Source of the DNA: Telopea speciosissima
Lineage: Eukaryota > Streptophyta > Magnoliopsida > Proteales > Proteaceae
Assembly: GCF_018873765.1 (NCBI RefSeq)
Contig: NC_057923.1
Span: forward strand, 7,700,413-7,764,412
Direction of reading: 5' to 3'
DNA: 64,000 nucleotides
A program made the position numbers and the translations under genes. Shown here piece by piece: positions 1 to 64,000 of this stretch. Each line of letters begins with the position of its first letter. Positions within the stretch are counted from its first letter, which is position 1. The notes beneath the pieces were generated by a model. The model did not search any database, was not told the DNA's origin, and saw only the letters and a list, made by a program, of their open reading frames with translations.

Positions 1-187
1 ACTCCCTAGCTTGAAGAAATTTGTCCTAGAGTTTTAATAAGTCTAGGGATCAGCTTGGTGTGGTGTATGTTCAGTTTCATCCCAAAACAGTAGTCTAGCC
101 ACTCAGGATAGCTAGGAATGAAATCCTCAAGGCGTGGCTCTCTCTTCAGTCTTCTCAAAGAACTTGGATGGAATCACTAATTTCGAT

Positions 188-770
188 GTGTTCCACCTCA
201 GGCTCAGTTTCAGAGGTGAAGGGTGCTTTTGGAGACGACTCCAGAGCTTTTTGTGTCAAACCTGCACCTCAATCTCGTAGTAGTGCCAAGCTCCTTGACC
301 TCTTCAATTCAATTCGTTCCACCTTAGGCTCAGTTTCAGCGGTTAAGGGTTCTTTCATAGAGTCCTCCGGAACTTTTGTGTCAATCTACACCTCAATCTC
401 TGTAGTAGTTCCAAGCTCCTTGACCTGTTCAATATCGTTTTTTTCCTTGTTGTCAGTGATAGTGTGAAAACATATAAGGTTGACACCTTGAATATCCTCA
501 ATGCCTCCTTTGGTTCTTTCTCCTCAAAGAACTTGTGTGGAATCACAAATTCGATGCATTCCACATCAGGCTCAGTTTCAGCGGTAACCGGTGCTTTCAT
601 AGAATCCTCCGAAACTTTTGTGTCAACCTACACCTCAATCTCTATAGTGGTACTAAGCTCCTTGACCTTTTCAATATCGCTTTCTTCCACGTTGTCAGTG
701 GTAGTGTCAAGACATATAAGGTTGACACCTTGAATATCTTCACCACTCTCATAAACATAATCGACGTCTT
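188..770 (-). repeat. Internal tandem repeats in the gag-protease spacer
   Basis: Three successive blocks begin at about 188, 319 and 559 with a shared pattern around ggctcagtttcag and continue through cacctcaatctc and caagctccttgacc. The first block is about 130 bp; the second and third are about 240 bp and 210 bp. On the minus strand they encode repeated acidic segments rich in V, E, K and L. They lie downstream of the zinc knuckle in the Ty3-type element. Confidence 0.75.
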
Positions 771-1922
771 CATCAAGTGGGTATGGCTTGGTCACCTCCG
801 TTACACCCTCCTCCTCAATGGTATTAGAAACCACCGCATTGAACTTCTGTTGTAAATAGGACAGAATTTTGCAACATGTGTATACTCCACACAACTGAAA
901 CACTGAGTGTTGGAGCTGCAATCCATAGGTTCCTTCCCTTTGTTATTGGTAGCCACAGTAGTACTAAAGGGTCGTCCGGTAAGGGTAGCAGTGGTAGTAG
1001 CACGATCTGTGGGCCTATCCGAGACATCATTGGTGTCGCCCTTCTGCTATCGTCCTTGGCTTTCCTTCTGCTATCCTCCGTGGGTTGAAAGCCAAATTGT
1101 CTTATAGGAGGCTTCAGCAACTCCTCTGCTCATAGGGCTTTCTGGAAGCAATCTTGAAGGTCATAAATGTTCGTCACTCCCATCTCCTTCCGGATTTCCA
1201 CCTTCAATCCCAATTTGAAGCAGGACATCAGCTGTTCATCCTCCTTGTCAACTCCAGTATGTGATACAAGGGTGTCAAACTGTTGCATGCAGTTTGCCAC
1301 TGATAGTGCTCCTTGCCGTAGCGAGTTGAGCTGGTCGTGGAGTCATGCTTTGAAGGCGGATGGAAGGTATTTGCTCTTTAACTCTTCCTTCCTCTCATCC
1401 CAGTTGGTAGAGGGCCAGAGGCTCTCTGTCCCTCTTTGCTATAGTTTCCTCTCATAATTGTTCCCTCATTCTCGGGTCGGTCCCACTGGCTTGGTCCATG
1501 CTTGGTTCAGCTTCATTGGCTCTGTCAAATCATACCAATCAAAGTAGTTATTGAAATAAGAAAGCCAATCATAGAATACCTATGGATCGTGCTTGCTAGT
1601 GTACTCCTTCAACTTCAAGTGTACTATGTGCGAGTCGTCGGTACAAAGGTTAAGAGGCCCCACCTCGAAGTAGGCACAGACATGGTCCTCAAAAGTATGG
1701 GTGGTGTGAAGGTTCTTTGAGGTCCTCTCCCCAAAATTTTTTTAGTAGACTTCTACTTCAACATTGGCCCTTGGTGGTGTGGAAAATTCAGCATAGGACC
1801 ATTACTCATTTGTTCTATGGCGGCCACTTGGTGGGTGAGTTGCCTAATCATGTCAGTAAGCTGATTCAAAGAGTCTTGGACATTAGGTGGGCTATAGGAT
1901 TGTGGATTGCTGTTGGCCATGA

Positions 1923-1934
1923 GCTCTGATACCA
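1923..1934 (-). other. Primer-binding site for initiator Met-tRNA
   Basis: The minus strand reads TGGTATCAGAGC, the usual complement of the 3' end of plant initiator Met-tRNA. It lies directly before the gag start and just after the LTR end, which fixes the element's orientation as minus. Confidence 0.85.
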
Positions 1935-1936
1935 AT

Positions 1937-2450
1937 TGATGTGCTCTACTAACCTTTTAGGATAGATTTGTGAAACTAACCCATAGGACAGAATCACAAT
2001 GACCCAGATTTAGAAAACAATAGGGCAGAAATAGAGAAGATCAATGACTAAAGAACCAGCCAACCGATGGGGCTGAAAAACTGGTCAAATTCTGGCCTGT
2101 TTCTTCTGTAATTGTGGCTAAAATATCATAGGAAACCAATGGGTAGGTTGAGAGTGAAGAAGGTGGACTAAAAAAAGAAACTTTTAAGAAAAACAGAAAA
2201 TAGCAACTTTTCAAAACAAGAATAACTTCCATGTTCCAGATCAGATGAACGTGTAACTCTGGAAAAGTGTAGACCCAACAGAAGAGGGCAACTTGTTAAA
2301 ATTGAATTTCATTCAACGGTTGGATTGGCTGGAATCTTTGATGGAAGTTTGAGATCACAAATGGACATAAACTACTGTCGCGGGGACTGAGACTGAGAGA
2401 TAGAGCTTACAGAATATGGACTATGGAGTGAGTAATTACTGAACTAAGTC
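1937..2450 (-). mobile_element. Probable LTR of the Ty3-type element
   Basis: This gene-free stretch lies upstream of the primer-binding site on the minus strand, where the 5' LTR should be. The outer boundary is not clear; it abuts the 3' end of an RTE LINE near 2455. No second LTR is in the window for comparison, so the extent is an inference. Confidence 0.45.
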
Positions 2451-2454
2451 AACA

Positions 2455-4677
2455 ACAACAACAGCAAACTCAGCCTTATCCCAACTTAATGGGGTCGGCT
2501 ACATGGATCCAAAGTTCCAAACAGAACAAAGTAGAGAAAACTGAGTTCTAGCCAAAAAAGGGAAAGAAAAGATGGGGGAAGAGGGATGGGAAAAAAGATG
2601 AGAAATGGAAAATGACAAATGAAAGATGAAAGATAGTAAGAGGAAAGAGGCACAGCCCAGCACATCAGGAGCATCTCAGTTAAATAGGGTCTGCTACATG
2701 GATCCTTACCCTCCAATGGGCTCCTATCCGAGGTCATACTTGTTACAAGACCTAGACTATGCATGTCCTTTCTCACCACTTCTCCTATGGTCATTTTAGG
2801 CCTGCCCCTAGCTCTTTTAGCTCCTTCAATCGGAATCATATCGCCATAGTTGTCATAGCGTCATGGCGATCCAAGTCGGTGGAGGGGTGTTTGATCGATG
2901 TATTGACACGTCGCCCGCCATGGCGATCATGTCGACTATGGCAGAATTGTAATTAAATCCAAAGTTGAATGGCAAACTAGTAGATAAATCAAGATTTATA
3001 AGAGCAATGGCAGAATTGTAATTAATCTGAAGTTGTAAGGAGTGGCAGAACTGTAATTTAATGGAGTTAAAGAGAAAACTGAATGGGTTAAACATAATAG
3101 CAATAGAGAGTATAAAGGGTTATATATAAATAATATAAGTTGTCCTTACTTGCAATTTTAAAGACTTAATATCTTCTTCAACCTTGCAATAACATGATAG
3201 AGAGGCAGAGAGGCGGTGAACTGGAGTAGTTCCAGCAGAGGAAACTCCTTATGAAGACGATTCTCCCTGCAATTTCTGGAACAGAATCGCAGCACCAAGG
3301 TTTGCCGATCCCTATGAGAAATAGCCCCAAAATTCTATTGGCAACCGAATGGTGAGATCTGAAATCAGATCTGGCGGATGTCTTAGTTGCAGGTTACTAA
3401 ACCAAGGCTAAAATAGGAGATTTTGGGAAGCAGGGAGTGGGTCTAAGGTTGGGGAAGAAACAAAAAATTAAAGAAGAAGAAATCGAAGAGGGAAAGAGAG
3501 ACAGGTCGCCATGGCGTAGGTCGATATGCACAGACCTCCAACGCCAGGACACCATGGCGGTGCCATGGTGATGCCATGACAACTATGCATATCGCTCCTC
3601 CAGTCCTCCTTACTGGGGCGTCTCTAGGCCTACGTTGAATATGACCATACCACTGTAATCGACTCTCTCGGAGCTTGTCAGTGATCGGGGCAACTCCCAA
3701 GTCTGCTCTAATACGTTCATTCCGTATTTTATTCTTCTTTGTTTTTTCCACACATCCATCTTAACATCCTCATCTCTGCTACACATAACTTATCAATATG
3801 ACACTTCTTAACTGCTTTCTTTTAAGCTGTAAAGGAATACGTCGGTCACATAGCACTCCGGATGCACTTCTCCACGTCATCCATCCCACTTTAATTCTCT
3901 GTGAAACATCATCTTCTATGTCACCTTCTTTATTTATGATTGACCCAAGTATCTAAAATAGTCACTTTGTGGTATCTCTCTTTCCTCAATTCGCATAATA
4001 TCAGTATCCATCATAGTGTGACTAAAATTACACATCATATACTCCGTCTTCGTTCTACTAATCTTAAAGCCTCTTGTTTCCAAGGTTGACCTCCAAAGCT
4101 CTAGCTTAGAGTTAATCCCTTCTTTTGTCTCATCCACCAAAACGATATCATCGGCGAAGAGCATACACCATGGGACCTCGTTTTGAATGTTCTTGGTTAG
4201 ATTGTCCATGATAAGCGCAAATAGATAGGGCTTAAGGCTGATCCTTGATGTAACCAAATCGTAATTGGGAATTCCTTCCCCTAACCTCCCACAGATCTCA
4301 CACTAGTCACCACACCCTCATACATATCTTTAATTACATCCACATATTTACTCGACACCCCTCTCCTCACTAGGACATGCCAGATTGAATCTCTAGGAAC
4401 TTGGTCATAGGCTTTTTCCAGGTCAATAAATACCATATGGAGATCCTTCTTACTATCTCTATATCTATGCATGAGCCTCTTCAATAAGTTGGTAGTTTTT
4501 TTCGTGGATCTACCTGACATAATGCCAAATTGGTTCACCGAGATATGAGTCTCTCTTCTCAAACGGGCTTCAATAACCTTCTCCCAAAGTTTCATAGTGT
4601 GACTCATAAGCTTAATGCTTCTATAGTTATTGCAGCTTTGGATATCACCTTTATTTTTGTAGATGGGGACTACAATG
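2455..4677 (-). mobile_element. RTE-clade LINE, 5'-truncated, split by a MITE
   Basis: On the minus strand, 4678-4281 encodes reverse-transcriptase blocks (IYKNKGDIQSCNNYR, NQFGIMSGRST, VFIDLEKAYDQVPR), and 4257-3934 encodes the catalytic block with F-A-D-D followed by I-V-L-V. The C-terminal part reads RLQWYGHIQRRP near 3670, then resumes after the MITE insertion as GRPKMTI...VRKDMHSLGL near 2800. The 3' end has the widespread plant RTE tail (ggatccatgtagccgacccc) followed by TTG-rich repeats near 2460. The 5' part (endonuclease) is missing. At least one frame break lies between the two RT pieces. Interpretation: dead 5'-truncated copy, later hit by a hAT MITE. Confidence 0.88.
2845..3587. 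mobile_element. Non-autonomous hAT element (MITE) nested in the RTE LINE
   Basis: The ends are a perfect 12-bp inverted repeat, CATAGTTGTCAT at the left and ATGACAACTATG at the right, with further imperfect pairing around tggcg. A perfect 8-bp target-site duplication, CATATCGC, flanks it at 2837-2844 and 3588-3595; 8 bp is the hAT signature. The 743-bp element has no transposase ORF. Removing it restores the continuity of the RTE C-terminal coding region. A second, shorter family member lies at 34512-34664. Confidence 0.93.
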
Positions 4678-5329
4678 TAATAATGGTAAAAATCTAACCC
4701 ATAAAATTAGAGTTTCAAAATACCTTTGTAGTCACCAACGACTCCTTGTGTCCCCTTTCTTCTCTTCCACTTATTCTTAGGGTTGATGCTGAATCACAAC
4801 AATAGCTTGCATTGAAGGGCGTGGCGGAAGCAAATTGACGTAGCATACATCACAAAATTTTACAGCCAAGGATCTTGATGAACACATCCATTAAAACCAA
4901 TAATGGGGAATCATGGTTACTTAGAAAACATTGATGGTGTTTTCCTTTAAAGGAATGTAACACTCGAACATGATCTCCGTCGAGTGCACCCTCTCCAATA
5001 GCTGAATCCCAAGCTTGAAGAAGAAGACTCTCTTTTTCTCTCTTCTACTCTTTCTATAATTATGTGTGTTGTGCAATTAGGGTTTCAGCCACAACTTCTC
5101 TTATATAGAAAAACTAAGTATGGAGATTACAATCTAACGGACAAGATCATGCCAAGTGGTGTGATTTTGAAGGGTAGCCTTGTTATCCTTAATTGCACTA
5201 AAGGACGACACTACAAAAGGTGTAACCTGAAACCCCCCCGCGGTAGATATTTTCATTGCACTTTCTCCCCCACATTACTAACATCCTCAATGGACCTTGC
5301 AAGCATTAGAATAAAATCACTGTCATGAT
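4678..5329. other. No gene recognised
   Basis: This 650-bp stretch between the LINE and the next hAT element has short ORFs only. It includes an 88-codon plus-strand ORF at 5062-5328 that resembles nothing I know. It is probably old transposon sequence. Confidence 0.4.
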
Positions 5330-5337
5330 ACCTAATC

Positions 5338-5946
5338 TAGGGGTGTCAATTCTAGGCCCGGCCCGGTTAAAGCCCGGCCCCGGCCCGATTACAAAACATG
5401 TCGGGCTTAAACCCGACACGTTTAGTAATCGGGCGGTTCCGGTGTGGGTTCCTAGCCCGTCAGGCGCCCGACCGGACCGACCGATTCCAGACCCGACCTA
5501 GACCGCCTTGTTATAGCCCGACCCAATTGACCCTTTAACTTATAAACTTCCCCTTCCCTTCCCTCCAAATTTCTTTTTTTTTGTTTGTTTCTTTGTTGGT
5601 CTTTGACATTTATTGGTTAGATACACTTAACGTAGGTGAGATAAGACTTAGTTTTAGTTTTTAGATCTTACTTTGTTAGATGTCAATTAGTAAGCCCACA
5701 CCGTTTAGAGACCATTTAGAGTTAAACGACTCATTAGCCCGTTTTAAACCCGGTTTAGGCCCGTTTAGCCCGAATAAGGCTGCCCCGATTAAAAACCGAA
5801 CACCGACCGACCGAAATGAAACCGTACCATGCCCGCCCAAGGCAAGCCCGAATGCCTAAACGGTCGGACACGGTGCAGCTAGTAATATTGGTGAGGCCCG
5901 GCTAGGCTGACCGTGATTGACCGAGCCCGACCGGTTGACACCCCTA
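5338..5946. mobile_element. Non-autonomous hAT element with GC-rich ends
   Basis: The terminal inverted repeats are TAGGGGTGTCAA at the left and TTGACACCCCTA at the right. A perfect 8-bp target duplication, ACCTAATC, lies at 5330-5337 and 5947-5954. The subterminal regions are dense in short cccg/gccc motifs in both orientations, as is common for transposase binding in hAT elements. No transposase is encoded in the 609 bp. Confidence 0.93.
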
Positions 5947-6008
5947 ACCTAATCCATTGTTCATCAATACGGGAATGACAAGACTAGGACTGAACCCAAA
6001 AATATTTG

Positions 6009-6252
6009 CAACGCTTTTCAAATAATATTTATTTAATATAATATAAAAAATACTTTTGCAAGCACTTTGTAAAACAACTACTGGATCCTGGATTTCGACC
6101 AGTCACAGTCTGACAACTCTCTCATTTGAAACACTTTTCAAATAATATTTAATTAATGTAAAATAATAAACAATACTTTTGCAAACACTTTGCAAAACAA
6201 CTACCAAGCCCCGAATTTCGTCTGGCCACACCCTAACAACTCTCTCACTTGG
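6009..6252. repeat. Tandem duplication of about 121 bp
   Basis: Two adjacent units start at about 6009 and 6128. Each contains cttttcaaataatattta, acttttgcaa and acaactctctca at matching places. They are diverged, so the duplication is not recent. Function unknown. Confidence 0.8.
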
Positions 6253-7343
6253 ATGTTCTTCCTAGACAGGTAGTGAAACCGTATAGAGTGTCACCCCCAT
6301 TTGATGCAGGAGCAATTTCTTGGACCGGGCTAAACCCGTTGGGGGATCCATATGAAGACGAACCGGGTCCAAGTGGGTTTTTGGGTTTAGTAGGCTATTT
6401 ATTTATTTATTTAAATTTAGTTTTGGGATTGTCTCTTGTGATCTTTTAATTTGAATGAGTTATCTATTAGCGGTAGAGTCATTTCTATGTTTTAATAGGT
6501 TAATTAAAGATAGAGTTGGTATAGGATTTTATTTCAGTTATGAGTCTCATTAGTGTTAAGGACAATTTCAGTTTTAGATTAGTATTAGGAGTCTTTATTT
6601 CTTCTTTAAATACAAGATTGTAACCTACGCAACACTCAGATTGAAGAATAATGAATTGTGAATTTAGTTCGTTGGTTGTAGACAAGAATCGGTGAGTGTG
6701 TGCTCCCTTCCCTTCACCCACCTCTTTCTCTCTCTCTTTATTTCTCCCTCTTCATTATTATTCTTCTTTTTCCTTGTATTTCTGTAATAGTTTTTACTTT
6801 CCTATTACTACCGATTTTCCTCTAGTAATAAATCTGGTTTTTCAGCCATTAGTTACTGACGCAAGGAAGAAGACCAATCTTCCAACCTTATCATTCATTC
6901 TTCCTGGTATTTATTGCTCCATTGCCAAAATATACTCTTTCCATACCTTTTATTCCCCTTGTCCCATACCTTATATTTGCTTCCAAGTTTGTCCTTAATT
7001 AATAAATAGTAATCTCCTTTGCATTCCTTCTTCTTTACCTATCTAACAGTCCTTTAGAAAATTCTAGTTATTATGAAATTGGTATCGCCCTTCAATTGCC
7101 TAAACTTTTCCTCGATCAGGTGGGCCCATAAGCGATCTGAATAGGGTAGACAACAATCATTGACACACCACAGATGCACAAGACATGAACGCAACAGTAA
7201 CTGCCTCTCAGGTATGGGAAAAAGAAGCAACATAAATTCATGTTGCCAAATACAATTGGCGGTGAACCATTTAGGAATTTTATTGAATTGATGTTTAACA
7301 CATTAATGTGCTTGTATTTATATTTACATACCAATCCTCATTG
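6253..7343. other. LTR-like or intergenic sequence, no intact gene
   Basis: A 66-codon plus-strand ORF at 6249-6449 runs into an AT-rich stretch. It contains a TATA-like tttaaatac near 6604 and then tttgtagtt/tctctctctcttt-rich sequence. This resembles the U3-R-U5 layout of a plant LTR, but I see no matching second LTR, primer-binding site or TSD. The rest shows nothing recognisable. Confidence 0.3.
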
Positions 7344-7348
7344 GGGAA

Positions 7349-7645
7349 TGTTGAATTATTTATCCACACGTGTACCCCTTTGGATAGTCCGCCGTGTTAG
7401 AGCTCCTGTATGATATACATATTGTTTTCTCCCTTTTCTACATGGTCGGCCTTTTAGAGGAAGCGGTTCCATTATGGTATCAGAGCAGGCAGGGGTCACG
7501 GTATCGAGTCCCCTTGGGAGCAGGTAGGTGTCGAATTACTTATCCACCCATCTCCCCCTTTGGATAGTCCGCCGTGTAAGAAATCCTGTATGATATACAT
7601 ATTGTTTCCTACAAGGTCGGCCTTTTAGAGGAAGCGGTTCCAACA
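7349..7645 (+). mobile_element. TRIM retrotransposon (family 1), complete
   Basis: Two direct terminal repeats (7349-7474 and 7529-7645) begin TGTTGAA/TGTCGAA; the second ends TTCCAACA. Between them is a 54-bp core that starts at once with the Met-tRNA primer site TGGTATCAGAGC (7475-7486) and ends in the purine-rich gggagcaggtagg. A perfect 5-bp target duplication, GGGAA, flanks it (7344-7348 and 7646-7650). At 297 bp and with no coding capacity it is a terminal-repeat retrotransposon in miniature. The same family recurs at 32460-32950. Confidence 0.93.
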
Positions 7646-7650
7646 GGGAA

Positions 7651-10393
7651 ATATACAATACAACAACCCTATAGTTGAGAACAAATATACGGTATAATTG
7701 GGCAGTTGTGCATAAAAGAATAATTATAACAGGCACATAATATAAAATTGCAGTCAATTAATTTATTCTCATTAAACTGGGTTTGATGGCCACACATCTA
7801 ATGCCAAATATCCAACATGCATCTCATGAGAGAAACACAATGTTTAATGCCGAAGTCGTGAGGCATGGTTTAGTAACTACTATGTGTAGGAGAGACTTGA
7901 CTAACAAGCAACTCAAAAATTGGTAACCCTTCTAGAAAAGAAATCTACCGATTACTACATAAAAGAGAGTAACAAAATACTAACTACTAAATGGCTATAT
8001 TCCACAACTAAGACCCATTACAAAAGTAGAAATTAAAGTAGTAGCGGATCTAACTAAAAATATTCCAGCCAGCAATTTTCTTGATAATGCAATCTTCTAG
8101 ACAATCTCCTCTCCACGTAAATCACATTGGGCCCACTCAAATCTTCATCCAATCTTCTAAATGAACATCCACTAGTGCTGGTCGTGGGGCTTACCAGAAC
8201 CAGAACCAGGTCTAGTTCTTTCTCCTCTATGTTGGTACTGTCTGAGCTCTGCATCATCCTTTTTTGGAGTTCTTTGTTTGAGGTAATCCTTTTCTTCAGG
8301 GAATCATTTGGAATTCTAGTATGGCACAGCCATCGATAAAATTTTGACAGTTGACCACTTGGCTTGTAGGTCTTGGAATCTGCCAAGTACGTGGATTATG
8401 TATGGGGAATTGGATGAATCGGTTACATTTTCCTGTGGTGTGCAAATTTGCGGCTGGTTTTTCTTGGGGATGTTTTAGCTTTATTTCAGGGTTTTGTTCC
8501 CCCTCAGATGAGGCTGTCAAGAATGGGAGGGGAACCTCAAGTGGTATAATCAGATAACTTTTTCCACTTCCGGAGTTATTAGTAGCTTGCTTGTTTAGGG
8601 ATGTCATGGTGTGGGTTTCACCAAAAATATTATTATGACCCCCACCCTGTGAAGTGTGTGTAGAGTTCAATTTTACTAGGTAATCAGGGCAAGGATGTTT
8701 TTAAATACCATGCCCTGCTCTTACCTGATAATGGTCTTATACCTTAAGCATATAAATATATATATTTTGGTGGGGGGGGGGGGAAAACCAATTAAATATG
8801 CACCATTGCGATAAAATGTTGGTTGATCAGGATTCTTTTTTGTATTGAGAGAGTAGGTGGAGGAAATTTGAATAGGCATAATGGCTATAGAATACAAATT
8901 GTGTATCTTTGTCCTACATCTTTGAATAGTAATACAATACACGTTCCTAGAAAGAGGAAACAAATAAAGATGGGCCAGCTTTTTTGGATCCTAATCAGTT
9001 AGTAGTGCTTCTAAGTTCTAAATATCTATATTTGTTAGTGTTTTACAAAATATCTGTATTCAAAAACATAGATACATGCATACGTATGTCGTCATGGCAG
9101 CCAAAACAATTAACTAGCTTTGTCTGTGTTGGCTACTGTTTGTGTACAAGGTTTCATAGAAATTGTCAAAGTTTCTTTGGATGGAAATGAACTAAAAATT
9201 TACAGAGATTTAGGACAATAGAAAATAGGTCTTCAGCTAGGAAAACAAAATGGAATTATATGCTGTGAGGTATCAAAATCCTTTCTTGACCTGAAGAGTA
9301 GGGATTGCTAGAGGATGAGTTCAGGGCATACTTTGTGGAATCCTGTTTTAACCCTAACCCAACCCAACCCCTAAATAACCAAACTAGCCTGAACCTCATG
9401 TCTTTTGAGACATTGAAACCCTATGCGGCTTAAATCATTGTACGAAACTGTTCTCCACCCCACTGTGTTTCATTATGAGTTGTATTGAGGTTGATGTGTA
9501 GAGGTTTTGGCAGCACCCTACTAACCTAACTCTTATTTATAAGGTATGTATATGTTGCGTTTCAAGGTGGGAATTTGGAAGGAAAGGGTATAGGTGGCAT
9601 GGATGCTATTGTGAAGGGGGGAAAAGGTTTTTAATTTAAAAAATTGAGTCTGTACAAGTCCCACTTCTTCAGGGCCACAGGGAGGGTCGACTAGAGTCGA
9701 TCCTAATCGTCGGCATTTTTCTACACCAAATAGCTGCATTCAGACTTGACCCAGAGTCTTCAATGCTAGCAGCCCAATCTTTTACCATTGCAAGGTCCCA
9801 GATTTTTAATTCTTCTCTAATTTCAGAGTACCTGAAGAAGTCCACCTAGTCCATTTGAGAAGGCTAGAAAAATCTTTTGAGATAATAGACATGGTGGTCA
9901 TAACAAAACAATGGGTTCATATTTCCTAATTCGTGAAACTTGACTCTGACCAAACCCATCATTGATTATCATATCTAAATTTACTTGAGTCACTTGCCTG
10001 TCAAATGTGCCCTACACCTAACCCTTTTTGGGGTGGCTTAGTTTTCACATAGGTGTTCAACTTGTCTCTCTCCACTTTATTCAAGCCCTGGAAACTGTCC
10101 ATTTCGTTGCCCTTTTATTCTTTTTTGGGGGTAATCGTGGCCCTTATAGTCATTTCTACTTTCCCTGCTAATTTTAATTATTCTGCCATAAAATTGGGGC
10201 TCTGGATTTGCATTTTCCCTTGAATAATTTGCACTAAATTTGTTGAGCACATGGATGGTCTTTGTTTTGTTTAATGAACAAGGACCTCTGATGTGTTAAT
10301 TTATTCAACCTATGCTTGTTATATACTTCATATTATAGATTGCTAAGCATTAAATGTCATTGAGTTGTTTCATCTGATCTTTTTCTGTTTCAG
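7651..10393. other. Intergenic or intronic, no exon identified
   Basis: No coding segment with supporting features was found. A 124-codon minus-strand ORF (8296-8670) and its overlapping neighbour (8054-8386) have no recognisable domain. A poly-G run lies at about 8772-8783. If the two exons at 10394-10781 belong to a larger gene, its earlier exons could be hidden here or be missing. Confidence 0.35.
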
Positions 10394-10781
10394 GCTGGCA
10401 AGACTGGTTTCTCAATTGGTGCAGCCAAAAGGCCGAATGCCTTGTCTTTAGTAATTGGGCCTGGTTCGGGCTACAACTTGGTTAGTAAGCTGACTTCTAT
10501 TGTTCATTCTCAGATTTCAGACAACTTGAGTTGAAACCAAAAAGAGTTTATGAAAAGATTAATCATACAGTAGGTGTCTGGTTAACAAAACTTGGTCTGG
10601 AATGTCTTTGCAGAAGTCTAACCCATTACCTGAAGAGGAGATTGTCAGTTCAACTGAGACGAGTGGAGAGCAAAGGCGGTGTGTCTTCCAAGAGCAACTT
10701 CGTGCAGAACGTGAATCCTTCCGAGCAGTATTTGACAGAAGACGCCAGCGGATCAGTGTGTTAGAGATGGAAGATGAATAG
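10394..10781 (+). CDS. Terminal two exons of an unrecognised gene
   Basis: Exon A (10394-10480) follows a pyrimidine-rich acceptor (tgtttcag) and ends at a donor gttagt. Exon B (10614-10781) follows ctttgcag and ends with TAG at 10779-10781. Both exons are in phase 0 and give 29 plus 55 residues. Exon A encodes a glycine-rich stretch starting AGKTGFSIGAAKRPN. Exon B has an acidic start (PLPEEEIV) and a highly charged, probably helical C-terminus rich in R, E and Q (ERESFRAVFDRRRQR). The good splice signals and matching phase argue for a real gene end, followed by a plausible 3' UTR to about 10930. I do not recognise the family and found no upstream exons, so it may be a gene tail or a fragment. 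Confidence 0.5.
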
Positions 10782-10937
10782 TAGTAATAACGATAGAAAT
10801 TTGATTTTTACCTACATTATTGTATTCTTTTCCATGTTGGCTTTGGGTTTTTTTGGCTGTATTGCAAGAGAAGGTATTTTGGCCTTCAATATTTGTGGTT
10901 AGTTCGATGTAGTAAGAAATGGTGTATTTCCAAGACC

Positions 10938-10970
10938 CTCTCTCTCTCTCTCTCGTGTGTATGTGTGTGA
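10938..10970. repeat. Simple repeat (CT)n followed by (GT)n
   Basis: A run of about eight CT units is followed by gtgtgtatgtgtgtg just downstream of the unrecognised terminal exons. Confidence 0.8.
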
Positions 10971-11169
10971 AGCCTGAGAAACGTATTACCCTAATTATCG
11001 TTTAACCCTTGGAATGCAATCTGAAGTTTTGAGCTGCTAGGCCAGAACTCTGGACCATGCTTCTGGAATCTGAGTTGACTATGCTTGTCGGGCTTTGATA
11101 GTGTGTCATACACATCCAGATTTCATACATATGGGCATGTCATTCTTGTGATTCAAACATGGAAATAGA

Positions 11170-11570
11170 TAGGGATGTAAATGGATAACCGAAAATTCGA
11201 ATTTGATCCGCATCTGTATTCGTTTAGAGATTTCCAGAAAAAAATCCGAATACTCATATAAAAATCTGTTTGGAAAATAAAATCGAATACTTAATAATAA
11301 AAAATTTAGTAAATAATGATCTTGAGGGTTTTTGAAGGTCAACAGGTTCTAAGAGAATCATGATCAAAGAGATGGTTGGAGAGTAAATTGTATCCGCTAT
11401 GGGGAGGAAGGTCCCGGTTAGACAAGGCAGAGATGTAAATGGATGGTCAAAAATTCGAATTCGATCTGCATCTGAATTCGTTTAGAGATATCAGTATTCG
11501 GTCAAGGGATATGTGGATCCGATCACATCTGATCCTTATTCGAGCTGAATTCGATCCATTTACATGCCTC
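11170..11570. mobile_element. Non-autonomous hAT element with internally repeated end
   Basis: The left end is TAGGGATGTAAATGGAT and the right end ATCCATTTACATGCCTC, an inverted pair with two mismatches. A perfect 8-bp target duplication, GAAATAGA, flanks it at 11162-11169 and 11571-11578. A second copy of the left-end sequence (about 60 bp beginning gatgtaaatggat) occurs inside at about 11431. The left subterminal part is therefore duplicated, separated by about 130 bp of other sequence. No transposase ORF. Confidence 0.9.
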
Positions 11571-11649
11571 GAAATAGATGATGAAGTTACTTCCAGCACC
11601 ATGTATGGTAAGCATGAAACTTTTTTGGCAATTTTTTTTGTGTGGAATT

Positions 11650-11775
11650 GGATAGCTTAAGGGGGTCGGGGAGGGGGGGGATAGAGGATGGGGACAGGCC
11701 CCAAGGTGATTTGAACTCATGACCTCTTATTTGAGGAGTTGGTCTACGGACAACTGAGCTAACCCTTTGGGGTAG
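11650..11775 (-). mobile_element. tRNA-derived SINE head
   Basis: The minus strand carries a box-A-like ttagctcagttg and a box-B-like gagttcaaatc with tRNA-like spacing. An unrelated GC-rich body (ggggcctgtcccc) follows. The T-arm stem does not pair well, so this is a SINE promoter head, not a functional tRNA. The limits are approximate. Confidence 0.55.
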
Positions 11776-11875
11776 CAACATGGATGGGTTTTTTGATTCT
11801 GCAAGGGCTGGGACAGTAAAGTCGCCCGCTCTAGTGTCTGGCATAGAAACTACTAGCAATCAAAGGGGCCAGACC

Positions 11876-14335
11876 TTTTTTTTTTTTTTTTTTTTTTTGA
11901 TGAGAAAAAGAAAAAGAAAATATATTAAGCAGAAGTGAAGGATACATGGTTCCTGGACTGACCATATTTGGCCAGATTTAGCTCTACTGTTAACCAGAAT
12001 TGATTCACTATATATTTATAAGAAATGTTAGGACCCAAGTAGTGGATATATAGTAAGTCTTTAATTAGGTACCACGTCCAGGGGGAGTGAGTTGGAGATG
12101 GAAGAACATCAGTGACCATGTGATTAGAGCACCATATTTCGTTAATCTCCAACCCCAAGTTCAAAAGCTTTTGCAAACCCCACTTTGATGCTGTAAAGGT
12201 CAATCTCCATAGGTAAAGAAACATTAGTGAAACCTGTAGCTAATGCTATAATCCGTTCATTTAACAAAAAGATATTCGACCAGCCCACAAGACTTAATCC
12301 TGGGTCCTGGAAACCTGTACAGATCAAAATAGGATATTTGAGAAAAGGTATAAAGGGGTAACAAACAATAGATTGTTGTATAATGGTAGTCTGGGTTACA
12401 CATTGGGATGAAATAGGGGAGGGGGAGGGCAAAGTGGGGATTGGTGAAAGATGGAGTTCCACAATCCAACGTTCCACTTGTTTTAGAACCCACATGGCAT
12501 CCGGATGCAGAGCCTTCATAATAACATTGTTTCTTGCAACTCAAATATAATAACAAGTGATGATAAACACCGAAAAAAACCAAGATCTGGACTTTTTATT
12601 TAAAGCAGAAGTGAAAAGACTAGAGCACAAATCACTGAAAGAAGCGAAAGAGAGGAATTCAATCCTTAGTCCCAGAGGGCCAGCCGCCCAAATATGTTTG
12701 ACTCAATCGCAAGATAGGAAAAGGTGCCAAATGGATTCAACACAATTTTCATAAAAACCATAGGTAGGGTCGATCTGAATCCATTTGGAAATAGTTGCTT
12801 TGACGGGGATACTTGCATTTAGCAAATGCCAGAAAAAGGATTTAAACTTGGGAAGAATCTTAAGCTTCCAAAAAAAATTCCACCAAGCGGGCAATAAATT
12901 CAAAGAAGATTGAGACCTAGTTAACACAGATCTGGCTGCGATTTTGGTTTTAAACTTCCCATCTTTGGATGGAGTGAAAACCCAAAAATCATCAGAACTA
13001 TTAACAGTAAAATTAAGTAATTGGGCAGAGATAGAGGCAGGGAGTTTAGATAAAACATGAGTATGAAACCCCGAATTTGCAAAAGTTAACTCAGCAATAG
13101 GTATCTCTTTTTCATGGATAGTAGGGGAGGCAAAAGCATAATTGAGTAAACTTAAAGGCTGAGAAGTTAACCAAAGTTCAGTCCAAAAAAATGTGGAGGT
13201 ACCGTTTCCCACTCTTCTGAATACTAACTTTTCCAAGGAGGGAATAATTCGGGCAATACTATTCCAAATCCTAGAACTCCTTTTTAACCTGGTGCAAGGA
13301 TCAAAAAAAGAAAGTTTAGGAAAATATTTGGCACGAAGAACCCGGGCCCATAGGGAACTGGGTTCAGAAATCATGCGCCACCCAAGTTTCATTAGAAGGG
13401 CCGTATTATGATGTTCCGCTTTACGAAACCCCAAACCACCTTGAGATTTAGGATGACACAGTTTATTCCAAGCAATCAAAGAACGGGTGTTGGAGGCCTC
13501 CGACTTTCCTAACCAAAACTTAAGACAGATTGAATCGATTTTGTTGCAAATCTGGCGTGATAACCAAAAACTCATCAAAAAGCCTAGGTGGAAGCCAAAA
13601 CCAATTGAACCAGTACACCACGCCCTGCAAAAGAAAGAAAATTGGTTTTCCAGGTCGCCAGTTTCTTTTGCATGCGGGAAATGATTCCACTAAACTCCTT
13701 GACCCTCGATCTGCAAGGAAATAGGTTAGTACCCAGATATGCAACATTATTGGGCATTTTGCGAATACCCAGAATATTGGATAGAGCTCTTCGCTCATCC
13801 AAAGGCACCTTTCAGCTAAAATGTACTCCACTTTTGGAGAAATTGATCTCTTGGCCTGATGGGTCAGAGAAAAGTTCAAGGATGGCCTTGACAGCCAAAA
13901 GATCTTCCTGTGTGGCTCGACAAAATATGAGAATGTCATCAGCAAATAATAAATGTGAAATCTCAGGGGCCGTTCTGGAGATCTTAATGCCTTTAAACAA
14001 ATTTAAATCCCTGTAAACTGTGAAAAACCTTGATAAGACCTCCATAGCCACAATAAAGAGGTAAGGGCTGAGTGGGCACCCTTGTCGAATGCCCCTAGAA
14101 GCATGAAAGAGACCAAAAGAGCTGCCATCCAATTTAATAGAAAAAGTAGAAGAAATGAGGGAGTGGATAAAACGATGCCATTGATCCCCAAAGCCCAAGA
14201 ACTGAAAAAGAGACAGAATAAGGCCCCATTCGAGTCTATCATAAGCTTTGGACATATCAATTTTTAGGGCCACATAACCGGTCTTGCCACGCGTGTGTTT
14301 AAAAAAATGAAAAATTTCATGAGCTATGAAATGGA
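11876..14335 (-). mobile_element. L1-type LINE, 5'-truncated
   Basis: On the minus strand the order is that of plant L1 ORF2. The RT begins near 14330 (HEIFHFFKHT), then has a KIDMSKAYDRLEW block, RGIRQGCPLSPYLF and HLLFADDILIF (14273-13812). A zinc-binding RT-associated region follows (13578-12703, WWNFFWKLKILPKFKSFFWH), then a degenerate RNase H-like region near 12200-11930 (ASKWGLQKLLNLGLE). The tail is a 23-bp A run on the minus strand (11876-11898). The 5' half, including endonuclease and ORF1, is absent. Frames are interrupted between the pieces, so the copy is inactive. No clear TSD was found. Confidence 0.9.
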
Positions 14336-15045
14336 ATTATGTGTCCGTCAAACTCGAAGTTTAATTAATTAAATTAAATTCATTATTTCAAGCATGATAT
14401 ATTATTAATAGGCTATGGTTGTCCTTATTTTTCTTCCTACACCGTTTTCAATTAGAGATAGGGTTGAACATCTTATTCATACTGTCGTGACATCATGTGC
14501 TTCTAGGAATGGTGATTCTAGGGTACAAATGTGGGTCAACATATGGTAAATGCATTGAATTGAATCACATGAGAGTCTCGCATGTATTACTATTAGCAGT
14601 TGAGGAACAAGATTCTATATTATAGAATTCGGTTGGCCCCTTTAATCAGAGAGGCCCTTTTTGTTAATAACACCTCATGGGTTTTGGCGCACCAATGGTT
14701 GATGTCCCTCGAACTACATATCGGTGTATTGGATTCGTGGTGTCGTATCATGAATGAAAGTGATATTCAACACAGAATCCATTGTCCTTAATTGGGGAAT
14801 ATCGAGGAGAGAGAGTGTCTGTGTATGATTGAGCATAAATCTGGATCCAGTGCAATATTTTGTTAAATGTTTACAAATTTATTGTCTTATATTATTTTAT
14901 TAATATTATTATTTAAAATTTTTTTTCAAAATAATTTTGAGTCTGATCACAATCATAGAATTTCGATATGAATATGTACAATGAACTAGGTTTTGATAGT
15001 AATTGAATTACATACCCTAGTTCACTATGTGATATTGTTTGCTTA
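14336..15045. other. No gene recognised
   Basis: AT-rich spacer between two L1 fragments. Only short ORFs are present, with no repeat structure that I could define. Confidence 0.4.
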
Positions 15046-15470
15046 GCGATTTCAAATCCATTGCATTTCGACGATGTTCTTGTAGGTGAAGCTTTGGCGA
15101 TCCGTGAAGGTTTGTTGGAGGCCATCTCAGAGGGAGCCTGTTCACTCATTGTGGAGAGTGATAACCTTGAGGTTATCTCATATTTACTAGATCCATCAAA
15201 GGAACCAACATTAGCTGTGTACTCAATTATTGTTGATATTAGACACCTCTCGTCTTATTTGGATGTTTGTACTTTTTCTTATGTTTCAAGGACTGCAAAC
15301 TCAGTAGCAGATTGCCTTGCCAGGAGGGTCCTATACATTTCAGAAAGGATTTTTTGGCCCAATTCCGATCCCTATTTATCTGAAGGCTATGTTTCAGAAT
15401 TCAGGAGTGTTTTCTGATCTATGCAATAGAATTTCGTCCTACCAAAAATAAATAAATAAATAAACTCCCC
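15046..15470 (+). mobile_element. L1 3' end fragment with RNase H domain
   Basis: The plus-strand ORF to 15417 encodes the plant LINE RNase H-like domain: the block GEALAIREGLLEA, then ...LIVESDN.EVI and, near the end, YVSRTANSVADCLAR. The stop is followed by a short 3' tail and a (TAAA)n run near 15447-15466. Everything upstream is missing, so this is a strongly 5'-truncated insertion. Confidence 0.85.
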
Positions 15471-15699
15471 TTCTCTTTTCTATTGAAATGGAAAAAAAAA
15501 TTATGGATTTTTATTCAATCACAGAATCTAAGATTCTCGGCAAGTTGGAATCAGTAACTATTGTATTTATATTGTACTACGAATTTATAAAGGATTCTTA
15601 GATTTTGATCTCCATTTGTGTTTCCTTAATAACATAAGCAAATTGTATTTCCTTAAAAAAATAAGCAAATTATATTTCTTTAAAAACATAAGAAAATTA
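15471..15699. other. AT-rich spacer, no gene
   Basis: Short ORFs only. There is a twice-repeated motif around cataagcaaatt, ending before the SINE-like segment. Confidence 0.4.
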
Positions 15700-15870
15700 C
15701 CAACAGCTGCCTAGTGCAGTTGGTGAACCGTGGTGCACTTCATGCCCATGCTCACCAGGAGGTCTCAAGTTCGAGTCTCATGGCTTGTACCTTAACCCCT
15801 CCCTATTCCCCCCTAAAAAGTTATATGCGCTCCTGATTCCAAAAATGAAACATAAAAACCCTAGAATAGA
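15700..15870 (+). mobile_element. SINE-like element (tRNA-derived)
   Basis: Box-A-like tagtgcagttggtga and box-B-like agttcgagtctc lie about 50 bp apart, followed by a pyrimidine-rich body. I could not confirm target duplications, so the boundaries are approximate. Confidence 0.5.
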
Positions 15871-16303
15871 AATCAGGTATCTTATCTATATATTAAATAT
15901 TAATTAGTGTGATTAAATTTTTATTGAATTCATATGAATATATTATATTGAAATATAAAATATAAATTATGATATAATACAACCTGTGTTGTTCAGAGTA
16001 GAATGGATTGAATTGATCAAATTTCTTTTTTGTTCTACCTCTTCTCTTCCTAGTAACAACCTTGGAATAAAAAATTGCCTTACGAGATGGACACAAGGTA
16101 AGATTGGGATTTGGAATCCCAATTACACACAAATTTGACAATCATTTCTGCTTCTCCTTTCTGGCTAGCTTTCGGGTCTCAACTTGTTTTTGCATAATCA
16201 TACACTGAAGAATAACATTTCCTTTTTACTAATTTCTTATTGAGCTTATTAAGCTTAAGTAGAAGAAAAACCCAATACAAAATAATACAGAAAATCATGT
16301 AAG

Positions 16304-16439
16304 ACTTCTTGTTGCTCTGTTTTTGTGTGAGAAACTGGGTTGAGAGAGAGAGAGTTCTTGTTGCTCTGTTTTGTGTGTGAAACTGGGCTGATAGAGAGAG
16401 AGAGACTTCTTGTTGCTCTGTTTTTGTGTGTGAAACTGG

Positions 16440-16470
<31 letters not shown>
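16304..16470. repeat. Three tandem units of about 52 bp ending in (GA)n
   Basis: Each unit has cttgttgctctgttttgtg and gaaactgggctga and finishes in a GA run. The runs lengthen from the first to the last unit (about 5 to about 14 GA). It lies 190 bp beyond the 3' end of the pectate lyase gene. Confidence 0.85.
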
Positions 16471-16475
<5 letters not shown>

Positions 16476-16657
16476 ATAGAGAAGAAAGTAATAGTAATAT
16501 AAATCAATAAATTGAATCAGTAAATGCGAATGAACAATTGCTTTCAATTTTTCCTTTTAATTGCTTTTTTGAGCATGAAACGAAAGCCAAAGAGGAACAA
16601 CAAACACAATAAGAACAAGAAAATTAAGATTTAACTTAATACAGCCTCTGAAGCCGT

Positions 16658-18057
16658 TTAGCAAGGCTTGCCGATCTCGCAGTTGAGTGCACCAGCGAAA
16701 CGAGTAAGTCTACTAACAAAGGTACCAGGCTTATATGAGATCATATCCTTCTTTGAGAATGGCCTATTCTTAAATGGACTACCTGATTGCCTGAAAAAAG
16801 CACCGTTCTCCAACAAATCTCCTTCAGATCTCCATACCCATTCCTTCCATACTTCCTCAGGTGAGTAATCCCTCTTTGTAACTTCTTTCGCCGCCAATGT
16901 TGGTGGTGCAACGAAACGGTTACCTTGACTAACAATTGTTGGGTGCATACTACCACCAATAGCATACATTAACCAATGTGTATAATCATTGTTCACAACA
17001 TGAAAGAATCCCCATCTGCATCTTGGCATCCTCTGTACCAATCCTCTTCCAAAATGGTTGAATGCTACAGTAATTTGCATCTTCTCATCAGCAGAGTAAC
17101 CATCGCTTGCTCCGAAAAGCATAACCTCGTTGTGATGAGTGAAGTGATTGTTAGAAAGGGTAATTGCAGTAGAACCCATAATTGCATCAATTAATCCATC
17201 TTTGCAACGAGACATCGACATGTGATCTACCCAGATATTGGTAGAACCGAAAATTGAAACACCATCGCCATCACTGGCGGTGCGAAGCCCGTAATGGTCG
17301 ACGGAATCACGAATCATACCACCATTGCCGGAAACAATATCGTGGACATGGAGATTTGTAATGATGACATTATCGACATACTGGATTGTAATGCCGGCAC
17401 CATAAGCGATATGGACATTAGCACCACGACCATCGATGGTTTTGTTGCAAGAAACCATGAGTTCTTGGTTGAGACGGATGATCATGTCCTTAGCGAAGTA
17501 GATCCAAAGGGGTTCTTTTTGGATGACACCGTAACGAAGGGTTCCAGGTTTGGGATTCACCATATCGTTGTCGGATGCATCGGTGACAACGTAGTATTTA
17601 CCTTTCTTTCCACCTCTGGTCTTCCTGCCGAACCCTAACACACACTTGGCATAGCTCTTACGCTTCTTGTGCCAGTCAGGTTTGCACCTCCAACACCTAT
17701 CGATTGGGTTGGTTGCCAAGCATGGTCCTACGTATTTCCGCAGTGACCTTCTAGTGGTGTTGAGATGGACTTGATCGTCCGCCTTTAATACCCTGCATTT
17801 ATATTATTTGTTAATGAAAAAATAGCTACGAAACATGAAATTTATGATGTTCACCAAAAGAAAAATACTCACTTGTCTACTTTGGCCATGAAATTTTTGG
17901 TGACTGTCTCGGGATGAGGTTCATAGTTGGCAATGGTGCGCATCTCGGCTACTTTGGCACGATGTTGCCACACGGCATCCATTTCAGCAATGTGGGCTTT
18001 CACAACATATGTGAAGAAAAAGAAGGCAAATAAGATGATGGCCTTCACTGATTCCAT
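16658..18057 (-). CDS. Pectate lyase (polysaccharide lyase family 1), secreted
   Basis: Two exons, 18057-17873 and 17792-16658, are joined across an 80-bp GT-AG intron and give 439 aa. Residues 1-21 form a hydrophobic signal peptide, so the enzyme should act in the cell wall. It cleaves de-esterified homogalacturonan by calcium-dependent beta-elimination. Residues ~27-60 fit the pectate-lyase N-terminal region found in the pollen LAT56/LAT59 and Amb a 1-like group. The catalytic beta-helix follows, with an acidic cluster around ASDGDGV (~235-239), WVDH (~249-252), CKDGLIDA (~258-265) and RMPRCR plus [10 protein letters not shown] (~316-335). The length suits plant family members and all motifs look intact. 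The start was chosen because the signal peptide follows directly and exon phases agree. Assignment to the pollen-type subgroup is an inference from the N-terminal domain. Confidence 0.95.
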
Positions 18058-18490
18058 TTCTTCTCTCTCTGTCTCTTTTTCCTTCTAAATGAAGGGTTTT
18101 TATTTCTAGGATAAAAGGAGACAGAGGTGGTGGTGGTGGTGGTGGTGGTAGTGGTGGTATTGGAAGGAAGATGGCTAAGGTCTTAAACGCTTTAGATCAG
18201 TGAGATTGATAAATTCACCGAGAAAGAATAGACCAAATAGCCAAAAACCAACCAATGTTACCCACAAAAACACCTTATAATGCAGAACTCATTCTGCTTA
18301 TTTGGCTCCGTTTGAATGGGCATGAAATTTAACTATGATCCATCTCTTTATATACTGAAGGAGAAAGCTAAAACCAGGTAGAGAAAACGGTAGGGGTGAG
18401 ATGTTTAAGGCGATATGTGAGGTTTTCCACTAATTTTGAGATGGTAGTAATTGGTCTCGTCCATTGTTTTGTGTTTTCTGTTGTTTTTTT
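18058..18490. other. Upstream region of the pectate lyase gene
   Basis: Holds the 5' flank of the minus-strand gene, including a pyrimidine-rich leader when read on the gene strand. A (GGT)n microsatellite lies at about 18125-18160. I could not single out a TATA box with confidence. Confidence 0.5.
18125..18160. repeat. (GGT)n microsatellite
   Basis: Roughly twelve ggt units with one gta interruption, about 70-100 bp upstream of the pectate lyase start. Confidence 0.9.
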
Positions 18491-18491
18491 T

Positions 18492-19533
18492 ATAGGGAAA
18501 ATTACATTGCCATTTCTTAAGGTTTATATAAAATACAGAACGAACCCCTGTGTTTCTAAAATATACAACCAGACCTTCTAAGTGGACGGTGGGCGAACGG
18601 TGTTAAATAATATATATTAAATATCAATTTTACCCTTCAATTAGAATAATCTTATTCTAATTTTTTATTTTTCTAACAAAAAAAAATGAGACCCACCACT
18701 TTGTTCTTCTTCAACCACCAGCCCACCACCGCTGCAACCTTCGTCCCACTCCACCAGATTCTCTTTTTCCTTCGATCCCTTCCACTTATTAGGTTATCAA
18801 ATCAAACCTAATAAGCAAAGCAAAGCTAAAGAAATCATTGATTCCATCGTCTAATGAGAGTAGATAGTAGAATATACTAAAACCTGCTCCGTCTTTAATT
18901 AGAGACTTTTCAAAAAAGTCGTCTCTTTCACTTACTCAACCCCTCGTTGTTCACTGCTCGCCGACGGAGAGTTGCCGTCTCACGTCACGGCCGACAAAAA
19001 CCGAAGAAGAAGAGAATAAAACCCAGTCCTTAAAAACCGCACAAAGGGATCTTTTTCATTCATTTGAGCTCTTACTTAATATGGGGAACTGTTATGCTTG
19101 CTTGGGAGTAGTGAACGCAGAAAACCAGAACACATCAAAGAAGAAGAAGCGAAGGAAGAAGGGACGCAGAGAACAAAGACCCAATCCTTATGCTCAAGAC
19201 CCAAGGTCTCCGGCGCCGATTGGAGTCCTTAAAGACGTTGCAGAGAAGAAGAAGAAGAAGAAGAAGGAGGAGGGGGGATGGCGGGACCCATTAAGTTTGT
19301 TTCAATACTAAATTTAGTAAGAAGAAAAAAATTGAGAATTAGGGGTATATTAATCATTTTAAATCATGAATTACCAACACAATACCACCTAACGAGAATG
19401 ATATAACAGAGTGGGGTTGTTAGTAACAATTAACCAAACCTTAAGGGGTGTGGTTGTATAATTTAAAAACACATGGGATCATTCTGTATTTAATACAAAT
19501 CTCAGGGGGTGATAATGTAATTTTTTTTTTTTC
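18492..19533. mobile_element. Long-TIR DNA element carrying a kinase gene fragment (Pack-MULE-like)
   Basis: The first ~85 bp and the last ~85 bp are imperfect inverted repeats. The left has aattacattgcca, aaatacagaacga, ccctgtgttt and atatacaacca in order; the right, read on the minus strand, has the same blocks with about 75% identity. Long TIRs and captured host sequence fit a Mutator-like element, but I could not find a clean 9-bp target duplication, and the right terminus has an expanded T run. The interior holds a 5' leader and start of a calcium-dependent protein kinase gene (19081-19311). No transposase is encoded. Confidence 0.7.
19081..19311 (+). pseudogene. Captured N-terminal fragment of a CPK10/CPK30-type calcium-dependent protein kinase
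   Basis: The ORF starts MGNCYACLG, a myristoylation/palmitoylation-type start. It continues through a basic K/R-rich stretch, then RPNPYAQDPRSPAPIGVLKDV at about residues 33-53. This order matches the variable N-terminal domain of group III plant CDPKs of the CPK10/CPK30 type (recalled, not searched). It breaks off just before the kinase domain would start and runs into a low-complexity K-rich tail and a stop at 19309-19311. About 190 bp upstream look like a captured 5' leader. No kinase or EF-hand domain follows, so no calcium-dependent kinase can be made. Whether the short peptide is expressed is unknown. Confidence 0.72.
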
Positions 19534-19589
19534 TATGATCATAAAATTGATTCATTCATTTTAGCCGTTAAAAGAGGGGTTGACCTAAC

Positions 19590-19899
19590 CGTGGTGGGAG
19601 CTGAAGGATTCAGTCCAGCAAAAATTGGGGGGTTTTGGTCATAGGGGGTTCTGCCTATGAAATGATCCAAACACCCCTGTTTTTGCTGACTTCGGTTCCT
19701 CTGCACGTACCAACAGGTGAATGTACATGTGAGAGCCAATCAAATTTTAATTTTGTTTCCATAAAAACCCCTTCTCCCCTTGTAAATGGTAAAAATAGGA
19801 TAGGTAGTGGTTGGCTCTCACATGGACGTTCACCTATTGATACGTGCAGATGATCCATTCTCGTTTTTTACTAGGCTAGATCCTTCAGCTCCCACCACG
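19590..19899. mobile_element. Foldback MITE
   Basis: The outer arms cgtggtgggagctgaaggat and atccttcagctcccaccacg are inverted copies. Inner arms also pair, for example gaatgtacatgtgagagcca against tggctctcacatggacgttc, so most of the 310 bp can fold on itself. No target duplication was clear. Confidence 0.75.
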
Positions 19900-20135
19900 A
19901 CTGGAAGAGAGAGGAATAAAAAACATTCTACACCGAATACCTATTTGATAAGGTCAAAATGTTAACTTTAGTTCAATCCATTTGATTCTGTAAAATACCT
20001 CCACGATCAGTCCACTACTACTACTAAGGTCAGGGATGGAAAAACACATACCTCTCTCCGATTTCTTTTTTCCAAGTACTCATCGACGTTGCAAATCAAC
20101 CGGCGGATTCCTCTCTCTCAACCTCATTCTCTCTA

Positions 20136-20553
20136 TGGGTGTTAATTTAGAACTGGAAACCGAAATTTAAACCGTTCAAAATCGAGCAAAAGTAAATCGG
20201 TTTGGTTTTTATTTCAAAAGTTGGAAGAAAAAAAAAAATTCCCGATTAAATTCGGTTTCATGACTAAAACCGTTGAATCAAGCCGAATTACTTATTTTCT
20301 ATTCCTTTTTAATGTTTGGAAATTTGGTGGATTCCAACCCTAACAAATAAGAGTTTTTTTAAGTTGGTTTGAAGAGGTAAAAAGTTAGCCCAAAAACCTA
20401 GATTAAGACCTAAACTGAATAAAAAACCAAATTTGAAACTAAAATTGCTCGATTTGGTTTTGGTTTTAAAATGTGTTTCTATTCTCTGTTCGGTTTTGGT
20501 TTCTACTTTTTGCATGTTGAACCGAATCGAAATCCAACCGATTAACACCCTTA
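20136..20553. mobile_element. hAT-like non-autonomous element (degenerate)
   Basis: The ends pair as gggtgttaat at the left and attaacaccc at the right. The inner sequence is rich in ccgaa/ttcgg motifs in both orientations, like the two hAT elements at 5338 and 11170. No perfect 8-bp duplication was found, so the call rests on the ends and layout. Confidence 0.55.
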
Positions 20554-20859
20554 AATTTCCCCCTATGGCTTCAACTACGGCTGCCGACGACATCCTCTCT
20601 CTCTGTGTGTGTGTGTGTGTGTGAATATCCGGCCCAACCAGATCTAGTGGACCAGTCTTGTATAGGATTTAGAGATCAATCTTTCCGTTTGAAAAGGTTT
20701 TACTTTGCATCATAGTAGACAAATTTCATGCATGCAAGTTCGAGTTTCTCTTCACGATCCATTGGTTTATTCATTAATAGATCAACCTCTCCTCGTGATC
20801 AGGTCATGAGGAAGCAAAGTAATCCTTTATCTGCTCCATCGTCTCCAAGGAGGACACCT

Positions 20860-23271
20860 TTAAAGTGTTTGCCAATGACTAATCCTGATTCGCTTCTTTG
20901 AAGTATCCACAAAGGTGTCGATAATGATCATTCGTTACTTAATCGATTGAATGCTCTGAGATGGGCAATGATAAATTTGCTTTTTCAGATCAGTATTATT
21001 GTTGAGGTCGAATGTATTAAGTTGCTAATATCCAAACTTGGCCAATGTGATAATTGAGTTCGATTTATTGAGCAATGTATTAGCATTGTTTCTTATTCTT
21101 TTCCTATTAGTAGCATGCATAAGGGCTCCTAATCTCCATCTAAAGGCTTAAGGCAAGATGACTCACTTTCCCCTAGCTTGTTTATTTTGTGTTATGAGTG
21201 TCTTACTTCCCTCTTCTCAGCAACAGAGACCCAAAGTCACATTCAAGTTGTTGGTCTTAAAAGAGGCAATCACAGATTACTCATTCCCTGCTTGTAGATG
21301 ATAGCTTCCTTCGATGTCTCAAGATCATGTTGAGTCTATATTTGATGCATCAAGCCAAGCTGTAAATCTACAAAAGTCCTCCACATCCTTTAGCCCAAAT
21401 ACTCCTATTAGACTACGAAGAATCTTTGTCAAAATTATTGGGGCGGTTGCATATCCTCTCTAGGGAAGTATTTTGAGGCTCCCTTTTATTGTGGGTAAGG
21501 GAAAGATGACCACCTTTCAAGACATCAAAGACGAAACCATTGGCAAGATTGCAGGTTGGAAAGGAAAAATGCTATCTCTTGTTGGAAGAGAATTTCTTAT
21601 GAAAGTTGTAGCTATTGCCACCCTCTCCTACTCCATGCCTCACTTTAAGCTCTCTACTGAGATGCTTGATGATTTTAACAATGAGGGAATATTTCTATAA
21701 GGTCAAAAGATCCGTTGGGTGGCTTGGGCAAAGTTGGAGGAGGCCTCGGGATTAAGAACCTTTGCATTTAGAACCTAGCCTCATTAGGAAAGCTGGGGTG
21801 ACAACTTCTCCATAATCAGAACGCTCTTTGGGATTACCTCTTGTGCAATGTTCACTTTCCTGATGGAACTTTTTTTCAAGCATAGCTAGGTTCCCACTCA
21901 TCTTGGGCATGAGAGAGTATCCTAAAAGCCAGAGGGCTTCTTGTTAAAAGTCTACTATGGATTGTGGGTGATGGGAGGAGCAGTGACATCTGAAATGACC
22001 CCAAGATTCCATCTCTATCGAAATACATGACTCATTCAAGTCACTTCCTTACTATACATTGGTCTACATTGCTGACCTGATCAGTCATGATTATTCTTGG
22101 GATGTAGCTAGGCTATGGTCTTTGTTCTCTTTGCTTGAGGTAGAGGCAGTGCTGAAGATTCCTCTTAGCTTTAGAGGGTGCCAAGATAGTCTCTGTTAGG
22201 CTCCCCACACTAAGGGGATTTTCTCAGTGAAGTCTGCTTATGACCTAGGATCCTCTCCTTTACATGCATCCTCTTCATCTAGTACTAGGATTGTTGCTAC
22301 TCCAAAGGTTGTTTGGAAAAATAAATGGTCCTCTAATATCCCCTTAAAGGTTCAGACATTTGTTTAGAAATCTTCTTCTTTGTCTAGGTTGGTGGGGGAG
22401 GGGGGGGTTAGAGTCCATTGTGCATTCTCTGTTGCCATGTCATAGGCTACGTAGGCATGGTTTGCTTCATGTGTCTCCAGGCGTCATTGGCTCATCCAAA
22501 TTGGTCTGTATCAGATTGAGTTCTCCACTGCGGCTGTCTCCTAGCTTCACAAAGAGGGAGCAAAGAGAATGCTTCTTAGCTCATGCAGTGATCCTATGAG
22601 AAATCCAGAAATTTCATAATCCTATGATCTTTCAACAAAGCCTCCCTGCTTTCATACCATGGATTGACTCCGTCAACCGGTGGGTGTCAGGTACCCTATC
22701 GACTCTTACCCTTATTCGACTTGTTGGACCTTCCTTCATTGCTCGCTCTTCTTGTGTCCAATGGTAGGAGTTTATCACATATACTCGGATGCATCTCTGT
22801 CACATAGGCCTAGGGTCATGGGCATGGGAATGGTAATTACTGACAATTGTGGCTGCCTCTTCTTGACGGCCTTTGAGCATGCCTTCCGTAGCTCAGCTAT
22901 TATAGGAGAAGCTATGGTCATTTGCCTTGAGTTGAAAGCAGCAATTGATGATGGGCTCCATTGAGTTACTCTCCACTCTGACTGTCAGGTTCTTGTTAAC
23001 TGCCTCTTGAATCCTTTGCTCCCGCCTCTCCTCTATTGAAGCCTCCACCATTATGATGGATATAAGGCTTCTCCTTCACTTCTTTGGGTCTATCGCTTTC
23101 TCCTTTGTTGGTAAAGATGAGAATGCTTGTGTCCATGCTATATCTAAGTGGGGTATGTGAAAGTCTTCTTTTCTGGAGGATCACCTCGGAATTGTAATTT
23201 CCCTTTTGCCCTCTGGAGCCGTTTTCTAATATATGTACCTCGCTTGCGGGGTTTTAAGTGCAAAAAAAAAA
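20860..23271 (+). mobile_element. L1-type LINE, heavily degenerate
   Basis: Plus-strand fragments in the right order show plant L1 ORF2. An RT piece lies near 21170 (SLSPSLFILCYECL). The post-RT segment is at 21473-21700 (LPFIVGKGKMTTFQ, IAGWKGKMLSLVGRE). A zinc-binding region lies near 22300. An RNase H domain is at 22760-22964 (YSDASLSHRPRVMGMGMVI, GEAMVICLELKAAID). An A tail ends the element at about 23261-23271. Many stops and frame shifts show an old copy. The 5' limit is uncertain. Confidence 0.85.
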
Positions 23272-26200
23272 ATTTTGCTAAGCAAGTTACTTCACTTTTT
23301 TGACTTTCTAAATCTTTTTTCTTGGTTTATTAAACAAAAGTAAATAAGATAATATATATATTTATAGAGAGAGAGAAGAGCCTGATCCTTGATACTATAA
23401 TTTGAAATTAAATCATTTCTTTGTCATAGTTTTTTAAAACCGGACTCAGTAGTGAACAAAATATGGGCCATTTTAGTTTGGGGTGGTTTCGACCGCTCAA
23501 ATGGTGGTTTAACAGGAAAAATGTGGAAAAAGTTTTTTTTTTTTAAAAAGCAACATATAAATTGCTTTCTTGCACCAAGAGGTCGGATTGGTGTAGCAAT
23601 TGATGTTTCACAACTTGAGGTTTGAAGTTCACTTCTTTATGGTCCCATTGAAAACTTATTCACTTCCTCATGATGCAATCTTCATAGTGAAATGAACTCT
23701 ATCTGGGAGCATGAATCCTGCACCAACGCCCAACTATTGAGTAGGAGGCACGGTGGCCATTTCGCATATCCTTATGTCTGGCACAAGGGCACGATCCTGG
23801 CAAAGGACCACATTCTTGTGTTTATAACATTGTTTAGTTGAAAACCAAAGGACCAATCCAGTTGTTCTCAAATGCTCGAGTAGGGATGGCAATTGACAAC
23901 AAAGTTTTGGAATCAAATATGCTGAATTGGCCAATTCGATTTAGAATTCAAGGAGGCCAATCCCGATTTCTATTAAGTTTACCGAGGCCCTATTTGTATG
24001 GCGAGCAAAAAGGGGTGGGAAAGGAAAAATCGTGGGGTTCATATGTAATGGAGTCAAAGAGCAGTAAAAGCAATGGAAGGAAAAGGTAGTAAAGAATGGG
24101 GTGAAATAATAAATAAAATATAATCAATATTCCGACCTTTTCCACAACATCTTACTGAATATGATAGGACTTTGAAGAAGGGAATGGTGGGGTGGATGGG
24201 AGAATTCTCATGCCATATAAGTAAGCAATGTATATAATGCATGTTGTCTGTTGATTTACCACATTATGCAACAAACGATTTTGTTTTTGTAATTTTATGG
24301 TAAACTTTCAAAATAATCCTTCCTTTTATTCCTACCTCATTTTTTCTCATCAAACAAACAGGATCCTAGAAAAAATCCGAATTGGCATATCTGTTCATTT
24401 TATACACCAAAAATTTAAAAATTTAAATAATACTAAAATTTTGGCAAGATCTATAAGATTCTTGAGCCAACAACTCCAAATTAAAATTTAGAGTGAAGTA
24501 GTTGATTTCAGCCAATCTAGATTGGAATCAATGACAATGAATAAAATTCATAACTCGCCTTTTACCGAGTGTCAAGATCAATCCTTCTCTCACTAGAAAT
24601 GAAATGAAGGAAAATAGAATTAATTTAAGGGGAAATAACATAGCATTGTTGCATGACCCCTCCACCCAGATATAGGGCATACAAAATTACAAACAGTCTT
24701 CGTAAAATAAAAAATCACATCCATGTTGATGCCCTTGCACATGCAGTACAAGGGTTATGTGACCAAGCAACAATCTCTTGCCCTTAATTAAAAAAAAAAT
24801 CTTTTCCACTTGCGAATAGGAAGTGGAATAACACACCCACCTTTTCAATTATTTGTTGTGTCATATGACATGTTATATAAAGCTGAAATTCTCTGCATAG
24901 ATAGACTTCAAGATTCCTCACCTACATGCCAGAGTTTTAATCTAAATAAAGTAAATCAAGTGGTAAAATAAAATTTTAACCTTGTCTATGTCTCACACAC
25001 GATGAAAGAGCTTTGGGGGAAAAGTTCACAACAAAAAGCTAAACATATTAGTAATTGTTGAAAAGGGAAATGTTTCTTATGCAGCCTCACTTGCTCTTTT
25101 TACTGTTTTCTCTCTTCAACTCATAACCATATAGCTAATAGGTTCATGTGAATGATACCGTTTTCAATGCTGTCATTAGTGTGGCATGGGGTTTTCTCCC
25201 CCACACTAGTGGCACATGAACCCTCTCCCTTGTTGAAAATACACTGAAAAATATAAAAAGTGAGTAGATGCATGGTTGAATTGGACCATGGCTATTTTTT
25301 TTTATTTTTTTTTTTGGATGGGGCCTACAAACCGTGGCTAATTCATTAAGACCCTACTAGAAATGAAATTTGAGCCAAGATAGCCCATGGCCTGATCAGG
25401 TCAACTCTATATTTAGTCCAAATAGCTTGGTCCCACACAGGTTTGAAAATTTTGGGCCAAGGCTGACCTCAGCCCGAAATAAGTTAGAGAATTATCCAGT
25501 GTGGTCGTGTGGGGCAGACAAGCCTGAACTAAATATAGTAGGCTAGCCCGATTTAAGTTAGGGAATGGTCTAGTTTGGGCTAAACCTGAACTACATAAGG
25601 TGGGTCAGGCCCGGTGTATATGCGAACAATAACTTCACAATTTGAACTGATTGATCAAAGGTTGGGCATCTTTCTTTCGATCTTATGTTTTGGAAGAAGT
25701 TTTCCTTCACCACACGATGAAGGATCACCGCCCCCATCAATGGCCATAAAAATCTGCGCCCACAATTTATGAATGATCAAACGTACCCCTCTATTGTGCA
25801 TGATCTTTTGTGGACACCAATCGAAGGCCTCAATCAAAGGATATTCGATTGACCCTGGTTAAAGGAAAACTCGGTCTTTAAGTTTTGGGAAAATGTTTTC
25901 TGTTTGGGGCGACACAGTGGGGGCAAAATGACTGTCCCACTGTCCATGAAAAGTGGAAATTCTGCCCCCGAGATGCCAATCTGTGTACTCTCATTGGCTG
26001 CCGTGCGCACATGACCCTTTCACTCCCCCAACTAGAATGCTCTCCCTTAAGTTTTTGTATACATTCAAGGACAAGAGTCATAATATCAAATATACTCCTT
26101 CCCCCTTCCCTTGTACGAATAAGATCGAGAGGGGCCCAAAAGCCGCCAAACCAAGAATGGGAACGGAAGGAATCTTGATCGAAGGATCATGTACAGCATC

Positions 26201-26407
26201 CCCTTAGAGATGGGCTTTTTCCTGATTGAGCCCAATGGCTGGAACTTGACCTGTAAACAACAGTTGTGCTGACTTGGCCTCCCCTACTTGTATTGTGATT
26301 TTTTAGAAAAAAAAACGCTAAACTTTCCAATATACGCACGTGCCTTGTCATGCATGTAAGGTTGGATTGGTGTACTATACGTAAGTATACACACGAAAGA
26401 GAATTTG
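23272..26407. other. Intergenic region, transposon debris, no gene
   Basis: No ORF with a recognisable domain. It contains a MITE-like segment at about 23985-24368, whose ends pair imperfectly (aggccctatttgtatg and caaacaaacaggatcct). A stretch rich in gccc/gggc words at 25430-25620 resembles a decayed hAT end. A 26.0-kb ORF pair shows no known similarity. Confidence 0.45.
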
Positions 26408-26507
26408 GATCCTCTACTGCCGAGCTGCCCGGCAGGACCGTGTTGCCCTGACACGGGGCTGCGCGCAATGTCCACCTTACCCCTGCCCCGCTCGGCAGTA
26501 GAGGATC
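26408..26507. mobile_element. GC-rich hairpin element (short MITE)
   Basis: A perfect 18-bp inverted repeat, GATCCTCTACTGCCGAGC (26408-26425) and its complement (26490-26507), encloses 64 bp of GC-rich sequence in an AT-rich surrounding. It lies 345 bp upstream of the RTM2-like start. Confidence 0.7.
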
Positions 26508-26852
26508 TGGATCCCACCAAAGAACCTTTAAATTTTAGTTTTAGACATGGGAAGAGCAAAGAATAGTACCTTTCCCTCCAGTAGACACTACAGGGAAGAG
26601 AGACCACCAACCCTTTGCCTACAGGAAAAAGTTTGGAATAAGCATCAATGATTCCACAAGAAAAGCTACTGAAATCAGAGATATCACGTTTTCATGTTTC
26701 TGCAAGATGTCTTCTCTCTCTATATATATATCTAAAGAGGATTAAACTGAGGCCATTCACAGGTTCACATTACCAGGTATCCTTACCAGCTCAAAAAGCG
26801 TAGCTAGTTCAAAGTCTCAAGCTTTTTTTTTTTAGTTCATCAAACAACTATC

Positions 26853-27788
26853 ATGGAGAACATGACAGGAAGAAGAGGAACTGGAGAAAGAGCCAACGCA
26901 CGTCCTGTTTATGAAGATTTCCAACCAATGGCAGATTGGACCAATGATTCAAATAGTCATGGCCTCCTTGTTGATCTTCCTGGTATCTAATTTCATTAAC
27001 TTCTCCCATCTGTTTCAGTCACAGGTTTTTATTTTTGGAAAGCTGATCTTTCTTTTTGTGGTTTTAATGTAGGCTTCAAGAAGGAAGAGCTGAAGGTAGA
27101 AGTGGACAACAATGGCAGATTAGCAGTTCGTGGAGAGAGGCAGTTTAGTGACAACAAATATAAGCGATTCAAGCAGGTCTATAACTTGCCCATAGATTCA
27201 GATATCGACAAGATCACCGGTAAATTTGATGGTGGCGTTCTCTTTGTAATCATCCCAAAGAAAGAAACTGTAATAGAGGAAGCACCAAAGGAGAAACATC
27301 CCGTTGCAGACGGAATTGCTGAACAGCAAAAACAGGAAACATCCAAAGCTGAAGAAAAGCCAAAGAAAGGGGAGGCCAAACAGGAAGCAACCACTGCTGA
27401 AGAGAAATCAAAGAAAAATGGCAAAGAAGCTGAAGAGCATAAACAGGAAACATTCAAAACTGAAGAAAAGCCAAAGAAAGGGGAACCCAAACAGGAAACA
27501 ACCACTGTTGAAGAGAAACCAAAGAAAGATGGCAAAGACACTGATGTTAAACATGAACATGGAAAAGGGATTCACGAGGAAAGGAAGAGAGTAAAAAATA
27601 CAAAAAATGAAGGGAATGGTGGATCAAATGAAGGTAGAAGAGAGAAGGAAGGGAAAGGATTTAAGTTTGGTTATGCACAAAGTGCAATTGAGATGATCAC
27701 TAGGAACAAGGGAATGGTTTTTGCTGCCATCTTAGGACTTGCAGTTGGGATGTATTTATCTAATAAACTCAGATCAACTGATATGTGA
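26853..27788 (+). CDS. RTM2-like protein: small heat-shock (alpha-crystallin) domain with C-terminal membrane anchor
   Basis: Two exons, 26853-26982 and 27073-27788, are joined over a 90-bp GT-AG intron (281 aa). The intron sits inside the alpha-crystallin domain at a Gly codon. Residues ~17-110 form the domain (VYEDFQP start, GLLVDLPGFKKEELKVEV, GGVLFVIIPKK end). A long K/E-rich linker follows, with two 37-residue repeats at ~105-180, then a basic stretch. A hydrophobic C-terminal helix lies at ~255-275 (GMVFAAILGLAVGMYLSNKL). This layout is that of plant RTM2, a phloem protein that restricts long-distance movement of potyviruses in Arabidopsis; related members with other roles are numerous, so orthology is not shown. 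Start: first ATG of the exon, followed by a second ATG at codon 4. It is convergent with AMY3. Confidence 0.92.
27330..27551 (+). repeat. Two in-frame 111-bp repeats in the RTM2-like linker
   Basis: Units start at 27330 and 27441 with aaacaggaaaca and keep frame. Each encodes 37 residues of K/E/P-rich sequence (KQET..., EEKPKKGE, EEK.KK.GK). High similarity at the DNA level suggests a fairly recent in-frame duplication. Confidence 0.9.
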
Positions 27789-28877
27789 CAGAGACCTTTT
27801 ATCCCTACTACTTAATCTTATTGTGTACCAAAAAGAAAGTGTAAGGCGAGGAGGGAAGATGATATCCTTGCTCTTGTAAGTTGCGACTGACTTGTCCATC
27901 TATCTGTAACATGTAAACATGTGATTATATAAAACAGTATATCCTTGTACGCATAAAAATAACTGATTCTTTGGAAGAATTCTATTTTCTTTCTTTTCCC
28001 CCTTCTCAGCTCCTCATAGAATGGTGCTTCTTCAAGTTCTACTAACATTAAACTGAAGAACTCCATAAAAGGAGGCCAAAGCCCAAAAGTTGAGGGTGTT
28101 CCTCATTGCCCTGACCAAAGATAGGCAGGTTATCAATCCAAAAAAGATAAAAAAGATAGGCAAGTCAAGGAACAAATAAGGATGGTTGCCATAGTACATT
28201 ACCCAGTAATTTGATGGCGATAATCGCAAACCACCACTATCATTCAGATACAATATAACCAACAGAAAATAGTATTTTTCCGAGTTCTGCCAGATGAGGT
28301 GAGTCCACATCATTTTTATACGCTGAGCTCCTACATTGGACTGCCCCACCTCGACTAACAACCCATCAAATGAACCAGTTAAATTTTTTAAGTTGCAAAA
28401 TGTTCAATACCAATTACCTCAGAATACTAAGGGGGGGAAAAAAAGTGCTACTTGGCAATTTCTTGTTATCATAACAAGAAACACATTCACTTGAAATTAT
28501 AGAACTAAGAATTTATATATTTATTCCAGTAATTATAAAATAATAATACACGTATGCATCCTTTATTTCAAGAATGCGTCTTTTTTTTTTGTTTAACAAG
28601 AATGAGAGTTTCCACATCACTATGTACTTCTAGGAAACTTATTAGCCCCTTCAACTTCTATACACGCAACCCTTCTTGTCAAGTTGCCGTGATCCACTCA
28701 AGCCCTCACTTCAGCCAAAGCTTAGTAAAAGCTGTGGCACGTTGAAGCATAACTGTTGTATTATCCTCCAGGTGCAAGTTATGCTTATTGTCTTGAAAGT
28801 ATCAGTGGATCTTCGAAGCAAAAATATAGACCAATTGAGATTATGAAACTAGGCAAACAAACAGTGCCATTTTACCT
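27789..28877. other. Intergenic region between convergent RTM2-like and AMY3
   Basis: Contains the 3' UTRs of both genes. No ORF with recognisable features was found. Confidence 0.5.
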
Positions 28878-31800
28878 TCATAATGACTCCCAAACCTTAT
28901 AATCATTCCCCTGAAGAGCCAAAGACCATCTCTGGGGACCACTAGGAGGCTCATAATGCCCAGGTCCAATCTTCATCGCTAATTTCTCATCAATGATGGC
29001 AGCATACACATCATTTTCTGCCTTGGCTATCTGAACCTGGATCATGCATCACCACAAACAAAAGTTGAACAATTTGCAGATCAAAAGACAAGGCCCTTGT
29101 GTGTGCGTGTATCATAGATTTGCAGTTTCAAAAAGCGAACTCATGTGGACAGTAAACGAAAGAATCATGTGCATATAAAAAGAGTGCCCCAGTGCACAAG
29201 GCTGCTACTACTGCAGGGTCTGGGAGGGGCAAATGTACGCAGCCTTACCCCCTGCTTCGCAGGAGAGGCTGTTCCCAAGTTTCAAACCCGCAACCAACAG
29301 GTTGAGTCATGTGCATATGCATATCATGTAAATGCAAGAAAGCATTTCAATGCATCAAAAAATGGGAGGAAGAGATTTCAGAATTTGTTATGAATGGATG
29401 TTATTCAACAATAATTTATGACATAATTGAAAGTTTTTGGTGAAATGACTCCTAAATTCATACTAAAATATTCATATCACTACCAATAGTTTACAACATA
29501 ATTGGAAAGTGAAATGAAAGTTGCAGAATACATACCGTACTGCGACAATGAACGTTCATTCGATGTCGGAGAGATAAAAGCGCAGAAATTTCAGACCAGT
29601 AATGAGAGAAAATGTGATCGTAAAAGACAGCTGGTGTTCCGGGGTGTGTCAGGATGTAGGCATATCCCTGCATTTCCTTCCCACCAGGGAATCTCCAATG
29701 ACCCTTCAGAGAAAACAAAATGCCCCAGTTAGCATGTCGTTTTATAGTACTAGCCAGGGATATTAGTATTGAAAATCTCAACAGACTTTTCTATTACTAT
29801 AATTGACGAGTTAAAAATGGGGTATTATGATCAGTAACTAGACCAGGTCATGCCATGCCAAGGCACAACCACTTAAAGATGAATCTGTCATAAAATAGTT
29901 GTGTTCAACCATCGCATGAGTTCTATATTCTGAACAGCATAAAATGCTTTGTGCAGGTTTCTATTGATCTACATTGCTTGCTGATGGATTGACCTAAACT
30001 GTTCACTCAGTAAGGCTCATCTTTCACGACTCAACTGAACACAACTAAGCCTTTCGCCAACTAAATGTGGTTGGCTTCATGGATCCTATTTCACAATTCA
30101 ATTCTAAGACTATGTTAGTTGTCAAGCAAAAGCCATTCTTATCCTTTCTCACCACTTCTTCTCAAGTCGATTTTAGTCTACCCCTTGCTCTTTTAACTCC
30201 TGCAATCTGTATCAATCATTTCTCCTTACTGGTGTGGTGTACTCAATGGCCTCTGTTGCAAATTCCCACAAACAACACTCAGTAAACTTGTCTCCCATTA
30301 GGGCCAGTCCTAAATCACCTTGATTTCTTTTTTTTTTGTTTTATCTTTTCTAGTTTTTCAATCCATTCATCACAACATTCTCATCCGAGCTACACTCACT
30401 TTGTTAAAGAGTTTTTATTTTTGCCAACATTCAGCTCCATATAATATTGCTTGTCATATAGCTGTCCTATAAATTTTCCTTCCAGTTCTAGTGGGATACA
30501 TCTATCACAATCAAGAAGCACCTTTCAACTTCACCCATCCTACTTTACTACTACGAGCAACATCTTATTCAATTCCACCTTTTTAAGTAACGGTTGATCC
30601 TATTAATGAAAACTATCACTCTAAGGTATCTCCAGACCATCGACCCTAGCCATTTCATTGCCACGTACATTTTTATCATATTTACAATCCATATATCCTG
30701 TTCTAGTCCTTCTTTTAAAACATTTTGATTCCAGCATATTCCTCAATGATTCTAATTTGATATTTGCCCCCTCTTTTGTTTCAACAAATAAACCATATTC
30801 TTTAGCAAAAACAAGGCTTATTCTTGAGCATAGAAAAGATAGATATCTTGACCATCTACCAAAGAGTAAGTGCGCTCATTAACCAAGCTTGGCTTGTTTG
30901 AGATCTCAAGTGACCTAGATTTATGACTGTTTTACTATCACCCAAGTACCAGGTGGCCAAGTGCATTCAGGATCTTGTAGATGGGCCATTTTCCCAGATC
31001 ACATGGTGGACAAACCTGCGTCCATGGAGACAGAAAACATCCATTCCTTAAGCAATTACGCCAACTTCATATGATGCGAAAATATGTCGTATTATCTAGT
31101 AAATGCAAACATTTTATTTTTTAAAAAAAAAATCATCTTATCCTGTCAATAGAAAACCACATAAAATGCCTCTTGGTGTACACATTCATCAATAGTGCGC
31201 TCGCCAGCTACCACTCACAGTAAAATTTAAGACCTCACAACATTTACTATGGAAGGAGAATAATTGACTTTCACTTGGGGAGGATAGAAAATCATAGTAT
31301 GCACAAATTTTCAACTATATATATGCCCCTAAATCATAAGAACATGCCAATTTTTCAATAACACACCCCACCCCAAATAAAATTGAGCTTAATTGCTTTG
31401 TCACTGTGCTGGTCATTTCCTCTGGGAATGGGAAAAACTGGATAAAGGGAAAGATCCATGGTGGAGCACCTATATTTTGAGAAGGTATTAATTCTTCTGC
31501 CCCTTATAGCTATTCAGATATTTAACAAGATATAGAGGAAGCAGGAAGCATGAATTTTGTGGCATACAAAGTGTAAAGAAGTCCAAACCTGAGTTGAGCC
31601 TGTATCATGGTTCTCTATAAAGGTAACAGCACGTGATGGCCACCACCCGACAACACCAGGAGGTTTTCCCTTCTGATCTGATAATCGCCAATATTGACAT
31701 CTCCCTATGGCCTATTTGAAAGAAGGAATATTTTGTAAGTGCAACTTGGTACTAGATGGAAAATCTTAAATATCAGACTATCAATCCCCATCGTATAGAT

Positions 31801-34800
31801 CTTCTGAACGTAGAATGCCCAAAAATAATGCATGCAAATCACGAAAACTTGTTTTATCAATTATAGTCGTATGATGCATAAGTAGGTGTAAGCCAGGATA
31901 TTTCAATAAAACTATGATGAAATTGTCCCACAAACTAAAATTAGAGAGAGGGAAAACTGAGGTCATAAGCCTCTATGCCACAGACCCCAAAAGAGAAGCC
32001 ATGTGTGCACCAAAAGTAAGGGTACACACTTCAATCACCTTTTAGGACAAGTAGATCTATATAACAAAAAGGCCCACAAGCAATAAAATGAGACAGAGAT
32101 GATTTAGTGCTTAAAAGTTATGCAGTCTTTCTGTGGAATCCTTTAGTTGTGGTTGGCAATTCACACTATCTCATTATTTGGATACAGAAAAAAAAAAAAA
32201 AAAAAAAAGATCATTGAGAGTAGCTAACAAACCTGATCATATCAGGGATATCAGTACAGGGCTTCATTAAATTAAAGAGAAAAAAGATTAGCCATTATCC
32301 AGGGCATTCATAACAGAAACTCTGTGTTTGATATTTCTACAGATCAATGCAAATCGTGTTTTTTGTACATCAGATATTCAGATCATTTTAATGGTTGGAT
32401 TTCAGATGTCACATAGGACAGTTAAAAAGTAAAATAGAGACTAATAGTAAATTCCATTTTGTTGAAATTATTTATCCACCCGTGTCCCCCTTTGGATAGT
32501 CCGACGTGTTAGAGCTCTTGTATGATATACATATTGTTTCCTCCCTTTCCTAAAAGGTCGACCTCTTTTAGAGGAAACGGTTCCAACCTGGTATTAGAGC
32601 AGGCAGGGGTCACGGTATCGAGTCCCCCTGGGAGCGGGCACGTGTTGAAATTATTTATCCACCCGTGTCCCCCTTTGGATAGTCCGCCATGTTAGAGCTC
32701 CTATAAGATATCCATATTGTTTCCTCCCTTTGCTAAAAGGTCGGCCTTTTAGAGGAAGCGGTTCCCACATGGTATCAGAGCAGGCAAGGATCATGGTATC
32801 GAGTCCCCCTGGGAGCGGGCAGGTGTTGAAATTATTTATCCACCCGTGCCCTCCTTTGGATAGTCCACCGTGTTAGAGCTTTTGTATGATATACATATTG
32901 TTTCCTCCCTTTCCTAAAAGGTCGGCCTTTTAGAGGAAGTAGTTCCAACACATTTCTTAAATTAAATTATCCAAATCATCAGACCAGTTTAATAGCTAAT
33001 TATAACTAGATGTTAAGATAATGGAGAGACTTTAAAGAAGTCTGTCTGGAGTACATAACTAGATTTCTTTATAAAGGTTTCAGGAGTCAGGAGCCACTTT
33101 TCAATCACTAGTTGGTTACTTGAGCCAATTGTCCACTGAGCTTAGATGTCTATTTAATGGTCAAGTTAGGAACGGAATAGAGCAGGAGTCGGTCAACTCA
33201 TGGTCTTTATAAAGAGTATTAGACACCTTATTTTGGTGGCTTTTGGCAATGAATTTATTTCAGTCATTTGGAATAATGGGTTTCTAAGGTTTGACGGTCA
33301 AGCCATAGCGTGCTGCTTGTTTACTTGCTATAAATGCTTGCTTCCGTTCTTTTATTCCCTTGATCCTGCCTTCTCATCCCTCTGATGAGCTCAATCTGAT
33401 AAATCAACAGAGTCAATCTTGATTCCTGCTTCCATTTTAATTCTCTGCATTTTGCACAGTGATCTGAAAATTCAGGTGATCTTTTGAGTATTTAATCAAT
33501 CTAATTGTCTTTTGCACAGCAATCTGCAAATTCAGGTGAACTTTTGTACATTCAATCTGATCATTGGCTTTGGTTCTAGCATACAGAATTGTTGTTGTGT
33601 GTTGATATACATTGCTGTTTCCCTTACTTAACAGCTCGAGTTTTTGGGATAAGCGGCTGTAACATGGTATCAGAGCCAAGAGGTTGGATGTTCGATCCCT
33701 AGTAAGTGTCAGGGGTTTGTGTTACGTGTTGTTGTGCTCCTTTGGTGCCACGGATGGCACCACCACGTGATGGTGTCACGTGCAGAACCGTGTGTGTGTG
33801 GGCCTGCACATACGGAGGTTGGTGTTGTGTGTTGACATACATTGTTGTTGCCCTCACTTGACAGCTCGAGCTTGTGGGGTAAGTAGCTGTAACAAGAACA
33901 GCAGACCTTGCTAGTCAAACTGCACTCATCATATTGGTTCAAAATGACAGGCTAGATCTTGGTTCCTGCTTCAATTTCCTATATTGATTCAATTCCCTTC
34001 AATTACATAGTGATAGGCAAATTCTGGTTGATCTTTTGAGCATTTATCAGTTTAATTGGTTTTTTTGTCCCATTCAATCTGCTCGGTGGCCATCAGGTTA
34101 TAAAACGAGCAGACATTGCCCGTCAAATTGCACCCATCAGATTGGTTCAGAAATCTCTTGATTGTGTTGCATGGTTGTTCATCCCCATTATGCATTCATT
34201 TAAAGTTTCAGGTCAATCCATATTGGTTTGAATAGCCTCTCAAAATTGTCCAAGTTTTGGGGCCATTACCCTTGATCTTTTGCATCAACTGTCAGAAAGA
34301 ATACCGGCACAGTGAATAAAGCTTTTTGTATGCTGTGGCCACTGGTCTAGCGGTGATGAATGTGCCTTTAATACCTTTCTCTCTTTCTAATTAAGATATC
34401 ATAGGTTTCAAGTTTAATTCTAATATTGTTTGTTGGGAGTTTAAGAGGGGGTAGATGATGCCATTGTGATGCTGATTTCAGTTGGAACGAAAAAAGAAAA
34501 GATCTCTGCAACATAGTTGTCACTCGTCTAGGTTGGAGGGTGCCTGGATGCAAGACGACACCAACAAGGCAACCAAAAGGCCCGCCTAGGCAAACAAGGT
34601 GACGCCAGTTGTCAAGGCTCTTCGATGCCAAGGTGGTCACCTAAGGGCCGCCTTGACAACTATGCTCTGCGATTCAATCTGGTTCAGTTTGAGTCAATTT
34701 TCTGAACCAGATCAAGCTGTGGTTCATGATTAGAACCAGTTCTTTGGTTCAGATCTGGTTCTGTTATTCAGATAAAGTTTATCCATATCATGGGGCCCAG

Positions 34801-37800
34801 TTTGGAAGGGTTTACAGCCTGCGGCTCTAGAGTTCTTAAATTTTAGGAACCTTACAGCATACACAAATCGTGGATCAGCTTCTGGATTTTATTTCTTTAT
34901 TTTATAATTGCATAGTTGTTTGGACAGGTAGGGAAACCTGATAAGATTTAGTTTTCTATTTTATGTTAATTTACTTTTCCGTGTAGGAAACTCCATCTCA
35001 GCGCACGTAACAGGGAGATTTCCTTCTTTATTTGGTTCCCTTTTTAAAGTCGATTTCCTTACGCTGTCTTTGGTATCATTTATGTTTTTATTTTTCTGAC
35101 ACATTTTCATTTTGCGGGTGTTTGGTATCATTTATGGACCGTGTTTTGATTTAAAATAAATTAGAATAACACAAAAACCATAAAAGGCTCAGGAGCCATT
35201 TATGCATTTTGGCCAAAAATCATTTTTCTCCATTTATGTGCTCAACATTAATGAGCATGTGTTATACCCACTCCAACATAAGGTCAAATTGGTAAAATTA
35301 CAACATTTTTATAAAATTCTTATCTCCTTCATTAGACCCTTCCTCACTTATGTCCCTCGTTATACTGTCTCTCACTTCTCTTCCCTATTCGTTCTAACCC
35401 TAATTTCTTCCTGAAGGAAACGGAAGTCATCTGTTGGTCTCTCTCTGTGTGCGACCTGAAACCTGGTACAATCTCTCTCCCTTTCACTGAATTGTTCTCA
35501 ATCGATTCCATTTCCGTTGGTCTTTCTTTTTCTTTTTTTTTTGTAATGTATGATGAATGTATTCTAACTATATGAAATCTCAGAGATTTGAGATAGCTGA
35601 TCGATGGAGCAAAAGTTTTGTTCCTTTTTTTTTTAAATATTGCAAACTGATATGCTGTGTGTTCAGCGTTGGAGTTTCAACAGTTGCAACCTCTGATATC
35701 AGTGATGGAATACAACCTCTTTCATTGTGTGTTTTTGTGTGCCCAATTGGCCACATTTCTCTTCCGATTATGTTTCCTACAAGGACCTCCACCACGACCA
35801 GTGAGTTGTCTGTTGAGTTAGTGAAGTATTTCAAAAAAATAGGAGGAAATTGGGCTTGGACTTTTATGTTGGAGAAGTTCATTGTTTGTGATTAGTGAAG
35901 GAAAATGTATCCCTCCAAGTCTGGACTGAAATGAAATGTTGTTCACCTCAAGTTGTAGATTGTTGTTTATGCTTCTTACATGACTATGGTCTTAAAGAAA
36001 GTTAGCCTCTACATGGGAAATGTGGATCTATTAATGACGCATGCATGGGGTGGTCCAGTAATGTGGTTTCGCTTAAATCCTGATGTAGTTGGTGCAGCTA
36101 AAATGTCTCTGATTTATTGCTAGGTTGGATGAGGGAGCTATCCACCAAGGTAATTCATCAGTGATTACTATTGATGGTGGTAATGCTTACTCAGTGCTTA
36201 TGTGAGTTTTGAGGCCTAGCATTAGTATATTCTAAAATGAATATTCATTAAACTGACGGTTTTGTTTATGAAGGAATTCTGATCATGCAAGTGGGACTTT
36301 GAATAGTTTGAGGGGAGTCATTACTCGCAGATTCTGGTCTCATTGCACCCATGCTGGACATAAAAAAGTTTGAGCCTTGGGTTCTAGACACAGCATTGCC
36401 ATTTGGGGTTCTATTATCTGCTCCGCAAATACTTTTGGGCGTTTGAGTGAGGATGTTTCCAACTCCTAGTGGTACTTTATGTGGATAAATTTCGAAAGAA
36501 GGTGTTTGTGATTAGGATTGATGGAATCAACATCCGTTCATGTGCCTCCCTTTGTTTCTTGTTTCAAGCGCAGTTAGATCTCCTTAATATCCCCACCCTA
36601 TTACAGTCCAATAGTTGGGACAAATTTGAAGGACAAGATGTGTGTTTCGAAAGAACAGAGCTATTGTGGTTCTTCCATCTTTTTCTGGATTTTGAGTGAA
36701 ATTGTTTGTTAATTTCTGTATATTGAACTTGGGTGACTGCTGATTTGGTGATACTGTTACTTAATGGTGATTGCACAGGTGAATGTGGTTGAACACACAT
36801 TGCATTGGAGCAGTAGATGGAACACACATGAGTACATCAATTCCAGTTGCAAAACAAGTACCATATAGATCTGGTAGAAAAAATGAAGTTTGTCAAGTTA
36901 CCCAAAATGTATGTGCTTCACCTTCCTTTGGACTGGTTGGGAGGGAACAGCACATGACAATCAAATATTATGGGAAGCCATCAACGCTCCTTGTCTGAAT
37001 TTTCCCCATCCGCCACCAGGTAATGTTTCATATTTTAATTTTTGTAGTCGTTATTAATTTTTTTTTTAGATTTTGATTACCCTGTTGAAATTCTACTTGT
37101 TAATCTTAATTTTGTAGGAAAGTACTATCTTGTTGATTCTGGATATACACATACGCCTGGTTATATGGCTCCTTTCAAGAAATGTTCAATATCATCAACA
37201 AGATTTTAGGCGTAGACGACCACAAGGAGCAGAGGAACTATTTAACTTTACACATTCGTCATTAAGAACTGCTATTGAGAGATCATTTGGTGTCTTGAAG
37301 ATGCATTTCCCTATTTTAAAGATGATGCCCCCATATAGTTTCAAGACACTAGTTTTGATTGCGATTGCTTGTGTAACTATACACCACTTTATTAGAAATC
37401 AAGTGGCATCAGATTGGCTTTTAAAAAAGCAGAGGGGAGAGTTTGATAATGAACGGCAAGACAGTGACGATGATGAGGTAGTGAACATTGCAAATGCAGT
37501 AGGTGGTACACAGCAACAACAATGGGAAGAATATCGAACACAAATTGCAGATCAGATTAAGGAAGCCGATCAGGATTGATGATGAACATATGAGTCTATT
37601 GTGTTTTTTATTTTTCATGTAACTATTTGGTATGGTTTTATTAAATGTTGTTGAGGGACTTGTGTTTTTAATTTTCCATGCACTGTTTGGTATAACTTTA
37701 TTAAAGACTATTATGGGGTGTGGGTGTGGAAGTCAGAGATCTCCGTTTTTTTTATTAGTAGGGTGTGAGTGTGGAAGTGGCCGAATTCTGCTTTTTTTCC

Positions 37801-40800
37801 TTTCTTCGAGTAAAGATCTATTGTTGTCGCAGATCCAAAAGATATAATATATAATGGGAAAAAAACTCATTAAAGAATAAAACAATGACTAATTGCCTGA
37901 CTGATTGAGTTAGAAATATGAAATTCATCCACCTGATGGAAGGAAAATGAAACTTAAGAAAGCCATATAGCTAGAATCTTACATCATGAAGGATGCCTTT
38001 TGTAGTGACGTCAAATGCCCCAGCTGTCCCATTGGTAGCATTAATCCAATCAATAATCCTCTGCCGGTGTGCATCTTGATTGTGAGCCAATTCACCATAC
38101 TTATAACTGAGAGAATCCCAGTATTCACCGACTGCAAAGTAGGGTCCACTCGCTTCCAAGTAATCCTTTACGTAACCACCCCAGAATCCTCGAACAAAAT
38201 CAAGCCTCCACCCGTCATACCCAATCTCTTTCCTGCATTCAAATGTTAGTAGCAAGCATACTGCAATCATTTTTAGTACAAGCACCTAGGAAAGGAAACA
38301 TAAAGAAAACCATGGAACATAAAGTACAAGCAGATTAATAGGATGAAGAGGAGTTTCCCTCTTGAATCTAAGAATTGCATATAAGATTACAACAGGATAA
38401 AAATGGTGTTAGCTATATGGCCAGAATACCGTGGGGGTATTCTGGTCCTCTTTCTTTTGTTATTTTATTTATTTCGTACATGTGGTTTAGTCCCACATTG
38501 CTAATGTACAATTGTTTCATTGTTCATTATGATTATAAATAAATATGTGCTTGGGATGACTAAATCATCTAAGCATTCATTCTCTAATCCTATTCTGTTA
38601 ACATGGTATCAGAGCATATTCGAATTAGGGACCCCCCCTTCTCTTCCTTTCTCGATTTCAGCCTCCTCCCCTCTCATTCGCAAGTTTTTTTTCTTCTCCT
38701 TTCCCCTTGTTCTTCATTCACCCCTATTAGGGCAGCACTGATGAGGTGATCAATAGATCCAGTGGCTGCCCTCCATTACCTTATTCTATGATCAAGTTAT
38801 TGATCGATAGGGACAATTTCAGCTCCAGTTGCTGCCTGCGATATTTGAAGATTCTGTTTTTATGGACTGCTCTCACTCCCTTCCAAGGAAGCAATCTACA
38901 TCATTGAAGACTCAAGAACTGCAGCAGTATTTACTATTCTGGATTAGTTCCTATCTCCACCTAGTTTGAAGACATCCTAGATCGATTATTCTTCCACCAA
39001 ATCAGGGTTTTTTCAAAACCCTGAGCATTATCGATCTAGGGTTTGCAGGTTCTTGTTGCGGCTGATATTTGGCAGAGAGATTCAGCATTACCAGAGCACC
39101 ACTCGATCCTAGTTTCAGCTCCATCTGCTCAGATTTTGCTCTTCTTCTTCCCTACATCGACCTCATCAATTTCAAGGTTTTTTCCAAAACCCTGTAAACA
39201 TCGATCTAAGGGATTTACTTGGCTACTGTTGCTGATTTTTGGAGACCATTGTTCTACCACTACCAGCAGGCTCTCCTCCAATTTTCAGCCCTTAACTTGG
39301 AGGATTTCTTGGATTTTTCTTCACCACAGCCCCCTTCTGCGATTTGGGCTTCTCTACTGTCTTCATGGGTGACTCTGTGGATTCCACTGCTATTTCTGTT
39401 GGTGATGGAACCAGCAAGCCAGATTATCACACTTTTTCTCCAAATCCAATCAAGTTGGATGGCAGTAATTAATTGCTTTGGTCTAGGTTTGCATCCTTTG
39501 CCATTGCTGGCCGTGGCCTTACTGGTCATATTAGGGGCACTACTGTTATGCCCACTGAGGTTGGAGCTGCTCAAGACAAGTGGCTTGCCAACAATGGACT
39601 TCTTATGTCCTACCTAATTGGTTCTATGATTACAGATCTGCAGCACAATTTTCTTCTCCTTGACACAGCCTCGGAAATTTGGGCTGCTTGCAAGGAAACT
39701 TACGGACAGCTTGGCAATGATGCCCAGGTTTATGAACTCAAGAAGAAGGTCCTTCACACTACTCAGGGGAGTTGACAGTCTCCAAGTACTATGCTACTTT
39801 ACGCAGCCTTTGGCAGCAACTGGACCACTTTTCTGACTTTCACCCAAGTACAGCTACTGATATTACTTCTTACAAACAACATATGGACAAGATCAGTGTC
39901 TATGATTTTTTGGCAGGTTTGAATGTCGAGTATGATTAGATTCGGGTTCAGGTGTTGGGTCATAAGCCATTTCCCACACTTGAACAGTCCTATGCCCTGG
40001 TCTCCTCTGAAGAAAACCGTAGGGCCGCCATGTTACACCCTCTTATTACTGACAGATCGGCACTCCAGGCTGCTGCCCCTGCCACTCCTGCACCTAGTAG
40101 CACTGCTTCTCTTGGTGATTCTACTACTAGGTCTGTTGTTTGTGAGTACTGTCACAAACCTTACCACACCAAGGAGAAGTGCTGGAAACTTCATGGGAAA
40201 CCGGCTGACTTTGAAGCTAAAAGGGCTGCCAAGACTAAGACAAAGACTAAGACCAAGGCCCATTAGAATGAGACTGTTATTGCGGCCCCTACTACTGACT
40301 CTGGTCTATCCCAGGATGATCTACAGGCACTCCTTCGTATGCTGAGGTCTTCCACTGCTGCTGCCTCTACTACATCAGCTACTGCCAATTCTTCTGCTAC
40401 TTCAGGTTCCCACTTTGCCCGGTTAGGTATTCCATTTGGGGGTCATTGTGCTTCTGTAACTTCACATCCTTGGATCATAGATTCTGGGGCGCTACAGATC
40501 ATATGACCGGTTCCTCTGGCTTGTTTCATAGATATTCTCCCACTTCTGGGAAAGACAAGGTCAAGGTAGCTGATGGTTCCCTTTCTTCTATATCTGGAAA
40601 AGGAATCATCAACTACACTTCCTCTTTTCCATTAACTTCTGTTTTGCATATTCCTAATTTTACTACTAACCTTCTTTCCATTAGTAGTATTACTCGTGAT
40701 CTTAACTGCAAAGTCACTTTCTTTCCTTCTCATTGTGTGTTTCAGGATCTGGACTCTGGGAGGACGATTGGATTGGGTAAAGTGCACGGTGGGCTGTACC

Positions 40801-43800
40801 TGCTTGATGATGGTCGCTTCTCTCCACCACCATTGCCTTCTCCACTACACCAGAACTCCATGGTCTCTTCTGAACTCTACCAATGGCACTCTAGGTTAGG
40901 TCACCCCCCTTTAGGAATTTTAGCACATTTATTTCCTAGTTTGGTCATCCTTCGTACTAAGGATGACTTTTTTTGTGAGGCATGTGTTCTGGCCAAACAG
41001 ACACGTTCAAATTATCCTATTTTAAATAAAAGGAGTTCTTCTTGCTTTCAATTAGTGCACTCTGATGTTTGGGGCCCTAATCGTAAACCCTCTATTTCTG
41101 GTCATCGGTGGTTTGTCTCTTTCATTGATTGTCATTCTAGGCACACATGGGTGTATCTTTTGCACACAAAAAATCAGGTTTTTTCATGTTTTCAGCACTT
41201 TCATAAAATGGTCCAAACTCAATTTCAGGCTACTCTCAAAATATTGAGAAGTGATAATGGGACAGAGTATAAAGAATCACAATTTAAAAAATATTTGGCT
41301 GACCATGGAATCATTCATCAAACTAGTTGTGTTGATACCCCTGCCCAGAATGGTGTGGCAAAAAGGAAAAACCGCCACTTGCTAGAAATGGCCAGAGCTT
41401 TGATGTTTGCGAAAAATGTCCCATCTCAATATTGGGGGGATGCGGTTCTTACGACGGCCTATCTCATCAATAGGCTGCCCTCTAGGGTACTTAACTCCCG
41501 TAGCCCCTCTGATATTTTGATTGGTAATTCCTCCTTTATTGTGTCTCCCAAGGTGTTTGGTTGTATGTGTTATGCTAGAGATACCAAATCTCCAGGCAAA
41601 CTTGAACCTCGAGGGCTCCGTTGTATTTTCTTGGGTTATTCTCCAACCCAGAAAGGCTATAAATGCTACCATCCCCCTTCCCACCGTACCGTGATTAGTA
41701 TGGATGTTATTATCCATGAGTCCCTTTCTTATTATTCTTTGCCACCTCTTCAGGGGGAGAGTGTTGGTGAAGATGTGGCTTTCGAAATTCCTTTACCTGA
41801 GGTGCCTTTGGCTGCTGCCCAGCCATCTTTACCACCCTCGGCTGCTGTCCAGCCCCTTTTACCACCCACGGCTACTACCCATCCCTTTTTGGATGCTGCC
41901 TATCCTACTTTGGAGACTGCCCAACAACCTCTGGCTGTTCCTCCCTCACCTGGGAATCCTTTACAAGGGGAGACCATAGAAAATAGTGTTGTTAATATTC
42001 CTATTCAGGGGGAGCTGACTCCAGTCCAGAGAACTATTGGTGAATTTCAGAAGAGAATTGACAACTCCAACATGATCACCTATACAAGGGGCAGATCCAC
42101 CAGAGGGCAGTTGCATCCCACTGTAGCACCAGTACCCATCCAATTGCCGGCTCCAGACACAGATCCTACATCTCCTGGTAATCCATCTCCTTCCGACCTA
42201 CCTATTGCACTTCGCAAAGCTACTAGGACTTGCACTTTACATCCCATATCTCATTTTGTTTCTTATAACTCTCTTTCTCCCTCTTTTCGTGCATTTGTAT
42301 CTTCTCTTTCCTCTATCTCGATTCCTAGAAATTGCCAAATGGAAAGTGGAAGGCAGCAATGTTGGAAGAAATGAGGGTACTACACAAAAATAATATGTGG
42401 GATCTTGTGGCTCTTCCTCCAGGGAAAAAACCAGTGGGATGTAGATGGGTCTTCATGGTTAAACAAAAAGCTGATGGCTCGGTGGATAGGTATAAGGCAC
42501 GTTTGGTTGCAAAGGGGTTCACTCAAACTTATGGAGTTGACTATCAGGAGACCTTTGCACCAGTGGCAAAGCTCAACACCGTCAGGGTGTTATTATCTTG
42601 TGCTGCGAATCGTGGGTGGGATCTTCAGCAGTTAGATGTCAAAAATGCCTTCCTCCATGGAGAGCTTGAGGAGGAGGTATATATGGACATTTTACCAAGT
42701 TTTTCTGATGACAGGACTAAGGGCAGGGTTTGTAAATTGAAGCTTGCCCTTTATGGTTTGAAGCAGTCACTTAGGGCCTGGTTTGGCAGATTACATAAGG
42801 CTATGATTTTAGCAGGTTACAAGCAAAGCAATGCTGATCACACTTTGTTTATCAGACGGCTTGGTAACAAGGTTACTCTTCTCATAGTCTATGTGGATGA
42901 TATTGTGGTCACGGGTAATGATGATGCTGTAATCAGGGATTTGAAAATTCTTCTTGGCCGTGAGTTTGAGGTCAAAGATCTTGGTCCCCTAAAATATTTT
43001 CTAGGGATAGAAGTTGCTCGATCTTCAAAGGGCATCTTTCTTTCTCAAAGAAAATATGTCCTTGATCTATTGACTGAGACCGGGCTACTTGGCTGTCATC
43101 CTTCAGATACTCCTATGGAAGCTACTACAAAACTTAGGGAGAAAGAGGGTAAGCCTGTTGACAAGGGTGCTTATCAGCGGTTAGTAGGCAAACTAATCTA
43201 CCTTTCTCACACACGCCCTGACATTGCAGTTGCTGTAAGTTTGGTGAGTCAGTTCATGCATGATCCCTATTCCTCTCATTTGGATGCAGTCCATCGTATT
43301 TTGAGGTATTTGAAGTCTGCTCCAGGAAAAGGAATCCTTCTATCTCCCAATGGTCACTTGAAGATTGAAGCCTATATTGATGTCGATTGGGCTGGTTCTC
43401 CTGACAGGAAATCTATCTCTGGCTATTGTTCCTTTGTGGGTGGGAACCTTGTCACATGGCGTAGCAAAAAGCAGAATGTTGTGGCAAGGTCTAGTGCTGA
43501 AGCCGAGTTCCGCGCAATGGCAAAAGGAATTTGTGAACTTCTGTGGCTCAAAGGATTATTGCAGGATATTGGTGTTGTTGTCCATCTTCCTATGATGCTT
43601 TATTGTTACAATAAAGCCGCCATTAGCATTGCTCATAACCCTGTCCAACATGATCGTACTAAACACGTGGAGGTTGACCGTCATTTCATCAAGGAGAAGG
43701 TTGAAGCCGGCCTCATTTGTGTTCCCTTTGTGAAGTCTACTGATCAACTGGCTTATGTGTTCACTAAGGGGCTAAGTAGCAAGCTGTTTCATCCTATCTT

Positions 43801-46800
43801 AGTCAAGTTGGGCATGCATGATATATATGCACCAACTTGAGGGGGAGTGTTAGCTATATGGCCAGAATACCGTGGGGGTATTCTGGTCCTCTTTTTTTTG
43901 TTATTTTATTTATTTCGTACGTGTGGTTTAGTCCCACATTGCTAATGTACAGTTGTTTCATTCTTCATTATGATTATAAATAAAGATGTGCTTGGGATGA
44001 CTAAATCATCTAAGCATTCATTCTCTAATCCTATTCTGTTAACAAATGGTGAAGTTGCATTTTTCTCTATTGAGCTTGTTACGAAATCAGATAATACAAC
44101 CAGAATCCATGAAGAAGAAGACAACGAAAAGGAGGAAGAAAAGCGGAGAGAGAAGGGAAAAGAGCTCACGGGTTAAGCGTATCTGACCAACTGTGGGCAT
44201 TAACATGCATTAATAATAACCCTAATCTATTACAACAACATTAATACCCATACTCAATCACTTAAATATATATATATTTTTTTGGATGAATACAATCACT
44301 TAACTTAAACACCACCACACTTTCTAAACAACACCATGACTCATAAGCATACAACTAAACACTACCACAAATTATAAATGTCACCACTAACAATATTTTG
44401 GACAGTAGAATTTTATTTCTTCTATATGGTTTATTAAGGTGTAGCAGTATTGTGTAGTTTCCTGGAGATCACAAATAGATCAAAACAACAAAAGAGTTGT
44501 TCTATACAATTCCAAAAAGTTCACATACACAGCCACCAAAGGGGGGTTATTAAATGAAGGGGGAAAGATTTGATTGTAGATTCCAGCCATGGTTTGAGAA
44601 ACAAGGTAGAGTCAAGTCGAAGATCACCATGTTTCAGGTGGCTAGGTGATGGATAGATGTGTCCCAACTCCTAAACAGTCCTGGTCCAACCTATCTAACT
44701 TCAGTTTTTACAAATCCAAACAATAATATTGATATAAAAAAGTTAGAGTTTCCTTAGGAGCGCCATAGCGGTGGAGAGAGCCTTCTCTCCTCGGCCCACC
44801 CTTTTCTGCCATGTGGCATGATCGGATGGGGCCCAAATTTTGTTGACAGATGACCCTAAGGTCCCCTGAAGACACGTCAAGTTTTGAACTAAAAAGAGTT
44901 TCCAAGTGGCGAAATGAAGCACTGAAAAATTAGGACTACCAAACAGGTGGGTGGGACTACAAGTGGGATGTAGTAATATCATGTTGTGTTAGATGTGTTG
45001 GATTATAAAGTGAGAAGTACTGGATCAGTCCCCTACTTAAATAGGTTCCCAATTTGAAAACTTTATCCCATTTCTTATTTATTATATATCTTATTGGATT
45101 TATGGAAAACCCTACAATTATCCCCACAACACTATTTTCCGTCAAACAAACAGGGCCTAAGTGACCAGATTGGTAGGGTAACTTTTTCCCTGCTAATCGA
45201 TCGCTTCTCTTTCTTTCTTTTCTCTGTTCTGACATTCAGATTACAGATCCAAATCCTTATCATATTCTAAGATATTGCATGATAAGATTGCGTTCTAATC
45301 AGATATCCAAATCCTTATCATTTTCAAATTCAGACCATATGTAAACAATCAATCGGATGGGATTGGATTGGCTCATTTGCTAATTGGATTTGGAATGTAT
45401 CAGGTGTGATCCGCCTCAAATTTGATTCATTGACAGCCGTACAGGCTGACATGAGTTGTGGGATATAAGCAAGAAATCTACGAAGGAGCAGTAGCTTAAT
45501 GGGCAAAGGAGGGATTTGAATCATTTGATCAGATGCCAAATTTGACATAAACCTCTCCTTCTATAAAGTTTTAAAAACTTAAATCATTTCCTTTACAAAT
45601 TTTGTACTATTCGTCTCACTATAATAATATTAGATTCTACCTTTTGTTGTGAAAAAAGTTTTTTTTTTTTTTTTGGGTGAAAAGGCGGGTCCAGAATTGA
45701 ATTAATGAGGAGAAATCCAAAGAATGGTAATCAAACATAGAGAAGGGAACCGTGATCACTTTGACCCCATTCTGGCACATCAAGATCCACAGCACATAAA
45801 GGGAGCATCATCATTTCTTCATTACAAATGCATGAAAGTAGGTTCCTGTTAATTTTTACACATAATATTATATATATGAAGTTTCTGATAAGGAAACTTT
45901 GGAGATGCTTTGAGATGTTATGATGCTTGATAGGTTGTCTAGTATTTCCTGCTCTGTTGGCTTATCTGTCATGCAGCAATATCTGTTTATGCTCAAAGCC
46001 TCAAACTAAGATGATGTTATCCACATCATCTTCTAGTCATGGATTAATTTTCTGCTCTATCTAGCTTTCCTATGTATCAATTTAATGCTTTGAGAATTGT
46101 TTCAGTCAAGCCTGTTTGAAGAACAGGGATATCAGAAAAGACAACGAAAAGTGAGCACGACAGCTCTAAGGTTGAGTCAACCATATTTGACATGTGTCAT
46201 TATGTGTCATATTTAGGTAATTCCCCAGCAATCAGATGTTCAGAATAACCGTTATAGGTCAACATGGCAAAAATTGATGACAAAGCCAGGAAAGCTTCTG
46301 GCTGTGCTGGAGCCCATGTCCCTTTTATCTCTTCTTTTTTTTTTTTTTCAATATTTTACCTTTTCTGCATTTTAATTAATTTTTCCATGATGTCGTGCTA
46401 CTGCAAAAGGTTGATGGCTTGACCAGACGGCCAACTGCTGACCCATGAACTGGCCCTCAACCAGTCAACACACAATCCAGGACTGGAAACAGTCCCTGTT
46501 GTTTTAACACCGTAGATTGAGAAAGAAAAGTAGAAAATAAATATATGGAATATCACAGTGAATTCCACAGAAATGACATAAGAGACTTGGACAAACCTTA
46601 GCCAACAGAGCCACCCTTTCAGATCTTCCCTCACAAAATCTTGTGAATGATCAATATTTGGAGCAGCATGGAAGTTATCCCCACTACTTTTATTGCCCCT
46701 GCCCTGTCAGACAAAAATAAAGGTAATTTATTGATCCCAGAATGCATATGTAAATTAGAGAATATAGAGATATAGTAATATCCTAAATGGGGGGGGGGGA

Positions 46801-49800
46801 AGCAAAAACAAAATTTCCAATTAAGTAAAAGTATTTTCATTTCTGGTCAAAACTGATCCATGCATCCTACTATAAATAGTAAGTAGCAAAAGATATAGGG
46901 ACTCATTCGCATAAGAAGGATCCAATACAGTGTTCCATTCTTAAGGAAGAAATGGACATTAGGTATCATGAACATCTGTGGTATCATGAAAAAGACTAGG
47001 ATACCACATTACTAAACTGCATGAAAAGGATTCTACAATAGCAAATGAACACAAGAAACTCAAAATATACCTAGGACAGAACTTTCTTCAAGACACATCT
47101 AAGCAGACGGACATGGCAAGAATATTCAAAACAAACAATTAGCCATTGAAGTGGTTTATTAAAACTGGTCTCCAATTTCGAAATGCTGAGCATTGAATGC
47201 ATTAGCTAATATCATCTGACTTTTTACAATGAAACACGGATATGTCATAAAAATTTCATACCTGGAAATGTGGATCATCTGCAACGACTGCACGGTCATC
47301 CCAATTTAATTTTCCACCAAAAATATTCCAAACACCATTTTTATTCTGATATTGAGCACAGCGATGATTCAAGACAACATCTCCCAGAACTTTAATGCCA
47401 ACTTCATGGAAACTCTTCACAAGAATCTTTAGTTCTTCCATATTTCCATATCTAATGACAAACAGAAGTCAAAATGAGGGTGCAAACAATGCATTAATAT
47501 CCACATCTTAGCATGGCATGAAAATTTTTCAGTTCCATAGAAACAAAGGGAAATAAGGGAATTACAAGAACCCATGGTCATCTCAATACTTTTGAGTTTC
47601 CAAACAAGATTGTCTACTCAAGCATCACAGATAGTAAGAAGTTTAAATTTGGTGCCGAGGATGCACCATATCGAGGAGTCTTGATGGAGATAAAGCTCCG
47701 ACACAGCAAGAAAGCAGACATCTCAACACACTAGTAGTGTGACAAAAGGAGTCAGAACTTAGAAATCCGATAGAGTACAAATCAAGTAATTTTGATCTCC
47801 ACCTGTAGTCTGTAGAGCAAGGTTCACTAGATAGCAAACACACACACCCAACCCACAAGTAGGAACAATCCATACTGAAGCACAGCTGTATAAACCCTTG
47901 AATAACAATAACAACAGTGGTTGGAGACATAAAACAGTAAGGGTACGATATCAGTACTTTACCCCTAAAGTTTGAAGACAATCCAACGGCTGGATTGGCA
48001 GCCGCAGTAGGCTCACTGTGTATGGCAGCTTGCTGTAAGTTTTAGAAACTATATGTAACACACCAAGACCTAGGGTAGAATGCCCCCAATTTAATAGCAA
48101 CAGTAGGTCTTAGTTACATTATCAATCCCTTAAAATATCTCTCCCAACCAAGGACTAGGACAGAGAGGCTCTTCTGAGATGGAGAAGTAACAGTGTTTTG
48201 ATGGAGTGATGATCGGAATTCCTGGAGCTACGGGTGCTGGTATCCCTATCTCCGAGGAGCTGCTATCTCTGGTGGACTTCCCACCACTTCCTTGTGGGTC
48301 AGGTGCTCATCTGACTGGGCCGGTGGTTGAAAACCAGAGGATTATTGAGGTTTCTGAACTGTGGGTGGAGCTTCCCAGGGACACTGCAAAGGGGGTGAGC
48401 TTCGCTGGAGCAAGTGACAGTATTCAGTCTGTAGTGGATGGGGAGGAGAGTCTCTCTTCCGCTAGGCTTCTTGGTTCCAGTCCTGTCAGCAAGGTGGGAG
48501 AGGCGGGAGCACGGTTTTAGGCCTCGGTTTCGCCCCTGGTTTTGCCAGGCCACAAAACCGAGTTCTGCCAAGATCTCGACAAGTTGGTGTATTTTTCCCT
48601 GTCTTGACTCAGTGGTGGGTTTCGGTGGCCATATGGCCAAGATAAGTCCTGAAACTTGACATCCATCCTATTTTAGATCTTAAGCCTTGTCTTCAAGTGG
48701 ACCACCCAAAGCTCATGTTATTATTGACAGCAGGAGCTGTGCAAACATTGTGTCACAAGACTTTATAATCGAGGGCAACTTACAACAAGTGAAGCACCCA
48801 CAACCTTACAAGGTTTTACTCCTCAATGACAATACTCTTGGAATAAACTAACTGATGTGGGACAAACATGAAGAAAAAGAGGCCAAAACACTGTTCACAT
48901 ATTTTTTTGGTGAATGACTGTTCACGTAAATAGTGTCACAGCCTGTATATTGCCTTGGTGTGAATGCTCCTAGAAGATCCTGTGGGGCCCAAGACCAGAT
49001 CATGTGAAGACTTTTTTAGAAGGATCAATATTGTCTATGTGTGGGGATTTAGGAGTTAGTTTAGTTTCTATTTTAATAGTTATTTTGTTTCTATTTCCTG
49101 TTTTAGTAACTTAGTCAAGTAGGCTTTCTATTTCAGTTAGTTTCTAATTCAGTTTAATACTTGTAAAGCAAGTCTCAGCGATAAAAGAGACTGCTGTTTT
49201 ATTTCCTTCTATTTTTGACTCATCCCCTTGAGTCTAATTATATGTAATAGCCCATAGAGGCTCCCCACGATTTAATGAATAATTGAATGAAGTTTTGAGG
49301 CATCTTTGCACTCAGCTATGGGAGTAAATCCTTGTTTCAACAGCTGGGATAGCTGTGGGTGAGAGACCCAGGGCTGAGAAAGCCCATCCCCCTACCCCCT
49401 TCTTCTTTTATCTTTCTCCTCCTCCCTTCCCTATTCGATCTACACTGCTGCGTTGTTCCTATGACTGCAATTAACCACTGTGAGGGTACACTTTGAAGAC
49501 CAGAACCTAGCCTCTGTCAAACCCTTATCAGTTGCTTCTGTAACACACCTAGAGAAGGCTTAAAGTACCTTGCGGCCTGCTGTTCCTGCTTGGATTCCCC
49601 AGCATCTTCAGGCCTTCATAACTCCTCAACCAACCATCAGAACCTGCTGGGTTTTGGAGAACAAAGTATCTGCACAAGGACCTCCACTTGATCCAAGATT
49701 CAGCCTCTATTGCTGGCTGGATTGTTCTACAGAACTTACCTTCTAATTCTGAGTTTGACCTTCTATTTTTAAGACCAACTCAGATCTGCACTTCTGACCA

Positions 49801-52800
49801 TCAGAATTTGACCAAACTTGGAGCACATATTCACCCCACCAAGGCTAGCCTTCGATCAGATTTGGAGCCCATTCCCATTGCTGGTCTGCTGAGATTTGAT
49901 ACCTTCTAATTCTGTCCTTTGGTACTATTTTTATTTGAAGGGTTTATTTGGGGCTAGGATAACCCTAATCTAGTCTTACATTAGTATCCCTCCACAGAAT
50001 CACTGGTTGCAGGCATAATAAAATAGAAATTAAAGAGAGAAAGATACAGAAGGAGGATATGACCAAAGCCTCTCTCACCTATGGCCTTGGTCAGTCTCTT
50101 ATAACCCTAAGGCTTCTCACCTCTCACTGCTTCTCACAGCTTCAATGGCTAATAAACCAAACTTATATTCATCTCATAAATCACGGGTTGAGCTCTGATA
50201 ATATAACCCAATATTCTGGTTTTGAGTGAACCAGCTAACACCCAAACCAATGGGCTTGATCTAGCCTATAGTTAAACTTAAAACTCGTTTTAAACACTGT
50301 TTTTTTGCGTCCCACTTTTTTGCCTCTTTTTTTCATTTTCCGAATTGATATCAATTAATACAATAAAAAAAACACAAATAATAATAGGAAACGTTTTAAA
50401 CGCATTTGCCCTTTTTTTGAATGAAAAATTTTATGGCACTTTTTAAAAAACTTAATTTTTTTTTTAAAATTAATTTAATATTATAAAAAAAGGGCATACC
50501 CAGTGCACGAGGCTCCTGCCACTGTGGGGTCTGGAGAGGGTAATAATGTATGCAGCCTTACGCCTGCTTTCACAGAGAGGCTGATCCAGACTCAAACACA
50601 CAACCACTTTGGTCACAATGGAGCAACCTGACCATTGCACTAAAGCTCGCCCTCTAATTAATTTAATATTATATACATTTATAATTAGTACATCATATAT
50701 TAATATTTAATTAACATGACATGAGTCGGTCCCAAAATTTATGCCATTTTTTTTGGGTTCAGTATTTTTCAAATCTAAAAACATTTAAATGTTTTCTCTC
50801 TTTATTTTTTGGCCATTTTCGAAATGTTTGACTGTATTTTTACTGTTCCATTGGAATTCTGAGCCGTTTTAATCACACTGTACCAAACAAAGTTTTTTGA
50901 TGTTCCCGTTTCTACTAACTATGGTCTGGCCTGGCCCAAAAGAGGCCCGGTTCTTCTTGGGCTTGCAGTAGTACTGCTTGCTGTAGTAGTTATCTACATC
51001 ACCATCAATGTACAATTATATTCATACTCTAAACAACCTCTGCAGTAGAACATAGAGTGAAGATGGCCACGATACAGAAGCAAAATGGAAGCCAATGTGA
51101 GCAAAAACACTGCAGAGGTGCACAAACAAATGTCATTTAGAAAAGAGGTCCACAACTCCTCATAGAGATAGAAGACAAACCTAACAAGCTTGTAGATAAA
51201 CTTGATCATATACTTGATAGATGTTTCAAAGGTATATTAGACAGTAGTTAAGGCAGGGAGGAAGGCTAAAGAAGCAAGGAAATTGGGAATTTCACAAAAT
51301 TAGTGTTTGAGTGGATAGGAAACGGATGAGAATGAAGTGGGTGAAGTATGAAGGTAAAAGGTGAGGGTCAGATTGCAAAAAGAGTAGACTTGAAAATTAG
51401 TAGTTTGCTGATAAATTCAGCAAAGGCTAGGTTTTAGAAATGAAGCTAGGTGAAATTACATAAGGTAATCGGGTTCTAATGTGGGACCATTCAGGAGATC
51501 AAGTCCCCCAAGGTGCCCCTAATCCTTTCTAACATAGTATCGAAATTCATAAAGTGCAGTTGAGTTTCATCAAAAAAGGATCCAACCCAGAAGACAGAAT
51601 ATGAAAAACATGAAAGCAAAAAAATCAGTTGACAGGAGTACCTGGAATTTAAATTATAAAGATCCTTTGGCATGTAACCCTCAGGTGATACAGATTCTGT
51701 AGGCGGTGGTAACCATATTACAGTGAAACCAAGTGAAGCTAATTCATTTACTTTTTCTTTAAGTTCCACGTACCATCTTCTAGATTTATGAGATTCCCAG
51801 TTAAATCCCTGGCAAAGTATTTCATATCCTGAACCTGTCCCTGAGCACACTTTTGCTGGGGGTTTAAGTGCTTCTGCTGGGGATTTAAGTGTCTCAGTTT
51901 CTGCAGTAGACTCCTCCACAAATGCCGGACTGGAGCCTCTAAAGATGCTATAGGCTTCTGCCGCCAACTTTTCAATTTCTTGAAGGATGTATTCATGCCA
52001 TTCTTTGGATTTTGTTTTACGACTCTTTTCAGATGAGATGTCACTCACCAAATTCCTTATTTCGTTGATAATTCCATCAGGGTCGGCAGCATCAGAAGCC
52101 GTGGTACTTGCCTCTTTAGTTTTCCCAGATACACCAACAGAACTTGATCCAGCTCCTTCATGAATGGAGGAATCATTCTTGGCAAAGCTACTAGCATTTG
52201 AAAGTGGAATATAGAAATCACTACCCGTATAGTTCAGCCATGTCTTGTCATTTAGATTAAGCACAAAAAGAAAACCCATAAGCTTCTTATCTAAATAGAA
52301 TAGTCCCCAACTTCCATAACCATCTTCTTTAGGCTGCAAAAACAGTATATCGGTAAATAACGGGTAATGATAAGGAAATGAAACATTCCAATAGTTGCAA
52401 CTAAACTTAAGAACTACAAATCAAAGAATAAAGACAAATCCAATGGGTGATCCAAACATATTGTACAAGAAGATGATAAAAGATTTCGGAGCTAAAACTA
52501 AGAATGAGAAAATAATAAAGGAATAACAGAAATGTAGAAAAGTCAGAACCTTATTTATGATGTACTACCAGATATATTTCATGAGCCCGATAAAAGTGGC
52601 TTTATTTCATCCTACAGATTCAGTTATATCCATACACTGCCTCATCATTCACAAAGATAAATTTGGATAAAAACCCTTGTTACCTCACAGAAGTTAATCT
52701 TTATTCACCTAAAAAATTGCTAATCTTCCTAAAAGTAGAAATTTTTCAACGATATCCTGACATGTCAGTTGGATATCCTAATCCTTTGGCTCAACTAAGG

Positions 52801-55800
52801 AAGCTTGGGAATCAACTCAGCATAGAACTCATAAAATTAACTTTGGTCATCTCATATTTTGCAGAGCAATTGTGAAAAGAAATTGAGAAATAAAAAAGAT
52901 TCTCTTTCTGCATAGAAAAGCTCCTGATTAACTTCTTAATTTTACTGGAAGTGGAGGAATATTCAACTGAAAATGTGGATAACAATTTGCATAGGAACAC
53001 CTCTGATTTTCTAGGTTTTGTAAAAGAAGTCATCATGATATATACCTATGGGCAGCTTTGTTAGTTGGATATCCTAATCCTTGACCTATATTTACTTGAT
53101 TATTAGGGTTCATATAAACTTAGGTCATGTTTGCATGAGTGATGATGCTTCAGTCACTTTTGCAGCCAGCAAAATGCAAAAAACCGCTGGCAGATGACAA
53201 GTGCCCCTCAGATTTGCATTACAAGGTTGCCCTGCCTATTGTAAGGAAGTGGCCAGCAGAAAGCTGCTTGTCCAAACATGCTGACCTGACTGAAGATCCA
53301 AGGTGCAGCGAGAAAAGCGAAAGCAGAGGACAACCCTCTGACCCAACCACAGCCTTAATGGGCAGAAAGAAAATGCTCACACATGAGCAGGTAAAGCCAC
53401 CTCACTAAAAGTTGTGATGGCTACAAACAACTTATTTGATGTCTAGCTTTTTAATATTTACATACAACTAGAAGAATTCGGACAGTCCAAAAAACAGATT
53501 AGGGAAGAGTTTCTTAATCTAGAAAAGATCCATTTAAAAGCCTGAAGTGCCTTTGAACTAACAAAGACAGATGGAGCTTAGGTAATAGGAAAATATCTCA
53601 AAAGAATTTAGCAATGCTTTGTTGGAGGTTTTCAAATAACCTGAGTCTTTGAGTCCAAGATTTAAAAGATAAGTTTTCTCTAACTTGATTCATATCGACA
53701 GAGATTTAGAACTATGTGCAGGAGTATTTTCAAAATATGTATATACTAGAGCTAGAGTATGGATTCTAGTGGGCGAGCCTTGGCGAAACGGTTAAGTTGT
53801 GCTATTGCAACCATTAGGTTGCAGGTTCGAAACATGGAAACAGCCCCTCCGCGAAGCGGGGGTAAGGCTGCGTACATTTGCCCCTCCCAGGCCCCTGCAG
53901 TAGTGGGAGCCTCGTGCACTAGGATGCTCTTTTTCTAGAGTGTGGATTCGGGAATGGATATTAACGTACAGATTGGCATTTTGGTTCCTTCAATTCCTGC
54001 TTTCAGAGTAACTGACTCTGCTCCTTGAGTTCCAGTATGGCCTCCAGTGACTTCCCTGATTAAGCATAGGACTTGAAACATAGAGTTGGTTTCTGGATGA
54101 TATTATATGGAAATAATGATCTATATGCCCCTGCATGCGAGTAGAGAGGAACTACTGTGACTTTCCACTACAAATGGTTTACTTACATATAAAGCCTCCT
54201 ATGCCTTTAACATAGATCCCCAATCCAAAAGAAACCCCCATGACCCAACTTCAATCCAATAATATGCCCTTCAAATGGAAAATAACAGTAGCACCAAGTA
54301 CCATTATTCTCCTGTGGAAATGTGCATTGAATATTGCTCCAACCCATAGTCTTATAAACCAAAACCTGTCCATATAAACTTGCAAAGCATATCAGGCAGC
54401 TTGATCTCTTGTCATTCACGCTGAATCTTCATGACATGGTAATTTCAGTGCATTACAAAAGATTTGGAATAAACTATGGCCAGTTTCTACTTTCTGCCAA
54501 CCAGAAGTTTTTTTCGCCGTATCAGACGTCAAAACAAGGGATTCCAAAGCTGTATTTCCTGAACATATGGTACATGGATACTGGCACATATGTCAGGATC
54601 TGACAAATATGGATATTTCAAAATACTCTATACATGACAAATAGTTTTTAAGTGTTATCACAGATATAAAGTGTTTCATGTGCAAGCATGCACAATTTAT
54701 TTATACTTTCTTCACATACTTTGTTTAGGGATAGTTTCAGCTTAATATACATCAATTAACTTGATTCTTCAAGCAATTCTGTATAAAAGTCCACTTACGA
54801 TCATGGTTCAGCATTTACAAATAAAAAAAACTAATAATCATGGAGACACCTTTCTCTCCCAACATCTGACAGCTAGTACTCTGTAGTGTATAGGTAAAAG
54901 ACGTGGTAACTCAATTCCTGGAAGGTTTTAATGGCTCCCGATGGTGAAAAGAAAGATATTAATTGAGGCGATAGCAAATCAACTATGGAGAGCTAGGAAT
55001 TAATTATTATTTGTGAATGTTATCCTAAGCCTAAGTTCTTATAGGTGGAATTGTCTTGACATACAACAAATAGCTCAATTGAATTGCAAAGAGAGCGGGC
55101 AGATCCAACATTTATAAGCAATTAGTAGAACACTCAAATTTTCCAAATAGCATGAGCTTGGGCTAAGCCCAAACCAAATGGTTGGCTAAAATTGCAAATC
55201 TTTATTGCTGAACATATGATGCACACTCCCTCCCTATTTCCTTTGTATGCTTTATTCCGTAGCTACTAGACATATATTAGTCTAAGCAAATTACAAAATA
55301 ACCTTTTAGAGTTGTGTACTAACGCTAGTGCCGATCAACGTAAGCAAACGGAAAAGCACATCTAAACTTCCTTGAATCTAAATTTTTTTGGTTCATTGTA
55401 ACTGTAAAAAGATTATGTAAATATACTCCACTAACAAGTATAACATTACTATAACAAATTCAGGGAAAACTTGATGTCTCAGAGGGCTAAAAATGTTTTT
55501 ACAGCGAGAACGAGTCATCACATTAGGTTCTCCCCGTACTATCTGAAATCACCAAATTGGAAAACTTGATGTTTTGCTTACCAGAGATTCGTTTTTGGTT
55601 TATATTGTTAGCTTTGTTCCTTTTGTTGGTTGTTTAGTTTGTTTTAATTGGGGTCCTCCCCCCTTGGCTAGACTGCTTGGCTGTTATATTGTTCTTTTCT
55701 TCTTCTTTTAATATATTTTCCCATTCACCCAAAACAAAAAAATCAGGGATCATAAACTAGTGACATAATTTAGTTTCACATGCAGGAAAAGATTACTTCA

Positions 55801-58216
55801 ATACCTGTAACAAAGTCTGCAAAGCCATTTTCTTATAGATTTTGGTTCCTGGTGGATGAGGGCCCGCTGGAATTTCCCACCTTCTATCATTATCTGTGCA
55901 CACTCCCCAGTGAACAACTACATCTCCAGGTAGATCAGTTTCTAAACGAACAACATTCTTATCCTTCTCTGGGCTTTTTGCAACAGAAACAGTCATATAA
56001 TTTTCAACACGAACTTCTTTTAAAATAGAATGTTCTTCACAGAATCCTTCAAGATTCCTATTTTTCTGCTTCGTATCCATTGGTTCACTGTTGTCATCTT
56101 GATCTTTAGGTTGAGATTTTTCTGGTTTGAGAAGCATTGCCGACAATTGGCCAAGAGCTCCTGGGATTCATGAAAAACTTGTGTGATTGGTCTGTTCACT
56201 TGTTCATAGAACATAAACGAGGGAAATCGGTTTATTTAAGACAAAACATACGAAAAACTGAAGTGTCCATGACCAGCACAAACTCTATCCATCTCAGTCC
56301 TAAACATGGCCCAGTAGTTGCCAAATCCCCTAATATCACTTTCTCTGCCATCTCCATGTGGCCCCCCATACATGGGCAGGGAAAGGCATCTGATGGGTAT
56401 TTGCTAAAGATGAAGGGAACTTTAAACCTACCCAAAGTACCCTGGGTATGCTTTTTCATGATCAGTTCAAGAGACAGCAAAGAGGCGGGAGGGAGTGTGG
56501 CAGCATGGGATCTTCTCCCGGTCCTTTGGCCTAGAAATACATAAAATTGAATTGCCAGCCCCTGTCTTTGATAAGCCATAACTGAATGTAGTGCTATTTG
56601 ATGATGCTAATAAAACTATGACTATAATTTTTTTCCTTTTTGGACTCTGTTTATTCACTTTTGCAACCAAGTACTACTGATTTTGGGTATGGATGCTCCA
56701 ATAGGCATGACTTGGCACCAAGGCTCACATCATGGTTTCCCCACTCAAGCAAAACACATCACCACTTACCACACTATTCCTTTCGGCAGATGACACATAG
56801 TGATGAAAGTTTTATTGTAAGATTTTTCTCAAATGTAAATACTGGATAGGTTAAGATTGGGATTTAAAGATCCTTCCTCAAGTTTGGAAAACCAAGCAAG
56901 GACAAAATGATTGATTAACAAATTGATTGAGAATGGCATGGGCAAATTAGAATCGACAAAATCACTGCATATCATAATACGCACAACCTGACCATATGCT
57001 AAAGCCTTTTTTGTTCCCTATAAGATTGCTATCTTTATGAAGGTAGTCCATGAGGGGCACTTTGAAATCTCTCCCTTTGTGCTGACACCAAGCTCCAGTT
57101 TCCTTGTCCTACACCACCAAAATCCAAATGCGAAACATGAAAATAAAATATAGCCATAAAGGGTTACAAAATGTGTTTTAAACTGCATATAGCGAAAAGT
57201 TGGAACCTTTAGGACAAAATTTATAGTCGCAATTGAACTGCGGGTGTTAAAATTGATCTGCAATTCGTGGAATGTCTTTCCCTCAGAAGTTGATAACAAG
57301 TTCTTCAAAGGTGTCTCTATTGCGTAATCCTAAAAACACCAAATGAATGTTCATTTTCAGATGCAACATAAGGAGACTCAACCAACCTACATCTCAATCC
57401 AACAGTACCATAGATGAATACCTTCATGGGAACAGAACCAGGGGGCCTCATTTCAGGTGGCGGTTGATCCCACTCACTGCCAATTAAACAAAATAAATAC
57501 GTCAAGAGGAATATCAATAAGGAACAAATAAAACAAGAACCCAGAAAATAATAATAATAAACATAAAAAAAAAAAAAGGTAGTCCCACAACAAGTTACTT
57601 CAAATGGTCTTATGAATACAAGATGTTCATCGTTAAACATAAATCGAAGGAACTTAAATAAAAGGACCAAAAGTACAGATTCGAAGAACATTGACAATGG
57701 AACAAATCAAACCTGCCGACTTCATCAATATAATTTACACCCCAATGCAAAACCCATTTCCCTGGAAGATTGCATCCTACCGTAAGCCGCCAATTCTCTT
57801 CATCTTTCCCTTGTTCCAACTTCACAGAAACTTTCCCTTCCACCTAACAATGACAATTAACCAAATTGCAGGCCCTTGTCTTCCAGAACAACCAAAAGCA
57901 ATTTTTTTTTTTTTAAAAAGACGATTTTATTTTTCTTTTCTAAAAAGAAGGAAGAAAATACCGTTTGAGTTCGTCTCAACGTGAAACTCTTCTGAAACGT
58001 GACCTCGGACGCTTCAGAAATTTCCAAGGTAGCAGTATCAGTAGTAGAACTAGCCCTGAGCACAGGAACAGTGCGTGGCTTGAAGTTGTAGAAGCTTCCG
58101 CCATTGAATGCTAGCTTTGGAGGAGAGTAATTCAAATAGGATAGCTTGGTTTGCTTTGATCTGGAACGAATCCTGAGACATTGAAGAAGAAGAGGATCTA
58201 ACCTTACGGTAGACAT
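28878..58216 (-). CDS. AMY3: Chloroplast alpha-amylase AMY3 (two CBM45 domains plus GH13), 13 exons
   Basis: Exons: 58216-57962, 57843-57713, 57476-57422, 57329-57207, 57108-56988, 56160-55805, 52333-51642, 47451-47262, 46703-46597, 38232-37983, 31711-31589, 29703-29536, 29036-28878. All introns are GT-AG and phases join, giving 909 aa. An in-frame TGA lies 9 nt before the ATG. Residues 1-~55 look like a plastid transit peptide. Two CBM45 starch-binding regions follow (~86-225 and ~260-400), each with a W-V-L-H-W-G-V-like or V-V-V-H-W-G-V motif. A helical, charged linker leads to GH13 (~515-909), with DVVLNHR (~602), nucleophile D688 in GWRLDF, acid E713 in GEYW and D796 in ENHD. C521 and C609 sit where the redox-sensitive pair of Arabidopsis AMY3 is (recalled as C499/C587; both offset by 22). 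It hydrolyses alpha-1,4 bonds in plastid starch. Introns 6, 7, 9 and 10 are 3.5 to 8.4 kb and full of transposons. Confidence 0.97.
29177..29304 (-). mobile_element. Au-type SINE, 5'-truncated (AMY3 intron 12)
   Basis: The minus strand carries the B box (ggtttgaaac) and the body shared with the SINEs at 50486 and 53767 (gtaaggctgcgtacatttgc, ctgcagtagtag, gtgcactggg). The A-box end is missing. A perfect 12-bp target duplication, TCATGTGCATAT, flanks it at 29165-29176 and 29307-29318. Confidence 0.85.
30010..30850 (-). mobile_element. RTE-like LINE 3' relic (AMY3 intron 11)
   Basis: The segment near 30050-30090 is a diverged form of the plant RTE 3' end seen at 2490 (gccaactaaatgtggttggcttcatggatcc). 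Upstream on the minus strand there are scattered similarities to the RTE C-terminal coding region, such as tgatcctattaatgaaaactatc near 30600. No intact frame remains, and the limits are approximate. Confidence 0.6.
32187..32208. repeat. Poly(A) run
   Basis: About 20 consecutive A residues in AMY3 intron 10, not linked to a recognisable retroelement. Confidence 0.85.
32460..32950 (+). mobile_element. TRIM retrotransposon (family 1) with three LTRs (AMY3 intron 10)
   Basis: Three direct repeats of 127-129 bp (32460-32588, 32643-32769, 32824-32950) begin TGTTGAAATT; the last ends TTCCAACA. They are separated by two 54-bp cores. Each core starts with a Met-tRNA primer site (TGGTATTAGAGC with one change at 32589; TGGTATCAGAGC at 32770) and ends in purine-rich gggagcgggca. 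One perfect 5-bp target duplication, CATTT, flanks the whole array (32455-32459 and 32951-32955). It thus behaves as a single insertion unit. Same family as 7349-7645. Confidence 0.93.
33436..33560. repeat. Short tandem duplication
   Basis: Two units of about 65 bp share ttttgcacag.gatctg.aaattcaggtga.cttttg, starting near 33448 and 33510. A third weak match occurs near 34010. Function unknown. Confidence 0.6.
33590..33894 (+). mobile_element. TRIM retrotransposon (family 2) (AMY3 intron 10)
   Basis: Two 75-bp direct repeats (33590-33664 and 33820-33894) begin TG(t/g)TGTTG-like and end CTGTAACA. The 155-bp core starts with the primer site TGGTATCAGAGC at 33665-33676. Flanks AGAAT and AGAAC (33585-33589 and 33895-33899) match at four of five bases. 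The LTR sequence differs from family 1. No coding capacity. Confidence 0.85.
34512..34664. mobile_element. hAT MITE, same family as 2845-3587 (AMY3 intron 10)
   Basis: The ends are CATAGTTGTCA and TGACAACTATG, with the near-perfect 8-bp target duplication CTCTGCAA / CTCTGCGA at 34504-34511 and 34665-34672. Only 153 bp long, it is a shorter derivative of the family. Its inner part is rich in gcctaggcg-like words. Confidence 0.88.
34673..36780. other. AMY3 intron 10 sequence without a recognised gene
   Basis: Includes a 112-codon plus-strand ORF (35557-35895) with no known domain. The motif ttggtatcatttatg is repeated near 35069 and 35127. Part may be the decayed left half of the PIF/Harbinger element that follows. 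Confidence 0.4.
36781..37579 (+). pseudogene. PIF/Harbinger-type transposase relic (AMY3 intron 10)
   Basis: The first piece (36783-36998) has the DDE_4-type block CIGAVDGTH, then IPV and [13 protein letters not shown]. After a short intron-like or inserted stretch, [19 protein letters not shown] occurs near 37123-37180. The remainder, from 37200, reads [13 protein letters not shown], then [15 protein letters not shown] and a C-terminal helix. The junction near 37175 needs a frame change, so the enzyme is broken. The N-terminal part is not recognisable, and I found no terminal inverted repeats or 3-bp target duplication. Family assignment is from the VDGTH and ERSFGVLK-type motifs. Confidence 0.85.
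38407..38603 (+). repeat. 5' LTR of the copia element
   Basis: 197 bp, begins TGTTAGCTATATGG and ends TCTGTTAACA, directly followed by the primer-binding site. A TATA-like tataaataaata lies near 38533. Confidence 0.95.
39365..40266 (+). pseudogene. copia gag (broken)
   Basis: Starts MGDSVDSTA. Typical copia gag blocks are present ([40 protein letters not shown]). The zinc knuckle is [14 protein letters not shown] near 40142-40183. Lesions: a TAA after the LDGSN block near 39470, a frame change near 39768, TAG at 39937-39939 and TAG at 40264-40266. It cannot give an intact capsid protein. Confidence 0.88.
40446..43840 (+). pseudogene. copia pol: protease, integrase, RT and RNase H (broken)
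   Basis: The protease active site IIDSGA lies at 40471-40488, but the frame shifts immediately after, before TDHM. Integrase follows: HSRLGHPP and CEACVLAK (His-Cys region), then [14 protein letters not shown] and PAQNGVA (catalytic core). The frame changes again near 42340, where RT starts. RT has [24 protein letters not shown] and YVDDIVVTG; RNase H has [12 protein letters not shown] and [13 protein letters not shown]. The second long frame (42332-43840) is intact over RT and RNase H. The stop is at 43838-43840, just before the purine tract. Confidence 0.92.
43848..44044 (+). repeat. 3' LTR of the copia element
   Basis: 197 bp, matches the 5' LTR with five visible substitutions. The purine tract gagggggag precedes it. 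Confidence 0.95.
44045..46596. other. AMY3 intron 9, remainder
   Basis: No gene. It has AT-rich sequence, a poly-T run near 45660 and a segment ending caaacaaacagggcc near 45155 that looks like the end of a decayed DNA element. No partner end was found. Confidence 0.4.
48200..50240 (+). mobile_element. LTR-retrotransposon relic, Ty3-like protease and LTR-like part (AMY3 intron 7)
   Basis: On the plus strand 48706-48850 encodes a retropepsin-like segment of Ty3 type: [14 protein letters not shown], then [13 protein letters not shown], followed by a stop. Upstream, a 104-codon ORF (48206-48520) is of the proline-, serine- and glycine-rich kind seen in retroelements; I cannot place it. Downstream (about 48990-49330) is an LTR-like stretch with repeated ttagtttctattt words and a TATA-like region. 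A damaged Met-tRNA primer motif on the minus strand near 50190 suggests a second element. The boundaries are not resolved. Confidence 0.5.
50280..50900 (-). repeat. Unclassified AT-rich repeat, copy B, interrupted by a SINE (AMY3 intron 7)
   Basis: Read on the minus strand, it shares ordered blocks with 59655-59792 plus 61459-61700: tttgtttggta, caaacatttcgaaaatg, aaatgttt, aaaaaaaatggcataaatt, gatgtactaattataa and gcgtttaaaa. Copy B is uninterrupted at the point where copy A carries the Mutator-like element. The SINE at 50486-50655 splits it instead. Confidence 0.75.
50486..50655 (-). mobile_element. Au-type SINE, full length (AMY3 intron 7)
   Basis: The minus strand begins with gggcgagctttagtgcaatgg, a box-A-type start, and has a degenerate B box near 50600. 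It ends in the conserved tail cgtgcactgggtatgcc. A perfect 18-bp target duplication, AATTAATTTAATATTATA, lies at 50468-50485 and 50656-50673. Confidence 0.93.
52334..53751. other. AMY3 intron 6, 3' part
   Basis: No gene seen. An 89-codon ORF (53139-53408) lies between inverted atgtttg and caaacat words (about 53125 and 53274), possibly a small decayed DNA element. Confidence 0.35.
53767..53934 (+). mobile_element. Au-type SINE (AMY3 intron 6)
   Basis: The plus strand starts gggcgagccttggcgaaacgg (box A), has ggttcgaaac (box B) and ends cctcgtgcactaggatgctcttttt. The 15-bp target duplication is CTAGAGTATGGATTC / CTAGAGTGTGGATTC (53752-53766 and 53935-53949), one mismatch. Confidence 0.92.
53950..55804. 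other. AMY3 intron 6, 5' part
   Basis: No gene, repeat or transposon end that I can support. AT-rich sequence with short ORFs only. Confidence 0.4.
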
Positions 58217-59654
58217 CTTCGATCAAGTAAACTGATCAGGATTCAGCAGAGAGAGAGACACACACACACAGAGGACGGAGACAGAAATAGTGAGAATCGC
58301 TGCAAATAACTCATAACTCTACCTACGGCAGAAATTTTTGTGTTTTTTTTCCCTTTTTTAATTTGCTTTTATTGACTCTAATAACGCTCGATCGAGTGCG
58401 ACTGAGAGAGAGAGAGAGAGATTCTCTTTTCTTTTTCTGTTTTTTTCATACCTTTACGTGGATTCAAAGGTTCAACGTTAGATGGGAAAACGAAAACTTT
58501 AGAATTAGACTTTCCCCTTAAACTTTTGGAAGAAAGAAGTCTGGGAGTGCTGGCTTAGAGTCTGTCTCTCCCCTCTCACATGAAAAGATAACTTTACCCC
58601 TTTGTTTTGCCCTTGTTTTGAGGAAGAGAGAGAAGTGTGCTGGCCTAGGCTACACACCTCTACAAGTCAGCGCCCAGGGAGCATTCAAGGGTTGGGCCGG
58701 ATTTGTTATCCCCTCCAATTCGTTCTCTTTCAATTCCTCCACTTCCTCACATGGGGTGGAAATGACCACCCTACCCCTTGCCCAAAAACACTGCCCAAGA
58801 TGGGGGTCACTCCCCCCTATTAGACGAATTAGAAGAATTGGAGGTACCCGTGAATTGGAGGTAATAATTATTCAGTTGGGCTATGCTGCACACATTTTGA
58901 CGTACGCCTAAGGATGTGTGTGGTACAATCCAATGGCTAGATGCTCCCTGGACGTGCTGGGCTCCCTGAAGAGGAGCTCAATCTAGGACTCTCATGGAGA
59001 GGACAAGACCATTCGACACCTATGGCTTCTTCAATGGGCCTTGAACTTCAAAGTTCTGAGTTAAAGCAATCCAATCCAATTGTTCTATTAGCCAATGGGC
59101 GATGAATCGCCATTTGTGTTTTTTAATAGTACGTTACATGGTTGTATGAGGTGCGTAGTTCCTCCGTCTAGATACAGGGTCATACGAAATGACCCCCATT
59201 AAAATAAAAATAATAATAATTAAAAAAAACAATTCCTCTAAAATAAATTTAATTTGGACGACTGAAAATGTGTGACAAATCTAATTCATGGTGGGTCATA
59301 AAGTAAAGGTGGAATATGAAATTCAAAATGTCCAACAATCTAATCTTCTGTCAGTGCACGGTCAATAATTATTCAGACAATTCCTTAAATAAAGATTTGA
59401 GGATCCGACAAACAAACCTCAGGCTACTTTTATTTGAAGTGAAAGTGAAATTTTAGAATTCTAAAATGAATTGAAGTGAATAAAAATAAGGAAATTAGAA
59501 AAGACAACCAAAAAACAAAAACAAAAAAGCAACTTTCATCATTATATGTAGGTATTTGATTGCAAATAAAGTGAAGAAGTGATATCTAGACCATAGTCAG
59601 AAATAAAGTGGGAAAGGCCAAAAAAGCCACCAGAGAAAAAAAAAAAAAAAAAAA
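58217..59654. other. AMY3 upstream region
   Basis: Contains the AMY3 5' leader and promoter, read on the minus strand. (CA)n and (GA)n microsatellites lie at 58256-58272 and 58404-58420, within the first 200 bp. At 58660-58960 two cagggagc-containing segments face each other and may be a decayed foldback. I could not fix a TATA box. Confidence 0.45.
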
Positions 59655-60371
59655 CACTGTTTGGTATGGCAGGTTTAAAAAGCATAAAATCCAATGATGT
59701 GGTAAAAAAAAAAAGATCCAACATTTCGAAAATGAAATGGATGGTAGGGTCTTAAATGTTTAGTTTTGAAAATAATATTGAATAAAAAAAATGGTAAAGT
59801 ACACGTACCCCTTAGAATGCACCCAATATTCCTCGTATCCCTTAAGCGATTTAATATTCTGTGTACCATCCCTCAATATTCTATGTACAACTCCTATTTT
59901 ACATCCCAAATGCCAGATAGGTCCAATCCGTTAAATATCATCGTTAGATGTCAAAATTTTGACCATTTTACCCTTTACTCCATTTTCTTAAATCTAAAAA
60001 GACTTAATTACCCTCATTTATTTATTGTCCTAAACTAATTGAAAATGACCATTTTACCCTTTGTTTTATTTTTATAAATGAAAAGACCTAATTGCCCTCA
60101 TTTATATATTATCCAAACCTAATTTGAAAAGATTATTTTACCCCTAAATATTTATTCATAAAAACCCCAAAATGCCCTCATCTTCCCCAAATCATCTTCT
60201 TTTATCGCTGACCTTCCAAACTGAAGATCGACTTCTTGAAGCTCTTGAAATCCAAGTTCTTCCCTATAATCCATCCAGAAAAAAAAAGTTTCAGAAAGAA
60301 AAATAATCAAAATCAGAAAATTAGATGTAAAGAGGAAAGCCCCAACAAAATCCCAAAGAAGAAAAAGTTAC

Positions 60372-60809
60372 CTTCTGGACATCTCTAGCAACTCCATAGC
60401 CACTGTAATACATCTGACCAACCAAGACCTGCATACCAGTATCCCCTGCCTTGGCTTCCTTGAACGCGTCTTGAAACCATCTCTTCACGCAATCAGAGAC
60501 CACTTCCTTCAGCGGCACACGAATCTGTCCCTCACTATTCTCCATTTTCAATTTCAATTGCTTTGATTCGACAGATTTAGCTGTTTCCGGTGAAAAGTTA
60601 ATATTTTTCGATATGGGTTTTGCCTTTTTAGGATTTTTAAGCTTATCTGATGTAAGCTTCGCAAATTCTTGTAACCTCGCTGCAGAAGGGAGTGATTTTC
60701 CCATAAAACAAAGGATGGCTATATATGATCTATTCGCTTTGTTAGGAATAACAGAAGAAGGTTTATCCTTCCAAGTTCCAACAAATGAAGGAAGAGATTT
60801 ACTTGACAT
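60372..60809 (-). pseudogene. Captured first exon of a Sel1-repeat (HCP-like) protein
   Basis: The open exon begins MSSKSLPSFVGTWKDK and runs 146 codons to DVQK. It ends exactly at a donor site (aag followed by gtaac). The last ~40 residues (WFQDAFKEAKAGDTGMQVL, then a G-Q-M-Y-Y-S-G-Y-G-V block) have the Sel1-like/TPR helix-turn-helix pattern with the diagnostic Y-x-x-G-x-G-V turn. The preceding part is basic and low in structure. Translation past the donor runs through intron sequence to a stop near 60321. Only one Sel1 repeat is captured; the rest of the parent gene is missing. Family call is from the motif; the parent gene is not in this window. Confidence 0.8.
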
Positions 60810-61009
60810 CCATTGTCTGTTCCATTAGGAGATTTGAAATCTGCCCAAATCCTAGGAGACTGTGAATCTGCCTTAGTAGGGTTTTAAAAGGAAGATCATT
60901 ATACCGAACGGACAGACTTTAGAAAGAGAGAGTGGGGAAGAGAGACACTGAAAAAAGGATAAACTCAAAAGTAGATTGTGGTGGTGTTTGGTGATGGTGT
61001 TAATGATGG

Positions 61010-61032
61010 GTGGCGGTGGTGGTGGTGGTGGG
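61010..61032. repeat. (GGT)n microsatellite
   Basis: About seven ggt units in the captured upstream part of the Pack-MULE. Confidence 0.8.
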
Positions 61033-61770
61033 TATGCAAAAGAAGAAGATGATGATTTGGAGAAGATGAGGGCATTTTGGGGTTTTTAGGAATAAATATT
61101 TAGGGGTAAAATAATCTTTTCAAATTAGGTTAGGATAATACATTAAATGAGGGCAATTAGGTCTTTTCATTTATAAAAATAAAACAAAAGATAAAATGGT
61201 CATTTTCAATTAGTTTAGGGCAACAAATAAGTGAGGGTAATTAATTCTTTTCAGATTTAAGAAAATGAAGCAAAGGGTAAAATGGTCAAAATTCTGGCAT
61301 CTAACGGTGGTACTTAACGGATTAGACCTATCTGGCATTTGGGATGTAAAACAAAGGTGATACGTGGAATATTGAGGGGTGGTACGCGGAATATTGAACC
61401 ACTTAGGGGGGTACGAGGAATATTGGGTGCATTCTAGGGAGATACGTGTACTTTACCCTAAAAAAAATGGCATAAATTGTGAGACCAACTCCCATCTTAT
61501 TAATTATTATTAATATTTGATGTACTAATTATAAGTTTATATAGTTTTAAATTATTTTCAAAAGGATGTTTTTCACTCCAAAAAAAAAACAACAAAAAAC
61601 GCGTTTAAAATGTTTTTTTTTTTTAGTGTTTATTTGCCGTATGATTGGGACCAATTTGAAAAACAACAAAACAGAAAAACAAAAATAATAAATTCAAAAA
61701 AAATAACCAAAATCAATCTAAAGACCAATGGTTATTAAACTCTTAAGAAAGACTGAAGATGAATGGGAAG

Positions 61771-64000
61771 GAACCCAAAATAATAATGAAGATGAAAGTA
61801 GAACAAACAAAGATTGAAGCTTAGAGAATGTAGTACCAATCCAAGATCGAATCAGAGTGTGAGAATCCTGTAGAAACGGATTTGAGTGGATTCAAGGTGG
61901 TTCCAACAATACCAATATTCTTATCATTGCATGCATTCTACGCATTTATGTTCCATCGCCATTTTTTGCATCCAAAAAACCAGTAAGTAGTAATAAGAAA
62001 CTCAAAAGCAACAGGAGAATGAATGCTCGTCGTTTTGTCTTCTGTTCTATGTGATCTACACAGTGTAATGAGAAAAAGAAATAGAGAAAACTAAAGTGAA
62101 GTTAATCTGAAAGAGAGTATTGGTTTTCAGTTTTCATGTTTTGGAAGAAAAGGAACCCAAAATAATAATGAAGATGAAATGGAACAAATAAAGATTGCAG
62201 ATTAGAGAATGTAGTACCAATCCAAGATCGAATCTGGGTGTGAGAATCCTGCAGAAATAGATTTGAGTGGATTCAAGGTGGTTCCAATACCAATATTCTT
62301 GTCATTCCATGTATTTATGTTCCATCTCCATTTTTTGAAGTTAAGAAACCAGTAATTAGCAATAAGAAACTCAAAGGCAACAGGAGAATGAATGCTCTTT
62401 GTTTTGTTTTCTCTTTTGAGCGATCTAGCCAGTGTAGTGAAAAAGAGAAATAGAGAAAAGTAAAGTGAAGTTAATCTAAGAGAGAGTATTGGTTTTCACT
62501 TTTCAGGTTTTGGAAGAAAGGGAACCATAAATAATAATGAAGATGAAAGGGAGTTAATAAAGATTGAAGATTAGAGAATGTAGTACCAATCCAAGATCGA
62601 ATCCGGGTATGAGAATCCTGCAGAAACAGATTTGAGTGGATTCAAGGTGGTTCCAATACCAATATTCCTGTCATTGCTTGCATTCCATGCATTTATGTTT
62701 CATCTCCATTTTTTGCAACCAAGAAAACAATAAGTAGTAATAAGAACTCAAAAGCAACATGCAGGAGAATGAATGCTCTTTGTTTTGTCCTCTATTCTGT
62801 GTGATTTAGACAGTGTAGTAAGAAAAAAAAATAGGGAAAAGTAAAGTGAAGTTAACCTGAGAGAGAGTATTGGTTTTCACTTTTCAGGTTTTGGAAGAAA
62901 GGGAACCCAAAATAATAATGAAGATGAAAGCAGGAACTAATAAAGATTGAAGATTAGAGAATGTAGTACCAATCCAAGATTGAATCCGGGTGTGAGAATC
63001 TTGCAGAAACGGATTTGAGTGGATTCAAGGTGGTTCCAATACCAATATTCTTATCATTGCATGCATTCCATGCATTTATGTTCCATCGCCATTTTTTGCA
63101 TCCAAGAAACCAGTAAGTAGTAATAAGAAACTCAAAAGCTACAGGAGAATGAATGCTCTTCGTTTTGTCCTCTGTCTATGTGACCTAGACAGTGTAGTGA
63201 AAAAGAGAAATAGAGAAAAGTAAAGTGAAGTTAATCTGAGAGAGAGTATTGGTTTTTCACTTTTCAGGTTTTGGAAGAAAAGGAACCCAAAATAATAATG
63301 AAGATGAAAGGGAACTAATAAAGATTGAAGATTAGAGAATGTAGTACCAATCCAATAGCGAATCCGGATGTGAGAATCCTGCAGAAACGGATTTGAGTGG
63401 ATTCAAGGTGGTTCCAATACCAATATTCTTGTCATTGCTTGTATTCCATGCATTTATGTTCCATCGCCATTTTTTGCATCCAAGAAACCAGTAAGTAGTA
63501 ATAAGAAACTCAAAAGCTACAGGAGAATGAATGCTCTTCGTTTTGTCCTCTGTCTATGTGACCTAGACAGTGTAGTGAAAAAGAGAAATAGAGAAAAGTA
63601 AAGTGAAGTTAATCTGAGAGAGAGTATTGGTTTTTCACTTTTCAGGTTTTGGAAGAAAAGGAACCCAAAATAATAATGAAGATGAAAGGGAACTAATAAA
63701 GATTGAAGATTAGAGAATGTAGTACCAATCCAATAGCGAATCCGGATGTGAGAATCCTGCAGAAACGGATTTGAGTGGATTCAAGGTGGTTCCAATACCA
63801 ATATTCTTGTCATTGCTTGTATTCCATGCATTTATGTTCCATCTCCATTTTTTGCAGCCAAGAAACCAATAAGTAGTAATAAGAACTCAGAAGCAACAGG
63901 AGAATGAATGCCCTTCGTTTTGTCCTCTATTCTATGTGATCTAGACAGTGTAGTGAGAAAGAGAAATAGGGAAAAGCAACGTGAAGTTAATCTGAGAGAG
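61771..64000. repeat. Tandem array of about 380-bp units, running off the window
   Basis: Units start at 61771, 62153, 62522, 62903, 63283 and 63661, each with gaaccc(a)aaaataataatgaaga. Spacings are 382, 369, 381, 380 and 378 bp. Shared landmarks include ggatttgagtggattcaaggtggttcca and gagaatgaatgctc. The last units are nearly identical. No ORF persists across units on either strand. Class unknown: satellite or large minisatellite. Confidence 0.93.

Follow-up and report, generated by a model that had tools for sequence, protein, structure and literature searches.

Organization of the locus

The 64-kb window, by which we mean the whole stretch of Telopea DNA analysed here, carries an alpha-amylase gene that spans ~20 kb (37971-58216, by eye) and, beyond the 5′ end of that gene, a short element with long terminal inverted repeats (TIRs) enclosing an open exon. 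Its parts, together with the nearest exon of the amylase gene, are as follows.

57962-58216, minus strand: alpha-amylase (AMY3-like) exon 1, 85 codons, ending at a phase-0 donor; boundaries by eye, outside the element
59783-59791, no strand: left target-site duplication (TSD), TAAAAAAAA; TAAAAAAAAT, 10 bp, if 59792 is counted
59793-60201, plus strand: left TIR, 409 bases, from sequence alignment
60202-60371, minus strand: presumed partial intron, 170 bases between the exon donor and the left TIR
60372-60809, minus strand: probable captured exon, 146 codons from ATG to phase-0 donor AAG/GTAACT; last ~37 residues Sel1-like
60810-61045, minus strand: 236 bases preceding the ATG, 43% GC; presumably a captured leader and/or promoter
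61046-61457, minus strand: right TIR, 412 bases; with a 9-bp TSD, the element also takes in base 61458, a C
61459-61467, no strand: right TSD, TAAAAAAAA; runs to 61468 if 10 bp

Elsewhere in the window, six of seven open reading frames (ORFs) searched against Pfam gave a match, the matches comprising retroelement domains (RVT_2 and zf-RVT), DDE_Tnp_4/Plant_tran, pectate lyase and HSP20. Together with the plant-type amylase, these matches give the window the look of nuclear plant DNA. The ORF without a match (37974-38285, by eye) is the presumed 3′ exon of the amylase gene, and beside this part lies a fragment of a Harbinger/PIF-type transposase (37130-37579; DDE_Tnp_4, E 5.2e-6). A Copia-type reverse transcriptase (42332-43840) sits on the opposite strand in an apparent amylase intron, and a 353-codon ORF on the minus strand (16658-17719) matches pectate lyase (E 2.8e-20). 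On the far side of the element, ~300 bases from its right end, begins a tandem array of a 378-base unit (61768-64000; 5.9 copies, 91% matches) that reaches the end of the window.

Terminal repeats and flanking duplication

A first-pass annotation of this DNA had described TIRs of ~410 bp, and these were readily recovered. In a BLAST comparison, 90.0% of the 412 aligned columns of the left and right TIRs are identical (E 1.4e-157). When the two arms are aligned globally, with the outermost bases included, 371 of 413 columns are identities, 39 are substitutions (33 of them transitions) and 3 are gaps. Within each TIR, a segment of ~84-86 bases is duplicated in tandem, at 59960-60143 on the left and at 61104-61288 on the right. 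No further TIR copies were detected by BLAST within the window, nor did we see there a parent locus, a second copy or a transposase-bearing relative of the element.

A short duplication indeed flanks both ends, its length being ambiguous. The 10-mer TAAAAAAAAT is present at 59783-59792 and 61459-61468 and nowhere else on the plus strand of the window; TAAAAAAAATGG likewise occurs exactly twice on this strand, as compared to nine occurrences of the 9-mer TAAAAAAAA. At the left terminus, TAAAAAAAAT is followed by GGTAAAGTACACG, and at the right terminus CGTGTACTTTACCC is followed by TAAAAAAAATGG. Pairs of window positions at the element's spacing share a 9-mer in 4 of 62315 cases and a 10-mer in 3 of 62314, the element's own flanks included in both counts. 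If the duplication is 10 bp, the right end carries one extra, unpaired C (61458); if it is 9 bp, the element comprises 59792-61458 and its outermost bases are mismatched (a T at the left end against a G on the right arm when this is read inwards). We prefer the 9-bp duplication with the terminal mismatch, such that the duplication proposed in the first-pass annotation stands while its length of 10 bp, which needs the unpaired C, is the less favored option.

An open exon with Sel1-like similarity

Between the TIRs, the minus strand is open for 146 codons from an ATG to an exon end that reads GATGTCCAGAAG/GTAACT, in agreement with the earlier description of an open exon with a proper splice donor. 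Unspliced, this frame continues to a stop at 60321 and encodes 162 aa, which makes it the longest ATG-initiated ORF of the 844-base interior, a region that contains no transposase. Dinucleotide shuffling never produced an ORF this long, whether applied to the interior (1000 shuffles, maximum 151 aa) or to the whole element (1000 shuffles, maximum 161 aa).

Compared with solved structures at a limit of E 10, the 147-residue exon translation returned nine matches, each of them weak (strongest 0.053) and confined to residues 106-146. Six carry a Sel1 or sel-1 name; the remaining three are proteins that we take to be Sel1-like. Having seen these matches, we picked the last 47 residues as a separate query, for which phmmer reported 15 matches to solved chains up to E 1, and nine of these bear a Sel1 or sel-1 name. 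At the top was an Escherichia coli protein without a Sel1 name (3.7e-7), followed by two that are both named Sel1 (8.6e-7 and 2.8e-5). For 11 of the 15, no individual stretch reaches E 1, so that these low E-values accumulate from several weak matches along repetitive chains; the other four, which do have a passing stretch, are all to sel-1 homolog 1. Residues 1-99 of the same protein provide a contrast, with no match to a solved structure up to E 1.

The family databases were silent on Sel1. Pfam reported no family for the exon up to E 10 and, for the last 47 residues, no Sel1 but a single unrelated sub-threshold match (DUF5075, E 0.072); NCBIfam likewise had no Sel1 match for the exon. This may reflect the presence of little more than one diverged repeat. 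Judged by these sequence similarities, the Sel1 label for the end of the exon is probable, and the first-pass reading of a single-exon cargo with Sel1-repeat character is thereby supported. The resemblance concerns solved proteins from other organisms rather than a parent gene of the host.

We also scanned all six frames of the window with three fixed motifs, a procedure that a strongly diverged Sel1 repeat exon could escape. The Sel1 core motif was found once, inside the exon. Looser motifs outside the exon matched five times in the 378-base satellite and once at 45030, none of these sites being Sel1-like in context. As far as fixed motifs can tell, the gene thus shows no sign of extending beyond the TIRs, which is where the first-pass annotation would have expected further exons if this were a gene with flanking repeats. 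The same observation bears on the idea that we are looking at the 5′ end of a resident gene, surrounded by inverted repeats by chance and without any capture. While the exon could be the sole copy of its kind, the TIR ends are matched and accompanied by a flanking duplication, and the scan, within its limited sensitivity, detected no second Sel1 core motif on either side; we therefore consider a resident gene very unlikely.

Class of the element and origin of its cargo

With no transposase by which the TIRs could be typed, one might also think of a Pack-type element from another TIR superfamily, such as hAT, CACTA or PIF/Harbinger. However, these superfamilies generate duplications of 8, 3 and 3 bp, respectively, and TIRs of ~410 bp with a duplication of 9-10 bp fit Mutator-like elements (MULEs), leaving this option barely credible.

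MULEs are described as having long TIRs (PMC6446971, PMC3310237) and TSDs of 8-11 bp (PMC6446971), and the present element matches both features with its TIRs of 409 and 412 bases and a TSD of 9 or 10 bp. Published accounts of Pack-MULEs (PMC6446971, PMC3310237) describe elements with long TIRs and a duplication of MULE size that lack a transposase and enclose a gene fragment, and it is to this type that we assign the element. Membership is thus a matter of structure, and the TIRs, the flanking duplication and the exon with its donor bear out the Pack-MULE anatomy put forward earlier. We are confident, if short of certain, that the locus is a Pack-MULE, as such a non-autonomous Mutator-like element, and that it holds a fragment of a host Sel1-repeat gene.

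Under this interpretation, capture of a host exon is probable. The interior would have gained, before insertion, the leader, the first coding exon and the start of intron 1 of a Sel1-repeat gene. An autonomous relative would then have provided the transposase that recognized the long TIRs, and the element would have inserted at an A-rich target, of which 9 (or 10) bp were duplicated. The donor followed by intron-like sequence suggests that DNA was captured rather than spliced RNA. Both the parent gene and the mobility of the element are presumed. Searches for relatives of the parent exon in non-plant collections, which are uninformative on the parent, yielded 7 stretches in viral contigs and 27 in genome contigs that fit the pattern, none of which was confirmed.

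What the open frame says about age and constraint

The first-pass annotation had read the open exon as a sign of either recent capture or some constraint. We simulated neutral decay using the substitution pattern and indel rate from the TIR comparison, with any indel counted as a break. The joint probability that a neutral exon keeps its start codon and frame was 0.61, 0.36, 0.22, 0.13 and 0.08 at 1, 2, 3, 4 and 5% change, respectively, the last figure corresponding roughly to TIRs that diverged entirely after insertion. Divergence at this level is common among elements of this type and may predate insertion; with outer-TIR identities of 87-95% among the 14 listed tomato Pack-MULE copies (PMC3310237), we rejected TIR divergence as an insertion clock. 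The open frame therefore hints mildly at a rather recent copy and otherwise says little on age or constraint, so that neither recent capture nor constraint is established.

An exapted gene, expressed and constrained, with the captured leader or the right TIR driving a retained protein of 162-169 residues, would also account for a frame that is still open with start codon and donor. Consistent with this, a candidate acceptor AG at 60264-60265 (minus strand) would join the exon in frame to a tail of 23 codons and a stop, and TIR promoters are described as driving expression of Pack-MULE interiors (PMC3310237). However, the exon holds only about one Sel1 repeat, and the simulated probabilities show that its openness is compatible with neutrality. 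With about one repeat and a stop 23 codons past the nearest good acceptor, the captured fragment is probably no working gene, and we regard exaptation as improbable.

The neighboring amylase gene

The element lies ~1.58 kb from the start codon of the amylase gene (58216, minus strand), and this gene is located downstream of the exon on the same strand. This matches the earlier placement of the element 1.6 kb upstream of AMY3 as far as the distance is concerned; the name AMY3 is one that we partly presume. An amylase exon ORF matches plant-type alpha-amylase (best E 1.7e-14, residues 173-234), with barley enzymes among its best solved relatives, and the locus also shows an Ig-like starch-enzyme domain that stays below the Pfam cut-off (25 versus 27 bits). 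From its long N-terminal extension, we infer an amylase of the plastidial AMY3 type.

The exon donor at 60371 and the start of amylase exon 2 at 57843 (by eye) are both in phase 0 on the minus strand, and a read-through transcript could in principle splice from 60371 to 57843 in frame. Since phases agree by chance in about one in three cases or more, the in-frame fusion is a prediction rather than evidence. Taken further, the Pack-MULE might serve as an alternative first exon of the amylase gene, with transcripts starting in the right TIR or the captured leader; the product would join 146 residues of the Sel1 gene to an amylase lacking exon 1 and hence, presumably, its plastid-targeting peptide. 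We think this a long shot. If true, a transposon would re-address a starch-degrading enzyme by supplying it with an exon. A promoter scan of 60800-61500 found three sites compared with a shuffle mean of 2.4, using a bacterial model that is of no use for plant DNA.

Comparison with known Pack-MULEs

The rice Pack-MULEs of Jiang et al. 2004 reportedly have long TIRs, lack a transposase and carry host gene fragments, with parents and copies known. The Telopea element resembles them in its long TIRs, its missing transposase and the probable gene fragment inside; unlike for them, no parent and no second copy were seen in the window.

A closer look is afforded by the tomato Pack-MULE PM-ZIBP, for which the published account gives a TSD of 9-10 bp, mostly AT-rich, a gene fragment between the TIRs, the above range of outer-TIR identities, and tandem TIRs in 13 of the 14 listed copies (PMC3310237). 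The Telopea element shares the 9-10 bp duplication, a TIR identity of ~90% and, probably, the gene fragment between the TIRs, but has a single TIR pair and is present in one copy in the window. Such elements are numerous: table 4 of PMC3310237 counts 2853 Pack-MULEs for rice and 220 for tomato.

Our literature search for Pack-MULE together with Sel1 returned a single match, which concerns a fungus; this is no claim that the locus is absent from print. A search on alpha-amylase, AMY3 and the Sel1-like repeat gave no mention of Pack-MULE among the matches listed.

Similar to the Pack-TYPE transposons described in PMC8903248, the Telopea element is non-autonomous, holds coding DNA between its TIRs and lies near a gene. 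In three of the four cases examined there, exons of the transposon were merged with host exons in transcripts (PMC8903248); in contrast with such transcript-level demonstration, exon merging at the present locus is a frame-compatible possibility. Overall, the locus looks like an ordinary instance of a documented process and, if so, adds one more case of gene-fragment carriage by a Mutator-like transposon.
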